The position numbers and the translations under genes were made by a program. A stretch of 56,956 nucleotides of DNA from positions 1 through 56,956 of the forward strand of contig REEG01000067.1 in NCBI GenBank assembly GCA_007695195.1, written 5' to 3'. Positions within the stretch are counted from its first letter, which is position 1; each line of letters opens with the position of its first letter. The DNA comes from Gemmatimonadales bacterium. Its GTDB lineage: Bacteria; Gemmatimonadota; Gemmatimonadetes; Longimicrobiales; Gaopeijiaceae. Positions 1 through 56,956 of the stretch are shown one piece after another. Below the pieces are notes generated by a model. That model did no database searches. It was given only the letters and a program-made list of their open reading frames with translations, and was not told the DNA's origin.

Positions 1-152
1 CTGACAGGAACCATTCCTTGAGGGGAATCCCCAGTGGCCCGGGGGTGGTCAAGCCCCCGTTGGTGGGAGGCCACCGTTGACGGGAGGCCGCCTCCGTTCT
101 CCCGAGCCGCTTCTTACCCAGGCCTGCCCAGCGGGCTGAAGCCTCGCCCATG
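1..152 (-). CDS. possible leftward gene, N-terminus only, cut by window edge
   Basis: An open frame runs leftward from an ATG at 152 to the window edge with no stop in about 50 codons and a GC-rich third position. Its last visible residues read GPLGIPLKEWFLS. I do not recognise the product. An in-frame TAA lies just upstream of the ATG, so the start is at or downstream of 152. No Shine-Dalgarno is visible, because the bases before the ATG are a T-rich arm of the palindrome at 155-178. If real, this gene would be the obvious target of that palindrome. The fragment is too short to exclude a chance open frame. Confidence 0.3.
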
Positions 153-154
153 AA

Positions 155-178
155 AAATTAGAACCGGGATTCTAATTT
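155..178. promoter_or_regulatory. perfect 9-bp inverted repeat, candidate regulator operator (copy 1)
   Basis: The sequence reads AAATTAGAA, six bases, then TTCTAATTT: a perfect 9+9 palindrome that is AT-rich in a very GC-rich background. A near-identical copy with the same 6-bp spacer lies at 438-460. Size and symmetry fit a dimeric winged-helix regulator. The Rrf2-family gene at 896-1402 is the nearest candidate, which is an inference. Confidence 0.6.
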
Positions 179-895
179 CGGGTTTCCCGCCTCCGTACGT
201 GCAGGTGACTGGTGGTTGTGGAGCTGAGGGCATGGGGGATGTGGGGAACGCGGGACCGACCGCGGCGACTGGGATCACCGGAGATGAGGGGCCGGCGGCT
301 CCGTGCAGACTTCTGGTTCACATCCGGGAGAAATCCTTCACGGACGTGCCGAGGGAAGCGAGGCAGCCATTCCCAACCCCCACCTGGACCCGGTTCCCAG
401 TGCGCCCTCTCCTCCCTCCTGCCTCTCCCCTCCCGCAAAATTAGAATCCACGTTCTATTTCTGCGGCGAGTAGCGCCGAGGACGAGGAAACGGACTGGTC
501 TGGCACGCACGAAGGGCCATCGTAGCACCGTGGCGGGGCTCCGGAGGGTCCTCCACCCCGGTGGGTGGGGCATTTGCTGAGGTTCTGATCACACGAATTG
601 CGGGCCCTCAGCGTTTGTTCTGGGTCGCTGTTGGTGCCGCGCGCACCTCCTCGGGACCTCCCCAGCACTTCCCCAAATGCGAGGCGGAAGGTGATGCTCC
701 ATGGGGACCCGCCGCCAACACGATCCCGGAACAAAGTCCCAAGGGTGCACTTGAGGTACGCCCGGAGATGTCTCGAATATCTGGAGTCCAGCATGCACTC
801 GAGGTGCGAGAGGATGGGGAGGGCCGGGAGCGGGCCGGGGCCGCTCAGTGGAGCGCTGCGGAAGGACTGGAGGGTCGGTCCGGGAGACGATCCGT
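179..895. other. about 700 bp without a supportable gene
   Basis: Several open frames of 80-200 codons cross this stretch on both strands, but they overlap each other, have Arg/Pro/Gly/Ser-rich translations and match no family I recognise. The only clear structure is the second palindrome at 438-460. The region may be a long regulatory intergenic stretch or the remains of a decayed gene. Confidence 0.5.
438..460. promoter_or_regulatory. near-perfect inverted repeat, candidate regulator operator (copy 2)
   Basis: The sequence reads AAATTAGAA, six bases, then TTCTATTT. It differs from copy 1 at 155-178 only by one missing A in the right arm and in the spacer bases. The same arm sequence and spacer length 283 bp away argue for a shared binding protein. 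Confidence 0.55.
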
Positions 896-1402
896 TCAGG
901 AGGCGCCGCCCGCGCCCTCGACCCTTCCATCATTCTGGCGTGGCAGGAGCGTTGCCGATGGGTCGGTCTCCATCCTGTCCGGCTGCTTTCGCTCCACCGC
1001 TGCCGCCATGGACTCAAGAGTGGTGGACTCCAGATACCGGCGGATCCCTTCCCGGATGGGCTTCCACGTCTCATGGAGAGGGCAGGGAGAGGTATCGGAG
1101 CACACCGCCAGTCCCACGGCGCACGACTCCAGATCGGCTGATCCATCCATGGCGTGACGGATCTCGAAGAGGCTGATCTCCGCCGGCGGGCGCTGCAGAT
1201 AATACCCACCGGTGGGGCCCCGGGCCGAGCCCAGGATGCCAGCATCCACAAGCCGGGTGAGGATGGTGGAGAGGAATGGGGAGGGGAGACCCTCCGCCTC
1301 GGCGATATCGCGAAGCTTGACCATTTCCGGCGAGTCCCTGTACCGACGGGCAAGATGGGTCGCGGCGCGGATTGCGTATTCGCAGGCGGAGGAATAGATC
1401 AT
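896..1402 (-). CDS. Rrf2-family transcriptional regulator, probable Fe-S sensor
   Basis: A 168-residue protein with an N-terminal winged helix-turn-helix (about residues 1-65, beginning MIYSSACEYAIRA) typical of the Rrf2/IscR/NsrR family. Three cysteines, C94, C101 and C107, sit where Fe-S Rrf2 proteins bind their cluster; the spacing is X6 and X5, slightly wider than the X5/X5 of IscR. An ATG 13 codons upstream (1441) is also in frame, but family N-termini begin at the Met used here. The upstream strand has a TTGACA-like hexamer and a TAATTT half-site resembling the palindromes at 155 and 438, so autoregulation is possible. It would sense nitric oxide, iron-sulfur status or redox; the sequence does not say which. 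Confidence 0.85.
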   Translation of the reverse strand: MIYSSACEYAIRAATHLARRYRDSPEMVKLRDIAEAEGLPSPFLSTILTRLVDAGILGSARGPTGGYYLQRPPAEISLFEIRHAMDGSADLESCAVGLAVCSDTSPCPLHETWKPIREGIRRYLESTTLESMAAAVERKQPDRMETDPSATLLPRQNDGRVEGAGGAS

Positions 1403-1802
1403 GCGTTCGGCGCAGTCCGAAGTGGGGAAGAAGGAGGGCAAGAATGGTCAAGGGGTGAACCTTCAGCGGAGCAGGAACACGCCGTCCCTCCATTAAAGTG
1501 TCAAATTAGGCATTGCCGGCCGCCCGCGCCACCTCGTAGTCTGTGCGTGCCTGGTGGCCACAGGTGATGCACACGTCCTGCAGGGCGGTGGGGACGCGGG
1601 GAGGTTGGGGTCAGGCTTCAGAGGCGCGTCCCCTTCGCTCCACTGGAGGGAGAGTGTCCCTACCGCTCATTGGAGTCTTTGCGAAAGGAAACCCATGATG
1701 GAGATACCCCGGCAAGAGCGTGGGGACATTCTCTAGTTTGGCATGGAAATTCCGGGAAATGGGGAGAGAGGCCGGGATCTCCCCTCCAACGCAGGAGTTT
1801 TC
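1403..1802. other. intergenic region between Rrf2 gene and radical SAM operon
   Basis: About 400 bp between divergently transcribed genes, with no convincing coding frame. It should hold both promoters. On the minus strand TTGACA at about 1502-1507 could be a -35 for the Rrf2 gene. On the plus strand an AGGAG lies a few bases before the ATG at 1803. Confidence 0.5.
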
Positions 1803-2849
1803 ATGCTCGATCCGCAACTGGAGCGAATCGCCCGTACCCTGGGCCCAAGCCGCTTCCCCAGGAAGCTGGCCCTGGAACTCTGCGCCGACTGCAACCTGGC
1901 GTGCTCCATGTGCCATCATCCGGAGATGCGCCGACCCAAGGGCGTGATGCCCTTCCTCCTCTGGAAGAAGTGTGCGGATGAAGTGGCCCGGGTCGATCCG
2001 GACACGGAGGTCTGGTTCTCCTTCTGCGGGGAGCCCCTCATGGAGCCGGATCTCCTGGTCGCCTTCCTCCGCTACGGCAGGCAGGTGGGGCTGCGTTCGT
2101 TGAACGTGAATACCAATGGTCAACTCCTGGTGCCTGAGGTCGCCGGTCCGCTCCTGACCAGTGGGGTGGGGACCATCGTCATCGGCATCGACGGATTCTC
2201 GAGCCCCGTGTACGCCTCGGTCCGGGTGAACGGTGATCGGGACGTGGTCTACCGGAATGTTGAGCATCTTCTCGAACTCCGCCGGGCCATGGACGACGGC
2301 CCGGAGATCCAGGTTCAGTTCATCGAGATGGACGAGAATGAGCATGAGATGCGGGCCTTCGCCGAGTACTGGCTCGAGCGCGGCGCCACCGTGAAGGTCA
2401 GGAACAAGCTCAGTTGGGGAGGGCGACTGGACACCCCGGCCCATCAGGCGGCGGACGACCGCATCCCCTGCCCGTGGGCCCTCACCATGATGCACGTGTT
2501 CTGGGATGGACGGGTCCCTCGCTGTTCCGGCGACGTGGAGGGCGAAGACTTCCAGGACAACGCGTGGCACGCTCCCCTCACCGAGATCTGGGGGCGTCTG
2601 GCCCCCTACCGGCAACTCCATCTGGACCGGCGGTTCGACGAGCTTCCTGATCGCTGCCACGACTGCCGGGACTGGATGAGCGGAGCCGCCGAGCGCGTCC
2701 GGGATGGCCAGTTGGACCGACTGGAGCGCCGTCGCCGGAAGCGCCCCCTTCCCGTGCCGGTGTCCGGCGCAGGGCGAGCGCTGGTCTCCGTCAAGTCGCC
2801 TCCGTCCCAGATCGTCCGGCGTGCCGACGTGCGACCACCTGCGCCATGA
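1803..2849 (+). CDS. radical SAM protein with C-terminal SPASM-like cysteines
   Basis: A 348-residue radical SAM enzyme. The cluster motif CNLACSMC (C30, C34, C37) would bind the [4Fe-4S] that cleaves S-adenosylmethionine. A GEPL motif and a typical (beta-alpha) core follow. The C-terminal third has further cysteines (IPCPWAL, PRCSGD, CHDC) of the SPASM/twitch type, which bind auxiliary clusters in peptide- and sugar-modifying enzymes. The ATG at 1803 has AGGAG just upstream and is preferred to an in-frame ATG at 1743. The stop overlaps the next ATG (ATGA), so it is coupled to an acyltransferase/carrier fusion. The substrate is unknown; a carrier-bound or sugar-nucleotide intermediate is an inference from the neighbour. 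Confidence 0.85.
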   Translation: MLDPQLERIARTLGPSRFPRKLALELCADCNLACSMCHHPEMRRPKGVMPFLLWKKCADEVARVDPDTEVWFSFCGEPLMEPDLLVAFLRYGRQVGLRSLNVNTNGQLLVPEVAGPLLTSGVGTIVIGIDGFSSPVYASVRVNGDRDVVYRNVEHLLELRRAMDDGPEIQVQFIEMDENEHEMRAFAEYWLERGATVKVRNKLSWGGRLDTPAHQAADDRIPCPWALTMMHVFWDGRVPRCSGDVEGEDFQDNAWHAPLTEIWGRLAPYRQLHLDRRFDELPDRCHDCRDWMSGAAERVRDGQLDRLERRRRKRPLPVPVSGAGRALVSVKSPPSQIVRRADVRPPAP

Positions 2850-3898
2850 ACTCGTCCATTGGGGTCCGTTCTTCGGCGGGAACCGGTCCGTCCCCAACCC
2901 TCTACCTGTGTGGAGCCGGAAACCCGGAAGGGGTGCGGCTGGCACTCAGGTTGGCCCGGAGCACCGGTCGGTGGAGTCGGCTGGCCCTCCTGGATGACGA
3001 TCCCAAGCTCCTTGGGGTGCGGAAGGTGGGTGTGGCGGTGGAGGGCCCCTTCTCCCACCTGGCCTCGGTGGACCGGGCCCGGGCCGAGGTGGTGAGCCTG
3101 GTGGCTCGCACCACCAGAGGCCGTGCCGACGTGGCTGCCCGGATCGAGGAGTGGGGGATCCCCTGGACCGGGCTGGTGAGCTCCGATGTGGACCTTTGGG
3201 GCGCCCAGACGGCGCCGGACTTGGTGGTCTATCAGAACGCCACCATTGGACCCGAGGCTCGAATCGAACCGGGGTGCGTGGTGTTCATGGGCGCGGCGGT
3301 GGGCCATGGCTCCCGGCTTGGGAGGCACTGTGTGGTGGGGGCAAACGCCGTCCTCAACGCCCGGGTTCGTATCGGTGACCGGGTCTACGTGGGAACCAAC
3401 GCCACCATCCTCCCGGAAGTCACCGTGGGAGACGATGTGACCATCGGTGCCGGGGTCACGGTGGTGGATGATGTCCCGGCCGGCGCCACCGTCTTCGCCG
3501 AGCCCGCCCGGGTGGTGGAAGGGCGCCGGGGAACCGATGGACCATCATACCCCTTCGCCGAGCCCGCCCTGTCCGAGCCCGCCCTGTCCGGGCTTGAGCG
3601 GGAGATGGCGGAGATCTGGGGTGCGGTACTGGATCTGGATCAGGTGCCCAAGGAGGCCAACTTCTTCGATCTGGGAGGGACGAGCCTCGCCGCGCTCCGG
3701 ATCGTGGGTCGAGCCAACGAACGTTTCGGACCGGTGCTCTGTCCGGTGGATCTGTTCGAATTCTCCACTGTACGGACCCTGACCAGGAAGGTGGCCGGTG
3801 GTGGGTCCTCGGCATCGGTGGGGGCAGGGGAGCTGGGGTCGGCCCAGCGGAGGGGCGACGCACGGCGCCGGATCCTGTCCCGCACTCCCCTCCGCTGA
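2846..3898 (+). CDS. NeuD/PglD-like acyltransferase fused to a phosphopantetheine carrier domain
   Basis: A 350-residue protein with three parts. Residues about 18-105 resemble the Rossmann-like N-terminal domain of NeuD/PglD sugar O/N-acetyltransferases. Residues about 118-225 are a left-handed beta-helix of hexapeptide repeats with a candidate catalytic His at H154. A linker with a tandem EPALS repeat (FAEPALSEPALSG) leads to a carrier-protein domain at about 248-320, whose FFDLGGTSL motif puts the phosphopantetheine serine at S280. The last 30 residues are basic. Translation is coupled to the upstream radical SAM gene by a 4-base overlap. The fusion suggests an acyl or aminoacyl group held on the carrier is moved by the beta-helix enzyme; no adenylation or thioesterase gene is nearby. 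Confidence 0.8.
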   Translation: MNSSIGVRSSAGTGPSPTLYLCGAGNPEGVRLALRLARSTGRWSRLALLDDDPKLLGVRKVGVAVEGPFSHLASVDRARAEVVSLVARTTRGRADVAARIEEWGIPWTGLVSSDVDLWGAQTAPDLVVYQNATIGPEARIEPGCVVFMGAAVGHGSRLGRHCVVGANAVLNARVRIGDRVYVGTNATILPEVTVGDDVTIGAGVTVVDDVPAGATVFAEPARVVEGRRGTDGPSYPFAEPALSEPALSGLEREMAEIWGAVLDLDQVPKEANFFDLGGTSLAALRIVGRANERFGPVLCPVDLFEFSTVRTLTRKVAGGGSSASVGAGELGSAQRRGDARRRILSRTPLR

Positions 3899-3916
3899 GG
3901 TCCCGAAGGGCAACGA

Positions 3917-5476
3917 CTAGGCGCCGGCCAGTACCCGGGCGACGCCGTCCCGTCGGGGGTCCCCGGCCCCGGCCCACCCTCGGGTTGACCGCTCCACCAG
4001 GTGGACGCCACCGAAGAAGAGGTTGTACCCGTCCCAGGCCCGACTCTCCGACCAGATGGCGGTGAGGGTCTCCAGTACCTCCGGTGAGAATCCCCCTTCG
4101 ATCTCAAGCTGCCGGCCTTCCACGTGGAGGCGCGGGAGAGCCACGGCTTCCTCCGCAGTCAGCCCCTCTTCCACCAGGGCGGCAGCCACCTGGAGGATGG
4201 CGGAGCGGATGCGGTTCGATCCCCCCGATCCCAGAACCACCAGACGCTCCTCATCCAGGGCCGCTCCCTCCTGTCCCACCAGGATGGAGGGAGCCATCAT
4301 GGAGGTGAGGCGGGTATCGGTGGGCCACCGCCCGAACCCCGCTGGTTGAAGGTCCTCTTCGCCGAGCATGTTGTTCAGCATGGCCCCCACCCCCGGGATC
4401 AGCCGGCCGCACCCCTCCCCATTGCTCGCGGTGAGGGCTGCGGCATTTCCCCATCGATCCAGAATGCTGATGTGGGTCGTCCCGCTCCGACCGGGGGCGT
4501 AGGCGGCGAGGACGTTCCGGTACCGCTGGATGAGATCGGTGCTCAGGACCCGTCGGTGGGCATCGACAGGTACCTCGGACTCCAGGTTTTCCCGACGCCG
4601 GGCGAGCCGCATGGCCTCAAGGGTCGCGGCGATACGCGCCGCTCGGGCCGGTGGGGTGGAAGGGGGCTGGTCCTCATCCAGGAGCGCCAACCCGAACGCC
4701 ACCAGGAGCCCTCCGGACGAGGGGGGTGGGTTGGTGAGGAATCGATGGTCCCGGAAGGATATCTCCAGGGGGCGTCGGACCTGCACCTGGTACGACTCCA
4801 GGTCGCTCCGGCGGAGGTGCCCACCCCCGCTCCGGGCCAACGCATCCAGAGACGCGGAGATCTCGCCACGGTAGAAGAGGTCCGGCCCCTCCAGAGCCAG
4901 CACATCCATGAAGTCGCCCAGCTCACGGAGAGGGTGGATGTCCCCCTGGTCAAGGAGCCGACCCTCCTGGCTGAACAGGGCCTCCACTTCGGGGGTGTCC
5001 ACCAGGATGGGGAGGAGCACCCGGGCCAGGCGGGCCTGCAGTTCATTGACCCGGACCCCCTCCCTGGCCATGCGCCGCGCCGGCTGCACCACGTCGGCCA
5101 TGGACATGCGGCCCAGTTCGTCCAGGATCCGAAAGGCTCCGGCGGGGAGCCCGGGTACCGCCGCTGCGCCCAACCCGATGTGGAAAGCCTGTCGGGCCGA
5201 GCCGAAGTCCGCCTCGATCTTGCGAAAATCCTCCTGATCCGGCCCGAGTCGCCGACCCGGTGTCTGACAGAAGAAGTCGTAGACCCGGGTCGGACCGGTC
5301 TCGGGCCGGGCCAGGAGGAAGCCGCCTCCACCGGGAGACACGAGCAGCGGTTCCGCCACACACGCGGCCCAGAGCGCCGCTACGACGGCGTCATAGGCAT
5401 TCCCCCCCGCTCTCAGGACCTCCTCGGCCGCCTCGAGGGTGGCTGGATGGCCGCACGCCACGGCCCCCTGGATCAT
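3917..5476 (-). CDS. ggt: gamma-glutamyltransferase family protein
   Basis: A 519-residue member of the Ntn-hydrolase gamma-glutamyltranspeptidase family, which cleaves or transfers the gamma-glutamyl group of glutathione and related amides. The autoprocessing motif GTTHISI places the nucleophile at T333, splitting a large N-terminal and a small C-terminal subunit of normal proportions. The glycine-rich GSGGSN segment lies in the small subunit. Unlike classical periplasmic GGTs it starts directly in the mature fold (MIQGAVACGH) without a visible signal peptide, so it may be cytoplasmic or its start may be misjudged. It follows the sugar dehydrogenase gene by 18 bp on the same strand and converges with the acyltransferase gene. 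Confidence 0.9.
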   Translation of the reverse strand: MIQGAVACGHPATLEAAEEVLRAGGNAYDAVVAALWAACVAEPLLVSPGGGGFLLARPETGPTRVYDFFCQTPGRRLGPDQEDFRKIEADFGSARQAFHIGLGAAAVPGLPAGAFRILDELGRMSMADVVQPARRMAREGVRVNELQARLARVLLPILVDTPEVEALFSQEGRLLDQGDIHPLRELGDFMDVLALEGPDLFYRGEISASLDALARSGGGHLRRSDLESYQVQVRRPLEISFRDHRFLTNPPPSSGGLLVAFGLALLDEDQPPSTPPARAARIAATLEAMRLARRRENLESEVPVDAHRRVLSTDLIQRYRNVLAAYAPGRSGTTHISILDRWGNAAALTASNGEGCGRLIPGVGAMLNNMLGEEDLQPAGFGRWPTDTRLTSMMAPSILVGQEGAALDEERLVVLGSGGSNRIRSAILQVAAALVEEGLTAEEAVALPRLHVEGRQLEIEGGFSPEVLETLTAIWSESRAWDGYNLFFGGVHLVERSTRGWAGAGDPRRDGVARVLAGA

Positions 5477-5494
5477 GGGCCGGCCCCGGGGAGG

Positions 5495-6724
5495 TCAGTC
5501 CTGATCGGCAGGCTCCATGCGCAGGATGGGCGTCGGCTCACCAACCCGGTCTTCCATCACCAGGTAGATGAGGCCGTCCGGTCCCTGGCGCACGTCCCGG
5601 ATGCGGCCCTGCTCCGGCACCAGGGTCTCCACGGTGACGGCCCGTCCATCCACCACCCGGACGCGGGAGAGCTGCTGGCCCGCGAGCCCACCACTGAAGA
5701 AGTCACCCTGCCAGCGGGGGAAGGCGTCGCCGGTGTAGATCATGAGCCCCGATGTAGCAATGGAGGGCGTCCAGTGATGGACGGGATCTTCCATCCCCTG
5801 CATCCGCACCGCCTCGTGGATGGGGGTACCCGGGCCGTAGTTCACGCCGAACCCCACCACCGGCCATCCGTAATTGACCCCGGGCTTGATGAGGTTGAGC
5901 TCATCACCGCCCTGGGGGCCGTGCTCGTTCTGCCACACCTCATTGGTCTCGGGGTGAATCGCCATCCCCTGGGCGTTCCGATGTCCCCAACTCCAGATCT
6001 CCGGAAGGACCCCTTCCTCACCCACGAAGGGATTGTCCGCCGGCACGCCACCATCGTCATGGATCCGGAGGGTGGTCCCGATGTGATCGGCGGGATCCTG
6101 CGCCGGATGCGCTTCCAGGTCGCCGACGGGGCGGACCTGCCGATCGCCTACCGTCACGAAGAGGTAGCCGTCGGCGTCGAAGGCGAGCCGTGAGCCATGG
6201 TGACCCCGTCCCTCGACCCAGGCTTCGGCTATCAGGATATCCTCCACATCGTGGAGGGCATCGTTCTCGAGCCGCCCCCGGGCCACGGCGGTGGTGCCCA
6301 TGGAGTCGTCATCGTTGGGCTTGGAGTAGCTCAGGTAGACGAACTGGTTGGTCTCGAAGTCCGGGTGCAGGATCACGTCCAGCAGTCCGCCCTGTCCTCC
6401 GACCCGGATGGTGGGAAGGCCTGGAACCGGATCCGGGAGGAGTCGGCCGTCCCGGACGATCCTCAACTGTCCGGGGCGCCCGTCCGGTGCCCGTTCGCCG
6501 CGTTCGGTCACCAGCATGTCTCCGCCGGGGAGGAAGGCCAGGGCCCAGGGGTGCTGGAGCCCGTCCACCACGGTGGCCAGGCGATAGGCGTGATGTTCGG
6601 ACTGGAAAACGGTATCGCCGGTCTCACGGGCGGCCTCGGCATCGGGCGTCTCACAGGCCGAAAGAAGGAGAGCACCGGCCAGGGCAAGGGTCACTGCAGG
6701 GAGTCTGCGGGCGTGTGAAGACAT
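5495..6724 (-). CDS. PQQ-dependent sugar dehydrogenase, lipoprotein (soluble aldose dehydrogenase family)
   Basis: A 409-residue protein with a lipoprotein signal peptide ending LLLSAC, so Cys24 should be lipidated and the protein anchored in the periplasm or outer membrane. The mature part is a six-bladed propeller of the glucose/sorbosone dehydrogenase (YliI/Asd) family, with motifs such as HPWALAFLPGG near the start, an HGSRLAFD segment and a WSWGHRNAQG segment. These enzymes oxidise aldoses with pyrroloquinoline quinone. It is the first gene of a short leftward pair with ggt. A GAGAAG purine stretch precedes the ATG. Confidence 0.88.
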   Translation of the reverse strand: MSSHARRLPAVTLALAGALLLSACETPDAEAARETGDTVFQSEHHAYRLATVVDGLQHPWALAFLPGGDMLVTERGERAPDGRPGQLRIVRDGRLLPDPVPGLPTIRVGGQGGLLDVILHPDFETNQFVYLSYSKPNDDDSMGTTAVARGRLENDALHDVEDILIAEAWVEGRGHHGSRLAFDADGYLFVTVGDRQVRPVGDLEAHPAQDPADHIGTTLRIHDDGGVPADNPFVGEEGVLPEIWSWGHRNAQGMAIHPETNEVWQNEHGPQGGDELNLIKPGVNYGWPVVGFGVNYGPGTPIHEAVRMQGMEDPVHHWTPSIATSGLMIYTGDAFPRWQGDFFSGGLAGQQLSRVRVVDGRAVTVETLVPEQGRIRDVRQGPDGLIYLVMEDRVGEPTPILRMEPADQD

Positions 6725-6925
6725 GGGCTTCTCAGGTTCCGGGTCGGGTAGGTGGTTTCAGATTGAAATGATGGCGGGCTGGAGCGGTTTGCGAAAGGGA
6801 TTGAGGCTCCATCCAGCACAATGAGGGCATTCGAGATTGCCGACCCCCGGTGCCCCTCCTACCTTCCACTACACCTTTCGCGAGGCGCCGTATCGGGATT
6901 CCTCCAACCCCTACCCCGGGCTGCC

Positions 6926-7705
6926 ATGCAACGACCTCACCTGTATTTCACCGCCATTCCCGAAACCCTCATCTACTCCATGCTTCCCCCGCAGGAGTTC
7001 GGGAAGTACCTCTCCATCGGCTCGCAGAAGCTGAAGAGCAATCAATCCATCTTCTTCGAGGTGGATCCGGAGTTCACCAGCCAGTACTTCCCCCTGGAGC
7101 AGGGCCTGGCCCGCTGTCGCCCCCACGCTGACGGGTCGACGCGACGCTCCACCTATGTCTCGGTCTACCGGGTGCTGGAGCACATCCCGGTCTCGGCCCT
7201 GGGGAGTCTGTTCCTCACCACGCGGGTGGGCCTCACATTGGAGTTGACCCGCGGAGACTACCACGGCGACCAGGATGACCGCCTCTACATGTTCCAGGAG
7301 CTTGCACCGGTCTTCCCCAAGGTCGCTAGCTCGCTGGGACCCCTGGGGTTCGCCCGACACGTCACCGATCCCACCCAGCCCGTAAGCATGCCCCGCATCG
7401 CCTTCGCCGACCTTCGCCTGGAGGGGTTGGCTCGGGACCCGGCCGGAGCCTCGGCCGATAACCTTCCCTACAGCGGGATCCCTCACATCCGGGAGACCCT
7501 TTCATCGCTCAAGCGGAGCCCTGAGAAGCGGACCAGGATCATCAATCGGGATATCCGGCAGGATATTCACTTCCCCCTCGTCGAGGGGGGATTCTACGTG
7601 GGAGACCAGACGGACTTCGCCTTCTACCCGATGCCGGAGGAAGACGTCCTCCGCCGGGAGAATACTTCCTGGTGGAACTCCGCGAGTCGGACCGCCACCC
7701 TGTAA
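6926..7705 (+). CDS. conserved hypothetical protein
   Basis: A 259-residue soluble protein with no signal peptide or membrane segment. I do not recognise the family. The start at 6926 (MQRPHLYFTAIPETL) is chosen because the 35 codons before it in the same frame are Pro/Arg-rich and low in coding character. It has many aromatic and charged residues and no cysteine cluster or nucleotide-binding loop. It lies 21 bp upstream of the pyrophosphatase on the same strand, so the two may be co-transcribed, and it is divergent from the sugar dehydrogenase. Confidence 0.75.
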   Translation: MQRPHLYFTAIPETLIYSMLPPQEFGKYLSIGSQKLKSNQSIFFEVDPEFTSQYFPLEQGLARCRPHADGSTRRSTYVSVYRVLEHIPVSALGSLFLTTRVGLTLELTRGDYHGDQDDRLYMFQELAPVFPKVASSLGPLGFARHVTDPTQPVSMPRIAFADLRLEGLARDPAGASADNLPYSGIPHIRETLSSLKRSPEKRTRIINRDIRQDIHFPLVEGGFYVGDQTDFAFYPMPEEDVLRRENTSWWNSASRTATL

Positions 7706-7726
7706 CCCAATGGAGACAGGCCTGCC

Positions 7727-9739
7727 ATGCAGACCGGATTGCCGCTCATCACGCCCATCGTGGGTCTCCTGGGCCTCGCCCTCGCCGCCCTCATCTTCCG
7801 CAATATCCTCAAAAAACCCGGTGGCGACGGGAACGTGGCCGACATCGCCGACCAGATCCACCGTGGAGCCATGGTGTTCATGCGTCGAGAGGCCAAGCTC
7901 CTGGTCATCTTCTCGGTGATCGTGGGCGGGCTCCTGGCGCTCTACCAGCCCTTCACTTCGGTGGCCTTCTTCCTGGGGGCGCTGGCCTCCGGGCTGGCGG
8001 GCTTCATCGGGATGTATACGGCCACCAAGTCCAACGTCCGGACCACACTGGCCGCCCACTACGAGGGGCCGGCCGCGGCCCTGACCACCGCCTTCCTGGG
8101 CGGATCCATCATGGGCCTCACCGTGGCCTCCATGGGGCTCCTGGGAGTGGGTGGGCTCTTCCTCTTCTTCGGTGAGACCGCCGAGGACGCCCACGTCATC
8201 GAAGGTTTCGCCATGGGTGCCTCCCTGGTGGCCATCTTCTACCGGGTCGGGGGCGGGATCTTCACCAAAGCCGCCGACGTAGGGGCCGACCTGGTGGGCA
8301 AGTTGGAGTCGGGGATCCCGGAAGACGACCCCCGGAACCCGGGCGTCATCGCCGACAACGTGGGGGACAATGTCGGCGACGTGGCCGGGATGGGGTCGGA
8401 TCTCTTCGAGTCCTACTGCAACGCCCAGATCGCCACCATTGCCATTGCAGCTACCCTGGCCGCCACCCAGCTGGTGGACCTGGGCGGTGACCGGGGGAAT
8501 CTCATGTACCTTCCCCTGGCCCTGACCACGGTAGGGCTGGTCTGTGCCGCGCTCGGGCTTCTCATCGTGAAGCTGGTGTCGTCCCAGGAGCCGGCCAAGG
8601 CGCTCCGGATCGGGACCATCGGCGCCGCCGTCCTCTTCATCGGGGCGGCCTTCGGGGTGATCACCTATCTGGATGTCTCCACCAACGTCTGGTTGGCCGT
8701 TCTGGTGGGGACCATCGGCGGCATCGGCATCGGCCTCTCCACCGAGTACTACACCGGCGGGAAGCCCATGCGGAGCATCGCCGCCTCGTCCCAGACCGGC
8801 GTGGCCACCGTCATGATCAGCGGGCTTTCGGTGGGACTCATGTCGGTGGTGATTCCGCTCCTGATCATTTCCGGGGTCATCATGGGTGCCAGCTATCTGG
8901 CCGGTCTCTATGGCGTGGGGATCGCGGCGGTGGGCATGCTGGCCACCATCGGCATCACCATGAGCATCGATGCCTACGGCCCCGTCGCCGACAACGCCGG
9001 CGGAATCGCCGAGATGGCGGGCTTCGGGGAAGCCACCCGGAAGATCACCGACTCCCTGGACGAGGTGGGGAACACTACGGCGGCCATCGGGAAGGGATTC
9101 GCCATCGGTGCCGCCTCCCTGGCGGCCCTGGCCATCATCGCCGCCTACATCAACACCATCACGGTGAGGGATCCGGATTTCCAGCTGCTCCTCTCCGATC
9201 CCCAGGTGTTGGTGGGGATGTTCCTGGGTGGGCTGACGCCCTTCCTGGTGGCCTCCATCACCATGACGGCGGTGGGAGACGCCGCCGGGGAGATGATCGA
9301 GGAGATCCGCAGGCAGTTCCGGGAGATCCCCGGACTCCTGGAGGGGACCGCCAAGCCCGACTCGGAACGGTGTGTGGAGATCGCCACCGATGCGGCGCTG
9401 AAGAAGATGATCCTCCCGGCACTCATCGCGGTTGGGTCGCCGGTTCTGGTGGGGTTCACCCTGGGGGCCACCATCCTCGGGGGAATGCTCGTGGGAACGC
9501 TCCTCGGGGCGGTGCTCCTGGCCCTCTTCATGGCCAACGCCGGAGGGGCCTGGGACAACGCCAAGAAGTTCGTGGAGCAGGGCAATTATGGAGGCAAGAA
9601 CTCCGATGCCCACAAGGCCACCGTGGTGGGGGACACGGTGGGGGATCCGCTGAAGGACACCTCCGGACCCTCCATGAACATTCTCATCAACGTCATGGCC
9701 ATCGTGTCGTTGGTCATTGCCCCCATGCTCCCCATCTGA
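7727..9739 (+). CDS. hppA: membrane-bound ion-translocating pyrophosphatase, K+-dependent type
   Basis: A 670-residue polytopic membrane protein that couples pyrophosphate hydrolysis to H+ or Na+ transport. The family's acidic pyrophosphate/Mg sites are present ([18 protein letters not shown], and DPLKDTSGP near the C-terminus). The potassium-determining segment reads [10 protein letters not shown] with A452 and G455, the K+-dependent signature, where K+-independent enzymes have Lys and Thr. TM6 contains LFESY, but I cannot tell an H+ pump from an Na+ pump by eye. It has the normal length for the family and is followed by a clear terminator. Confidence 0.95.
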
Positions 9740-9803
9740 CGGACAGCAGCGTCCCGCGGCGTTCAGGAGCGTCGCGGGGCGTCAACCTCCGGGAAAGGGT
9801 CTC

Positions 9804-9843
9804 CGGCCCCGTCGCTCCCTCCGGGCGGCGGGGCCGTTGTTTT
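9804..9843 (+). terminator. Rho-independent terminator after hppA
   Basis: An 8-bp GC stem (CGGCCCCG ... CGGGGCCG) with a 17-base loop is followed by TTGTTTT. It lies 65 bp after the hppA stop and separates it from the chemotaxis operon. Confidence 0.75.
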
Positions 9844-9927
9844 GTGCCTTCGCGGGAGCGCCCAAGCCGGCTGAAGTTGTTGACTACAGCATTCGTGAAC
9901 CCGGTCGATACCCCTATCAACGGTACC

Positions 9928-9943
9928 TGGGCCCTCATTTGCG
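9928..9943 (+). promoter_or_regulatory. weak sigma-54-type promoter candidate before the chemotaxis operon
   Basis: The sequence TGGGCCCTCATTTGC has GG and GC at the exact -24/-12 spacing and an intact TTGC, but mismatches in the -24 box. It lies about 90 bp before the MCP start. Confidence 0.25.
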
Positions 9944-10034
9944 GAATGGGTGGGGCCCCACCGCCCCCTGGGGTTGACGATACGCCGATCGAGACGGTGC
10001 GAGGCTTCCCCGTAAACGATACCGGAGTCCTTCC

Positions 10035-12110
10035 ATGCAATGGTTCCATGATCTGAAAATCCGGCCGAAGCTTCTCCTCTCCTTTGGGCTTATGATCGCC
10101 CTTGCGGTAATCCTGGGGGGAGTAGGCCTCTTTTCCCTGAAATCCGTCGACGAGGGCCTGGACGTGGTAGTGAACCGGGAACTCCCGGGCGCAGTGGCCG
10201 CTGTGGGGTTCCAGAACTACGTCCACACTGTCCAGCGCGATGTGCGGACGGGAATTCTTCTGGACGGTTCCGATACAGCCTGGCAGGAGAGCTTCCGTAC
10301 CTCCATGGACCAGGCCCAACGGGAGCTCGCCATCGTAGGTGGTGCCATGGTCTCCGACGAGGGGATCGCCATGCACGCCAATAGCGAGACCCTCTTCGCT
10401 CAGTGGCGTGTCCTGAACGAGCAGATCTTCGATCTGGCCGCCAGAACGCAGGGCGAAGCCGCCCTGGAGCTCCTCCTGTCCCCGGAGTTGGCGGCCATTG
10501 CCGGAGACCTTGACCAAATGGCCTACCAGATGGCCGAGTGGAAGACGACCTACGCGGCAGGCGTCGGCGCCGATGGCCTCGCGACCTCCCAGCGTGCGTC
10601 TCTCATGGTCGTGGTGGTGCTGGGGTTCGCCGTCCTCCTGGGTCTCGGCCTTGCCTGGTGGCTCTCGGGCCTCATGGCCACCCAGATCCGGGAGTGCGGA
10701 GAACGGGCCGAATCCCTGCGGGCGGTCTGCATCACCGGGCTCGAAGGCGGAATCACCGCCCTGTCCCGCGGTGATCTGACCCAGGACGTCATCCCCAAGA
10801 CCCAGCCTCTTCAGATCCTGGGCAAGGACGAACTCGGTCAGCTGGCCGGGACCGTGAACGGGATGATCACCCAGGTGAAGCAGGCCATCACCTCCTATGA
10901 CACCTGCCGGGTCCAGATCCAGGCCATGGTGGACGACAGCGCCGGCCTGGCGGAAGCCGCCGTGGAGGGGCGCCTCAGCACCAGGGCGGACGCCGCTCGC
11001 CATCACGGGGACTTCCAGAGGATCGTCCAGGGCATCAACGATACCCTCGACGCCGTTCTCGATCCCATCGACGAGGCCGCCGCCGCGCTGGACCGGGTCG
11101 CCCAGCGCGACTTCACCGTTCAGGTGACGGGCGATTACCGAGGCGACCACGCCAAGATCAAGGACTCCCTCAACACCGCCGTCTCCGAGGTCCGTTCGGC
11201 GCTCCAGACGCTGGCCCAGTCGGCCCATGCCCTGGCCGCCTCCAGCGAGGAACTCTCGGCGGTCTCCACCCAGATCGGCAGCAACTCCGAAGAGACCACG
11301 GCCCAGGCCGGGGTGGTCTCTGCGGCTGCCGAACAGGTTTCCAAGAACGTCCAGACCGTCTCCACGGGGACCGAAGAGATGTCGGCCTCCATCAAGGAGA
11401 TCGCCAAGAATGCTTCCGACGCCGCTCGCGTGGCAGGTCAGGCCGTGACCATGGCCGATAGCACCAATTCCACGGTGGGCAAGCTTGGTGACTCGTCGGC
11501 AGAGATCGGTGAGGTGGTGAAGACCATCACCGCCATTGCCCAGCAGACCAACATCCTGGCGCTGAATGCCACCATCGAGGCGGCTCGGGCCGGCGAGGCA
11601 GGGAAGGGCTTTGCCGTCGTGGCCAACGAGGTGAAGGAGCTGGCCAAGGAGACGGCCGAGGCCACCGAAGACATCGGTCGTAAGATCGAAGCCATCCAGG
11701 TGGACAGTCAGGGCGCCGTCTCGGCCATCCAGCAGATCGGGCAGATCATCACCCAGATCAACGACATCCAGACCACCATCGCCAGCGCGGTGGAAGAGCA
11801 GACCGCCACCACCAACGAGATCGGACGCAACGTCTCCGAGGCGGCGCAGGGAAGCACCGAGATCGCCCAGAACATCACGGGCGTGGCCGAGGCCGCCGGA
11901 CAGACGTCCGCCGGCGCACAGCAGGGTCAGCAGGCTTCCAGCGAACTGGCCCGGATGGCGGCTGAACTCCAGACCCTGGTGGGTCAGTTCAAGTTCGAGA
12001 CTGAGGCGGGAAGTGGGCGCGGGGTGGCGGCTACCGCCGCCGTCCCGGCCGGCGCCGGGAACGGGAAGTCGACGAACGGACGCGGGCATTCCAGCACCCG
12101 TCGGTTCTGA
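10035..12110 (+). CDS. methyl-accepting chemotaxis protein
   Basis: A 691-residue transmembrane chemoreceptor. TM1 spans about residues 13-35 and TM2 about 190-213, enclosing a four-helix-bundle-type periplasmic sensor. After TM2 there appear to be several HAMP-like segments in a row ([16 protein letters not shown] and RGDHAKIK regions, about 265-380). The coiled-coil signalling domain follows, with the conserved hairpin tip around [20 protein letters not shown] and [13 protein letters not shown]. There is no NWETF-type CheR tether at the C-terminus, which is Ser/Arg-rich. It is the first gene of the chemotaxis operon and lies 38 bp before cheA. The ligand is unknown. Confidence 0.93.
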
Positions 12111-12148
12111 CCACCACCGGAACTTCGAGCCCCCATCCAGGAGGCGGC

Positions 12149-14716
12149 ATGGACGAGATCGACGAGATCGTTCGGGAATTCCTGACGGAAAGCCACGAGG
12201 GGCTCGACCAGATGGAGCGCCATCTGGTCGAGCTGGAGCAGCAGCCCGATGACAAGGAGCTGCTCAAGGCCATCTTCCGGTCGATCCATACCATCAAGGG
12301 AACGTGCGGCTTCCTCGGGTTCACCCGCCTGGAGTCGGTCACCCATCATGGCGAGAGCCTGCTGGCCCTCCTTCGGGACGGCCTCATGAAGCTCACCCCC
12401 GAGGTGACGAGCCTGCTTCTGCGGACCGTGGACACGGTGCGGGGGATCATGGCCACCATCGAAGCCGAGGGGCACGACGGAAAAGAGGACCACGCGGACC
12501 TCATCGCCGCTCTGGAAGAGGCGATCCGGGAACATGGGCGACGGAAGGGGGAGGGGCAGGGGCCACCTGCCGATCCCGAACCGACCAAGGTGGAGGCTCC
12601 CGAACCGACCAAGGTGGAGGCTGCGGAGCCGGCCACGGTTGAGGCTGCGGAATCGGCGCCGGTGGCAGCGTCCCCTGCCTCAGAGATGGGGTCGGCGGTT
12701 ACCGACAGCACCATCCGCGTGGATGTAGAGCTCCTGGACCGCCTCATGACGCAGGTGGGAGAGCTGGTTCTGTCGCGGAACCAGATCCTCCAGTATGCCA
12801 TGGACGTCAAGGACACCGCCTTCCAGGCGGCGAGCCAGCGTCTCAACCTCATCACCACGGAGCTGCAGGAAGGGGTCATGAAGACCCGGATGCAGCCTAT
12901 CGGGAATATCTGGCAGAAATTCCCCCGGGTGGTTCGCGATCTGTCGGTGAGCTTCGGCAAGGAGGTCCGGATCGAGATGCTCGGTAGGGACACCGAACTG
13001 GACAAGACCATCATCGAGGCCATCAAGGATCCCCTCACCCACCTCATCCGCAACTCCGTCGATCACGGCATCGAGTCACCGGAGGTGCGGGAGGCCGCCG
13101 GGAAACCCCGTGAGGGGTTGCTGCGCCTCCGCGCCTTCCACGAAGGCGGCCAGGTGAACATCGAGATCGCCGACGACGGGGCGGGGATCGACACCGAGGC
13201 CATCAAGCAGAAGGCGCTGGACAAGGGGCTGGTTACCCCCGACCAGGTGAGCCGCATGAGCGAGCGGGAGATGCAACAGCTCCTCTTCCTCCCCGGCCTC
13301 AGCACCGCCAAGACGGTGACCAACGTCTCGGGCCGGGGCGTGGGCATGGATGTGGTCAAGACCAACATCGAGAAGATCGGTGGCATGGTGGACCTCCAGA
13401 GTGTCCGGGGCGAAGGCACCACCCTGAAGATCAAGATTCCCCTGACCCTGGCCATCATCCCCGCGCTGGTGGTGACCTCCGAGGGCGAGCGTTTCGCCAT
13501 TCCCCAGGTCAACCTCCTGGAACTGGTTCGCCTCGAGGAAGGCATCGACGGACTGGAAGAGATCCACGGAGTCCCCGTATACCGGCTCCGCGGTGAGCTC
13601 CTCCCCATCGTCCATCTGGACCAGGTGCTGCATCTCGACCATTCCCGGTCCGAGTCGGACAAGGTGGACTTCGACGCGCTCATCGCCGCTCACCATGCCT
13701 GGCGAGGCCGCCTGGACCGCATCATCGCAGGCGAAGAGGAGGTGGATCGGGGGGTGGTGACCGATCCGGCCAAGTGCGCGCTGGGCAAATGGCTCTACGG
13801 GGTGGGGAAGGACCGCTTCGGGCAGCTCGCCGAATGGCGTCTCCTGGAGGGCATCCACCGGCGGATGCACGAGAGTCTCGGGCTCGTCATCGACGAGGTG
13901 GAGGCCGGAGAGACCGCGTTGGCCAAGGGGCATCTGGCCACGGTGGATGGCCTCATCCGGGAGACGGTGTCGGACATCGAGAAGCTCCGCGACGCAACCC
14001 TCTCCTTCCAGGATGCCACCATCGTGGTGCTTCGCGCCGATGATCGGAGCTTTGGCCTGGTGGTGGCGGAAGTCAACGAAACCACCGAGATCGTGGTGAA
14101 GCCTCTGGGTAAACAGCTCAAGGGTATCCCCGTCTTCGCCGGGGCCACCGTCATGGGCGATGGTCGGGTCGCTCTCATCCTCGACGTTCTGGGGCTGGCG
14201 CAGGAGGCCAGCGTGGTCAGCGCCGTCGGCAGGGAGCGGCACGTCTCAGGTCGGGCCGCGGCGGCTCAGGCGCTGGAACAGGACCTTGACACCCTCCTCA
14301 TTCTCGGGGTTGGTGATGCGCAACGTGTGGCCATCCCCATCGGGATGGTTGCCCGCCTGGAGGAGGTGCCTCGCCGGGCCCTGGAGACGGCGGGTGAGCA
14401 GGAGGTCATCCAGTACCGCGATTCCATTCTGCCCCTGCTGCGGCTTTCTCGTCTGCTGGGCGCGGAGGGCACGGGCGACGATCCGGAGAGCCTCCAGCTC
14501 GTGGTCTACAACGACGACGGCCGGGAGGTGGGCATCGTGGTGGACCGGATTCTGGACATCGTCGAGGACCGCGTGGTGGTGGAGAAACCTTCGGATCGAC
14601 CCGGACTGCTGGGTTCAGCCGTGATCCAGGGCCGGATCACCGACCTCCTGGATATCCGCCGGATCGTCCGCGATGTCCACGGTGGCAAGACCGAGCTTTC
14701 GGAAAGGACGGCCTGA
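12149..14716 (+). CDS. cheA: chemotaxis histidine kinase CheA with inserted CZB zinc-binding domain and two CheW domains
   Basis: An 855-residue kinase. The HPt domain carries H47 (SIHTIKG). A Pro/Glu linker with repeated EPTKVEA units (about 145-170) leads to the dimerisation helices, then the HATPase domain (NSVDHGIESP, DDGAGID, GRGVGMDVV) and a CheW-like domain. That CheW domain is interrupted at about residues 500-620 by a chemoreceptor zinc-binding module: H515-x2-W518, C543-A-L-G-K-W548, H570-x3-H574. The CheW fold resumes at ATIVVLRADD, and a second CheW-like domain ends the protein (about 710-840). CheA autophosphorylates and passes phosphate to CheY and CheB; the CZB insertion suggests direct sensing of zinc or a thiol-reactive oxidant by the kinase. 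Confidence 0.95.
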   Translation: MDEIDEIVREFLTESHEGLDQMERHLVELEQQPDDKELLKAIFRSIHTIKGTCGFLGFTRLESVTHHGESLLALLRDGLMKLTPEVTSLLLRTVDTVRGIMATIEAEGHDGKEDHADLIAALEEAIREHGRRKGEGQGPPADPEPTKVEAPEPTKVEAAEPATVEAAESAPVAASPASEMGSAVTDSTIRVDVELLDRLMTQVGELVLSRNQILQYAMDVKDTAFQAASQRLNLITTELQEGVMKTRMQPIGNIWQKFPRVVRDLSVSFGKEVRIEMLGRDTELDKTIIEAIKDPLTHLIRNSVDHGIESPEVREAAGKPREGLLRLRAFHEGGQVNIEIADDGAGIDTEAIKQKALDKGLVTPDQVSRMSEREMQQLLFLPGLSTAKTVTNVSGRGVGMDVVKTNIEKIGGMVDLQSVRGEGTTLKIKIPLTLAIIPALVVTSEGERFAIPQVNLLELVRLEEGIDGLEEIHGVPVYRLRGELLPIVHLDQVLHLDHSRSESDKVDFDALIAAHHAWRGRLDRIIAGEEEVDRGVVTDPAKCALGKWLYGVGKDRFGQLAEWRLLEGIHRRMHESLGLVIDEVEAGETALAKGHLATVDGLIRETVSDIEKLRDATLSFQDATIVVLRADDRSFGLVVAEVNETTEIVVKPLGKQLKGIPVFAGATVMGDGRVALILDVLGLAQEASVVSAVGRERHVSGRAAAAQALEQDLDTLLILGVGDAQRVAIPIGMVARLEEVPRRALETAGEQEVIQYRDSILPLLRLSRLLGAEGTGDDPESLQLVVYNDDGREVGIVVDRILDIVEDRVVVEKPSDRPGLLGSAVIQGRITDLLDIRRIVRDVHGGKTELSERTA

Positions 14717-14719
14717 GCC

Positions 14720-15178
14720 ATGAGCGCGACGAAACAGTTCTGCAGCTTCTTCCTGGAGGGACACACCTTCGGGGTGGAGGTGACCCGGGTCCAGGAGGTC
14801 CTTCGCTACCAGCCCATGACACCGGTGCCACTGGCACCCGAGGTGGTGGAAGGGCTCATCAACCTTCGTGGGCAGATCGTCACGGCCATCGACCTTCGCC
14901 GTCGCCTCGCCCTCCCGCCAAGACCGGCAGGGGCCTCTCCCATGAACGTCGTCGTACGAACCGACGACGGCTCGGTGAGTTTGTTGGTGGACGAGATCGG
15001 CGACGTGATGGAGGTGGCCGAAGAGACCTTCGAAGAACCCCCTGAAACGCTCAAGGGAGCTGCCAGGGAACTCATTCCCGGAGCATTCAAGCTGGACCGG
15101 CGCCTTCTCCTTGTGCTGGATACCGACCGGGTCATTTCTGGAATCGGGGTTGGCAGTGGCACCCCAGGAGACGGATGA
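14720..15178 (+). CDS. cheW: chemotaxis adaptor CheW
   Basis: A 152-residue single CheW domain (FFLEGHTFGVEVTRVQEVLR, NLRGQIVTAIDLRRRL, LLVDEIGDVMEV), the scaffold linking receptors to CheA. It begins 4 bp after the cheA stop, and its stop overlaps the start of the cheY-like gene. Confidence 0.95.
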   Translation: MSATKQFCSFFLEGHTFGVEVTRVQEVLRYQPMTPVPLAPEVVEGLINLRGQIVTAIDLRRRLALPPRPAGASPMNVVVRTDDGSVSLLVDEIGDVMEVAEETFEEPPETLKGAARELIPGAFKLDRRLLLVLDTDRVISGIGVGSGTPGDG

Positions 15179-15549
15179 TGCGAGCCCTCATTGTGGATGA
15201 CTCCCGAGCCATGCGGCTGGTTATCCGAAGGATTCTGGGCGAACTGGGCGTGCCTGCGGAGGAAGCCGCCGACGGAGCCCAGGCCCTGGACCTTCTCGGC
15301 GGTGGGGTCACGCCGGATGTGGCCCTGGTGGACTGGAATATGCCCGGTATGACCGGTGTGGAGTTGGTTCAGGCGGTGCGGGCCGATCCCCGTTTCGCCG
15401 GCCTCCGTATCATGATGGTGACCTCGGAAACAGGGGCCGACCGGATCCAGGAGGCGCTGGCATGCGGAGCCGATGAGTACCTCATGAAGCCCTTCACCCC
15501 GGATGTTCTCCGGGAGAAGCTGAACCTCCTCACCAATTCGGAGGTCTGA
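15175..15549 (+). CDS. cheY: CheY-like single-domain response regulator
   Basis: A 124-residue receiver domain with the acidic pair D9/D10, the phospho-acceptor D53 (LVDWNMPG), the T/S switch region (MVTSE) and K105 (MKPF). It would be phosphorylated by the neighbouring CheA. It overlaps the cheW stop (ATGATG) and has AGGAGA as a ribosome-binding site. Confidence 0.93.
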   Translation: MMRALIVDDSRAMRLVIRRILGELGVPAEEAADGAQALDLLGGGVTPDVALVDWNMPGMTGVELVQAVRADPRFAGLRIMMVTSETGADRIQEALACGADEYLMKPFTPDVLREKLNLLTNSEV

Positions 15550-15551
15550 CC

Positions 15552-16679
15552 ATGTCTCCTATCCGCGCACTGGTCGTCGATGACGCCGTCGTGGTGCGAC
15601 GGATGGTCAGCGATGTGCTCGACGAGGATCCGGGGATCGAGGTCGCGGGAGTGGCCGCCAATGGTCGGATCGCCCTGCAGAAGGTCCCGCAGGTTTCGCC
15701 GGATGTCATCATCCTGGACGTGGAAATGCCGGTGATGGACGGCCTGGAGACCCTGAAGGCGCTGGGGAAGGAGTACCCGGACCTTCCGGTGATCATGTTC
15801 AGCACCCTCACCGAGCGCGGGGCCGAAGTCACCCTCGACGCCCTGTCACTGGGGGCCTCGGACTACGTGACCAAACCCTCCAATGTGGGAAGCGTGGTCC
15901 TGGCCCGTCAGCGAATTCGGGAGGAGTTGATCCCCCGGATCTACGCCCTGACCGGCAAGGGAACGCCGGGACTGCCCCCCCCGCGCTCCGCACCGCGGCG
16001 GCAGGTGGTGCCGACCCCCAAACCGGTGACCGCTACGACCCGGCTCCGACCCTCCCTTCCCGGGCGTGTTACGGCGGTGGTGATCGGCGTGTCCACAGGA
16101 GGACCCAATGCCCTGGCGGAGGTGATCCCGGCGCTTCCTCCGGACTTTCCGGTGCCCGTGCTCATCGTGCAGCACATGCCCCCGCTCTTCACCAGGCTTC
16201 TGGCGGACCGCCTCTCAAGCGGGGGGGGGCTCCCGGCGGAAGAGGCGGTGTCCGGAACTCGGATTCTCCCCGGTCGTGCGCTCCTGGCGCCCGGCGACTG
16301 GCACATGGAGGTAGAGGTCCGGGACTCGGCCCATCTGGTCCGATTGCACCAGGGTCCCCAGGAGAATTCCTGTCGTCCTGCCGTGGACGTGCTCTTTCGT
16401 TCGGCGGCGCGTGTATTCGGCCCCGGCACCCTCGGCATCGTCCTGACCGGCATGGGAAAGGATGGTCTCCGGGGCTCGGAGGACATCCACCGGGCAGGGG
16501 GACGGATCATCGTGCAGGACCAGGCGAGCTCCGTTGTCTGGGGCATGCCTGGATACGTGGCGGAAGCCGGGCTGGCGCATCGCATTCTGCCCCTCGACCG
16601 GGTGGCTGAGGAGTTGCGACGCGTCGTCGGTACCGGCATCCGACCGAACCCCTTCGCGACCAAGGTCGCAACCGGATAG
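15552..16679 (+). CDS. cheB: chemotaxis methylesterase/glutaminase CheB
   Basis: A 375-residue protein with an N-terminal receiver domain (D56 in ILDVEMP) and a C-terminal methylesterase with catalytic triad S181 (GVSTGGP), H208 (QHMPP) and D304 (GMGKDG). It removes methyl groups from receptor glutamates during adaptation. The gene contains a C8 run (15975-15982) and a G9 run (16221-16229); the reading frame is intact here, but both are slippage-prone. Confidence 0.95.
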   Translation: MSPIRALVVDDAVVVRRMVSDVLDEDPGIEVAGVAANGRIALQKVPQVSPDVIILDVEMPVMDGLETLKALGKEYPDLPVIMFSTLTERGAEVTLDALSLGASDYVTKPSNVGSVVLARQRIREELIPRIYALTGKGTPGLPPPRSAPRRQVVPTPKPVTATTRLRPSLPGRVTAVVIGVSTGGPNALAEVIPALPPDFPVPVLIVQHMPPLFTRLLADRLSSGGGLPAEEAVSGTRILPGRALLAPGDWHMEVEVRDSAHLVRLHQGPQENSCRPAVDVLFRSAARVFGPGTLGIVLTGMGKDGLRGSEDIHRAGGRIIVQDQASSVVWGMPGYVAEAGLAHRILPLDRVAEELRRVVGTGIRPNPFATKVATG

Positions 16680-16684
16680 CCCCC

Positions 16685-17503
16685 ATGGCCCTCGCCGTCG
16701 ACGACTTCGCTTTCGTCCAGGCACTGGTGCGCCGCAAGGCCGCCATTGTCCTGGACCCCGGGAAGGAATATCTGGTGGAGAGTCGGTTGCTCCCCCTGGC
16801 CCGCTCCGAAGGCTTCGCCAGCATCGCCGGCCTTCTGGATGACCTCCGGAAGAACCCCCACAACGGGCTCAATCGGCGTGTGGTTCAGGCCATGACCACC
16901 AATGAAACCGCCTTCTTCCGCGATGGACACCCCTTCGAGATCCTCCGCACCACGGTGATCCCGGAGGTCATGGAGCACAAACGGAGCACCCGCCGCATCG
17001 ATATCTGGTCGGCGGCCTGTTCCAGCGGTCAGGAGGCGGTCTCCATCGGGATGACCCTCAAGGAGCACTTCCCCCAACTGGTGGGCTGGACGGTGCGAAT
17101 CCTCTGCACCGACCTCTCCACGGATATGCTGGCCCGGTGCCGCGCGGGACGGTATTCCCAACTGGAGGTGAATCGAGGTTTGCCGGCGTCCCTTCTGGTC
17201 AAGCACTTCAGGAACGAGGGAATCGAGTGGGTGGCTTCGTCCGATCTACGCCGGATGATGGAGTGCAAGGAGCTGAATCTGGCGGAAGCGTGGCCGGTTC
17301 TCCCCCGATTTGACGTGGTGTTCATGCGGAACGTGATGATCTACTTCGATGTGGAGACCAAGCGTTCCATTCTCCGGCGGCTGCGCTCGGTGATGAGACC
17401 CGGCGGATGGCTGTTCCTGGGAGGAGCCGAAACCACCCTGAATCTGGACGACGCCTGGCAGCGCACGCCGGTGGGCCGCAGTGTCGTCTATCGATCCCCC
17501 TGA
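16685..17503 (+). CDS. cheR: chemotaxis methyltransferase CheR
   Basis: A 272-residue SAM-dependent protein-glutamate O-methyltransferase that methylates receptors. The NETAFFRD motif is at residues 73-80 and the SAM-binding loop reads SAACSSGQE. An all-alpha N-terminal domain precedes the catalytic domain, and the MRNVMIYFD motif lies near the C-terminus. It follows cheB by 5 bp. Confidence 0.95.
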   Translation: MALAVDDFAFVQALVRRKAAIVLDPGKEYLVESRLLPLARSEGFASIAGLLDDLRKNPHNGLNRRVVQAMTTNETAFFRDGHPFEILRTTVIPEVMEHKRSTRRIDIWSAACSSGQEAVSIGMTLKEHFPQLVGWTVRILCTDLSTDMLARCRAGRYSQLEVNRGLPASLLVKHFRNEGIEWVASSDLRRMMECKELNLAEAWPVLPRFDVVFMRNVMIYFDVETKRSILRRLRSVMRPGGWLFLGGAETTLNLDDAWQRTPVGRSVVYRSP

Positions 17504-17513
17504 GGAGGATCCC

Positions 17514-17981
17514 ATGATCGCCTTCTTCCCCGACGCCATCCGGACCGTTACGGAACATGTCTGGACGGAGTTCCTGGGATGCCCGGTGATCCCCGAGGTG
17601 GATCACCCGGATGAACCCACCATGGAGGGCCGGATCCTCCTGAGAGGCGCCTGGGCCGGAACCATCACGGTCCGTTGCAGTGAGCCCCTGGCGCGATTCG
17701 CCACCTCCCGGATGTTCGGGATTCCCGAAGGGGAGGTGGGTGCCGAGGAGATGCAGGATGCACTGGATGAGTTGGCCAATATGACGGGAGGGAATTTGAA
17801 GGCCCTCCTACCCACTCCCTGTGATATCTGCCTGCCACCAGGGGATCCGTCCCACCTCGGACCGACTCGGGTGGTGGGGGAGGTGCGATTCGAATGCAAC
17901 GGAGAGCCCCTGCAGGTAGCCATGGCGCAGTTGAGCGGAGTAGATCGAAACAGATCGACGTCGGATCCGGTGGCGTCGTGA
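17514..17981 (+). CDS. cheX: CheX/CheC-type chemotaxis phosphatase
   Basis: A 155-residue protein with the CheC/CheX/FliY-family active-site pattern E86-x2-N89 in DELANMTGGN, which dephosphorylates CheY-P. An AGGAGG Shine-Dalgarno 5 bases before the ATG at 17514 favours this start over an in-frame ATG at 17481. It provides the signal-termination arm of the pathway, in place of CheZ. The stop overlaps the GTG start of the downstream hybrid kinase. Confidence 0.85.
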   Translation: MIAFFPDAIRTVTEHVWTEFLGCPVIPEVDHPDEPTMEGRILLRGAWAGTITVRCSEPLARFATSRMFGIPEGEVGAEEMQDALDELANMTGGNLKALLPTPCDICLPPGDPSHLGPTRVVGEVRFECNGEPLQVAMAQLSGVDRNRSTSDPVAS

Positions 17982-20395
17982 GCGCCGAGGCTTCGTCGGA
18001 TCCGATTCTCGATCCCGCACGCCTGGCGGCGCTGGAGTCCACCGGCCTCCTGGGCTCACCGTCCGAGCCGTCCTTTGACCGCCTTGTACGGTTGGCCACC
18101 CACCTTGTGGACGCTCCTATGGGAGCCGTCACCCTTATTGCCGAGGACCACCTCTTCTTCAAGAGTCTGGTGGGCATCGAGGGAGAGGTGGCCCAGGATC
18201 GAACCGCCACCCTGGGGCATTCATTCTGTCGGCGCACGCTGGATGCAGGAGCGCCGGTGGTCATGGAGGATGTCTCCGCGGATCCTCGGGCCAAGGACTC
18301 GGCGGCGGTGGTCGAGTTGGGTATTGCGGCCTACGCCGGGTTCCCCGTCCGTGCGCCCAACGGCCAGATCCTGGGTGCCCTGGCTGTGGCGGATCGGAGT
18401 CCCAGGCAATGGGACTCCCGGGACCTGGAGGGTCTCCGGGAAATTGCAGGCGCCGTGTCGGCCGAGATCCATCTGCGGTATGCCCTCTCCCACCTGGAAC
18501 TGAAGCGCGCAGAGTCCAGGGAAAACGAGATTCGCCTGCGACAGATCACCGAAAACCTCTCCGAAGCGGTCTGGATCTACAGCTTCGATTCCCGCACCGC
18601 GCTCTACGTCAGTCCCAGGGCGGAATCCATCTGGGGAATTCCTCTCCAGGAGCTCTACGACAATCCCCTCAACGTCCTGCGGCAGATTCCCCGCTCACAT
18701 CGTGGGAAGGTGCGCAAGGCCATCAGTCGAGGGCATCGAACGGAGGTCCGATGTCGCTTCGTGCGCCGCTCGGACGGGGCCCTGAGGTGGGTGCGGATCG
18801 TCGGTGTTCCCATCCGTGACGCTTCGGGTCGTCCCTACCGGGTTGCGGGGATCGTGGAGGATATCACCGCCACCCGGCAGATGGCCGAACGGGTACGGGC
18901 CCGCGAACTCCACTATCGAAGGTTGACGGCGGCAAGTAGGGATGCCGTCTTCGCCGTAGACAGTGAATTGCGGATCACCGAATTGAATCCATCCGGCGAG
19001 AAGATGCTGGGGTTGGAGCCCAGCGCCAGCCTCGGCCGACCGGTGCTCCCCCTTCTCCATCCGGACGATCGGAGTGAGATCGAGGAACGTGCGCGAAGAA
19101 TCTTCGATGGAAGGGATGAGGCCGGCGAGATGGAGGTTCGCGTCGTGGGTGGTGGTGGAAAGCCCCGGACGCTGCGGGTGACGGCGGCCCCCATCCGCGA
19201 ACCGGGAGGGGTGTCGGGCATCCACGGAGTGGCCAGGGACATCACAGAGGAGACCTCAGGCGATGGCGACAAGAGGCGGGCCCAACGATTGGCCAGCCTG
19301 GGGACGCTGGTGGGAGGGGTGGCCCACGAGCTGAATGACCCGCTCACATCGATCCGTGGGCTGCTCCAACTCCTGTTGGAAGGAGAAGTCGATCCGGATC
19401 GTCGAGATCTGCTGGAGGTGACCGTTCGGGAGGCGGAGCGTTCCGCCGCCCTGGTGTCGGACCTGCGTCGGCTGGCCCAGGGATCCACGCCCCTGGACGC
19501 CCGGAAGAAGACCCCGATCCAGGTGAACGAGATCGTGACCGAGGTCGTTCGCCTCCGTCGAGCCGGCATCGATGCTCAGGGGATCAATCTCAAGCTGGAC
19601 CTGGCGGAACGGCTTCCCCTCATCAAGGGGGATCAGCCACAGCTCGAGCAGATGCTCCTGAACCTTGTCGTCAACGCAGAGCAGGCGTTGAGGGATGTCG
19701 AGCATCCTCCAAAGACCCTGATCGTCCGAACCCGACCCAGCCGTGACGGGGTGACGCTTTCCGTCTTCGATACGGGGCCGGGAATCGCCCCGGAGCAACT
19801 CAGACGGATTTTCGAGCCCTTCTGGACCACAAGGTCCGGAACTCAGGGGCGCGGACTGGGGCTGAGTCTGGTCCACCGCATCGTAGTCGATCATAAGGGC
19901 GAGGTGGATGTTCAGAGCGAGCCGGGCGGGGGGACACTGTTCCTGGTCAAGCTCCCGCCCCTTGCCGGGGAGCGTTCCGAGCAGGAGCATCCTGAACTGC
20001 CTCCATTATCGGAAACCTCCGTCCGGGGGAAGCGGATTCTGGTGGTGGATGACGAGCCCGGAGTCAGGGCCGTGCTGGACCGATTCCTGACCCGCTGTGG
20101 GCACCAGGTCACCCTCGCCGAAGACGGGGCGGTGGCGCTGGACCGGATCGAGCAGGCGCCGGAATCCTATGACCTCATCCTGACTGACCTGAGAATGCCC
20201 GGAATCGATGGCGGAAACCTGGTTCGCCGTCTCAAACAGAGGCCGGAGTACGCGAACCGGGTGGTGTTCGTCACAGGGGACGTCATGGCCCCCGAGGTAC
20301 GCGGCCCTCATCTCGAGACGGCCATCCCGGTTGTTCAGAAGCCCTTTGATCTCGATCAGATCCGCCAGGTCGTGGCTCGACGGACCGGCACCTGA
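17978..20395 (+). CDS. hybrid sensor histidine kinase (GAF-PAS-PAS-HisKA-HATPase-REC)
   Basis: An 805-residue soluble hybrid kinase starting at a GTG that overlaps the cheX stop (GTGA). An N-terminal GAF domain (about 15-175) precedes two PAS domains (about 195-310 and 315-425). HisKA has H450 in AHELNDPLTSIRG, the HATPase has DTGPGIAP and GRGLGLSLV, and a C-terminal receiver has D737 (LTDLRMPG). It has no membrane segment, so it senses a cytoplasmic signal. Its place as the last gene of the chemotaxis operon suggests that it feeds into, or reads, the same behaviour circuit. It ends 3 bp from the converging DUF3014 gene. Confidence 0.92.
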   Translation: MSAEASSDPILDPARLAALESTGLLGSPSEPSFDRLVRLATHLVDAPMGAVTLIAEDHLFFKSLVGIEGEVAQDRTATLGHSFCRRTLDAGAPVVMEDVSADPRAKDSAAVVELGIAAYAGFPVRAPNGQILGALAVADRSPRQWDSRDLEGLREIAGAVSAEIHLRYALSHLELKRAESRENEIRLRQITENLSEAVWIYSFDSRTALYVSPRAESIWGIPLQELYDNPLNVLRQIPRSHRGKVRKAISRGHRTEVRCRFVRRSDGALRWVRIVGVPIRDASGRPYRVAGIVEDITATRQMAERVRARELHYRRLTAASRDAVFAVDSELRITELNPSGEKMLGLEPSASLGRPVLPLLHPDDRSEIEERARRIFDGRDEAGEMEVRVVGGGGKPRTLRVTAAPIREPGGVSGIHGVARDITEETSGDGDKRRAQRLASLGTLVGGVAHELNDPLTSIRGLLQLLLEGEVDPDRRDLLEVTVREAERSAALVSDLRRLAQGSTPLDARKKTPIQVNEIVTEVVRLRRAGIDAQGINLKLDLAERLPLIKGDQPQLEQMLLNLVVNAEQALRDVEHPPKTLIVRTRPSRDGVTLSVFDTGPGIAPEQLRRIFEPFWTTRSGTQGRGLGLSLVHRIVVDHKGEVDVQSEPGGGTLFLVKLPPLAGERSEQEHPELPPLSETSVRGKRILVVDDEPGVRAVLDRFLTRCGHQVTLAEDGAVALDRIEQAPESYDLILTDLRMPGIDGGNLVRRLKQRPEYANRVVFVTGDVMAPEVRGPHLETAIPVVQKPFDLDQIRQVVARRTGT

Positions 20396-20398
20396 TGG

Positions 20399-21232
20399 TT
20401 ATCGGCCGCTGCGGGCGAGTTCAGACTGGAGTTCCCGCACCTGCGCCTGGATCCGACGGGTGTTGTCCGGACCCATGCGTAGGAGCGCCTTTTCCGCTCC
20501 CCGGAGAGATTCGAGTTCCGGGTCCACGAACTCATGGACCGCTTCCACCGGTTCCACTTCCAGGAGTCCCTCCCGGGGCCGGGCCTCCAGAAGATTCCGA
20601 AGCGCCCGATCCAGCACGGTGGAGAACTCCTCGTCCGGGAGCCCCAGTTCTTCATAGGCCTCCTGAATCAGGGGGTAGAGTTGACTGTACGCCTGAACGG
20701 TCCCCTCCGGATCCAGGGAGGCGAAGGTGGCGGCCAGGAGATCGTACCGGGCGTAGCCCGCCGGGTCCATGTAGAGGCGACCCTCGATCTCTTCCACCGC
20801 AAACCCTTCGTCAGGCCGCATGAAGGATACATTGGCCGCCGGGTTCGATCCGCCGGCCAGGTCCACAACGGTTCTGACGAAGCGTTCGATGAGTCGATCG
20901 GTGGCCAGCCAGGTGGCCAACTGGGGGCGACTTGAAAGCCCCTGGACCATCCGTCGCACCAACTCGTCGCTGGCCGATAATTCCGGCAGGTCGATGGGAG
21001 GGGCTTCGGGCGGCGAGGGCGGCCGGGGTGCCTCGTCCTCCGGTTCCGGGAGGAGCGGCTCTTCCGCCACAGGCGGAGGGGCCGGTTCTTCGGAAGGTCG
21101 CAGCCAGAACCACAGGCCACCCACCAGCAGAAGCAGGATTCCCGCTGCAATGAGGATCCGGTTCAGGTTCCGGGACGATTCCGTTCGACGGCGTCGGGGA
21201 GACACGTGGGCTCGCTCGCGGTTTTTTGACAT
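20399..21232 (-). CDS. DUF3014 family membrane-anchored protein
   Basis: A 277-residue protein. A basic N-terminus is followed by a single membrane helix (about residues 22-44, ILIAAGILLLLVGGLWFWL), a Pro/Glu-rich linker and a globular C-terminal domain that matches DUF3014 in its motifs (WLATDRLIERFVRTVVDLA, YARYDLLAATFASLD). Function is unknown. I use the ATG at 21232 because the longer frame upstream lacks coding character. It is divergent from dps. Confidence 0.82.
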   Translation of the reverse strand: MSKNRERAHVSPRRRRTESSRNLNRILIAAGILLLLVGGLWFWLRPSEEPAPPPVAEEPLLPEPEDEAPRPPSPPEAPPIDLPELSASDELVRRMVQGLSSRPQLATWLATDRLIERFVRTVVDLAGGSNPAANVSFMRPDEGFAVEEIEGRLYMDPAGYARYDLLAATFASLDPEGTVQAYSQLYPLIQEAYEELGLPDEEFSTVLDRALRNLLEARPREGLLEVEPVEAVHEFVDPELESLRGAEKALLRMGPDNTRRIQAQVRELQSELARSGR

Positions 21233-21425
21233 TGGGGGGCGGGCAACGCGGCGTCCCGGCTCTGCCCTTGTGCTACAGCCGTATGCCTGTGCCTCGCCGA
21301 CTCCGGGCAAGGTTGCCAGCCCGGGTCTTTCCTTCGATAGTCGGTGAGGGCGGGTTTCGTTCCCGACGGGGTCCCGTCGACGGCCCGCTCCCACTGTGAC
21401 TTTCGACCCGGAGAGACCCTGAACC

Positions 21426-21899
21426 ATGACCGACCGAACGCCCGAAATAGAAGAGAACACCCAGGACAGCGCCGTCGTGAAGGCATTGCGGCAGGTAGTA
21501 GCGGATTCCTATGCGCTTCTTGGACAGACGCACCTGTGTCACTGGAACGTCCGGGGACCGTCCTTCTTCTCGCTCCATAACGCTTTCGAAGAACAGTACA
21601 CCGAACTCTTCACGGCCATCGACGAACTGGCCGAGAGAATCCGTGCGCTGGGGGCGTTGGCTCCTGGAGGACTCCAGAACCTCGCCACCATGGCCGGGAT
21701 GGAAGAGATCTCCGAGGACGCTTCATCGCAGGAGATGGTGGCTCACCTTCTGCGTGCGAACCAGAAGTTGGTGGGTGATCTCATGAGAGCCCGGGACCTG
21801 GCCGGTGAATCGGGAGATGTGGAGACGGAAGATCTCATGATTGCCCGGGCTCAGGTTCATCAGAAGACCATCTGGATGCTGAAGAGTTTCCTGGCCTGA
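21426..21899 (+). CDS. dps: Dps-like ferritin (DNA-protecting, iron-storing)
   Basis: A 157-residue ferritin-like protein that oxidises Fe(II) with peroxide at the dimer interface and stores iron. The intersubunit ferroxidase ligands are all present at the family spacing: H39 (CHWNVRG), H51, E55, D66 and E70 (DELAERI). The N-terminal tail is short and acidic, so DNA binding is uncertain. GGAGAG precedes the ATG. Confidence 0.92.
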   Translation: MTDRTPEIEENTQDSAVVKALRQVVADSYALLGQTHLCHWNVRGPSFFSLHNAFEEQYTELFTAIDELAERIRALGALAPGGLQNLATMAGMEEISEDASSQEMVAHLLRANQKLVGDLMRARDLAGESGDVETEDLMIARAQVHQKTIWMLKSFLA

Positions 21900-21949
21900 T
21901 CCGTAGTCGTCCTTGGTGGCCGAAGTTTCCCTTTCAAAGGAGTGGTCGG

Positions 21950-22531
21950 ATGATCTGGATTGTCCTCCTGGTGGTGGTGCTTCTCGGGGTCTTCTTCATG
22001 ATGACCTACAACCGTCTCGTGCAGATGCGGGAGCGGTTCAAGAATGCCTTCGCCCAGATCGATGTACAGCTCAAGCGGCGATATGACCTGATCCCCAACC
22101 TGGTGGAAACCGCGAAAGGGTACATGAAGCACGAGCGTGAGACACTGGAAGCCGTGATCCAGGCGAGGAACCAGGCTCGGGCAGCCGAGGAGCGGGCCGC
22201 GGGGGCGCCGGGGGATCCTCAGGCCATGAAGGGGCTCATGGCCGCGGAGCAGACCCTGACCGGGACCATGGGGCGCTTCTTTGCCCTTTCGGAGAACTAT
22301 CCGGACCTGAAGGCAAGTGAGAACATGCGCTCGCTCCAGGAAGAGCTGTCGTCCACGGAGAATCGCATCGCCTTTTCCCGGCAGGCCTACAACGACGCCG
22401 TAATGCGGTACAACACCCTTCGGGCCACCGTCCCCACCAATATCGTGGCCAACGCCTTCAACTTCGGTCCCGCCGAGCTCTTCGAGATCGATGTGGAGGA
22501 GGAGCGCCAGGCGCCTCGCGTCTCCTTCTGA
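21950..22531 (+). CDS. lemA: LemA family protein
   Basis: A 193-residue protein with one N-terminal membrane helix (residues 2-19) and the LemA helical domain (YNRLVQMRERFKNAFAQIDV, RRYDLIPNLVETAKGY). Family function is not settled. LemA genes are commonly paired with M48 metalloproteases or TPM proteins, as here. An AAAGGAG Shine-Dalgarno is present. Confidence 0.93.
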   Translation: MIWIVLLVVVLLGVFFMMTYNRLVQMRERFKNAFAQIDVQLKRRYDLIPNLVETAKGYMKHERETLEAVIQARNQARAAEERAAGAPGDPQAMKGLMAAEQTLTGTMGRFFALSENYPDLKASENMRSLQEELSSTENRIAFSRQAYNDAVMRYNTLRATVPTNIVANAFNFGPAELFEIDVEEERQAPRVSF

Positions 22532-22541
22532 CCGCAGCGCT

Positions 22542-24422
22542 TTGGATTTCTTTCAGGCGCAGGAGAATGCCCGCCGGCAGAGTCAACTGCTGGTGGGCCT
22601 TTTCGCTGCAGCCGTCCTGAGCATCATCATCGGGGTGTATCTGACCCTGATGATTGTGGGCGGCGTTGGGCTCGGGACCGGGGTCGGGTTCGATCCCATC
22701 CTCTTTGGTGTGGTGGCTCTGGGTACGCTGGGTCTGATCGGGGGAGGGAGCCTGGTCCGAACGGCCCAGCTCAGAAAGGGCGGATCCGCCGTGGCGGAGC
22801 TCATGGGAGGGCGTGCGGTGGATCCCGCCACCCGGGATCCTCGCGAGCGGCAGCTCATGAATGTGGTTGAAGAGATGTCGTTGGCCTCCGGTATGCCCGT
22901 ACCGGCCGTGTACGTCATGGATGGCGAGCCCGGCATCAACGCCTTCGCGGCCGGGTACACCATCCATGATGCCGCCGTCGCCGTGACCCGCGGAACGCTC
23001 CAGAAGCTGAACCGAGAGGAGTTGCAGGGTGTGGTGGCCCATGAGTTCAGCCACATCCTCAATGGGGATATGCGGCTCAATATCCGGCTGATCGGCCTGC
23101 TCTTCGGCATTCTCCTTCTGGCCGTGGTGGGACGGGGCCTCCTCCGAGGTCAGATGGTTCGTCGCCGGCGGGAAAACCAGGCGGGACTCTTCCTCGGGCT
23201 CGCCCTGGTGGCGCTAGGGTACGTCGGGGTCTTCTTCGGCAAGCTCATCAAGGCGGCCGTATCCCGGCAACGGGAGTTCCTGGCCGACGCTGCGGCGGTG
23301 GAATTCACGAGGAATCCGCGGGGGATTGCCGGTGCCCTGGCGAAGATCGGAAAGGACCATGAGGGGTCCCGCATCCAGGATCACCACGCGGAGGAGCTGA
23401 GCCACCTCTTCTTCTCCAACGGCCTGGGCAGCGCCTTCGCCCGGAGCCTGGCCACCCACCCCCCGCTGCAGGAGCGGATCCGTCGATTGGATCCGCGGTT
23501 CCAGCCATCCACCCCGCCGGAGGTCACTGGTGGACCGAGAGCCGCCGGGGTGGGGGGCGGTGACGCAGCGGCCGGCTTGGCAGGCATAGCCCCGTCGGCG
23601 GGCCTGGCCGGCGGCCCCGCGTCCGTTCGGGGTGCTGTGGGCTCTACCGGACCGAATCAGGTCGCCCGGGCCAGGGAGCTCCTTCGACAGATCCCGGAGC
23701 GCCTCCGTGAGGCCGCCCACGACCACGACGGAGTCCAGGCCCTTATCCTGGGACTCCTGGGTGGACGGGATCCCGCCAGCGACCAGGCACGGAGCACCGA
23801 GGCCGCTCGTCTCGGTTCGGAGGTCCAGGCGAAGCTGGCCCGACTGGTCCCGTCGCTGGAGCGACTCCCGGTCGAGGCCCGCCTCCCCCTGGTAGATCTC
23901 AGTATGTCGGCGCTTCACGGCCTTTCCGAGAAGGAAGGCCGGGCGCTGGCCAACGCCGCCGATGCTGTTGTGCGGGCCGATGGGGAAGTCCGTGCCTTCG
24001 ACTTTGTCCTTACCCATATCCTCTGGCGCCACCTCCCGGGCCGGGGACGACGAGGGCGTCGAGGGGGGAAGACCATTCGGAGCGTGGACGGGATCCGAAA
24101 CGAGGTGGCTCTGGTTCTTTCCGCCCTCGCGTGGCAGGCCGGTAGCTCACCCGCCGAGGTTACGGCTAGCTTCGAACGCGGGGTGGCGGTTCTGGCCAAT
24201 GAACCGGGGTCGACCCTCCATCCGGCGCCCCGTGAGGCTATTTCGTTCTCGGGCCTGGACCAGGCCCTGGAACGTATTGAGCGGGCGAAACTGGAGGTTC
24301 GAGGCAAGGTACTGGAAGCGTGCGCTGCCGTGATCCTCACCGATGAACCCGCACCGCCAGAGCTGGTGGAACTCCTGCGGGGTGTAGCGGAGAGTCTGGA
24401 GCTCCCGCTCCCTCCCTTCTGA
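22542..24422 (+). CDS. M48-family membrane metalloprotease with long C-terminal extension
   Basis: A protein of about 626 residues. Two N-terminal membrane helices precede an HtpX-like M48 domain with zinc motif H167-E-F-S-H171 and third ligand E245 (REFLADAAA), flanked by two more helices. The last 300 residues are an extra soluble part, including a segment (LSEKEGRALANAADAVVRADGEV) that resembles TerB/DjlA-type helices. I prefer the TTG at 22542 (LDFFQAQENA) because it falls after the lemA stop; an ATG at 22491 in the same frame would overlap lemA by 41 bp. It probably degrades damaged membrane proteins together with LemA. Confidence 0.88.
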   Translation: MDFFQAQENARRQSQLLVGLFAAAVLSIIIGVYLTLMIVGGVGLGTGVGFDPILFGVVALGTLGLIGGGSLVRTAQLRKGGSAVAELMGGRAVDPATRDPRERQLMNVVEEMSLASGMPVPAVYVMDGEPGINAFAAGYTIHDAAVAVTRGTLQKLNREELQGVVAHEFSHILNGDMRLNIRLIGLLFGILLLAVVGRGLLRGQMVRRRRENQAGLFLGLALVALGYVGVFFGKLIKAAVSRQREFLADAAAVEFTRNPRGIAGALAKIGKDHEGSRIQDHHAEELSHLFFSNGLGSAFARSLATHPPLQERIRRLDPRFQPSTPPEVTGGPRAAGVGGGDAAAGLAGIAPSAGLAGGPASVRGAVGSTGPNQVARARELLRQIPERLREAAHDHDGVQALILGLLGGRDPASDQARSTEAARLGSEVQAKLARLVPSLERLPVEARLPLVDLSMSALHGLSEKEGRALANAADAVVRADGEVRAFDFVLTHILWRHLPGRGRRGRRGGKTIRSVDGIRNEVALVLSALAWQAGSSPAEVTASFERGVAVLANEPGSTLHPAPREAISFSGLDQALERIERAKLEVRGKVLEACAAVILTDEPAPPELVELLRGVAESLELPLPPF

Positions 24423-24539
24423 GGAGAGAACCCGGTCCCGTTCGCAGAGGCTTCGCCGACGGGCAACCGGACGGCGTGGAAGGTGTAGGAAACCGGACCC
24501 GGTCCCCACCGCACCACTGCCCCGCATCCCCCAGGCTCC

Positions 24540-26066
24540 ATGACGCCCAATCGCCGAAGCGACCCGACTTCCGGGGGACCGGAGGAACCGCCCGGTTCAT
24601 CCCAGGGACTCCCTTCCCGGGACTCTCGTACTCGCAGCCCCCTTCTCCGGTGGGGCATCGGGATCGGCACCGGCGTCATGACGCTGGCCATTGCCGTGCT
24701 CCTGGTGGCCTGGACCCTGCAGCCGGAGACGTTGCCTGAGGCCTGGGCGCCCCCGGAAGCGGTTCATGCGCCGGCGGCGCCGGCCCTGGCCGCGGTGCCA
24801 TCCACCCTCCGGGTCCCGGTGGTGGCCGGCCCCGACGTGATCTCCTCGCTTCTGGAGAGTCAGGTTCCGCGTCGTTTCGGCGATCTTGGAGAGGCCCTCA
24901 GCGTCGATGCGGTTCCCGGACTCACCTTCGCCTTTGAGGCCGAGCGGTCTGCGGTGGAGTCCCGAGTGGTGGGAGACCGACTCAGTCTGCGCACCGAGGT
25001 GGCCTACGAGGCTCGCGGTCGATGGGATTCTGGATTTCTTCCCAGCATGGGCGGAGGGTGTCCGGTGGGGGATGAGCCGCGACCGCGTATGGAGATTGTC
25101 CTCACGGTGGCCCCCGAACTGTCGTCGGAGTGGGTGGTGGATGCCGAGTTGGAGGTTGTCTCGGTTCGACCGGTCTCCGACACTGGGCGGGATCGGTGTC
25201 GCCTCGGTGGATCGAGCCTCGATGTGACCGATGCCCTCTCGGCTCTGGTTGAGGAGGAGTTGACTCGCGCCCTTCCCGAACTCCGTTCCCAACTCCAGTC
25301 CCTGGATGTCTCCAGTCTTCTGGCAACCCAGTGGTCCCGGCTGGAAGACCCCATCGCCATCGGGCCTGAGGCCTGGTTGTCCCTGGGACCGCAGGGGCTG
25401 GCACTGGGGGGAATATCGGGAGAGAACGGAGCCTTCCGGATGGACGCGGAACTGACACTCCAACCTCGGGTGCTCCTCCTTTCCGATGTAGACGACAAGC
25501 CTGCCTCGAATGCGGTGGAGCCCCCGGAGCAGGGGCTCTCCGTGGAGGTCATCGCAGGATTCGCCGAGCTCTCAAGGGCGATCCGCGATCACATGGGCGG
25601 AGAGCTCCTCACCGTGGCAGGGCGGGAGGTGGAAGTACGCGACGTGAGGGTGTGGGGACTGGACGATGGCCGTCTGGTGGCCGAGGTTGCCCTGGCGAGG
25701 GGCTTTCAGGGTACCGTGTGGGGCGCGGGCACCCCGACGCTGTCAGCGGACGGGACCCTCACCCTACCGGATCTTGAGTTCGTCCTGGCTACGTCCAATC
25801 CGCTGGCCATGCTGGCCACTCGAGGATTTCGGAGCAGCCTCGAGGTCCTCCTTCGGGACCGTCTTCGCTGGTCCACCTCCCATCTTCTGAGGGATCTGGG
25901 CCTACCGATGGGGATCCTCCTGGAGCAGGAGCTCTTTCCAGGCATCGTGCTGGAGGGCACGGTGGAAGATATCTCCCTGGACACGATCCAGGTCTCGGCC
26001 GCTGGGGTGCGTCTTACCGTCCGCCCCCAGGTCGACCCTCGGATCCGGGTGGCCTCGTTCTGGTGA
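24540..26066 (+). CDS. DUF4403 family protein
   Basis: A 508-residue protein with one membrane helix at about residues 38-60, then a periplasmic DUF4403 region (STLRVPVVAGPDVISSLLES; WSRLEDPIAIGPEAWLSLGPQ). DUF4403 proteins of other diderms have a tandem lipid-binding-like fold, and a role in lipid handling is a guess. Two cysteines (GGGCPVGD, DRCRLGG) could form a disulfide. Confidence 0.8.
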   Translation: MTPNRRSDPTSGGPEEPPGSSQGLPSRDSRTRSPLLRWGIGIGTGVMTLAIAVLLVAWTLQPETLPEAWAPPEAVHAPAAPALAAVPSTLRVPVVAGPDVISSLLESQVPRRFGDLGEALSVDAVPGLTFAFEAERSAVESRVVGDRLSLRTEVAYEARGRWDSGFLPSMGGGCPVGDEPRPRMEIVLTVAPELSSEWVVDAELEVVSVRPVSDTGRDRCRLGGSSLDVTDALSALVEEELTRALPELRSQLQSLDVSSLLATQWSRLEDPIAIGPEAWLSLGPQGLALGGISGENGAFRMDAELTLQPRVLLLSDVDDKPASNAVEPPEQGLSVEVIAGFAELSRAIRDHMGGELLTVAGREVEVRDVRVWGLDDGRLVAEVALARGFQGTVWGAGTPTLSADGTLTLPDLEFVLATSNPLAMLATRGFRSSLEVLLRDRLRWSTSHLLRDLGLPMGILLEQELFPGIVLEGTVEDISLDTIQVSAAGVRLTVRPQVDPRIRVASFW

Positions 26067-26223
26067 GGGGTGGCGTGAGGCGCCGGACCTTCCGACATTT
26101 GCCTCCTGATCCCCATGCTCCTTGACTCAGTCTGCCCGCCGATGTGCCAGGGGAGACAGGGGTCGGCAGAGCCGGCGCGAGCCAACTGGAACCATTCCCA
26201 ATTGCACAGGAGTCCGAAGGCCG

Positions 26224-26751
26224 GTGAAACAGAAGACGCTGGCTGCCGTGATCGTGAGCGTCATCCTGGCGGCCGATCTCCTGACCAAGTGGTGGGCGCT
26301 TCAGGCGCTCTCCGACGGTCGGCGGATGGAGCTCCTGGGTGGCCTGATTCCCCTCACGTTGGCCTTCAACCGGGGGGCTGCCTTCGGTCTTTCCATCGGA
26401 GATGACCCCCGCTGGATCTTCATCCCCATTACCGTGGGTGCGGTGATCTTCCTCACCGCCCTCATTCTGACGTCGGGGCCGCAGCAGCGACTCCGGAGTC
26501 TGGCGTCGGCCCTGGTGCTGGGCGGTGCGCTTGGCAACCTCTACGACCGGATACGGTGGGACCGGGGGGTGGTGGACTTCATCGGACCCATCGATCTGGG
26601 CTTCATGTACTGGCCCATCTTCAATGTGGCCGATATGGCCATTACGGTGGGAGCCATCCTCCTGGCCATCCACTTCTGGCGGGAGGACATGGCCGAGAAT
26701 GAAGCATCCCCGGCCGTGGAGCCGTCGCTGGACCGGAGCCCGTCCGGGTGA
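26224..26751 (+). CDS. lspA: lipoprotein signal peptidase (signal peptidase II)
   Basis: A 175-residue inner-membrane aspartic protease that cleaves prolipoproteins before the lipidated cysteine. Four membrane helices are visible. The catalytic pair is D118 (GVVDFI) and D137 (FNVADMAI), and the AFNRGAAFG and GNLYDR motifs are intact. A GTG start at 26224 with AGGAG upstream gives the normal length; an ATG at 26122 would add an atypical basic tail. The stop overlaps the GTG of the mechanosensitive channel gene. Its substrates include the lipobox proteins in this window. Confidence 0.93.
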   Translation: MKQKTLAAVIVSVILAADLLTKWWALQALSDGRRMELLGGLIPLTLAFNRGAAFGLSIGDDPRWIFIPITVGAVIFLTALILTSGPQQRLRSLASALVLGGALGNLYDRIRWDRGVVDFIGPIDLGFMYWPIFNVADMAITVGAILLAIHFWREDMAENEASPAVEPSLDRSPSG

Positions 26752-27863
26752 GGGAGCGCTTCGCCGAGGTCTTCGCCGAGTCGGACCTCCTGCAGTGGGA
26801 ATTCCTGGGGAACAGTCTGCTGTCCTGGGTTGTGGCCTTGGGAATCATGATCCTGGCCTACCCCACCCTCCGCTTCTCCCTCTCCGTTGTGGTCAATCGG
26901 CTCGAGAAGTTTTCGGCCGGCACTCCAGGGCGCGTGGACGAGATCCTGGCCCAACTCCTCGGGAAGACGAAGCCCTTTCTGGTCTTCCTGGGTGCCCTGT
27001 GGCTCGCCTCCCTGGCTTTGGGCGAGCCGTGGAGTGGCCGGACCGCACTCCTGGTCAAACTCGCCTTCCTCGTCCAGGCCGGGCTCTGGGCGGCGGATGC
27101 GATCCACTGGATCCTGGAGCGCTACCGCCTTCATCAGTTGGACGACGACCCGGGTGCGGCCACCGCCATCGGCGCCATGGGGTTCCTGGTTCGGGTCGCC
27201 GTCTGGGCCGTGATCCTGCTCTCGGTCCTCTCACTCCTGGACTTCGAGATCGGGCCGGCGCTGGCGGGCCTCGGCGTTGGCGGTATCGCCATTGCCCTGG
27301 CGGTGCAGAACATTCTCGGGGATCTCTTCGCCTCACTCTCCATCATCTTCGACCGCCCCTTCGTGATCGGGGACTTCATCATCGTGGGAAGCGAGATGGG
27401 GACGGTGGAGCACGTCGGTCTGAAGACGACGCGGGTGCGGGCCCTCTCCGGCGAGCAACTCATCTTCTCGAACTCGGACCTCCTCTCATCCCGGGTCCGG
27501 AACTTCAAGCGGATGGACGAGCGTCGCATCCTCTTCCACTTCGGCGTCCAGTATGACACCGGCTACGACAGGCTCAAGAAGATTCCCCAGGTGGTGAGTG
27601 AGGTGGTGGAAGAGGCCCCGAACTGCCGATTCGATCGGGCCCACTTTTCCGAGTTCGGTGATTCATCCCTGGATTTCGAGGTGGTCTACTTCATGACCGT
27701 CCCGGACTTCACCTCGTTTCGCGATACGCAGCAGGCCATCAACCTGGGTCTCTACCGCCGCATGGAGGAAATGGGCGTGAGTTTCGCCTTCCCCACCCGA
27801 ACCCTGCACCTGAATGTGGACGGGGCGACTGTAGAGGCGCTCGCGCCTACCCGCCCAGAATGA
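26748..27863 (+). CDS. small-conductance mechanosensitive channel (MscS family)
   Basis: A 371-residue protein with four or five N-terminal membrane helices and the MscS pore and beta domain (GVGGIAIALAVQNILGDLFA, DRPFVIGDFI). It opens under membrane tension to release solutes on osmotic downshock. It starts at a GTG overlapping the lspA stop. Its 3' end overlaps the converging oxidoreductase gene by 17 bp. Confidence 0.92.
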   Translation: MRERFAEVFAESDLLQWEFLGNSLLSWVVALGIMILAYPTLRFSLSVVVNRLEKFSAGTPGRVDEILAQLLGKTKPFLVFLGALWLASLALGEPWSGRTALLVKLAFLVQAGLWAADAIHWILERYRLHQLDDDPGAATAIGAMGFLVRVAVWAVILLSVLSLLDFEIGPALAGLGVGGIAIALAVQNILGDLFASLSIIFDRPFVIGDFIIVGSEMGTVEHVGLKTTRVRALSGEQLIFSNSDLLSSRVRNFKRMDERRILFHFGVQYDTGYDRLKKIPQVVSEVVEEAPNCRFDRAHFSEFGDSSLDFEVVYFMTVPDFTSFRDTQQAINLGLYRRMEEMGVSFAFPTRTLHLNVDGATVEALAPTRPE

Positions 27864-29082
27864 CGTCCCGCAGATCCTCAACCCGTGGCCCCGCCTCGTC
27901 TCCGTCCCTACCCCAACTCCGCTTCACCTTGAAGGCCCGGCCCGGGCGGTTCCAGATGAGGACCCCGGTGGTTCGACCGTCGCGGCTGTAGCGAGCGAAG
28001 CCGGGGTCCAGCGGTGACTCGCCCGGCACCGCCTCGGCCTCATCGTCAGGGGAGGGGAGTCCAACCACCTCCAACGTGAGGTCGCCCATCCCGGAGTAGA
28101 CGTAGGGCAGGGGATCGTAGTGGACGGATTCACCGGCCATGGCCTGTCCCGCCATCATCCCCGACTCGTTGGCGTGCTCTTCGTGCCCCAGCATCTCCCT
28201 TCGCCCGGTGAGGGAGAGAGGAAAGCGGGTCACGTCCCCGGCGGCCCAGACTCCGGGAAGGGAGGTCTGGAGGCCATGATCCACCACGATCCCTCCGTCC
28301 ACGGTCAAGCCTGCTTCGTCCGCCAGTTCGGTACAGGGCTCAACCCCCAGTCCGGCCACCACTAGATCGAATGGGGTACCGGCGAGATCCAGGCCGTCCG
28401 GGGAGGCGCCATCCGCCGCCTGGAGACGATGCTGGGCGTCCGGCGCGGGTTGAACGCCCTGGATTCCGGTCTCCGCATGAACCTGGATCCCCAACTCCTC
28501 CAGGACACGGGCCAGATGGCCTCCAAAGGGAGGCGGAATGCGACCCCCCAGGGGCGTCTTCTCGGGGAAGAAGAGGTGGATCTCCGCGTCGGTGGATCCG
28601 GCCAGGGAGGCCGCTACCTCACACCCGATGAACCCTCCACCCACAACGGCAATACGGGCGGCCGCCTCGGCGCCTTCCCGGAGCCTCCGGTAGTCGTCCA
28701 GGGTCCGGAAATAGGTCACGCCGTCATCGGCCCCCGAGAGTCTGCGGGGGCGCGCACCGGTGGCCAGAAGGATCTTCCGCGCCGAGTGGCGGGTGCCGCC
28801 GTCGTCCACCACCGTCAGGGGGTCGGTTTCCAGCCGTACGGCCCGGGTTCCCAGGCGCAGATCCACCTCCAGGTCTGCCGTATCCCGACCAATCCGGTCC
28901 TCCGATTCCCCCTTCCAGAGGCCCTTGGAGAGTGGGGGGCGGTCGTAGGGGGGATGGGGTTCGGCGCACAGGACGCGGATCCCACCCTCCGGGTCCACCG
29001 ACCGGATCCCCCGCACAGCGGCGTCAGCGGTCATCCCGCCACCCACGATCAGATACTCCACCACCTCACGTCCCTTACTCAC
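27847..29082 (-). CDS. FAD-dependent NAD(P)H oxidoreductase (ferredoxin reductase-like)
   Basis: A 411-residue flavoprotein with an N-terminal FAD loop (VGGGMTADAAVRG), an internal NAD(P)H loop (VVGGGFIGCEVAASL) and a C-terminal FAD signature (GVWAAGDVTRFP), then a reductase C-terminal domain. It resembles the ferredoxin/rubredoxin reductases of oxygenase systems. The electron acceptor is not encoded nearby. It starts at a GTG overlapping the stop of the upstream CNNM/CorC gene. Confidence 0.9.
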   Translation of the reverse strand: MSKGREVVEYLIVGGGMTADAAVRGIRSVDPEGGIRVLCAEPHPPYDRPPLSKGLWKGESEDRIGRDTADLEVDLRLGTRAVRLETDPLTVVDDGGTRHSARKILLATGARPRRLSGADDGVTYFRTLDDYRRLREGAEAAARIAVVGGGFIGCEVAASLAGSTDAEIHLFFPEKTPLGGRIPPPFGGHLARVLEELGIQVHAETGIQGVQPAPDAQHRLQAADGASPDGLDLAGTPFDLVVAGLGVEPCTELADEAGLTVDGGIVVDHGLQTSLPGVWAAGDVTRFPLSLTGRREMLGHEEHANESGMMAGQAMAGESVHYDPLPYVYSGMGDLTLEVVGLPSPDDEAEAVPGESPLDPGFARYSRDGRTTGVLIWNRPGRAFKVKRSWGRDGDEAGPRVEDLRDVILGG

Positions 29083-30365
29083 GAACCGGTCTCCTTGTTC
29101 TCGGTTCCCTCGGACTGCGGGGAACCGGGTTCCTCCACACCGAGTGTCGGCGTGTAACGCACGAATTCGACACGGCGCCCCCTCATACGGATCACTTCGA
29201 ATCGCCCCCCACCCTCCGGTAGCTCGGCCACATCGCCCTCTCGGGGCATCCGGTTCAGATGCCCGAAGATATAGCCGCCCAGGGTATCGTACTGATCGTC
29301 GGGAAGCTCGACGCCGAGCCGATCCTCTACCTCTCGGAGCGGTACCCCACCCCAGATGCGGAGTCCGGTGGGACCTTCCTGGAAATCCAGAGGTTCATCG
29401 GCTTCATGCTCATCCTGGATCTCGCCCACAATCTCTTCGATGAGGTCTTCCAGGGTCGCCAGACCCGCCGTCCCGCCGAACTCATCCAGGACGATGACCA
29501 TCTTGCTCCGTTGCCGACGCATCTCGATCAACAGGTCCTGGACCGGCTTCCCGGCCGGCGCGAAGAAGGGCGGGCGGATGATGGCCCGGATGTCGGTGGC
29601 ACCTTCACGATCCGCCTGCCAGAGGTCACGGGCCAGGAGAATTCCCACAATCCGGTCCACGCTTCCATCGAACACCGGAAGGCGAAGGTGGCCCTCATCC
29701 AGCATGACGGACTTGGCATCCTCCACTGTGGCATCGGACGGGACCGCCACCATGTCGGTGCGGGGCGTCATGACCTCGCCCACGGAAACGGCTTCCAGGT
29801 TGATGATGTTGGTCACCACCTTCCACTCTTCTTCGCCCAGGGTTCCCTCGCGACGACCGATCTGGGCCAGAACCTCCAGTTCGGCCCGGCTCACGGTGAA
29901 CTGATCCTTTTGGCCCCGGGCGATGGCACTGGAGAAGAATCCCAGGGGAATCAAGATAGGCTTGAGGATCCAGATCAGGATCTGAAGCGTCCAGGCCGCG
30001 GCGGGAGCCAGCGTTCTCCAGTAAGTGGCGCCCAGGGTCTTGGGGAGGATCTCTGCGAAGAGGAGGATCGACAGGGTGAGGGCGGCCGAGAAGAGCGCCA
30101 TCCACTCCTGCCCGAACACGCGCAGAGCCAATGCGCCACTCAGCGCGGCGCCGCCGGTGCCGGCGATGGTGTTCAGGGTGAGGATCGCCGAGATGGGCTC
30201 GTCGATCCGCTTCTGCATCCGATGGAGGAAGGCGCCGGCGCGGGTCCCCTTCTCCCTCAGCAACTCCACGTAGGAGTGCGTGAGCGAGAGGAGGACGGCT
30301 TCCAGGATGGAGCAGATGAAGGAGAGGCCGAGGGCTAGGCCCAGAACCCACGCAAGCGTCGTCAT
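29079..30365 (-). CDS. CNNM/CorC-type (hemolysin C family) membrane protein with CBS pair
   Basis: A 428-residue protein with an N-terminal DUF21 transmembrane domain (about 1-190), a CBS-domain pair (about 200-325; VMTPRTDMVAVP) and a C-terminal CorC_HlyC domain (about 340-420). Homologues act in Mg2+/Co2+ efflux or Na+-coupled Mg2+ export. It is the first gene of a leftward pair with the FAD oxidoreductase. Confidence 0.92.
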   Translation of the reverse strand: MTTLAWVLGLALGLSFICSILEAVLLSLTHSYVELLREKGTRAGAFLHRMQKRIDEPISAILTLNTIAGTGGAALSGALALRVFGQEWMALFSAALTLSILLFAEILPKTLGATYWRTLAPAAAWTLQILIWILKPILIPLGFFSSAIARGQKDQFTVSRAELEVLAQIGRREGTLGEEEWKVVTNIINLEAVSVGEVMTPRTDMVAVPSDATVEDAKSVMLDEGHLRLPVFDGSVDRIVGILLARDLWQADREGATDIRAIIRPPFFAPAGKPVQDLLIEMRRQRSKMVIVLDEFGGTAGLATLEDLIEEIVGEIQDEHEADEPLDFQEGPTGLRIWGGVPLREVEDRLGVELPDDQYDTLGGYIFGHLNRMPREGDVAELPEGGGRFEVIRMRGRRVEFVRYTPTLGVEEPGSPQSEGTENKETGS

Positions 30366-30523
30366 GGTTCTGGATCATGGGGCGCCGAAGCGGGCGCCGC
30401 CAGACGCCGGGGAGGCGGCCCTCCCGTGCAATCGTGCGAGCGCGCCCCGGCTCCCCCGTGATCCACACCGGGGGGACCGGGGCGCTGAGGCCCTGCTGGA
30501 TCAGTCATGCGGAAGCGTGTGGG

Positions 30524-30952
30524 TCAGCCCACCAGGCGGGCCGTGAGGCCGATGTCCACCGCGGACAGGGCCTTGGATACCGGACAGCCCCCCTTGGCCG
30601 CTTCGGCCTGCTCCTGGAACGCCTCCTGCGAGATGCCCGGGACGCGTGCTTCACACTCCAGCTCGATCCCGGTGATGGCGAATCCTCCCTCCACCTGGTC
30701 CAGATGCACCCGTGCGGTGGTACTCACCGTTTCCGGGGTGTGTCCGGCCTCGGAGAGGAGGTGGGCAAGGGCCATGGAATAGCACCCGGAGTGGGCCGCG
30801 GCGATGAGTTCCTCGGGGTTTGTGCCCTCTCCCGTCTCGAAGCGGGACGGGAAGGAGTACCTGCCGGATAGGGCTCCGCTCTCGGATTGCACCTCTCCGG
30901 TCCCTTCGGCGAGGCTTCCCTTCCACTGGGCGCTGGCGCTACGAACTGGCAT
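30524..30952 (-). CDS. OsmC/Ohr-family peroxiredoxin
   Basis: A 142-residue OsmC-family thiol peroxidase that reduces organic hydroperoxides. The redox pair is C57 (HSGCYSMAL) and C123 (GGCPVSKAL). The start at 30952 has a purine-rich AAGGGGAA upstream; an ATG five codons earlier (30967) is less likely. It is divergent from the M20-like peptidase. Confidence 0.9.
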   Translation of the reverse strand: MPVRSASAQWKGSLAEGTGEVQSESGALSGRYSFPSRFETGEGTNPEELIAAAHSGCYSMALAHLLSEAGHTPETVSTTARVHLDQVEGGFAITGIELECEARVPGISQEAFQEQAEAAKGGCPVSKALSAVDIGLTARLVG

Positions 30953-31100
30953 GTGTTCCCCTTTCATTCAGTGGTGAAGCGTGACATGGTGGATGCAGCC
31001 GAGGGCCCACGGTGGGCCACCGGCAACACGCGGACGCAAGTACCCGCCCGGCGGGACAGTGGTCCGATGAATCCAGGGACCGGCAACGTAGAGGTCGAGC

Positions 31101-32477
31101 ATGAACAGAAATTCCCGTTCGAATCAGGGCCATGAGGCCGTGCGGGATCCGTGGTCGAGTGCCTTCGGAGCCTTCTTGGCCGGGGCACTCGTGATGGCCT
31201 GCGTTCTGTGGCCGGTGGCCGCCGAGGCCGGAACGACACCGCAGGAGATCGATGACCCCGGAGCGGTCCTGGCCCGGCTCCTGGACGATCCGCGCTGGAC
31301 GGGAGGGCTCGACCAGATCCACGACGGGCGGGATGCGGCGGCGGAGCTTCTGGTGGAGATCGGTGGGATCGTCAGCCCCTCCGGCCGGGAGCACGAGCGA
31401 GCCGCCCGGGTGGCGGACGAGCTCCGGGCCATGGGGATCCAGGACGTCCAGGTCACCGGAGCCCCCAACGTGGTGGCCCGGATTCCCGGTCGGAGTGGCC
31501 GTGCCGTGGTCTTCATCTCCACCCTCGACGACCTGCAGACGGTGGCCCTGAACCAGGAGGCGGCCAGTGGCCCTCCCGTCATCCGTGGCGACCGGGTGGA
31601 AGGACCCGGGACCAACACCTCCACCGTGACCGTGGCCATGCTCACCGCCGCTCGGGCCCTGGTGGACGCCGGGTTCGAGCCGGAGCATGACCTCTATCTT
31701 GTCGGGGTCGCCGAGGAGGAGACCGGACTCCGAGGGATGTTCGAGATCGTGGATCAACTCGGCGATAAGGCGGTGGCGTATGTGGACATCCTGGGAGACG
31801 GCAGCTCCATCAGCTATGGAGCCCTCTCCATCCACTGGTGGCGTATCATGGGGGAGGGGCCTCCGGGACACTCCCTGGGTGGCGGACTCCCCAATGTGAA
31901 CCAGGGGCTGGCCCGCGCCGTCGACCGGATCCTCGATTGGTCCCGCCCGTACCAGGATCCGGCCAACCGCACGACGGTGAACGTCTCCATCCTTCGCAGT
32001 GGAGAGGTCTTCAACCACAAGCCCTCAGAGGGGTGGTTCTCCCTGGATCTCCGGTCGCTGGAGGCAGAGACCGTAGCGGAGATGGAAGAGGGGGTCCGGT
32101 CCATCCTGGGGCAGGTGGAGGCGGAGACGGGGATTCCCCTGCGCATGGAGCCTGAGTCTTTGGTGCCGGGCGGACAGATCCCGGGGGCGCTGGAGTCGCC
32201 GCTGGTCCGTTCGTCCCGGACGGTGGCCCAGCACCTGGGACTGGAGCCGAACCTGAATCCCGCCGGTTCGTCCAACATGAATGTGGCCGTGGCCCGGGGG
32301 ATTCCGGCCATCGGGCTTGGCGGAAGCCGGGGGGGTGAGCGCGGGCACCCGGGGGAGTGGGCCGACATTCCCGCCATGATGCGCACGGCGGAGCACGTCT
32401 ACCTCCTGGCCCTCCTCCTGGCCGGCGGCGAGTTGCCGGTGGGCCTCCCGGAAGGGCAGGGGGCCGGGGGCTTGTGA
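31101..32477 (+). CDS. secreted M20-family peptidase homologue lacking some metal ligands
   Basis: A 458-residue protein with a signal peptide (FLAGALVMACVLWPVAAEA) and the M20/M28-like peptidase fold. The general base pair is kept (VAEEETGLRG) and a C-terminal His is present (RGHPGEW). The first metal motif reads STLDDLQTV instead of HxD, and the bridging Asp region reads GPGTNTST instead of G-G-x-D-K. Catalysis by a normal di-zinc site is therefore doubtful. The stop overlaps the GTG start of the nicotinate phosphoribosyltransferase gene. Confidence 0.8.
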   Translation: MNRNSRSNQGHEAVRDPWSSAFGAFLAGALVMACVLWPVAAEAGTTPQEIDDPGAVLARLLDDPRWTGGLDQIHDGRDAAAELLVEIGGIVSPSGREHERAARVADELRAMGIQDVQVTGAPNVVARIPGRSGRAVVFISTLDDLQTVALNQEAASGPPVIRGDRVEGPGTNTSTVTVAMLTAARALVDAGFEPEHDLYLVGVAEEETGLRGMFEIVDQLGDKAVAYVDILGDGSSISYGALSIHWWRIMGEGPPGHSLGGGLPNVNQGLARAVDRILDWSRPYQDPANRTTVNVSILRSGEVFNHKPSEGWFSLDLRSLEAETVAEMEEGVRSILGQVEAETGIPLRMEPESLVPGGQIPGALESPLVRSSRTVAQHLGLEPNLNPAGSSNMNVAVARGIPAIGLGGSRGGERGHPGEWADIPAMMRTAEHVYLLALLLAGGELPVGLPEGQGAGGL

Positions 32478-33622
32478 CGGATCACGCCCGCCACGGCCGC
32501 GACGGAGACGCCCGCGACGGACGGGGACCACGGGACGGTCCTCCGCCGGCTCCGCTCCGACGAGACGCACGGCTTCCCCCCGACACCTTCCAACTGCCCG
32601 TGGAGCGCATGCGGTCGGGGTATTACTCGGACAAGTATTTCGTCCGGGCCCGGGAGGTGCTTTTGGCCGACGGTCGGGAGCCCCGGGTGACCATGCAGGT
32701 CTTCCAGAAGAATCGGGCCTGGGTGGCGGGGACCGACGAGGTGGTGGCCATCCTGAAGCTCTGCCTCACCGACGGATTCTCGTGGTCGGACCTGGTGGTC
32801 ACGAGCTTGAGGGACGGCGACCGGGTCGAGCCGTGGGAGACGGTCATGGAGATCGAGGGGCCCTACGCCGCCTTTGCGCACCTGGAAACCCTCTACGTGG
32901 GTGTGCTCAGTCGGCGGACGCGGATTGCCACCCGGACCCGGGAGGTGGTGGAGGCGGCGTGGCCCAAGCCCATCATGTTCTTCCCGGCCCGGCACGACCA
33001 CTGGATGGTGCAGACGGGAGACGGCTGGGCGGCCCACGTGGCTGGAGCCATCGGTGTTTCCACCGATGCGCAGGCCTCGTGGTGGGGCTCCGAGGGGATG
33101 GGGACGGTCCCCCACGCCCTTATCGCCGCCTATGGGGGGGACACGGTGGCGGCGACGCAGGCGTTCGTCCGCCACATGCCCGAATCGGTGAACGTCATCT
33201 CCCTGGTGGACTTCGAGAACGACTGCGTGCGTACCTCCCTGGAGGTGGCCCGGGCCGTGGGCTCCCGGCTCTACGGGGTGCGCCTGGATACCTCAGAGAA
33301 GATGGTGGATCGGTCACTGGTGCACGAGATGGGTGACTTCGATCCCAGGGGGGTGAATCCCAGGCTGGTTTGGAAGGTTCGGGAGGCCCTGGACCGGGAG
33401 GGGTTCTCCGCTGTCCAGGTCATCTGTTCCGGCGGATTCGACGCCGAGAAGATCCGCGCCTTCGAGGAATCCCGCGTGCCTGTGGACGCGTACGGGGTCG
33501 GGAGCGCCCTCATGCGCGGAAACTACGACTTCACCGCCGATGTGGTGCGTGTAGACGGGGATCCCTGTGCCAAGGTCGGGCGACGGCATCGGCCCAACCC
33601 GAGGTTGGAGCCGGTTGGCTGA
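32474..33622 (+). CDS. pncB: nicotinate phosphoribosyltransferase
   Basis: A 382-residue enzyme of NAD salvage that converts nicotinate and PRPP to nicotinate mononucleotide. Family motifs include SGYYSDKYF at the N-terminus, the GTVPHAL substrate loop and the PRPP-binding ICSGGFDAEKI region. The first 40 residues are a low-complexity Arg/Asp/Pro-rich tail. It starts at a GTG overlapping the stop of the M20-like gene (GTGA). Confidence 0.9.
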   Translation: MTDHARHGRDGDARDGRGPRDGPPPAPLRRDARLPPDTFQLPVERMRSGYYSDKYFVRAREVLLADGREPRVTMQVFQKNRAWVAGTDEVVAILKLCLTDGFSWSDLVVTSLRDGDRVEPWETVMEIEGPYAAFAHLETLYVGVLSRRTRIATRTREVVEAAWPKPIMFFPARHDHWMVQTGDGWAAHVAGAIGVSTDAQASWWGSEGMGTVPHALIAAYGGDTVAATQAFVRHMPESVNVISLVDFENDCVRTSLEVARAVGSRLYGVRLDTSEKMVDRSLVHEMGDFDPRGVNPRLVWKVREALDREGFSAVQVICSGGFDAEKIRAFEESRVPVDAYGVGSALMRGNYDFTADVVRVDGDPCAKVGRRHRPNPRLEPVG

Positions 33623-33626
33623 GCCG

Positions 33627-33641
33627 GTGGGGACACCCCAC
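33627..33641 (+). terminator. short hairpin after pncB
   Basis: A 6-bp stem (GTGGGG ... CCCCAC) with a 3-base loop lies 5 bp after the pncB stop. There is no T-run, so termination is uncertain. Confidence 0.3.
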
Positions 33642-33730
33642 GGCACTCAATCGCTTCAGTGGGTTGCGTGGCCCTGGACGTTTGTAGAGACTTTTCGGGT
33701 TACACGTGGTGTGGGTTCGCTCTTCGCGAG

Positions 33731-34585
33731 ATGCCCGGCGCCCCGCCTCCTTCGCTTCCCGACAGCCCTTCCGTGCCCGGTCCGTCCCCCCAATCGCCAT
33801 CTCTGACGATCCTTCGGCGGCCTCTGGCGTCGGTGGGGCTGGTGGCTCGCAACGTGGCCGAGCACGCGGGCCAGTTGGGTCTTCTGGTGGGTCGCTCCGC
33901 CCGGGCCTTCGCCACGCTGCAGGTATCTCCCCGCTCGGTCCTCCAGCAGATCTACATCATGGGGGTGCAGAGCATCCCCATCGTCATGGTCACGGCTGTG
34001 CTGGCCGGGATCGTCACCAGCCAACAAGGGGGATACCAGTTCCAGGGGGCCGTTCCCCTCTACGTCCTGGGGAGCATCGTGGTGGCCTCGGTGGTACTGG
34101 AACTGGGGCCGGTCCTCACCGCCATCATCCTGGTGGGGCGTGTGGGGGCACGGATCACGGCGGAGTTGGGCACCATGAAGGTTTCGGAGCAGATCGACGC
34201 CTTCCACGCCCTCGGTCGGGATCCGGTGGCCATGCTGGCGGCGCCCCGCATCCTGGCGGGAGTGATCGCGGTTCCCATCCTGGTGGCCATCGCCAACGTG
34301 GTGGGTGTACTGGCCGGGATGGTGGCGGCCCGCCTGACACTGGGTCTGGGATTCGAGTCGTTTCTCTATGGGGCCCGGTTGTTCTGGCACAACTGGGATC
34401 TCTTCTACTCGCTGACCAAGGCGGTGGTGTTCGGGTTTTCCATTCCCGTGATCTCCATTCACATGGGACTCCGCACCAGTGGAGGTGCCGCGGGGGTGGG
34501 GCGGACGACCACGGCGTCGGTGATGTTCATGACCCTGACCATCCTGATCCTGGATGCCCTCTTTCCGCCGCTCCTCCTGCAGTAG
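33731..34585 (+). CDS. mlaE: MlaE-type ABC transporter permease
   Basis: A 284-residue inner-membrane permease of the YrbE/MlaE family, which with MlaF and MlaD moves phospholipids between inner and outer membranes. Several membrane helices and the family motif ELGPVLTAIILVGRVGARI...ELGTMKVSEQIDA are present. The start at 33731 is the ATG nearest the conserved region. mlaF and mlaD follow; mlaC and mlaB are absent here. Confidence 0.92.
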   Translation: MPGAPPPSLPDSPSVPGPSPQSPSLTILRRPLASVGLVARNVAEHAGQLGLLVGRSARAFATLQVSPRSVLQQIYIMGVQSIPIVMVTAVLAGIVTSQQGGYQFQGAVPLYVLGSIVVASVVLELGPVLTAIILVGRVGARITAELGTMKVSEQIDAFHALGRDPVAMLAAPRILAGVIAVPILVAIANVVGVLAGMVAARLTLGLGFESFLYGARLFWHNWDLFYSLTKAVVFGFSIPVISIHMGLRTSGGAAGVGRTTTASVMFMTLTILILDALFPPLLLQ

Positions 34586-34617
34586 CGAACGGCTCCACCG
34601 AACCTTCGGCCCTCTCC

Positions 34618-35382
34618 ATGATCCAATACCACGACGTCTGGAAAGCCTTCGACGCCCCAGTGCTGCAGGGCGTGTCCTTCGGGGTCGAAGAGGGAGAGAT
34701 GTTCGGAATCTTCGGTCCTTCCGGTACGGGGAAGAGCGTTCTGCTCAAGACCACCATTGGTCTCATCGATCTGGATCGGGGTGATGTGACGGTGGAGGGG
34801 GATTCGGTCTATCGCGGAGGAAAGGCGTCGCTTCGGCGGGTGCGCTACCGGGTGGGATACGTCTTTCAGAATGCGGCGCTCTTCGATTCCCTCGATGTGT
34901 ACGAGAATGTGGAGATGGGCCTGCCCGAGGAGGAACTCCGGCAGATGAAGCGACTCGATGTTACTCGGCGGGTCTGGGATGCGCTGGAGTTGGTGAACCT
35001 CGAGCCTGGACAGGTCCTACGGAAGTTGCCGTCGGAGTTGTCGGGCGGGATGCGGAAACGAGCCGGGATCGCCCGGGCCATCGTGGGGCGCCCCCGCATC
35101 CTCCTGTGGGACGAGCCTACCACGGGGCTCGATCCCGTGAATACGGCGGCGGTGGAACGCCTGATCGTCCGCCTTTCCCAGGAACTGAACGTGACATCCA
35201 TCATCGTGACCCATGACATCCAGGGCGGACTCGAGATGTGTGATCGTGTGGCCATGTTGGAGGGAGGACACCTGCGGTTCATCGGTGAACCGGACGCGTT
35301 CCGGCAGAGCCGGGATCCGGTGGTTCGAGCCTTTGTGGATCGGGCGGCGGCCATGGCTGCCCTGGACCAGGTCGAGGTCTAG
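34618..35382 (+). CDS. mlaF: MlaF-type ABC transporter ATPase
   Basis: A 254-residue ATP-binding subunit with Walker A (GPSGTGKS), signature LSGGM, Walker B (LLWDEPTTGLDP) and the switch His (VTHD). It powers the MlaE permease. The open frame extends far upstream inside mlaE, but the ATG at 34618 gives the conserved N-terminus (MIQYHDVWKAF). mlaD begins immediately after the stop. Confidence 0.93.
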   Translation: MIQYHDVWKAFDAPVLQGVSFGVEEGEMFGIFGPSGTGKSVLLKTTIGLIDLDRGDVTVEGDSVYRGGKASLRRVRYRVGYVFQNAALFDSLDVYENVEMGLPEEELRQMKRLDVTRRVWDALELVNLEPGQVLRKLPSELSGGMRKRAGIARAIVGRPRILLWDEPTTGLDPVNTAAVERLIVRLSQELNVTSIIVTHDIQGGLEMCDRVAMLEGGHLRFIGEPDAFRQSRDPVVRAFVDRAAAMAALDQVEV

Positions 35383-36354
35383 ATGAGCAAGCATTCGGGA
35401 TCACAGGGCAAGGGAACCACCCATAAGGGTACCACCAACGGGCCGTCCCCCGAGGAGTTGGCGCGGGCGACGCCCTCTGTTGCCGGGGGGCGGGAGGTCC
35501 GTATCGGGATCTTCGTCCTCATCGGGGCGTTCGCCGTTCTCCTTCTGCTCTTTCTCCTGACGGATCCGGCCACCTTCCGGGGTCGGTACATGGTCACCAC
35601 CCAGATGATGGATGCCGGGGGTGTGCGCGCCGGCGACCCGGTCCAGATGAGGGGCGTGAACATCGGTCGGGTCCGGGGCTTCGAGATGCGGGATCCCGGT
35701 GTGGCGATCCATCTGGAGATCAACGGGCAGTGGGCTATCCCAAGCGACTCCCGCGCCCGCCTGGCCGGGGTCGGGCTCCTGGGTGGACGCACCGTTGAGA
35801 TCGTACCTGGGGACGCCGAGACGTCACTCCCGCCCGGTGCCGTTCTCCCAGGAGAAGCCGGCGAGGGGATCCTGGATGTTGCGGATGCCCTGGGAGACGA
35901 TGCCCTGGCCATCGCCGGGACCATCCGGAGCCTTCTGGACGAGGAGGCGGTGGCGGGAATCCGGGCCTCGGCCTCCGAGGTCGATCGACTTCTGGAGACC
36001 CTGACCGCCGCGGCAGAGGAGCAGCGAGAGGAGTTGGGGCGTCTCTCCCGGTCCCTGGCCACTTCGGCGGAGCAGGTGGAGGATGTGCTGGCCCGCGACG
36101 AGATCGACCGGGCTCTGGCTCGAACCGATTCGACCCTCGCCACCCTCCAGTCTGTGGGGGCCCGGTTGGATCGGGCCACCGGATCGCTGGAGACGATCCT
36201 CCAGCGAGTCGAGGACGGCGAGGGGACTCTGGGACAACTGGCGTCCAACGACGAACTCTACCGGAACCTCAACGAGGCGGCAGAGGCGATCCTGCGTCTG
36301 GCCCAGGATGTCCAGGAGAATCCCTCCCGGTACATCCGGCTCCGGCTCTTCTGA
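35383..36354 (+). CDS. mlaD: MlaD-type MCE-domain protein
   Basis: A 323-residue protein with one membrane helix (about residues 42-62) and an MCE domain (about 68-150; MDAGGVRAGDPVQMRGVNIG). A long helical C-terminal region follows. It is the periplasmic lipid-binding ring of the transporter encoded by the two genes before it. It starts directly at the mlaF stop. Confidence 0.92.
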   Translation: MSKHSGSQGKGTTHKGTTNGPSPEELARATPSVAGGREVRIGIFVLIGAFAVLLLLFLLTDPATFRGRYMVTTQMMDAGGVRAGDPVQMRGVNIGRVRGFEMRDPGVAIHLEINGQWAIPSDSRARLAGVGLLGGRTVEIVPGDAETSLPPGAVLPGEAGEGILDVADALGDDALAIAGTIRSLLDEEAVAGIRASASEVDRLLETLTAAAEEQREELGRLSRSLATSAEQVEDVLARDEIDRALARTDSTLATLQSVGARLDRATGSLETILQRVEDGEGTLGQLASNDELYRNLNEAAEAILRLAQDVQENPSRYIRLRLF

Positions 36355-36411
36355 GCCAACACGTCCGGCTTCACTGATCCCACCCAACCCGGGACGTCGA
36401 ACGAACACGCA

Positions 36412-36455
36412 CGCCGAAGGCCCGGCCCCTACGTTCCAGGGCCGGGCCTTCGGCG
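36412..36455. terminator. bidirectional terminator hairpin
   Basis: A perfect 17-bp GC-rich inverted repeat with a 10-base loop lies between converging genes (mlaD and the protease/propeller/barrel gene). There is no long T-run on either side, but the stability and position fit a shared terminator. Confidence 0.7.
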
Positions 36456-36478
36456 AACCATGGTCGAACCATGATGGA

Positions 36479-39400
36479 TTACCAGCCCGGCGAGAGCTGG
36501 AAGCCCCAGTGGGCCCCCTTCTGGGGCCGCTGCCAGGGCCGGGCATAGTACGCCTCCATCACAAACATCCCCATGAGGTTGATCCGGGCACCCACCCCGG
36601 TGCTGGTCACCGGGATCCGCTCCAGCGAATCGGTGCTCCACTTGAGCGTGGGCTCGTTGGCGCCGTCCCAGGCCAGGCCTGCGTCGGCGAAGAAGACCAG
36701 CTCGGTAGGGAGGAAGGCGAAGTCGAAGACGCCGAGTTGCTCCGTTCCGATGAGGGGAATCCGGACTTCGGCGTTCATCACCCCGACCCGGTGGCCCTGA
36801 AGGCGGGTGAAGGTGGGGCAGGACCCCAGCTCGTCCGAGGCCTGACACTCGATACTCGGCTCGAAAGAGTAGGCCGAGTACCCACGCATGTAGGTCTCCC
36901 ACCCCAGGAAGTAGGGCCGAACGGCCTGGAATCCCAGCTGCTGGGGATCCCGGATCTCACTCTCCACATCGGAGCCGTAGCGTCCCCGGTGCATCCCACG
37001 GACGGCCAGGGTCAGGTTGCGATGGGGGTTGAAGTACCGACGGTAGTCCACATTCACGGACTGGAAGTTCACCGTGCCGTAGGTATTCCCCACCTCCAGC
37101 CGATACCGTCCGCCGCGGATGGGCGAGGTGAATCCGAAGAAGGAGTTGTCTCCTACCAGCGCCACCGAGGTCTGGAACAGGTTCTGGGCATCCGGAAGCC
37201 CTTCGGTAATGGTTTCCCGGCGGGGACGCTCCACCAGCTGCCCGAACTGGTTCAGGATGTACCGCTCCCGCTCCAGGTCGTAGCTGATTCTCGTGACTCC
37301 GCCGCTCAGGTCGAGGCGGCGTGTCTGGGAGAAGGGGTATGAAATGAGGCCCAGGGCCGACGTGTCGAAGATCCGCAGGCGCTCCAGCGTGTAGCTGAGT
37401 TCTCCCGTGGGCTCCCGTCCGTAATAGGCGTAGGGCAGGAGGTAGGGGATCCGACCTCCGGAGACCCCCCAGTTCCACCGCCGCTCACGGTTCTGATAGA
37501 CCATCTGGCCGCCCAGATCCTTCAGGGTTCCCTGAGCCTGCACCGCTACACCGAGATTCCGATTCCCCAGCATATCGGAGAAGAAGGCGGCGGCCGAACC
37601 TCCCACGAAGGTCCCGAAGGCATCGGTTCCCACCCCCACAGTGGGCTGGCCCACCCAGTCCAGACTCAGACCGGCGTCGTAGTCACGGGAGTCGGAGCTG
37701 GGCCAGCGTCCTTCCGAGGCGAGGCCGATGGAGTAGTCGTCCAACCCAGCCTGGATCCGCGAAGGGAAGCGGAATTCAGACGGAGGCACGAGCCTTCCCG
37801 TGGGATCCAGCGTCTCGGCCACGGTCTGGACTCCCTGAGCCTCCTGGGAGTCCATGGAGTAGATGTGGTACTGGAATTCGTCGAAGACCGAAAAGACCAC
37901 GGTCCCGGTCTGCTGCGCCACGCTCATGGCCGGCGCGTTTTCCGAAATGCCGCTGACGCCGGTGGCGATCCGGGTGACCCGCTGAATCTCCTCCGTGTCC
38001 AGCTCCAGGCGGTAGATGTCGCTGAATCCATCGGCGTCGGAGATGAAGTAGAGACCGCGTCCGTCCGGCGTGAACTGGGGGTTGACGTGCTTCACATTCC
38101 CGAACAGTTCAAGGGTCCGGACCTCGTTCGACGATACGTCCAGAAGGGAGATCTGCATCTCCGAAAAGGTCAGTCGCCGGAAATCCGTCTCGGGACCCCG
38201 GTCGGATACGAAGGCGATGGTGGATCCATCCGGGGAGAACACGGGCTGGTAGGCCGCGTGACGATCCCGGGTCAGCCGTTCCACGTCCCCGGACTCCACC
38301 TCCACCGTGAAGAGGTCGGTGACCCCCTGAGCCTGTCCCGAAAAGACGAGCCGGGATCCGTCCGGCGACCAGGAAGGCCCGCTTACCTCGCCGATCTCCG
38401 CATCCAACTCCAGGCGCTGGATCACGTCACCCCGCTCCGAGCCGGCGATGACGATCTGGTTCCGGCCGCCGGTGAAGACCACGAAGGCGATGCGGGATCC
38501 GTCCGGTGACCAGCCACCGGCCGAGTCGATGAACCGAAGGGCGTCCCAGTGGGGGTCGGTTGCGGCGCTGGAGAGTCGGCGGATCACCTCTCCGGTCCGG
38601 GCGTCGGCCAGGAACAGATCGAAGGAGAAGAGGTCCTTTTCCGACATGAAGACGAGTCGGGAGCCATCGGGGCTCACCGACGGCGCCACATTCTGCCGTC
38701 CCGCTCCCGTTTCCGGCGAGAGGAGGAGGGTGCCCACCTCCGCAGGTGCGGTGCGACCCTCCATGAGGGGGCCGTAGTGGCTCTCTACCGCTTCCCGCCA
38801 GCGGACCGAAAGGGTATCCGCCGACACGCCCAGAACCTGCTCGAAGGCAGGCTCCAGACCAATCCGGAGGGCGGTCCGATAGATTCGGGCGATGGACTCA
38901 TCGCCGTAGGTACCCCCCAGATAGGTCACGAACGCCTGCCCGAACCGGTAGGGGAAATAACGTCGCTCACGGGTCAGCTGCCGGAGGGTCGGGAAGTCGT
39001 CCCGGAGGATGGCGTCGCGCAGCCACATCCCGGTGTGCGAATCGTCCTGGCCCTTGGAGAGGTACTCGGCCATCCCCTCGATCCACCACAGAGGCATGCG
39101 CATGAGGCCCTGCATGCCTCCTCCTCGCCTGGACTGGGCGATGTCGTACTGGAAGGCGTGCACCAGTTCGTGCCCGAGAACGTGATCGGTTGAGGCGTGG
39201 GAGCCGGCCAGCGGCATGATGATGCGGTTCTTCAGGGACTCGGCTACACCGCCGACCCCCTCACCAATCATGCCGCCGATGACATTGGTCTGCTGGAAGT
39301 CCGGGGCATCGGCGTAGAAGATGAGCGGCTTCCGCTCGGAGAATTCGTGCTGGAAGAGGCGGGCGTGGCGTTCATACCACCGCTCGGCCATCCGCACCAC

Positions 39401-39616
39401 ATCTTCGATGACCCCTTCCTTTTCCGGGTAGAAGTGGATGTCGAAATGGGGCGTCTCGATTACCCGGAATTCGAATTCATCGTACTGGACTTTGTTGCGA
39501 CCGAAGTACTGGGCCTCCACGGCCATGGGAACCGTGAGGGCCGCGAACATGAAGATCGCGAGTCCAGCGGTCAGTGCCGGCGAGGCGGATCTCCTTCCGC
39601 TGCGCATAAAAGGCAT
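36479..39616 (-). CDS. secreted gluzincin-type protease, beta-propeller and outer-membrane barrel fusion
   Basis: A 1045-residue protein with a signal peptide (about 1-35). A peptidase MA-like domain has zinc motif H149-E-L-V-H153 and downstream acidic residues E180 and E184 in WIEGMAEY. Next come about six TolB/PD40-type propeller repeats (SPDGSRLVF, SPDGSTIAFVSD; about 270-640). The C-terminal 350 residues are rich in alternating aromatic and polar strands and end in GFQLSPGW, like a BamA/surface-antigen barrel. A GAGG precedes the ATG at 39616; an ATG at 39814 would add a non-signal-like tail. It is probably an outer-membrane protein with a periplasmic or surface protease. Confidence 0.85.
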   Translation of the reverse strand: MPFMRSGRRSASPALTAGLAIFMFAALTVPMAVEAQYFGRNKVQYDEFEFRVIETPHFDIHFYPEKEGVIEDVVRMAERWYERHARLFQHEFSERKPLIFYADAPDFQQTNVIGGMIGEGVGGVAESLKNRIIMPLAGSHASTDHVLGHELVHAFQYDIAQSRRGGGMQGLMRMPLWWIEGMAEYLSKGQDDSHTGMWLRDAILRDDFPTLRQLTRERRYFPYRFGQAFVTYLGGTYGDESIARIYRTALRIGLEPAFEQVLGVSADTLSVRWREAVESHYGPLMEGRTAPAEVGTLLLSPETGAGRQNVAPSVSPDGSRLVFMSEKDLFSFDLFLADARTGEVIRRLSSAATDPHWDALRFIDSAGGWSPDGSRIAFVVFTGGRNQIVIAGSERGDVIQRLELDAEIGEVSGPSWSPDGSRLVFSGQAQGVTDLFTVEVESGDVERLTRDRHAAYQPVFSPDGSTIAFVSDRGPETDFRRLTFSEMQISLLDVSSNEVRTLELFGNVKHVNPQFTPDGRGLYFISDADGFSDIYRLELDTEEIQRVTRIATGVSGISENAPAMSVAQQTGTVVFSVFDEFQYHIYSMDSQEAQGVQTVAETLDPTGRLVPPSEFRFPSRIQAGLDDYSIGLASEGRWPSSDSRDYDAGLSLDWVGQPTVGVGTDAFGTFVGGSAAAFFSDMLGNRNLGVAVQAQGTLKDLGGQMVYQNRERRWNWGVSGGRIPYLLPYAYYGREPTGELSYTLERLRIFDTSALGLISYPFSQTRRLDLSGGVTRISYDLERERYILNQFGQLVERPRRETITEGLPDAQNLFQTSVALVGDNSFFGFTSPIRGGRYRLEVGNTYGTVNFQSVNVDYRRYFNPHRNLTLAVRGMHRGRYGSDVESEIRDPQQLGFQAVRPYFLGWETYMRGYSAYSFEPSIECQASDELGSCPTFTRLQGHRVGVMNAEVRIPLIGTEQLGVFDFAFLPTELVFFADAGLAWDGANEPTLKWSTDSLERIPVTSTGVGARINLMGMFVMEAYYARPWQRPQKGAHWGFQLSPGW

Positions 39617-39842
39617 GGTTGGGCCTCGAAGAATGGGAGAATCTTTTGGCTCGCCGTAATCGCACATCCGTATCCGGAGTCGAAGCAGGGCATTGGCGTT
39701 GTTTTCGGTACACGGATCGGTCGGTTCGGGTCCTTTGCGGTTCCCGGCGCCGATTCCCCGGAAAACCTGCGGCGTTGCGCACCCCATCCGCTTACGCGAA
39801 AATGGAGGCCCCAACTCCGTTCAAGCTCCGGATCCAAGCCCC

Positions 39843-41036
39843 ATGTCCGATTCGCTCCCCGATCTCCTTCCGGTAGACACCGTTGCGGCGATCGAACGGG
39901 ACTTGCCATGGATCCCGGCCACCCAGGCCGAAACTCCATTCGCAGTGGTGGATCCGGGCCGTGCCGCCGCCAATGCCCAGAATACGGCAGATGGACTTGC
40001 GGCGCACGGGCTCGCATGGCGGCCCCATGTGAAAACCCACAAGAGCCGGGCCATGACCAGAATCCAACTGGCTGCCGGCGCCCAGGGGCTCACTGTAGCC
40101 ACACTCCGCGAAGCGGAAGTCATGGCCGACCTCTCCCATGACCTTCTCCTGGCCCACCCGCCGGTACCGGGTCGTGTCGATCCGCGTCGTTTCGCCGCCC
40201 TCCTCGCCGGCGGGAACATCACGGTGGCGGTGGACTCCACCCTTGCCGTGAACACCCTCCGGGCCGCGGCACGGGAGGCCGGCGTGGTGGTGCAGGGGGC
40301 GGTGGAGGTGGATGTGGGGATGGGACGGGCAGGCGTACCGGATCCGGAAGCGGCCGTCCGCCTGGCTCGCGAGTTGGCCCAGGGAGACGGAACGTCGTTT
40401 CGCGGGATCCTCTTCTATCCTGGACATATCCGCGGCGGAGGCGAGCCGGCTGCGGCGGTCTCCGCGGTCTCGGACCGTGTTGACGGGTTCATCGAGGCGC
40501 TCACCGCCGCCGGGCTTCCGCCCCGTATGGTCAGCGGCGGATCCACGCCCACCCTTCCATTCAGTCACCTGGTCACCGGCTGCACCGAGGTGCGGGCCGG
40601 CACCTGTATCTTCCACGACCGGGACTCCGTATCCCTTGGGGTGGGCCGGGACGAGGACCTGGCCTACCACATCGTCTCCACGGTGGTGAGCGATGCGGTG
40701 CCGGGTCAGGTGGTGGTGGATGCAGGATCCAAGGCGTTGGCCAAGGAAGGCTTCCGGGGCGGGGCTCCGGGCTTCGGGCGCCTCCTGGATCGTCCGGAGG
40801 TCCTTGTGGATCGACTTTCCGAGGAACACGGGATCCTGGACCTTTCCGCGACCGATTGGAGGCCACGGGTCGGCGAGCAGGTCCGTATTGTCCCGAACCA
40901 CGTCTGCGTATCCGTGAATCTGCAGGATCGGCTCCTCGTCCCCGACGGTGCCGACGGCTTCCGGATCATGGCACTGGAGGCCCGTGGTCGTCTCCCCTTG
41001 GCCGTCCGCCCCGCCGGTTCGGCATCCTCACCCTGA
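39843..41036 (+). CDS. D-threonine aldolase / alanine racemase N-domain family PLP enzyme
   Basis: A 397-residue fold-type III PLP enzyme. K64 in RPHVKTHKS is the Schiff-base lysine. The C-terminal half has NHVCVSVNL, whose His and Cys are the metal ligands of D-threonine aldolase and D-serine dehydratase (DSD1) enzymes. It cleaves or dehydrates beta-hydroxy-D-amino acids; I cannot choose between aldolase and dehydratase. The ridA gene follows after 111 bp. Confidence 0.85.
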   Translation: MSDSLPDLLPVDTVAAIERDLPWIPATQAETPFAVVDPGRAAANAQNTADGLAAHGLAWRPHVKTHKSRAMTRIQLAAGAQGLTVATLREAEVMADLSHDLLLAHPPVPGRVDPRRFAALLAGGNITVAVDSTLAVNTLRAAAREAGVVVQGAVEVDVGMGRAGVPDPEAAVRLARELAQGDGTSFRGILFYPGHIRGGGEPAAAVSAVSDRVDGFIEALTAAGLPPRMVSGGSTPTLPFSHLVTGCTEVRAGTCIFHDRDSVSLGVGRDEDLAYHIVSTVVSDAVPGQVVVDAGSKALAKEGFRGGAPGFGRLLDRPEVLVDRLSEEHGILDLSATDWRPRVGEQVRIVPNHVCVSVNLQDRLLVPDGADGFRIMALEARGRLPLAVRPAGSASSP

Positions 41037-41147
41037 ACCCCTCTCCCGCGGCGGCTCTTCCCCTCGGGCACGCGGACCCGGAGGGCACGCGGAAAGAGCC
41101 ACCGGCAAGTCCAAACGACAACTGCAAGTCCAACCGAAAAGGAACTC

Positions 41148-41540
41148 ATGAGCGAACTTCGGATCATCAACACCCCCAAGGCTCCCGCCGCCATCGGACC
41201 ATATTCGCAGGCGGTGGTGTCGGATGGATGGATCTACGTGTCAGGCCAGATCCCTCTGGACCCGGAAACAGGTGAACAGGAGACGGGTTCCGTAGCGGCA
41301 CAGACCCACCGGGTCTTCAAGAATCTGCAGGCCGTCCTGGAAGAGGCGGGTGGATCCCTGGAAAGTGTGGTCCGGACCACGGTCTTCCTGGCGGACATGG
41401 ATCGTTTTGGGGAGATGAACGAGGTGTATGCATCCTACTTCGGCTCCCACCGCCCCGCTCGTGCCGCTGTGCAGGCGGCTCGACTCCCCCGGGACGTGCA
41501 GGTGGAGATCGACGCCGTGGCTCGGGTCACCACCCCCTGA
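41148..41540 (+). CDS. ridA: RidA family enamine/imine deaminase
   Basis: A 130-residue RidA/YjgF protein that hydrolyses reactive enamines and imines released by PLP enzymes. Family segments are intact (NTPKAPAAIGPYSQAV, RPARAAVQAARLPRDV), including the conserved Arg and the C-terminal Glu (VEIDAVA). AAGGAA precedes the ATG. Its place after a PLP enzyme that can release 2-aminoacrylate-like intermediates fits a detoxifying role. Confidence 0.93.
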   Translation: MSELRIINTPKAPAAIGPYSQAVVSDGWIYVSGQIPLDPETGEQETGSVAAQTHRVFKNLQAVLEEAGGSLESVVRTTVFLADMDRFGEMNEVYASYFGSHRPARAAVQAARLPRDVQVEIDAVARVTTP

Positions 41541-41564
41541 CCTCCAGACGGGAACGCGCCCCTC

Positions 41565-41948
41565 ATGATCCGCACCGCCGTGCTCCGGGTTGTCGCCCTG
41601 GTGGTCGTCCTGTCCCTCCTGGGGTGCGGCTCCCTCCTGGGTCGTGGGGACTGGGATCCCTTCCGTTCCGCCGACGAACGACAACTGCTGGTGGTGGTGA
41701 ACAACCAACACGACCGGGACGTGAATGTCACCATCACGGGACCCGGTCAGCGATCCCGGCTGGGGTTCGTGCCGAGCCGATCCTTCGAGACGTACCGGGT
41801 CACCTGGTCTCGCTACCAGGAGGCCCGGTTCGTCATCGAACCCACCGGTGGACGCCGTCATACCACGGGAGGGCTGAGCGTGGGCCCGGGGGACCGGATC
41901 GAGTTGGTGGTGGTGAATCCGGTTCAGCGCTCGTTCGTTCGTCGCTGA
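41565..41948 (+). CDS. hypothetical lipoprotein
   Basis: A 127-residue protein with a lipoprotein signal ending LSLLGC at about residue 21. The mature part is small and beta-rich with many Val and Arg residues. I recognise no family. It lies 24 bp after ridA on the same strand. Confidence 0.7.
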   Translation: MIRTAVLRVVALVVVLSLLGCGSLLGRGDWDPFRSADERQLLVVVNNQHDRDVNVTITGPGQRSRLGFVPSRSFETYRVTWSRYQEARFVIEPTGGRRHTTGGLSVGPGDRIELVVVNPVQRSFVRR

Positions 41949-42023
41949 GGCCACCACAAGGACCCGGGCGCGCCGCGGTGCGGTCGCGGTGGCTCCGGGG
42001 GCGGCGATTCCGGTCCATCCCAT

Positions 42024-43271
42024 TCACCTGCGGCCCCCCGCACGGTCGTCGGATCGCCTGGGAAGGAAGGGGACGGAGTCACCGGGAGCCAGGAGCCAGT
42101 CCTCGAACCACTGAATCCGCGTCACGGTCTGGGTTCCCCTGTGGTTCGCCCGAACCTCGCTCTCCATGGGAAGAAGGGGGGGCACCTTTCCGTCAGGCGC
42201 CTGGGGCGGGAACACCGCCCGGCCCCCGGCCGCTTCGCTGGGGTCCGGTGTCCGGATGCGCCAGCGAGCCTCCTGGATCAGGGTATCCGGCCCGATCCGG
42301 AGAAGACCGTCCAGGTGGGGATCGCCGTTATCCCGGGCACAGAAACGGATCCACCATCCACTCCCTGTATCGTCCTGGAGTTGGAAGTAGTGGCGTTCGC
42401 CGAAGAGGGCGGTACCGAAGTGGGGAGCCATGTCCGCCTCCAGCGGCGGGTAGGACCACGAGGCATAGGAGCCGGATCGATCCGTTCGCCGGACGGGGAA
42501 GGCATATCCACTCCGCTGGATCCGGCGATCCCATCCGAGGCGCAGGATGGGGGCCGACCCCCGCTGACCCGCCTCCATATGTCCGACTTCGGGGAGAGGA
42601 GTCGCCCCATCGGTGAGGGGGAGAGTGTCGACCCGAGCCAGCATGTAGGCGGCCACCCCCAATGTGTCCATGCCTCCGGGATGGCGGGCCCTCGCTTCTT
42701 CCCACAGGCGCCGGGCGACACCCTCCGGGTCGTCTCCCCGGCACTCGGCGGGGATCGCTTCCACCCGAAAGCCCTCGAGGGCAATGGGGGCAGGGGCAAG
42801 GACGAAGTCGAGGTATTCGTCGGTGGACCGAAGGAGTTGCTCCACCGGCGCATACCCCATTCGTTCAACCCTGACCAGGAGTCGGCCCTCGTCCAGAAGC
42901 CCCATCAGGTACGTGGGCAGTGAGACGCGGAAGTATCCGTCCTCGTCGGTGGGAACGGATCGGTAGATTCGATCGTCCCCCACGATTCGGACGGCGGCGC
43001 CAGCGATGGGCCGTCCGCCCGACTCACGAACCCGGCCCTCCACTATGCTTGTCCGTGATGGGAGGGGAGGGAGAACCGGCGGAGCCGCCGCACCGCGGTG
43101 CGTCCCGACCGGAAAGTAGGGGGGGGCGACCGGAACAGGGCCGAAGTGGACAGGCAGAAGGATTGACGCTTGACCGGTAATCCACGCAGCCGTCCCGCCC
43201 GTGGACGCACCGACCCCCGCCACGGCCAGAAGCGTGGAGAGAATGACCAGGGCAGGGCGAAGGGCGGGCAT
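42024..43271 (-). CDS. secreted protein with carboxypeptidase regulatory-like domain
   Basis: A 415-residue protein with a signal peptide (ALVILSTLLAVAGVGA) and a carboxypeptidase regulatory-like Ig fold at about 75-155 (VEGRVRESGGRPIAGAAVRI, DEDGYFRVSLP). The remaining 260 residues are not recognised. Such secreted proteins are frequent in Gemmatimonadota and Bacteroidota. It is convergent with the lipoprotein gene. Confidence 0.8.
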   Translation of the reverse strand: MPALRPALVILSTLLAVAGVGASTGGTAAWITGQASILLPVHFGPVPVAPPYFPVGTHRGAAAPPVLPPLPSRTSIVEGRVRESGGRPIAGAAVRIVGDDRIYRSVPTDEDGYFRVSLPTYLMGLLDEGRLLVRVERMGYAPVEQLLRSTDEYLDFVLAPAPIALEGFRVEAIPAECRGDDPEGVARRLWEEARARHPGGMDTLGVAAYMLARVDTLPLTDGATPLPEVGHMEAGQRGSAPILRLGWDRRIQRSGYAFPVRRTDRSGSYASWSYPPLEADMAPHFGTALFGERHYFQLQDDTGSGWWIRFCARDNGDPHLDGLLRIGPDTLIQEARWRIRTPDPSEAAGGRAVFPPQAPDGKVPPLLPMESEVRANHRGTQTVTRIQWFEDWLLAPGDSVPFLPRRSDDRAGGRR

Positions 43272-43536
43272 GGCTTTGATTCGGACCGGTTGCAGGAAGC
43301 TCTGGGCACGGGCCCGGGGGCTCCGAATTCGGCCGTGCCGGATCCCGTCAGGTGGGGCCGTGACGAACCGTGCGACCCTCTCGTACTACTCCCCCTCCCA
43401 CCCAGGTTCCCGGGATGGACCGGTGAGGGAACTGCATCGGGGCACGAACTGACTGGCGGCCAGGGGCCCGTGGGCCCGCCCTTCCCGCAGGGGCAGGGGA
43501 AGGGGAGGGGCGCGCAGGGCGAAAGACTCTGGGGTG

Positions 43537-43568
43537 GGACATTATGTCGCAGTTGCGGCGGTTATGGC
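43537..43568. promoter_or_regulatory. candidate sigma-54 activator site upstream of USP gene
   Basis: This stretch begins GGACATTATGTCGC and ends TATGGC, and contains the perfect palindrome GACATTATGTC at 43538-43548. The first 14 bases match 11 of 14 at 46609-46622 upstream of the CBS gene, and TATGGC ends both. It lies about 66 bp upstream of the -24 box. Confidence 0.45.
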
Positions 43569-43633
43569 ACTCCAACGTGCGGTGGGTCGGGGTGAAGATT
43601 CAGCCGCTGCGCCAATCGTTGAGGTGGCGCCAC

Positions 43634-43649
43634 TGGCACGAGTGCTGCT
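43634..43649 (+). promoter_or_regulatory. sigma-54 promoter of the universal stress protein gene
   Basis: TGGCACG, four bases, then CTGCT. The -24 box is a perfect consensus, the spacing is exact and the -12 box has one mismatch (C for the first T). The expected start of transcription is near 43660, 75 bp before the ATG. Confidence 0.7.
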
Positions 43650-43734
43650 GCTTGGGCCATAGTGGAGTGCACGAAAGGGCGGAACTGTACCGAGCCGCCC
43701 GCCCACCCCCAAACCGAGCGGAGGAATCCATTCC

Positions 43735-44670
43735 ATGAAGAAGATCCTGATCCCACTGGACGGCTCCGAATTGGCCGAGAAGGCGCTTCCTCCGGCACTG
43801 CGCCTGGCGCAGCGCACGGGGGCCGGCGTGCTCCTCTCGTCCATCGTATCGGATCTGCCACCGGTCCCGCTCGCCGCGGGCGACGGGGAGTTGGTTGCGG
43901 GATGGTTCGACGAAGAGGAGGAGCGAGCTCGGACATACCTGGAAACGGTCAAGGGCAAGATCAAGGAGAGCCACCCCGGCGTGGCGGTGGAACTCCACGT
44001 CCAATTGGGTCCGGTGGGGCGAACCCTTCTGGCCCAGGGAACAGACGCCAACGTGGATCTCATCACTCTCACCACCCACGGCCGGGGAGCCTGGCAGCGG
44101 GCCTGGCTCGGCAGTGTCGCCGACGAGGTGATTCGCAAGGCGGAGCGGCCGGTGCTGCTCCTTCGGGACGGTCCCAAGAGTCACGACCTCTTTGGCGATG
44201 CATCGTCGCCCCGCCATGTCTTCGTTCCCCTGGATGGGTCGGCTGCCGGTGAGCAGGTCCTCAAGCCCCTGGCGGCCATGCTGCCCGAGTCAGGAGCCCG
44301 GGTCACCCTGGCTTCCATCCTCCTCCGACCCTTCCCCCTGGCCAGTACCTATCTTCCCCATTCCGTGGAGGAGGGGACGCTCCTTCAGGAGAGGGAGAAG
44401 CGCACGGAGAGCTATCTCCATGATGTGGCGGCTCGCTGGAATCCCCCGGGAGTGAAGGTCTCGACGACGGTGGTGGCGTCGGACGATGTGGCATCGGCGC
44501 TTCTGGGCCGCACCCGCGAAGGGGACGTGGACCTCCTGGCCCTGAGTACCCGCGGACGGGGAGGGGTGAGTCGACTGCTTCTGGGCAGCGTCGCCGACAA
44601 GTTGATCCGTGGAACCGATCTACCTGTCCTGGCCGTGCGACGCCCGGTGGGAGGCGCGGACGAAGGCTGA
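43735..44670 (+). CDS. tandem-domain universal stress protein
   Basis: A 311-residue cytoplasmic protein of two UspA domains (about 1-145 and 158-305). Both have the ATP-binding loop with the terminal Gly-Ser: THGRGAWQRAWLGS in the first and STRGRGGVSRLLLGS in the second. Such proteins act in energy limitation, hypoxia or stress. The strong sigma-54-type promoter and possible activator site upstream, with the sigma-54 activator gene 3.4 kb away, suggest direct control by that regulator. It converges with the PAS-GAF kinase. Confidence 0.92.
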   Translation: MKKILIPLDGSELAEKALPPALRLAQRTGAGVLLSSIVSDLPPVPLAAGDGELVAGWFDEEEERARTYLETVKGKIKESHPGVAVELHVQLGPVGRTLLAQGTDANVDLITLTTHGRGAWQRAWLGSVADEVIRKAERPVLLLRDGPKSHDLFGDASSPRHVFVPLDGSAAGEQVLKPLAAMLPESGARVTLASILLRPFPLASTYLPHSVEEGTLLQEREKRTESYLHDVAARWNPPGVKVSTTVVASDDVASALLGRTREGDVDLLALSTRGRGGVSRLLLGSVADKLIRGTDLPVLAVRRPVGGADEG

Positions 44671-44756
44671 GCACCTGGAGACCTGGGGGAAGGCCTGGAT
44701 AAGGCCCGAACCCATGATCCCGGAGGTGAGGGACGTAGGGGGCTACCGGGTCGGGT

Positions 44757-46595
44757 TCAGGTTGCGGGGCAGGGGATGCTGAAGTGGAACACGCTTCCCC
44801 TGCCCACCTCGCTCTCGGCCCAGATCCGACCTCCGTGCGCCTGAACGATCCCCCGGGCAATGGCGAGTCCGAGTCCCATGCCCGGGCCACCCATCCCCCT
44901 GGCTCGCTCGGCTCGCCAGAAGCGTTCGAACACCCGAGCCAGATCCTCCTGGGGGATGCCCGGGCCCTCGTCGGCCACGGATACCTGGATCTCTGTGGCC
45001 CGACGAAGCGCGCTCACCACGACGCGGCCTCCCCGGGCAGTATGCTTGACGGCGTTTCCTATCAGGTTCGAGAGGACCTGCAGAAGGCGATCTCCATCCA
45101 TGGGAGCCTCGAGACCCTGGGAGGCCGACACTTCGTTCACCAACGACACCGACCTGACTCGAGCCAGCGGCTCCAGGAGCGTCAGTGATTCGGCTACCAG
45201 CGCGCAGAGCGATCGAGGTGTCTTTCTCAGGACCAAGTGACCCTCTTCCAGACGCCGGACCTCCAGGAGTTCGCGGATCAGCCGCTCCATCTGTTCCGCA
45301 GATCGCCGAATTGCGCTCAGGTAGCAGATCTCCCCTGCGTCATCGACCCGGTTCGGTGCGGCGGCGGCGCCGTCTGCGCGTGTCCGTTCCAGGGCGTCCA
45401 GGCCGATGAATACCGCTTGGAGAGGGTTGCCCAGGTCATGGGAAACGATGCCCAGTACTTCGTCTCGAGCCTGGATGGCCCGCTGGGCATCACTGAAGAG
45501 GCGGGCATTTTCCAGCGCCATGCCCGCCCGCAGACCCAACTCCTCGGCCATCTCCAGGATCTCCGGGGTAAATGCCTCGCTTCGGTCACTTCGGATGAGA
45601 ATGGCCAGCCCCAGCGGGTTCGCCGGAGTTCGGATGGGGAGAAGGAGGACGGAGAGGCCTCCCATGGCGGGGGTTTGCCCCGCTTCGACCTCAGCGGATC
45701 CGTACCCATCATCCGGTGCCGAAGAAGGCGGCAACACGAGGTCGAGGAGCCAGCCCAGCTCCACGTCCTGCATCAGCGTTGGCCTCCCATCCCCGAGAAT
45801 CTCGCCAATGAGGTCGGGCACCTTGCCCGACCCCTGCCGATCCAGGGCTAGTCGCTCCAATCCGGCATCAGCCGTTGGAGAGTGGAACCACTGAATGCTC
45901 CGTGACCGGCCGGCCTCCGACACCATGTGCAGAACGCAGTGGTCTGCAAGCGTTTCCACAGCCTTGGATCCGAAGGCTTCAAGGGTGTTCCCCACCTCCA
46001 GGGACCGGAAGAGCAGTTCGCTCACCTCTACAAGGAACCGCTGCCGGTCTTCCCGCCTGCGTCGATGGGAGATGTCTCGCAGAAGTACGGTGAGGATGTC
46101 CTGCCCGTTCGCCTGGGTGCGGACGATGGAGGCCTCCGCCGGGAACTCCTGACCACTGCGCCGAAGGCCGCAGACCTCTTGTCGTGTCGCCATGGGACGG
46201 GCGGGAATCGGATCCATGCAGAAGGCCTCCACATGTCTCCGGTGGATGGAGCGGTGGGCGGCGGGCAGAAGGACATCGAGCGGTTGCCCCAGGATCTCGT
46301 CGGAAGCCCAACCGAAGATATCCTCAGCCCCCCGGTTGAAAAGGATGATGCGCTGCTCCGCATCCACGGAAATGATGGCGTCGGACGCCATCTGTAGGAT
46401 GGCGGCGAAGCGGGTGTCCGAACTGCTTCCGGCATGGTCGACGACGAGTGGAAGCCCATTCACCGCGGAAGAAGCGTGTTTGCCAGGCTCGATGTTTTGC
46501 AATGTCTGGACGCCGGTCCTACCGGTTGGGGACAAAAAGACTCCTGACAAGCTAGATCGGCTTCCCCGAGGGGGGAAGGGCCGGATGGGCCACAT
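44757..46595 (-). CDS. PAS-GAF sensor histidine kinase
   Basis: A 612-residue soluble kinase. A PAS domain (about 61-178; DAIISVDAEQRIILFNRGAE) and a GAF domain (about 185-366) precede HisKA with the acceptor H386 in VSHDLGNPLQAV and a HATPase domain (NLIGNAVKHT, DEGPGIPQ, GMGLGLAIA). The start is uncertain: the ATG at 46595 has no clear Shine-Dalgarno, and the first 55 residues are not conserved-looking. It is divergent from the CBS gene, with about 175 bp between them. It is the only full kinase in this block and a likely phosphate donor for the sigma-54 activator. Confidence 0.9.
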   Translation of the reverse strand: MWPIRPFPPRGSRSSLSGVFLSPTGRTGVQTLQNIEPGKHASSAVNGLPLVVDHAGSSSDTRFAAILQMASDAIISVDAEQRIILFNRGAEDIFGWASDEILGQPLDVLLPAAHRSIHRRHVEAFCMDPIPARPMATRQEVCGLRRSGQEFPAEASIVRTQANGQDILTVLLRDISHRRRREDRQRFLVEVSELLFRSLEVGNTLEAFGSKAVETLADHCVLHMVSEAGRSRSIQWFHSPTADAGLERLALDRQGSGKVPDLIGEILGDGRPTLMQDVELGWLLDLVLPPSSAPDDGYGSAEVEAGQTPAMGGLSVLLLPIRTPANPLGLAILIRSDRSEAFTPEILEMAEELGLRAGMALENARLFSDAQRAIQARDEVLGIVSHDLGNPLQAVFIGLDALERTRADGAAAAPNRVDDAGEICYLSAIRRSAEQMERLIRELLEVRRLEEGHLVLRKTPRSLCALVAESLTLLEPLARVRSVSLVNEVSASQGLEAPMDGDRLLQVLSNLIGNAVKHTARGGRVVVSALRRATEIQVSVADEGPGIPQEDLARVFERFWRAERARGMGGPGMGLGLAIARGIVQAHGGRIWAESEVGRGSVFHFSIPCPAT

Positions 46596-46608
46596 CGCTA
46601 CCAGATTC

Positions 46609-46642
46609 GGACATTTTGGCCCGAAGCGTCCGGATCTATGGC
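46609..46642. promoter_or_regulatory. candidate sigma-54 activator site upstream of CBS gene
   Basis: Begins GGACATTTTGGCCC and ends TATGGC, resembling 43537-43568 with a 2-base length difference. CGGAC and GTCCG form an inverted repeat around the core. It ends 21 bp before the promoter candidate, close for a sigma-54 enhancer, and lies between the divergent kinase and CBS genes. Confidence 0.4.
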
Positions 46643-46662
46643 GGATAACGGGTACGTCCAGT

Positions 46663-46678
46663 CGGCACGATCCTTGTT
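46663..46678 (+). promoter_or_regulatory. sigma-54-like promoter of the CBS gene
   Basis: CGGCACG, four bases, then TTGTT. The spacing is exact and the -24 box is near-consensus, but the -12 GC is GT. GGCACGA is shared with the USP promoter. It lies about 95 bp before the CBS start. Confidence 0.5.
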
Positions 46679-46770
46679 GGTATAGATCAGGACAGATTCT
46701 GGTGAGGTTTGATGTGTCCCCAGGTCTTCCGTGTTTTCCATCCTACTCGATCCAGTACGGAGAGCGATCC

Positions 46771-47295
46771 ATGCGCACCGTTCGCGACATCATGCAGACC
46801 GATGTGATAGCCGTCCGCCAGGGCACCAGCGTCCGGGAATTGATCCAGATCCTCGACGAGGAGGGCATCAGCGGGCTTCCGGTGCTGGACAGCGGGAGCA
46901 AGGTCCTGGGCGTGGTCTCCCGGACCGACGTGGTACGCCTGGCCGCCCGGGAGCCCGAGATTCCTCTGGGAGAGGCCTTCTGGGAAGGGGTGGGGCGGGA
47001 GCCGGACCAGGATTCGGACGACCCCGACAGCTATTTCGTGGCTCCCGAGAGTTCGGTCATGCTGGTGCCCGGGACCGGCTCGTTCGAGGGTCTGCCCTTC
47101 GACGACACCACGGTAGAGGCCATCATGACGCCGGTGGCATTCAGCGTGGACCCGGGAATGGCGATCTGGGAGCTGGCGGAGTTCCTGGTGCATGGCCGGA
47201 TTCATCGAGCTCTGGTGGTGGAGGACGGCAGGCTCGTGGGAATCGTCACCGCCTTCGACCTTCTTCGGGTCATGGCGGGCGATACGTCCGGTTGA
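46771..47295 (+). CDS. CBS-domain-pair protein
   Basis: A 174-residue protein made only of two CBS motifs (about 1-58 and 115-170; VRDIMQTDVIAV, VEAIMTPVAFSV) with an acidic insertion of about 55 residues between them. CBS pairs bind adenine nucleotides and report energy state. The ATG at 46771 has GGAGAG upstream. It is the first gene of an operon with the kinase homologue, the sigma-54 activator and the PNPOx-like gene. Confidence 0.9.
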   Translation: MRTVRDIMQTDVIAVRQGTSVRELIQILDEEGISGLPVLDSGSKVLGVVSRTDVVRLAAREPEIPLGEAFWEGVGREPDQDSDDPDSYFVAPESSVMLVPGTGSFEGLPFDDTTVEAIMTPVAFSVDPGMAIWELAEFLVHGRIHRALVVEDGRLVGIVTAFDLLRVMAGDTSG

Positions 47296-47315
47296 CCCCC
47301 CGCCGGTACCTGGCC

Positions 47316-48086
47316 ATGAGCGACGGAACGCCGGTCCATTCTTCGACTCATCCTCCCAATGGATCCACCTGGTGGTCGGTGGAGGCGGTGGGAGAGGTCG
47401 TGGGAAGCATTGCCCGTGAGATAGGGGCTCCCCTTACCGCCATCGAGGTGGCCGTGGACCGGCTTCGCAGACGAGCGGCGTCAGTGGACGGCGGGTCGGA
47501 GTCGGAGGAGCTTCAGGTGATCCTTGAGCAGAGCCACCGGCTGGCGGGGCTCGCCAGAACACTGCTCTCGTTGGCTCGCCCTCTCCAGACTCTCCCTCGT
47601 GAGGTTCGCCTGGATCAGCTTGTAGATGGAATTGCGGCTTCCGTCGGTCCCGAGATGCATCGGGTGGGGATTGCGCTCGATGTGGAGCACAGGGATGGAT
47701 CGCTCACCATCCTGGGCGATCCACACCAGATCCGGGAGGCTCTCACGGCGCTCATCGCCAATGCCCGGCTCGCGTTGGAGGGGTGGTCCGGCGAACGCAT
47801 GATCCATCTGACCACAGGCGCCCTCGAAGATGGCCGGCGTTTCGTTCGGGTGCAGGACAGCGGCCCCGGCGTTCCCCTGGACAAGCAGGAGCGGATCTTT
47901 CTCCCGTTCTTCTCCGACTGGGGTCGGGAGGGCATTGGCCTTGCTCTGTCCAGGATCGCCGTGCTCGGGCAGCAGGGAGAGGTCTACCTGGAAGGGGAAG
48001 GGTGCGGTGAGGAAGGGGACGGCCGGGAGCCCGGTGCCACCTTTATCCTCGTGCTCCCTGCTTCTCCTTCGGATGAAGTCCCATGA
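47316..48086 (+). CDS. histidine-kinase homologue without the phospho-acceptor histidine
   Basis: A 256-residue protein with no sensor domain. The HisKA-like region reads SIAREIGAPLTAIEVAVDRL, so R34 (CGT) replaces the His of the usual AHE motif. The HATPase domain looks sound: N-box LIANARLAL, DSGPGVP and GIGLALSRI. It could bind ATP but should not autophosphorylate. Its stop overlaps the ATG of the sigma-54 activator (ATGA), so the two are made together; it may act as a phosphatase or allosteric partner rather than as a kinase. Confidence 0.85.
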   Translation: MSDGTPVHSSTHPPNGSTWWSVEAVGEVVGSIAREIGAPLTAIEVAVDRLRRRAASVDGGSESEELQVILEQSHRLAGLARTLLSLARPLQTLPREVRLDQLVDGIAASVGPEMHRVGIALDVEHRDGSLTILGDPHQIREALTALIANARLALEGWSGERMIHLTTGALEDGRRFVRVQDSGPGVPLDKQERIFLPFFSDWGREGIGLALSRIAVLGQQGEVYLEGEGCGEEGDGREPGATFILVLPASPSDEVP

Positions 48087-49543
48087 GCCCAGCGCCGGAT
48101 ATGAGCCGAACCTCGGAAGGAACCCGAGCCACAGGCGCCGCACCCCGTATTCTCATCGTGGAAGATGAGGAGATCATCCGGGAACTCCTGGTCCCATCTC
48201 TCAGGGAGGAGGGATTCATCGTCGATGCCGTGGCCAGTGGTGAGGAGGCGCTGAAACGACTGGAGAGCACCCTGTATGATGTGGTACTCCTCGACCTGAA
48301 TCTCCCGGGCATGCACGGGATGAATGTGCTCTCCGCCGCCCCGGCCACCCAGACGGACGCCCAGTTCGTCGTCATGACGGCATTCGGGACGGTGGACACC
48401 GCCGTCGAGGCCATGAAGCTCGGGGCGTTCGACTACGTGAACAAACCGTTCCGTACCGAAGAGCTGCTTCTGGTCCTCCGCCGAGCTCTGGAAGAGGCGG
48501 AGTTGCGGCGGGAGGTGGCCCATCTGCGGGTCCGAAGTGGCGAAGGGTTTCGCGGACGCATGATCGGCAAGACCTCCGAAATGCGGCGACTCTATGATCT
48601 GATCGAGCGCGTGGCCCCGACGCGTGCCAGCGTCCTGGTGACCGGTGAGACAGGGACCGGGAAGGAACTGGTGGCCCGCGCCATCCACGATGTTTCCAAT
48701 CGGTCCCGGCGTCCCTTCGTTCCGGTCAATTGCTCAGCCCTTACCGCGACACTCCTGGAATCGGAGCTCTTCGGCCACCGAAAGGGTGCGTTTACCGGGG
48801 CCATCGCATCGAAACGTGGACTGTTCGAGTCAGCCCAGGGCGGCACACTCTTCCTGGACGAGGTGTCCACCATCAGTCCGTCCACCCAGGTCAAGCTGCT
48901 CCGGGTGCTGCAGGAGCGAGTGGTGACCCCGGTGGGAGGGACGGAACCCATCGCCGTGGACTTCCGCCTGGTGGCCGCAACCAACGAGGAGTTGGAGAGC
49001 CTGGTGCAGGGTGGAGGATTCCGGGAAGACCTCTACTACCGGCTGAACGTTTTTCCCATCCGGGTCCCTCCGCTGAGGGAGCGCCGCGAGGACATTCCCC
49101 TCCTGGCCAATGCCTTCCGCCTTCGGTTCGCCGAAGAGAATGGAATCGAGGCGCCTCCGCTTCTTCCCGAGACGCTCAGTCGGATGATGGCCTACCACTG
49201 GCCGGGGAATGTGAGGGAGCTGGAAAACGTGATCGAGCGTTCCCTGATCCTCCACGCCGGCGCGCGCTCTCTTCCCTTCGAGCCCACTACGGGCCCGACC
49301 GTCTCCGGGGATGCCTCCGGACGGCGGCTTCTTGGCCGGGCCACGTCCGAGTCCTGGGACCTGGATCGACTTGAGCGGGAGTACATCCTCAGCGTCCTGG
49401 ACGAGGAAGGGGGGCACCAGGCCCGAGCCGCCGAGATCCTGGGGATCAATCGCCGCACTCTCTACCGAAAACTGAAACGCTACCGGGAGGAGGGACTCAT
49501 GCCAGACGCTTCGGGCCCCCCTTCCCGTTCCCTGAACCCCTGA
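48083..49543 (+). CDS. NtrC-family sigma-54-dependent response regulator
   Basis: A 486-residue regulator. The receiver domain (about 21-135) has D71 (LLDLNLPG) as phosphorylation site. The AAA+ domain (about 160-400) has Walker A GETGTGKE, the sigma-54-contacting GAFTGA at 235-240 and Walker B TLFLDEV. A Fis-type helix-turn-helix ends the protein (RAAEILGINRRTLYRKLKRY). It should activate sigma-54 promoters, and the candidates at 43634 and 46663 lie in this block. It is coupled to the kinase homologue before it, and a PNPOx-like gene follows after 5 bp. Confidence 0.95.
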   Translation: MSPAPDMSRTSEGTRATGAAPRILIVEDEEIIRELLVPSLREEGFIVDAVASGEEALKRLESTLYDVVLLDLNLPGMHGMNVLSAAPATQTDAQFVVMTAFGTVDTAVEAMKLGAFDYVNKPFRTEELLLVLRRALEEAELRREVAHLRVRSGEGFRGRMIGKTSEMRRLYDLIERVAPTRASVLVTGETGTGKELVARAIHDVSNRSRRPFVPVNCSALTATLLESELFGHRKGAFTGAIASKRGLFESAQGGTLFLDEVSTISPSTQVKLLRVLQERVVTPVGGTEPIAVDFRLVAATNEELESLVQGGGFREDLYYRLNVFPIRVPPLRERREDIPLLANAFRLRFAEENGIEAPPLLPETLSRMMAYHWPGNVRELENVIERSLILHAGARSLPFEPTTGPTVSGDASGRRLLGRATSESWDLDRLEREYILSVLDEEGGHQARAAEILGINRRTLYRKLKRYREEGLMPDASGPPSRSLNP

Positions 49544-49548
49544 AGCCC

Positions 49549-50016
49549 ATGACTCCCAGGCAACTGCGTGTACGAGACCTCAACGCCGGCGCATGCCGGG
49601 CCCTCCTCTCAAGAAACACCATCGGGCGATTGGCCTTTTCCTTCCGGGACCGGGTCGACATCCGTCCCCTCTCCTATGTCTTCGACGATGAGTGGATCTT
49701 CGGGCGCACATCACCCAGCGAGAAGCTTCTCACCGTCCGACATCATCGCTGGGTTGCCTTCCAGGTGGATGAGATCGAAGACGAATTGAACTGGTCCAGC
49801 GTGGTGGTCCACGGGCCGTTCCAGATTCTCGACGAAGGAGAATCGGCCCAGCATCGGGAACTTCTCGGGCAGGCCCGGAAGGCCATCCGGGAGGAGCACC
49901 CCGAAGCCTTCTCGCCGACGGACCTGACGCCTGAACGGAGCTTCATCTTTGGAATCGCCGTTCAGGAGTACAACGGAAGGGCCGCACGCTTCCTGACGCT
50001 GGAGGATCAGGGGTAG
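49549..50016 (+). CDS. pyridoxamine 5'-phosphate oxidase-like flavoprotein
   Basis: A 155-residue split-barrel flavin-binding protein of the PNPOx-like family (nitroimidazole-resistance/F420-type relatives; NTIGRLAFSFRDRVDIRPLSYVFDDEW, SPSEKLLTVRHHRWVAFQVDE). No essential PNP oxidase residues can be assigned, so the substrate is unknown. It is the last gene of the CBS-kinase-activator operon. Similar genes accompany USP and CBS genes in hypoxia regulons of other bacteria. Confidence 0.85.
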   Translation: MTPRQLRVRDLNAGACRALLSRNTIGRLAFSFRDRVDIRPLSYVFDDEWIFGRTSPSEKLLTVRHHRWVAFQVDEIEDELNWSSVVVHGPFQILDEGESAQHRELLGQARKAIREEHPEAFSPTDLTPERSFIFGIAVQEYNGRAARFLTLEDQG

Positions 50017-50130
50017 GGCAGGATTGCCCGTGGGTTCACCCGGAGCCATCTTCCGACGCCGCCCCCGCCGAACGGCTGGGGATTCGTTCCGACTCGGATG
50101 TATGTCGGTGGAAAACTCCTCGGAACCGCC

Positions 50131-51063
50131 ATGCCCAACGCATACTATGTGATCGCCAACCCCAATGCGGCGGGTGGACGGGTCAAGCGGCTACTTCCGC
50201 AGCTTCGAGCCGCACTGGATGCCCATTCGGTGTCCTACCACATGGATCTCACGGAGCGGGCCGGTCACGCCACCGAACTCATGGCCGAGGGTCGGGCCAA
50301 TGGAGCACAGGGTCTGCTCGTTGTGGGAGGGGACGGGACGCTCCATGAGGTGGCCTCGGGGCTTCTCCGGGACCCGGCTCGAGACGGCAACCTCGGGCTG
50401 GCCGTGCTCCCGGTGGGGACCGGCAACGACTTCCATCGGATGGTGGCGTCGGACGGATCCATGGAGAGTTCCATCCGGGACCTCCTCCACGGCCGGGTTC
50501 GCCGGTTCGACGTGGGCCGGGTGCGCTGGCCCGGAGGAGAGGATGTCTTCGTGAATCTCTTCGGCGTGGGTCTTGATGTGGCGGTTCTCGAGAGGCGCCA
50601 CACCTTTCGCCAACTCCCGGGTCTTCTCCAGTACCTGGCCGCCCTGGCCATGTCCATGGTGCGGTTCCGCCCACTGTCGCTGCATATCACCGCCGAGACC
50701 GACGAGGGGGAACGGATTGAGCGGAAGGTCAAGAGCCTGCTGGCCGCCGTTACGGTGGGCCCCTCGGTGGCCGGAGGAATACGGCTGTCGCCGAAGGCTC
50801 GTCCGGACGACGGAGCCCTTGATCTTTTCGTGACCGATGGTCTTGGGTTGGGAGGCGTGCTCCGGCACCTTCCCAAGGTTCTGAGGGGTACGCATCAACG
50901 GATCCCGGGGGTTCTCATGCACCGGATCCATCGTGCACGGGTCGCTGCCGTGGACGACGTGCCCCTGAGATTTGAACTGGACGGAGAACTCATGCCCGAC
51001 GCGGTTTCCTGGTTGGAGGTCGAGGTGGTCCCCGGCGTTCTGCCGATCCTCGAGGCGGTCTGA
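50131..51063 (+). CDS. diacylglycerol/lipid kinase family protein (YegS/BmrU-like)
   Basis: A 310-residue protein with the DAG-kinase catalytic motif GGDGTLHEV and the GTGND loop, plus the NPNAAGG nucleotide loop at the N-terminus. It phosphorylates diacylglycerol or a related lipid. The start is uncertain: an ATG at 50098 adds 11 residues, and neither has a clear ribosome-binding site. The stop overlaps the start of the DUF5683-type gene. Confidence 0.9.
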   Translation: MPNAYYVIANPNAAGGRVKRLLPQLRAALDAHSVSYHMDLTERAGHATELMAEGRANGAQGLLVVGGDGTLHEVASGLLRDPARDGNLGLAVLPVGTGNDFHRMVASDGSMESSIRDLLHGRVRRFDVGRVRWPGGEDVFVNLFGVGLDVAVLERRHTFRQLPGLLQYLAALAMSMVRFRPLSLHITAETDEGERIERKVKSLLAAVTVGPSVAGGIRLSPKARPDDGALDLFVTDGLGLGGVLRHLPKVLRGTHQRIPGVLMHRIHRARVAAVDDVPLRFELDGELMPDAVSWLEVEVVPGVLPILEAV

Positions 51064-51764
51064 TGATGCCCGCGGCCTACCTTCTCGTGACCCTGGCGGT
51101 GAGTGCGTCAGCCCTGGGTTGGCCCGGAGTGGATGGGGATCCGGCCATTCACTCTTCCAGGGATGACTCCGTGACCACGGCCGAGGCGGTCCACACCGCC
51201 ACGCCGGGAATGGCCGGCACCGATACGATCCAGCCCCCCCTCCTCGATGAGCCACGGCCCCGACTGGGCGAAGAGCCGGAGATCACCCCGGGTGGCGCCT
51301 TCGTAAGGTCCCTCATCCTACCGGGCTGGGGCCACGCTGCCACCGGCTCCCACTTCCGCGGCGCCTTCTATGTGGCGGCGCAGTCGGGTGCGGTATGGAT
51401 GCTATCCAAGTCCCTGTCCGGCCACCGTGAGGCGCGGCGGATGAGGGATCAGGAGATTCAAGCTGTGCGCGGAAGCCTGCGGGCTGCCGGGGTGACGCAA
51501 CCGGATTCCCTGCGAGTCCTGACCAATCAGGATCCCCGGGTGGGAGCGTGGGACGACATGGTCGACCGGCGTTCGGAAGAGGTGGAGGACTGGATCGCCG
51601 CCACTCTGGTCCTCCTCCTCCTCCAGGCAGTGGATGCCTTTGTGGCAGGACACCTGATGGATCATCCCGAGCCCCTCTCCATGGATATCTCGCCAGGGGT
51701 ATCCGGGGGTTGGGAAGTGGGCCTTCGTGTGGATCCGCGGCGGGTCAGAATCCCCTGGAGGTGA
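51063..51764 (+). CDS. DUF5683-like membrane protein
   Basis: A 233-residue protein with a signal peptide, a Pro/Thr-rich spacer and the motif GAFVRSLILPGWGHAATGSH typical of DUF5683, followed by two hydrophobic segments (FYVAAQSGAVWML and AATLVLLLLQAVDAFVAG). Function is unknown. It overlaps the lipid kinase stop and converges on lpxH with a 20-bp overlap. Confidence 0.75.
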   Translation: MMPAAYLLVTLAVSASALGWPGVDGDPAIHSSRDDSVTTAEAVHTATPGMAGTDTIQPPLLDEPRPRLGEEPEITPGGAFVRSLILPGWGHAATGSHFRGAFYVAAQSGAVWMLSKSLSGHREARRMRDQEIQAVRGSLRAAGVTQPDSLRVLTNQDPRVGAWDDMVDRRSEEVEDWIAATLVLLLLQAVDAFVAGHLMDHPEPLSMDISPGVSGGWEVGLRVDPRRVRIPWR

Positions 51765-52566
51765 GGGGCCTCGGCTTCGCATCCCCCGTCCAATGGAAGA
51801 GTTCCGGGGCCTGATCGGGACCGGTCACGGCTACGAACGAGTTGTGGTTGAGCCAGTCGCCGGAATTGACGTAGAAGCGACCCGGTGCGACTTCTTCCCG
51901 TATCGGCAGGTGCGTATGACCCAGGAAGACGTCGTGGAGGGTTGGATCGTCCAGGAGCTGATTCCGGGCCCATCGCCTGAGTTCGTCACTTCGTCCGGCA
52001 GGGTCGCTCGCCGGGCTCGGATTCGCGGGAGGCTCATGGTCCCGCCCGACGCGGCGCTGCGGACCCTGACGGAGTTTGGTTCGAGACACCTTGCGGGCCA
52101 CGGCGGCACCCACGTCCGGGTGTAGCCACCGGAATAGCCATCGAGTGGGCCGTGATCGCAGGGTCCATCGCATGGCCCTGTACCCCAGGTCACCACGCCC
52201 CAGGCCGTCCCCATGGGCGAAGAGGCAACGGCGCCCCGAGACCTCCAGGACCACCGGTTCATGATGGAAGTGCACCCCGATCTCGTCCGTCAGCATGGAG
52301 CCACCCCACCAATCGTGGTTCCCCCCCACGAGGTGAACGGCTACGCCCTGGTCCACGAGCTCCCCGAGAATCCCAAGCGTCCGCGTGTAGCCTCGGGGGA
52401 TCACACTTCGGTATTCGAACCAGAAGTCGAACAGGTCCCCGTTGATGACGAGCAGGTCGGCTCGCTCCGCTGTCCACCTGAGCCACTGGTGAAAGGTCCG
52501 GACCGTGTCGGGTGGGATGGCGCCCAGATGGACGTCGCTGGTAACAAAGCTGGTAACCTGGCTCAT
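51745..52566 (-). CDS. lpxH: UDP-2,3-diacylglucosamine diphosphatase-like phosphoesterase
   Basis: A 273-residue calcineurin-type metallophosphoesterase of lipid A biosynthesis. Motifs in order are SDVHLG, GDLFDFWFE, GGNHD, AHGDG and GHTHLP. The ATG at 52566 gives the conserved N-terminus MSQVTSFVTSDVH. Just upstream on its strand are a G9 run (52581-52589) and a T6 run, an unusual leader that could affect translation by slippage during replication. It indicates an LPS-bearing outer membrane, like the LptE-like gene nearby. Confidence 0.85.
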   Translation of the reverse strand: MSQVTSFVTSDVHLGAIPPDTVRTFHQWLRWTAERADLLVINGDLFDFWFEYRSVIPRGYTRTLGILGELVDQGVAVHLVGGNHDWWGGSMLTDEIGVHFHHEPVVLEVSGRRCLFAHGDGLGRGDLGYRAMRWTLRSRPTRWLFRWLHPDVGAAVARKVSRTKLRQGPQRRVGRDHEPPANPSPASDPAGRSDELRRWARNQLLDDPTLHDVFLGHTHLPIREEVAPGRFYVNSGDWLNHNSFVAVTGPDQAPELFHWTGDAKPRPLTSRGF

Positions 52567-52874
52567 GGAAAAAAGGTACTCCCCCCCCCTGGGTCTGTAT
52601 ACAGGGATCGGCCACAGCAATGGGAGGCGTATCTCCGCACCAGGGGGTCCAGGCGTATTGCCGGCGCTCCGTATGGTCGGTCGGTGCCGCGCTGTTATCT
52701 TCTCCGAACCCCGACCGGCAAACGAGCCCGGATCCAGACCCGGAGGTGCGGTGTTGAAACCCCTTGCAGATCAACTTGACCCTTCCGCAGGGGACGCGAC
52801 GAACTCCTGGAAGAGGTCTTCGTGCCCACTGCCCATGAGCGCCTTCACCCCTTTGCATCCCAGGACTTCCCCAC
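52567..52874. other. 308-bp region between lpxH and the lipoprotein gene
   Basis: It contains the lpxH leader with its C9 run and, on the plus strand, a strong GGAGGT at 52742-52747 followed by a short frame (52751-52878) that I treat separately. I see nothing else. Confidence 0.5.
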
Positions 52875-52878
52875 GTGA
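52751..52878 (+). pseudogene. possible small ORF with a one-base frameshift at a G4 run
   Basis: A GTG at 52751 (or TTG at 52754) follows GGAGGT. The frame reads LKPLADQLDPSAG to the GGGG run at 52790-52793, where it becomes poor. In the -1 frame the codons continue as RDELLEEVFVPTAHERLHPF and stop at a TGA overlapping the GTG of the lipoprotein gene, the overlap seen repeatedly in this window. One extra G would join them into a product of about 42 residues. It could be a sequencing or assembly error, a real frameshift, programmed slippage or chance. I recognise no family. Confidence 0.35.
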
Positions 52879-53624
52879 TCGTACCGGGTCGTAACGCCGC
52901 AGATTTGAGGCCGGCTTCGGAGCCGAGCCCTGTTCCGGGGGGCCGTGACCGACTCATCTATGGTCTACTCTTCGTCCTGGCGCTTCTCATGGCCGGCTGC
53001 GGGCCGTCCGGTCCGTTGGAAGAACCGCGTCCACTGGATGCCGGGCAACTCGCCATGCAGGCGGAGCGATCGTCGGCACTGGACTCTCCATACCGGATCG
53101 TGTTCGAGTGGTCGGTGGTCGAGCCGGGTATGCGTGTCCAGGGGAGAGGCGTGGCCAGGGTCGAGCCTCCCTATCGGGCTCGGTTGGACCTCTTCTCGCG
53201 GGGCGGGGAGCGGATCACCGCTGCGGCCCTCGTCGATGGGGACCTGCGGATCCCGGAGGGTCTCCCGGATTTGCTTCCCCAATCCACCATGTTCTGGGGG
53301 TCTCTGGGTGTATTCCGACCGGATCGAGGGATGGGATTGGCCGGGGGACGATGGCAGCGGGACGGGTTGGCCGAACTTCGGTATCGCCCCGGCGAGGATT
53401 CCGAACTACTGGTGGTCCTGGCCCGGAACCGGATCCAGGAGATGGTCCGACGCTCCAATGGTCGGGCTCTGGAGGACCTCAGAATACAGTTGGTGGAGGG
53501 GGAACGCTTCCCCCGCCAGGCTACCTACCGGGATCACGTCAGGACCCGGGAACTGCGTATGACGCTGGAGAGTGTGGAGCATGTGGAATCGTATCCGTCG
53601 GACATCTGGGAGCCTCGGCGCTAG
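52875..53624 (+). CDS. outer-membrane-type lipoprotein, LolA/LolB-like fold possible
   Basis: A 249-residue protein with a lipoprotein signal ending LLMAGC at about residue 42. The mature part has an alternating beta pattern (YRIVFEWSVVE, GRGVARVEPPYRARLDLFS) as in LolA/LolB or DUF4292 proteins, but this is weak evidence. It starts at a GTG. It overlaps the start of the LptE-like gene, so a role in envelope assembly is reasonable. Confidence 0.72.
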   Translation: MIVPGRNAADLRPASEPSPVPGGRDRLIYGLLFVLALLMAGCGPSGPLEEPRPLDAGQLAMQAERSSALDSPYRIVFEWSVVEPGMRVQGRGVARVEPPYRARLDLFSRGGERITAAALVDGDLRIPEGLPDLLPQSTMFWGSLGVFRPDRGMGLAGGRWQRDGLAELRYRPGEDSELLVVLARNRIQEMVRRSNGRALEDLRIQLVEGERFPRQATYRDHVRTRELRMTLESVEHVESYPSDIWEPRR

Positions 53625-54120
53625 GTTGGTCCTGGTGCTGGTGAGCCTGACCCTGCTCGGAGGGTGCAACTACACCTTCCAGGCGGGGGCCGGCTTACCT
53701 TCCCACGTGCGCAGTGTGGCTATCGTGCCCTTCGACAACGAAACGAGCCGCTTTGAACTGACACAGGAAATCCATGAGGTCCTCCTCCAGGAGTTGCCGC
53801 AGCAGTTCGGAGTTCGGACGGGGAGTGAGGAATTCGCCGAAGCCATCGTACGGGGGCGGATCCGCAATTATTCCGTGGATGCGCCGTCCTACCGTCAGGC
53901 TCCGGATGGGCGGGGAGCGGAGGTGTTGGAACGGCAGGTGTCCATGACCGTTGAAATTGAAATCATCGACCGGGTGAACAACATGATCCTCTGGGACAAT
54001 TCCAACCTCTCCGTTCGAGGAGAATACCTGGAAGCCAGTGAATTGGAGGAAGACGGCCGGCGCCTGGCCATCCAGCGACTCTTGCAGAACGTCGTCGACG
54101 GCGTTCAGTCAAACTGGTGA
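53581..54120 (+). CDS. lptE: LptE-like LPS-assembly lipoprotein
   Basis: A 179-residue lipoprotein (signal ending LTLLGGC at residue 29) with the LptE-like domain: the start is YTFQAGAGLPSHVRSVAIVPF and the helix-strand pattern continues to the end. LptE plugs the LptD barrel during LPS insertion. The ATG at 53581 has GGAG at a suitable distance; a GTG at 53572 is also possible. It overlaps the upstream lipoprotein gene by 44 bp and the hemC start by 4 bases. Confidence 0.85.
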   Translation: MWNRIRRTSGSLGARLVLVLVSLTLLGGCNYTFQAGAGLPSHVRSVAIVPFDNETSRFELTQEIHEVLLQELPQQFGVRTGSEEFAEAIVRGRIRNYSVDAPSYRQAPDGRGAEVLERQVSMTVEIEIIDRVNNMILWDNSNLSVRGEYLEASELEEDGRRLAIQRLLQNVVDGVQSNW

Positions 54121-55085
54121 GCGGCGTGCGCCCCCTTCGCCTCGGCACTCGTGGCTCCCTCCTTGCCACCACCCAGAGCGGGTGGGTAGCGCAGCGCATC
54201 GAGGAGGCTACGGGTCGGAAGGTGGAACTGGTCATCGTTCGGACCATGGGAGATCAGATCCAGGACCAACCGCTCTCCAGTATCGGCGGGCAGGGTCTCT
54301 TCACCCGGGAACTGGATCGGGCGCTCCTGGACGGCGAAGTGGATCTCGCGGTCCACTCCCTCAAAGATCTTCCGACGGTTCTGGCAGAGGGGGTGACCCT
54401 TGGTGCCGTGCCCGAACGGGAAGATGTCCGGGACGTGTTGATCGGTCCTGAGGGAACCCCGACGACGCTGGCGAACCTACCGCCGGGTGGTCGTTTGGGG
54501 ACGGGGTCCCTTCGACGTCGTGCGTTGGCCCTGGCCTTCCGGGGCGACATTGAGGTGGCTGGGATCCGGGGGAATCTGGACACGAGGATGTCCCTGGTGG
54601 AGCAGGGTGAATACCACGCCATCATCCTGGCGGCGGCCGGGGTCCGTCGTCTTGGTTGGACCCATCGAATCCACGAGCACCTCGAGCCTGCGGCATGGCT
54701 TCCGGCCCCCGGCCAGGGAGCCCTTGCTGTGGTGGTACGGGATGGTGATGCGGAAGCCTTGAAGCACGTTCGTCCCCTGGATCACCTTCCGTCCCGGGCG
54801 GCAGTTACGGCGGAGCGTTCCCTTATGCACCGCCTACAAGCAGGGTGCCAGCTTCCTGTGGGAGCCCACGGGTTGCCCTACGGGGGTGGGATGCGCCTGA
54901 GGGGAGTCGTCGCTTCGCCGGATGGTGGACGAGCCGTCCGCGCGGATGCCACCGGGGCTCAGGATGACCCGGAGGCCCTCGGCATCCAGGTGGCCGATCG
55001 CCTCCTGGAGATGGGGGCTGATTCCATTCTCGCAGATGTGAATGAGATGGTCCGTGCCGGTGCACAGTATGGAGGGACGTCGTGA
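54117..55085 (+). CDS. hemC: hydroxymethylbilane synthase (porphobilinogen deaminase)
   Basis: A 322-residue heme-pathway enzyme that polymerises four porphobilinogens. Motifs are TRGSLLATTQSGWV at the N-terminus, HSLKDLP, and the dipyrromethane cofactor cysteine C244 in QAGCQLPVGAHG. It starts at a GTG overlapping the lptE stop, and its stop overlaps the rph start. Confidence 0.95.
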   Translation: MSGVRPLRLGTRGSLLATTQSGWVAQRIEEATGRKVELVIVRTMGDQIQDQPLSSIGGQGLFTRELDRALLDGEVDLAVHSLKDLPTVLAEGVTLGAVPEREDVRDVLIGPEGTPTTLANLPPGGRLGTGSLRRRALALAFRGDIEVAGIRGNLDTRMSLVEQGEYHAIILAAAGVRRLGWTHRIHEHLEPAAWLPAPGQGALAVVVRDGDAEALKHVRPLDHLPSRAAVTAERSLMHRLQAGCQLPVGAHGLPYGGGMRLRGVVASPDGGRAVRADATGAQDDPEALGIQVADRLLEMGADSILADVNEMVRAGAQYGGTS

Positions 55086-55843
55086 CCAATGGACGGCTGG
55101 GTCTCTCCGGGGCACAGGATAAGGAGCACCGACGCGCCGATGGAAGGCGGCCCGAGGACCTTCGCTCCGTGGTGGTGGAGGCCGATGCTTCTCCCTACGC
55201 CGAAGGATCATGCCTCATCGCCTTCGGTTCTACTCGAGTCCTTTGCACGGCCTCCGTTCAGGAGGGAGTTCCTGCATGGCGAGAGGCATCGGGACATGGG
55301 TGGATCACGGCCGAGTACGGGATGCTTCCTCGTTCCACCCATTCCCGGCGGGGCCGGGAGCGTGGAGGGGTGGGTGGTCGAACGCAGGAAATCCAGCGCC
55401 TGATCGGCCGAACCCTCCGGGCCGGCGCAGATCTGGAACGGCTCGGACCCCGAACCGTTGTGATCGATGCCGATGTACTTCAGGCCGATGGAGGGACCCG
55501 AACGGCTGCGGTGACGGGTGGGTGGATCGCCCTGGCTCTGGCCGTCCGTAGTCTGACCCGTCGGGGCGTTCTGGGAGCCTCGCCGCTCCGCGAACCTCTG
55601 GCTGCGGTGAGCGTGGGAGTGCTTGACGACCGGCCGCTCCTGGATCTGGACTATTCCGAAGACTCCCGTGCCGAGATGGACATGAATGTAGTGGCCACGG
55701 GAGATGGTCGGATCGTCGAGGTACAGGGGACGGCGGAGGGGCTTCCGGTGCACAGGTCATCGTTTCAGGAGATGCTGGATCTGGCCCTGGCCGGGATCGA
55801 ATCGCTGGTTCAGGTCCAACGTGAATTCCTGGAGGCCCGGTGA
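55082..55843 (+). CDS. rph: ribonuclease PH
   Basis: A 253-residue phosphorolytic 3'-exoribonuclease that trims tRNA 3' ends. Family motifs include RRADGRRPEDLR, GSTRVLCTASV, WITAEYGMLPRSTHSR and DADVLQADGGTRTAA. It starts at a GTG overlapping the hemC stop and is followed by an overlapping rdgB. Confidence 0.95.
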   Translation: MTNGRLGLSGAQDKEHRRADGRRPEDLRSVVVEADASPYAEGSCLIAFGSTRVLCTASVQEGVPAWREASGHGWITAEYGMLPRSTHSRRGRERGGVGGRTQEIQRLIGRTLRAGADLERLGPRTVVIDADVLQADGGTRTAAVTGGWIALALAVRSLTRRGVLGASPLREPLAAVSVGVLDDRPLLDLDYSEDSRAEMDMNVVATGDGRIVEVQGTAEGLPVHRSSFQEMLDLALAGIESLVQVQREFLEAR

Positions 55844-56517
55844 AGCAGATGGAACCGGTTGCCGGTCCACTTCTCGTCGCGACTCGGAGCCGGCACAAAC
55901 TGCGGGAGATCCGCGAGATCCTGGGCACGGTTCCGGGCATGGAAATCGTCGATCTGGTGCAGGTGGGCATTGCCGAGTCCCAGGAAGAGGACGGGCTGGA
56001 AGAGGCCGAGACCTTCTCGGAGAATGCCCTGGCCAAGGCCCGGTATTTCCAGCGGCGATCCGGTTACTTGACCGTTGCGGATGATTCAGGACTGGTGGTG
56101 GATGCCCTTGGAGGCCGACCCGGGGTGCGGTCACGCAGGTTTGCCCCCATGCCGGATGCCGTGGACCGCGATACCCAGGATCGCCTGAATCTGGCCCACC
56201 TGCTCACGTCCCTGGAGGGGGTACCCCCCGAGGGGCGGACGGCTCGGTTTGTGACCGAAGTGGCCCTGGTGACCCGAGACGGCTCGTTTCGGACGTTCCG
56301 TGGGGTTGTAGAAGGCATCATCCTGGAGTCTCCGCAGGGAAACGGTGGGTTTGGCTACGACCCGGTGTTCCTCCATCCCCCTTCGGGCGCAAGCTTCGCT
56401 CAGGTCCCGGACGAGGAGAAGGCGCGTGTGGGACACCGAGGAATCGCCTTTCGTCGGCTCGCAGGTTTTCTGAGGGGAGCTGCGGGTCACGGCGCTGAAG
56501 AAATCCACGAGGAGTAG
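55840..56517 (+). CDS. rdgB: non-canonical purine NTP pyrophosphatase (RdgB/HAM1)
   Basis: A 225-residue house-cleaning nucleotidase that hydrolyses ITP, dITP and XTP. Motifs are TRSRHKLREI at the N-terminus, ADDSGLVVDALGG, and GFGYDPVF. It starts at a GTG overlapping the rph stop. The rph-rdgB pair is a common arrangement. Confidence 0.95.
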   Translation: MKQMEPVAGPLLVATRSRHKLREIREILGTVPGMEIVDLVQVGIAESQEEDGLEEAETFSENALAKARYFQRRSGYLTVADDSGLVVDALGGRPGVRSRRFAPMPDAVDRDTQDRLNLAHLLTSLEGVPPEGRTARFVTEVALVTRDGSFRTFRGVVEGIILESPQGNGGFGYDPVFLHPPSGASFAQVPDEEKARVGHRGIAFRRLAGFLRGAAGHGAEEIHEE

Positions 56518-56519
56518 CC

Positions 56520-56840
56520 ATGAATCCGGATCGCACGCGCCCCGAGCACATTGGTCCCACCGAGGATGGTCGAAGGCTACGGATCGTGTGGGGCGATGGC
56601 CATCGGTCGGAATTCCACCCTCGATTCTTGAGGGTGGCGTGTCCGTGCGCCGCTTGTGTCGATGAAATGACCGGGAGGCGGATCCTTCGTCCAGGGGACG
56701 TTCCACCCTCCATCCATCCTCTCGAGATCACCTACGTGGGTCGATACGCGATCCGCTTCCTCTGGAGTGACCAGCACTCCACGGGGATCTTTCCCTTTGA
56801 GTACCTGCGCGCATTGTGCCCTTGGGATGAGGAGGTGTAG
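56520..56840 (+). CDS. DUF971 domain protein
   Basis: A 106-residue protein matching DUF971, which resembles the N-terminal domain of gamma-butyrobetaine hydroxylase: LRIVWGDGH, LRVACPCAACVDEMTG, YVGRYAIRFLWSDQHSTGIFPFEYLR. The cysteines C41, C43 and C46 may bind a metal. The stand-alone function is unclear; Fe-S related roles have been proposed for relatives. It begins 2 bp after rdgB. Confidence 0.88.
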   Translation: MNPDRTRPEHIGPTEDGRRLRIVWGDGHRSEFHPRFLRVACPCAACVDEMTGRRILRPGDVPPSIHPLEITYVGRYAIRFLWSDQHSTGIFPFEYLRALCPWDEEV

Positions 56841-56885
56841 GGGGCTACTCGTGCGGGGGCCATAGGAGTTAGCTTTTCCGTCGAT

Positions 56886-56956
56886 CGGGGCGTGGCGCAG
56901 TCCGGTAGCGCGCCTGCTTTGGGAGCAGGAGGTCCCGGGTTCGAATCCCGGCGCCC
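56886..56956 (+). tRNA. tRNA-Pro (anticodon UGG), 3' end cut by window
   Basis: The acceptor arm starts CGGGGCG, and the D, anticodon (CCTGC-TTTGGGA-GCAGG) and T arms (CCGGG-TTCGAAT-CCCGG) fold normally. The anticodon TGG is at 56920-56922. The last acceptor bases and any CCA lie beyond the window. Confidence 0.95.

Follow-up and report, generated by a model that had tools for sequence, protein, structure and literature searches.

A radical SAM protein paired with a carrier-linked NeuD-like acyltransferase in a gene pair conserved across bacterial phyla

Introduction

LpxA and LpxD are beta-helix acyltransferases that draw their acyl group from a carrier (acyl-ACP), and DesII, a radical SAM enzyme, acts on an amino-sugar nucleotide. 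For the PglD family, PMC8040287 describes trimers as the active form, an N-terminal domain that holds UDP as a UDP platform, an Asp-Asp among the UDP-sugar-binding residues, a histidine that is the most likely base and one proline that turns cis upon CoA binding. According to PMC9012708, BtrN oxidises 2-deoxy-scyllo-inosamine, an aminocyclitol, in a two-electron reaction, and four cysteines hold its auxiliary cluster.

Here, we compare these systems with two genes of a Gemmatimonadales bacterium that encode a radical SAM protein and a transferase-carrier. The transferase resembles NeuD, PglD, PerB and VioB in its two-domain fold, its collinear alignment, a putative catalytic histidine (H154), a GVPA-type end and, as far as PglB goes, an Asp-Asp pair. 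Unlike them, it has a fused or coupled carrier, a near-invariant N171-A/S-R173, a score below the family cut-off and, wherever the locus could be checked, a radical SAM gene beside it. The likeness to LpxA and LpxD lies in a putatively carrier-fed beta-helix transferase, with a weaker sequence match; here, however, the carrier is an NRPS-type PCP in cis instead of a fatty-acid ACP in trans, and the N-terminal domain is PglD-like. As for the radical SAM protein, its best solved relative by both profile and Z score is BtrN, with which the four auxiliary cysteines align, whereas identity over the aligned fold is about 16% and, unlike BtrN and DesII, it is partnered with a transferase-carrier.

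Results

The window, that is, the whole stretch of 56,956 nucleotides under analysis (contig REEG01000067.1), carried the features listed in Table 1. A sequence-only reading had assigned positions 1803-3898 to two genes, coding for a radical SAM protein and a NeuD-like transferase-carrier with S280 as attachment serine. This layout was right, with the transferase-carrier gene starting inside the end of the radical SAM gene (4-nt overlap), and both proteins were confirmed by Pfam, S280 sitting in LGGTSL. An AGGAG at 1793-1797 lies ahead of the radical SAM ATG, and this start was consistent with those of two homologues. The next gene downstream (3917-5476, opposite strand) may encode a gamma-glutamyltransferase, which it resembles by eye. 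Rfam gave no match within positions 1-12000 of the window and no sigma-70-like promoter was found between 1400 and 4000. Two copies of the palindrome TTAGAA-N6-TTCTAA, one exact and one with 1 mismatch, were located at 158-175 and 441-458, while none of 100 shuffles had two matches; as a pair they resemble repressor operators, placed upstream of the Rrf2/radical SAM region.

Table 1. Features of the locus, numbered from the first base of the window
Feature	Positions	Strand	Details
Rrf2-family regulator gene, divergent, upstream of radical SAM gene	896..1441	-	PF02082 104.1 bits
Radical SAM gene	1803..2849	+	348 aa; ATG 1803; PF04055 49.4 bits
SAM-cluster cysteine codons (predicted)	C30 1890-1892; C34 1902-1904; C37 1911-1913	+	
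NeuD/PglD-like left-handed beta-helix acyltransferase with C-terminal carrier	2846..3898	+	350 aa; ATG 2846
N-terminal Rossmann-like domain, about residues 18-105	2897..3160	+	AlphaFold pLDDT; D50-D51
Left-handed beta-helix, about residues 118-220	3197..3505	+	Hexapep; H154 codon 3305-3307
Carrier domain, residues 254-314, NRPS PCP type	3605..3787	+	PP-binding; S280 codon 3683-3685

The radical SAM protein matched Radical_SAM (PF04055) far above chance, the Pfam cut-off being 29.5 bits. Its CxxxCxxC motif (C30, C34 and C37) was present in all 28 covering rows of an alignment of 29 rows with a mean column identity of 63%, and these cysteines are predicted to bind the SAM cluster. Four auxiliary cysteines were likewise kept, C223 and C241 in 29 of 29 rows and C285 and C288 in 28 of 28 covering rows; they aligned with those of BtrN in a profile comparison whose second aligned stretch scored only 6.4 bits. 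Because these four cysteines are invariant, the auxiliary domain is predicted to be not a complete SPASM domain but a twitch-like, truncated one with a single auxiliary cluster, and SPASM PF13186 reached 20.8 bits, just below its Pfam cut-off of 21.5. The protein had been called SPASM-like, which held for the presence of auxiliary-cluster cysteines but not for a complete SPASM domain. Further invariant blocks were QFI.M, LSWG and W.DGR.PRC.GD. In sequence-profile comparison, BtrN scored best among solved relatives (9.2e-10). The structure model (mean pLDDT 77.8) gave VIA Z scores of 19.1 with BtrN, 18.6 with SuiB, 18.0 with DesII and 17.8 with both MoaA and ChlB, while Foldseek ranked DesII first. 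Since these are near-ties, within about 1.3 Z, the fold gives the twitch/SPASM class only and not the substrate.

Hexapep repeats in the transferase scored 63.6 bits, far above chance and above the Pfam cut-off of 27. TIGR03570 (NeuD_NnaD) was the best NCBIfam match, at 118.1 bits, and the transferase of another locus (L017) scored 134.5; both fall under the curated cut-off of 160.8, so we term the transferase NeuD-like and not a NeuD member. Its profile was collinear, nearly from end to end, with PerB, VioB and PglB. Foldseek comparison of the model returned 4m99 (2.9e-9, TM(target) 0.78) and PerB 4ea7 (0.81), pointing to the two-domain PglD fold, and the fold neighbours were the sugar N-acetyltransferases PglB, PerB, PglD and VioB. 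In the AlphaFold model, the N-terminal domain was well resolved (pLDDT 85-97 per 10-residue block, residues 11 to 110) and the beta-helix was the weakest folded part (53-67 per block, residues 151-220). H154, the equivalent of the most likely base of the PglD family, was invariant in 29 of 29 transferases and aligned with PerB H141, the residue that the depositors mutated to Asn and Ala (H141N and H141A, titles of 4eaa and 4eab). A single-sequence alignment had instead put A172 on the VioB histidine, as expected of a dead enzyme or a missing coil that had lost the catalytic histidine; this was ruled out by profile alignments, including that of a relative, together with the invariance of H154. 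D50 and D51 were also found in 29 of 29 sequences. They are collinear with the LDD of PglB; in PerB, an Ala stands opposite D51. The family signature N171-A/S-R173 was invariant or nearly so and proline P220 was near-invariant (at least 90% of rows), in an alignment whose mean identity, counted over every column and thus also over carrier and tails, was 29%.

The carrier domain matched PP-binding (PF00550) at 47.6 bits, far above chance and the Pfam cut-off of 20.8, and fused carriers were assigned to the NRPS-type PCPs by profile and fold comparison. Among 29 transferase sequences, two of which come from locus L028, 21 were fused to a carrier and all 21 kept the serine. The remaining eight were unfused. 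Specifically, the transferase of L024 runs off the contig end, the first copy of L028 has its carrier gene before the radical SAM gene, and in L017, L020, L021, L022, L026 and L033 a separate small carrier-like gene stands directly behind the transferase. The serine was present in all six of these separate carriers, five of them with Asp-Ser. As a set they gave weak ACP/DltC-type NCBIfam matches, one of them scanned against Pfam had no match at E <= 1e-2 (that is, 0.01), and profile comparison with 11 fused carriers and one other gave a probability of 30%. Thus, every copy with a complete locus has a predicted serine-bearing carrier, fused or adjoining, and two carrier types in the same functional slot argue that the carrier is needed.

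Two further features of the carrier region were noted. In L030 (G060, 8935-10203) a second, degenerate carrier-like domain follows the first, with the serine replaced by proline (GGDPE). Most fused transferases end in a short arginine-rich tail after the carrier (e.g. RAEMRRRR; window 3790-3895, L036, L040), which could be a docking element.

We then considered the distribution of the pair. A species-level genome scan, queried with the radical SAM alignment alone by means of a pair of short peptide patterns derived from three Gemmatimonadota proteins, yielded 81 pattern stretches, of which 28 were relatives of the radical SAM protein (L016-L043), a lower bound given that a two-pattern scan misses remoter ones. 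Two of them, L016 and L030, are probably the same records as genomes G065 and G060. The 28 relatives came from at least seven phyla (Gemmatimonadota, Acidobacteriota, Planctomycetota, Latescibacterota, Myxococcota, Pseudomonadota and Thermodesulfobacteriota), and the strains carrying the cassette include Geobacter sp. AOG1, Hydrogenophaga pseudoflava, Litoreibacter arenae and Sulfidibacter corallicola. A transferase homologue lay directly downstream on the same strand in 27 of the 27 testable loci; in the 28th, L035, the contig ends inside the radical SAM gene. This adjacency was not built in, because the scan used the radical SAM protein only. Taking these 27 loci and the window, with starts chosen by script and gene calls made from composition and homology instead of curated annotation, the exact 4-nt overlap occurred in 14 of 28 pairs and the spacing ranged from -73 to +47 nt in 27, the other being L022 (+119). 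Divergence of the two proteins was correlated (mirror-tree r 0.85, n=27, 0 of 5000 permutations, a measure that ignores shared ancestry). In the radical SAM tree, built like the mirror-tree without L035 and L043, the Rhodobacteraceae formed one well-supported clade and most deep branches stayed open.

Closer to the source, 3 of 116 family genomes matched the transferase-carrier at E <= 1e-20, and five matched the radical SAM protein at the same threshold, namely the same three strongly and two 26%-identity relatives. Both genes were found in the same 3 of 395 phylum genomes. Neither turned up in four further genomes from the genus of the window, of which one is only 61% complete, so that the pair looks like an accessory cassette. 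Its patchy spread suggests horizontal transfers, with no specific one claimed. Plasmid and phage collections yielded a single plasmid match, at 29%, and no phage match, and so provided no evidence for mobility by these elements. Altogether, these alignments and locus comparisons show that the pair is conserved and co-inherited, with its predicted active-site and carrier residues intact.

Flanking genes vary greatly, so that no common end product could be read from the neighbourhood. Rrf2 genes adjoin the cassette in the window, L016, L030 and L023; all three family genomes that carry the cassette have one next door. CRP-family genes were near L021, L031 and L038. A VOC gene (methylmalonyl-CoA-epimerase-like) stood behind the carrier in L017, L021, L022, L026 and L033. 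A conserved divergent SDR of the nucleotide-sugar type was next door in four of eight Rhodobacteraceae loci (L036, L038, L039 and L040); among the others, the SDR of L042 is a different one, and the upstream sequence of L037 and of L043 is shorter than 500 bases. The locus of Geobacter sp. AOG1 (L028, 5985-12463) is an extended version of the cassette, in the order adenylation domain, carrier, radical SAM, transferase, formyltransferase and transferase-carrier-thioesterase, its adenylation domain scoring 330 bits, over the cut-off of TIGR01733. This locus is the best place to learn the chemistry of the pathway. Its DltA-like adenylation domain and carrier beside the cassette recall DltA/DltC and freestanding adenylation domain and carrier pairs, whereas over the stretches covered neither the window locus nor 27 of the 28 other loci showed such a pair.

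In the window's locus, neither a sugar gene nor an adenylation domain nor a loading enzyme was found. The source genome (96% complete) has six PP-binding matches, 15 AMP-binding matches and one PPTase-superfamily gene; the amino-acid adenylation model TIGR01733 gave 13 matches in it, none over the cut-off.

Two other carrier-containing regions of the source genome were observed. Contig C265 (L044, 12297-13889) encodes a luciferase-like monooxygenase of the MupA/Atu3671 family fused to a carrier (TIGR04020, 447 bits); this carrier is about 40% identical to that of the window's transferase, and an arginine-rich tail occurs here as well. The monooxygenase was matched in nine other family genomes, in open frames of 893-2120 aa. 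As an obligate partner of the cassette it was rejected, since relatives occur in 10 of 116 family genomes and in only two of the three with the cassette. On contig C30 (L065, 563-5805), an AMP-binding enzyme is followed by genes that by eye resemble pyruvate-dehydrogenase E1 alpha, E1 beta and a lipoyl-domain E2, and then by a carrier, a run of genes that is a possible 2-oxoacid-to-acyl-carrier route.

Discussion

For the sequence-only reading, a chance fusion that had lost S280, or genes never adjacent in other genomes, would have spoken against a small pathway built on a carrier-bound intermediate. The search found neither, with adjacency in every testable locus, the serine in all fused copies and a separate carrier behind the transferase in six unfused loci, and the same three results give good support to a conserved small pathway that involves a carrier. 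An intermediate of this pathway may actually be carrier-bound.

Somewhat short of an even chance, our preferred reading is a two-gene module in which a tethered (amino)acyl group would be transferred to the amine of a sugar-like acceptor, the same acceptor being radically modified by the radical SAM partner. As we infer the chemistry, a PPTase would prime S280 and an (amino)acyl group would be loaded onto the pantetheine arm of the carrier. The beta-helix domain, acting as a trimer and using H154 as its base, would then hand the acyl group to an amine on the acceptor, a nucleotide sugar or sugar-like molecule bound by the transferase's N-terminal domain. The twitch radical SAM partner would carry out a radical step on this acceptor, before or after acylation, which by analogy with BtrN or DesII may be a dehydrogenation or a deamination. 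The fused carrier would thereby replace free acetyl-CoA, making a less common acyl or aminoacyl group usable. This reading is supported by the adjacency (27/27), by the conservation of S280 (21/21) and of H154, D50 and D51 (29/29) and by the alignment of H154 with PerB H141; by the PglD-family features described in PMC8040287; by the sugar N-acetyltransferases among the fold neighbours and by BtrN and DesII among the nearest radical SAM structures; and by the NRPS-type carrier, the Geobacter locus, the Rhodobacteraceae SDR and the PPTase-superfamily gene in the genome. It is weakened because the locus has no sugar, adenylation or loading gene and the genome no match over the adenylation cut-off, and also by the fold near-ties, the missed NeuD cut-off, the low pLDDT of the beta-helix, the varied flanks and the Ala that faces D51 in PerB.

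We consider it rather unlikely, though a serious contender, that the radical SAM protein has its substrate on the carrier. An amino or other acid tethered to S280 would be modified while bound, and the beta-helix would either acylate its amine, from acetyl-CoA or another donor, or move the acid on, as in a miniature assembly line. Such a scheme would suit the single run of genes in Geobacter, from adenylation domain to thioesterase, the NRPS type of the fused carriers and the six loci in which radical SAM, transferase and separate carrier occur together, five of them with the VOC gene behind. However, an adenylation domain like that of Geobacter was found in only one of the 28 other loci, over the stretches covered, and none in the window locus, and the transferase keeps the nucleotide-sugar-type features of its N-terminal domain.

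It is improbable that the transferase is an ordinary acetyl-CoA-dependent sugar N-acetyltransferase whose carrier is a passenger or serves for protein contacts only. Its beta-helix relatives do use acetyl-CoA, and the near-invariant P220 sits where, according to PMC8040287, the PglD-family proline turns cis on CoA binding. Against this, all 21 fused and all 6 separate carriers have the serine, and the separate ones are of a different, DltC/ACP-like kind; carriers of at least two types have thus become associated with the transferase, which would not be expected of a passenger.

Finally, we find it very improbable that the radical SAM protein serves to mature a peptide or protein (RiPP or metalloenzyme), the transferase acting separately: its best NCBIfam matches are maturases (W_rSAM_matur 84.7, spiroSPASM 81.9 and rSAM_Geo_metal 70.2 bits) and SuiB and other RiPP enzymes are among its nearest folds, but these scores are far under the cut-offs (380 for TIGR04317, tungsten-cofactor maturase; 250 for TIGR04321, spiro-SPASM; 400 for rSAM_Geo_metal), the called neighbours of at least 70 aa showed no conserved gene for a small peptide and no common target gene, and CxxxCxxC begins at residue 30, which leaves no room for the long N-terminal extension that RiPP recognition domains need.

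In keeping with the earlier failure to recognise the pair as described, a search of an open-access full-text library, a scope outside which most subscription papers and all preprints fall, turned up no publication on NeuD-like/carrier fusions or on this gene pair. The Pbo cluster was considered as a description of the pair and set aside, since it is an NRPS/PKS cluster and the available part of PMC8473136 does not describe the pair. With low confidence, we put forward that these genes form an undescribed, phylum-spanning two-gene module around a shared pantetheine carrier, in which a beta-helix amide-forming transferase would take the role of an NRPS condensation domain and the radical step would act on a tethered or immediately adjacent intermediate.

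Being a compact two-gene unit present in named strains, the cassette is directly testable by knockout and metabolomics. If the preferred reading, transfer from the carrier to a sugar-like acceptor, is true, sugar N-acyltransferases of the NeuD fold would not be tied to acetyl-CoA, and one branch of this fold, with its own carrier and a radical SAM partner, could acylate amino sugars with amino acids or unusual acids.

Follow-up and report, generated by a model that had tools for sequence, protein, structure and literature searches.

The cheA gene at this locus raises the question of whether the chemotaxis kinase CheA can itself carry a sensor and, if so, what such a sensor would do to signalling. 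In a survey of thousands of CheAs, the protein is said to have no sensor domain, and CZB domains go unmentioned (Berry et al. 2023, PMC10782961). An earlier note on this DNA proposed that a zinc-binding CZB domain sits inside the first CheW domain of the kinase encoded here, and we followed this proposal through the window (the whole 56,956-nucleotide stretch analysed), the rest of the genome, and large genome and plasmid collections.

The gene lies in a complete chemotaxis operon on the + strand of the window (MCP-CheA-CheW-CheY-CheB-CheR-CheX; Table 1), the one chemosensory operon detected in the genome; flagellin genes are located elsewhere, and a profile search of the genome returned this protein as both its only CheA and its only CZB. 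The core domains by which a CheA is recognised (i.e., Hpt, H-kinase_dim, HATPase_c and CheW) all occur in the one protein, with neither a P2 nor a REC domain found by Pfam. The kinase motifs are intact in the sequence (HTIKG with H47, HLIRNSVDHGIE, DDGAGID and GRGVGMD), and by these motifs the CheA is apparently otherwise complete and active. At the far end of the operon, the CheX frame (17481-17981) overlaps the called start of a GAF-PAS hybrid histidine kinase (17894-20395) by 88 bases; the true start of the latter is probably later than called.

Table 1. Chemotaxis genes of the window, with the domains and predicted zinc ligands of the CheA.
Feature	Positions	Strand	Basis or remark
MCP chemoreceptor, 4HB-HAMP-MCPsignal, without CZB	10035..12110	+	Pfam
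cheA, 855 aa, P1(Hpt)-P3-P4-P5[CZB]-CheW2	12149..14716	+	ORF list and Pfam
Hpt (P1) domain	12164..12442	+	Pfam, residues 6-98, E 8.9e-15
Dimerisation (P3) domain, H-kinase_dim	12707..12886	+	Pfam, residues 187-246
HATPase_c (P4) kinase domain	13028..13447	+	Pfam, residues 294-433
CheW domain 1 (P5), first half	13463..13642	+	CheW profile 2-67 and modelled P5 fold
CZB insert with short linkers, ~ residues 499-622	13643..14014	+	Pfam core 13691-13879; missing from orthologues; modelled helical bundle
H515, predicted zinc ligand	13691..13693	+	Invariant in 34 CZB
C543, predicted zinc ligand / redox thiol	13775..13777	+	Invariant in 34 CZB
H570, predicted zinc ligand	13856..13858	+	Invariant in 34 CZB
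H574, predicted zinc ligand	13868..13870	+	Invariant in 34 CZB
CheW domain 1 (P5), second half	14015..14206	+	CheW profile 68-136
Second CheW domain, uninterrupted	14297..14674	+	Pfam and CheW profile
CheW adaptor	14720..15178	+	Pfam and CheW profile; the genome's only stand-alone CheW found
CheY	15175..15549	+	
CheB	15552..16679	+	
CheR	16685..17503	+	
CheX phosphatase	17481..17981	+	

The insert is a genuine CZB domain. Pfam matches PF13682 at CheA residues 515-577 (E 2.4e-10; 41.1 bits against a gathering cut-off of 29.4), and the insert scored alone reaches 45.2 bits. The 3His/1Cys site, the HxxW motif and the CxLG[KR]W motif are all present, eight residues (H515, W518, C543, L545, G546, W548, H570 and H574) are invariant in an alignment with 33 other CZB sequences, and the spaced ligand pattern arose in 0 of 20,000 shuffles of the CheA protein. 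In NCBIfam, residues 507-616 independently align to the N-terminal portion of the diguanylate cyclase model PRK09894. The CZB pattern that the earlier note had picked out from the sequence alone (H515-x2-W518, C543-ALGKW and H570-x3-H574) thus holds, with every residue number right and the Pfam match above its cut-off. Comparisons with known structures are less telling: phmmer of the insert against the PDB gave weak matches only (3t9o at E 0.34), and the domain modelled alone by AlphaFold2—a confident helical bundle, pLDDT 93—has 3t9o, the CZB of DgcZ, as its top Foldseek match (probability 1.00, TM 0.60/0.66, but E 0.16). In VIA, the same pair (Z 11.2, rmsd 3.2 Å over 115 residues) ties with unrelated helical bundles, so that the fold is supportive rather than specific and the sequence motifs carry the identification.

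The CZB sits in the loop joining the two lobes of the CheW-like P5. Pfam matches CheW in three stretches of the protein, and a whole-genome-mode search places CheW profile positions 2-67 at 13463-13657 and 68-136 at 14012-14206, i.e., the CZB splits one CheW domain. The AlphaFold2 model of CheA residues 186-712 (input alignment of 11 CheAs and 12 CZBs) comprises P3-P4-P5 with a helical bundle at 508-618 set between P5 strands; pLDDT is mostly 90-96, with low confidence in linker residues 497-503, and the pTM of 0.51 makes the orientation of domains in the model unreliable. In the mixed P5/CZB alignment used, the CZB C-termini were imperfectly aligned and three Sideroxydans P5 rows were out of place. 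Against the P5 of T. maritima (4jpb_A), 131 of 131 residues align at 1.7 Å (Z 19.8) over model residues 249-499, which include the insert, so in the predicted model the two CheW halves pair around the CZB; the same loop in T. maritima is only a few residues long, the aligned blocks breaking off at chain position 253 and resuming at 257. The placement between the halves of the first CheW domain is thereby borne out by the profile split and the model alike, and the structure prediction that the earlier note had called for returned a complete P5 fold around a helical bundle. The description of CheA as a protein without a sensor domain (Berry et al. 2023) does not hold here, where a CZB sensor domain is present; the absence of a sensor is a described tendency, not a requirement, and the protein is still a CheA.

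As judged from sequence comparison with its relatives, the CZB insertion is specific to this lineage. Two-CheW CheA orthologues in other families of the class are 60-65% identical to this CheA across the matched N-terminal stretch (residues 1-499), and 14 of 14 class orthologues keep both CheW domains but lack the CZB and have a short linker in its place: between the anchors LLPxVxL and I(V/A)V there are 134 residues here vs 16-23 in these orthologues. The earlier note had named conservation of the ligands in orthologues as a test; with the insert missing there, the comparison is with other CZB domains, in which every ligand is kept. That the phylum is Gemmatimonadota is borne out by a genome listed in the same class (G183), one contig of which is identical, over the 6 kb compared, to a plasmid of Gemmatirosa kalamazoonensis. 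Within the same family, the alignment to one CheA (G011) passes straight from residue 503 of the query to residue 625, the insert being absent. Four genomes of the same genus (G001-G004; two at least 93% complete) gave no match to CheA, which indicates that the chemotaxis operon is unevenly distributed across the genus.

An architecture that appears in no other genome examined, in a fragmented, metagenome-type assembly (306 contigs), could in principle result from the chimeric joining of a CheA gene to a CZB gene, and we consider this highly improbable. The reading frame is single and uninterrupted, both junctions fall within the loop that holds the orthologues' linker, both flanks match the same orthologues, and the GC and GC3 of the insert match those of the rest of cheA. 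By this composition, the insert is also not a very recent import. In a tree of 46 CZB domains, the CheA-CZB falls among CZB-only and long CZB proteins, although its exact place is weak, and outside a CheW-CZB clade (100/98). Descent of the insert from the phylum's CheW-CZBs, which form that separate clade, is therefore unsupported. The insert begins like a CZB-only protein (DFDALIAAHHAW), and the simplest history would have a free-standing CZB gene enter the P5 region.

The CheA-CZB architecture was seen in one genome only. PF13682 occurs in 10 of 394 class genomes and 13 of 395 phylum genomes (overlapping sets), in a CheA only here; a scan of genome contigs with the single insert sequence gave no match. 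A CZB alignment scan of 84,980 species returned 402 CZB relatives, and the best 80 of these, examined ORF by ORF, contained no CZB and P5 in one ORF; its lid pattern was strict ([DP][NDA]xC[AED]LG[KQ]W[LI]), so that other CZB variants in CheA could escape it. With a P5-CZB-P5 query, 396 Acidobacteriota and 398 Pseudomonadota genomes yielded no second CheA-CZB: one candidate (G839) proved to be a CheA whose insert is low-complexity rather than CZB, and another (G893) an MCP with a terminal CZB. Nor did 72,556 plasmids hold one, the two-ended query matches there being two separate pieces. In all, no second case was found in ~1,200 genomes of three phyla; given the best-80 scope, the strict pattern and the sampling, more may exist elsewhere.

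These searches also brought up CZB-only genes in other settings. In Sideroxydans, three (L151:2668-8359, L134:1676-7251 and L161:2661-8381) lie within ~200 bases of the end of a CheA-type kinase; these kinases are 1,680-1,720 aa long and, in the two scanned, hold several Hpt, P4, CheW and REC domains. The adjacency suggests that a free-standing CZB may act on CheA in trans. A viral contig (L079:2323-4357) carries a CZB-only gene just 3' of a lambda-family portal gene, i.e., a phage-carried CZB. The CheA candidate rejected above, an Acidobacteriota two-CheW CheA (L182:2476-5286, - strand), has a ~80-residue low-complexity, charged and proline-containing insert in the same P5 loop.

What the nested domain does can be approached through precedents. 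Zinc inhibits the cyclase DgcZ via its CZB, and DgcZ C52 reacts with HOCl (PMC8262984); in the receptor TlpD, small changes at the zinc site go along with shifts 140 Å away, at the kinase interface (PMC12871147). P5 has been proposed to act mainly by constraining the orientation of P4 (PMC6954272), and a sensor fused to CheW has been proposed to modulate CheA (PMC10653840). Taken together, the DgcZ, TlpD and P5-P4 precedents suggest that zinc occupancy of the insert would change P5 and hence kinase output or array contacts. In such a scheme, Zn2+ would be held at a predicted site formed by H515, C543, H570 and H574; loss of the metal—whether through low bioavailable Zn2+ or through oxidation of C543—would loosen or rearrange the bundle, as in DgcZ and TlpD; and the bundle, tied at both ends to the lobes of P5, would shift P5 and so alter P4 docking or the contacts of P5 in the P5-CheW ring. 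Kinase output would thereby be scaled inside the core unit, on top of receptor input. The coupling of sensor to P5, its sign and its ligand we infer. We think it probable, at roughly 60%, that Zn2+ or redox state acts through the P5 CZB to tune the activity of CheA or the assembly of arrays, with both zinc binding and kinase control as predictions.

The cue itself would more plausibly be metal or redox state than hypochlorous acid, which the earlier note had named: the organism shows no sign of host association, which makes HOCl the least likely natural cue. A preprint of 2026 makes the case that CZB domains read bioavailable Zn2+ as a proxy or messenger for external redox potential (PMC13370339). 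The domain, its nesting and the P5 fold support an input to the kinase itself; the arrangement of a CZB within a CheW domain is not new. Possible, though held with some reserve, is the stronger version in which CheA is also a sensor, with Zn2+ or redox state acting in cis to set the gain or output of all array receptors at once, or acting without receptor input.

Two other roles must be weighed against tuning by zinc. The CZB may be a structural or dimerising insert that cross-links P5 or array neighbours without any zinc gating of the kinase. The site is a variable loop: besides the low-complexity Acidobacteriota insert, there is the case of Desulfobacteraceae CheAs with two CheWs, the first of which is interrupted by a 50-aa insert (PMC10782961), which indicates that this loop region takes insertions, and inserts here can be inert, as the Acidobacteriota case illustrates. 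Helix 1 of the CZB moreover forms a homodimer interface in DgcZ (PMC8262984), and the low-confidence linkers of the model could uncouple the bundle from P5. Against this, the domain has diverged far (terminal branch of 1.67 in the tree) and yet keeps every zinc ligand and the CxLGKW lid motif, a pattern suggestive of selection acting at the metal site; we regard a purely structural role as unlikely. Less likely again is that the CZB acts mainly on assembly—zinc state would alter the entry of P5 into CheA-CheW rings, or the balance between P5 and the second CheW domain—and not on catalysis in a formed unit. The insert does lie in P5, the array-building domain, a whole second CheW domain is present, and the class orthologues share the two-CheW layout; on the other side, F5-class systems commonly have two-CheW CheAs that lack a CZB (PMC10782961), and an action on assembly overlaps with the tuning of CheA by Zn2+ or redox state that we favour.

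If CheA does act as a sensor, this would contradict the view of CheA as a protein without an input domain (PMC10782961). A sensor nested in the coupling domain of the kinase is a compact natural test of how P5 movement controls P4, and the CheA-CZB likewise lets one ask if array gain can be set by metal or redox state at a level below that of the receptors.

Among known systems, the closest in arrangement are the CheW-CZB proteins. A catalogue of 10,140 CZB proteins in seven architectures includes CheW-CZB (1.4%, most abundant in Clostridia) and no CheA (Perkins et al. 2021, PMC8262984), and we found no description of a CZB in CheA in the openly accessible main texts searched. Five stand-alone CheW-CZBs in Gemmatimonadota (L033, L036, L040, L041 and L042, one of which ends at a contig edge after its CZB) carry their CZB at this lobe junction as well. 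They share with the CheA its nesting in a CheW-type domain but are stand-alone adaptors, whereas in the CheA one ORF also codes for HATPase_c, Hpt and P3; their lid motif is of the CAFGKWYD type vs the CALGKWLYG type here. CZB-only proteins of Gemmatimonadota and other phyla resemble the insert in their start (DFDxxIxAHxxW), lid (CALGKWLYGxG) and HxxxH but are free-standing, some of them coded just downstream of cheA (L134, L151, L161). The two-CheW CheAs of the phylum (e.g., G117, G307, G141, G253) have the P1-P3-P4-CheW-CheW layout and a similar operon, without the CZB. E. coli DgcZ (3t9o) and H. pylori TlpD share the 3His/1Cys site and four-helix fold, but there the CZB sits at a terminus, driving a cyclase in the one and a receptor coiled coil in the other. 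The Treponema CheWS (CheW-CheRlike; PMC10653840) also places a sensor domain on an array component rather than on a receptor, though this sensor binds SAM and is fused to CheW, not nested in CheA. The move of a CZB into CheA thus appears unreported, its novelty lying in the host protein and not in the nesting itself, and the case shows that the CheW lobe junction accepts whole sensor domains in adaptor and kinase alike, seemingly through separate events.
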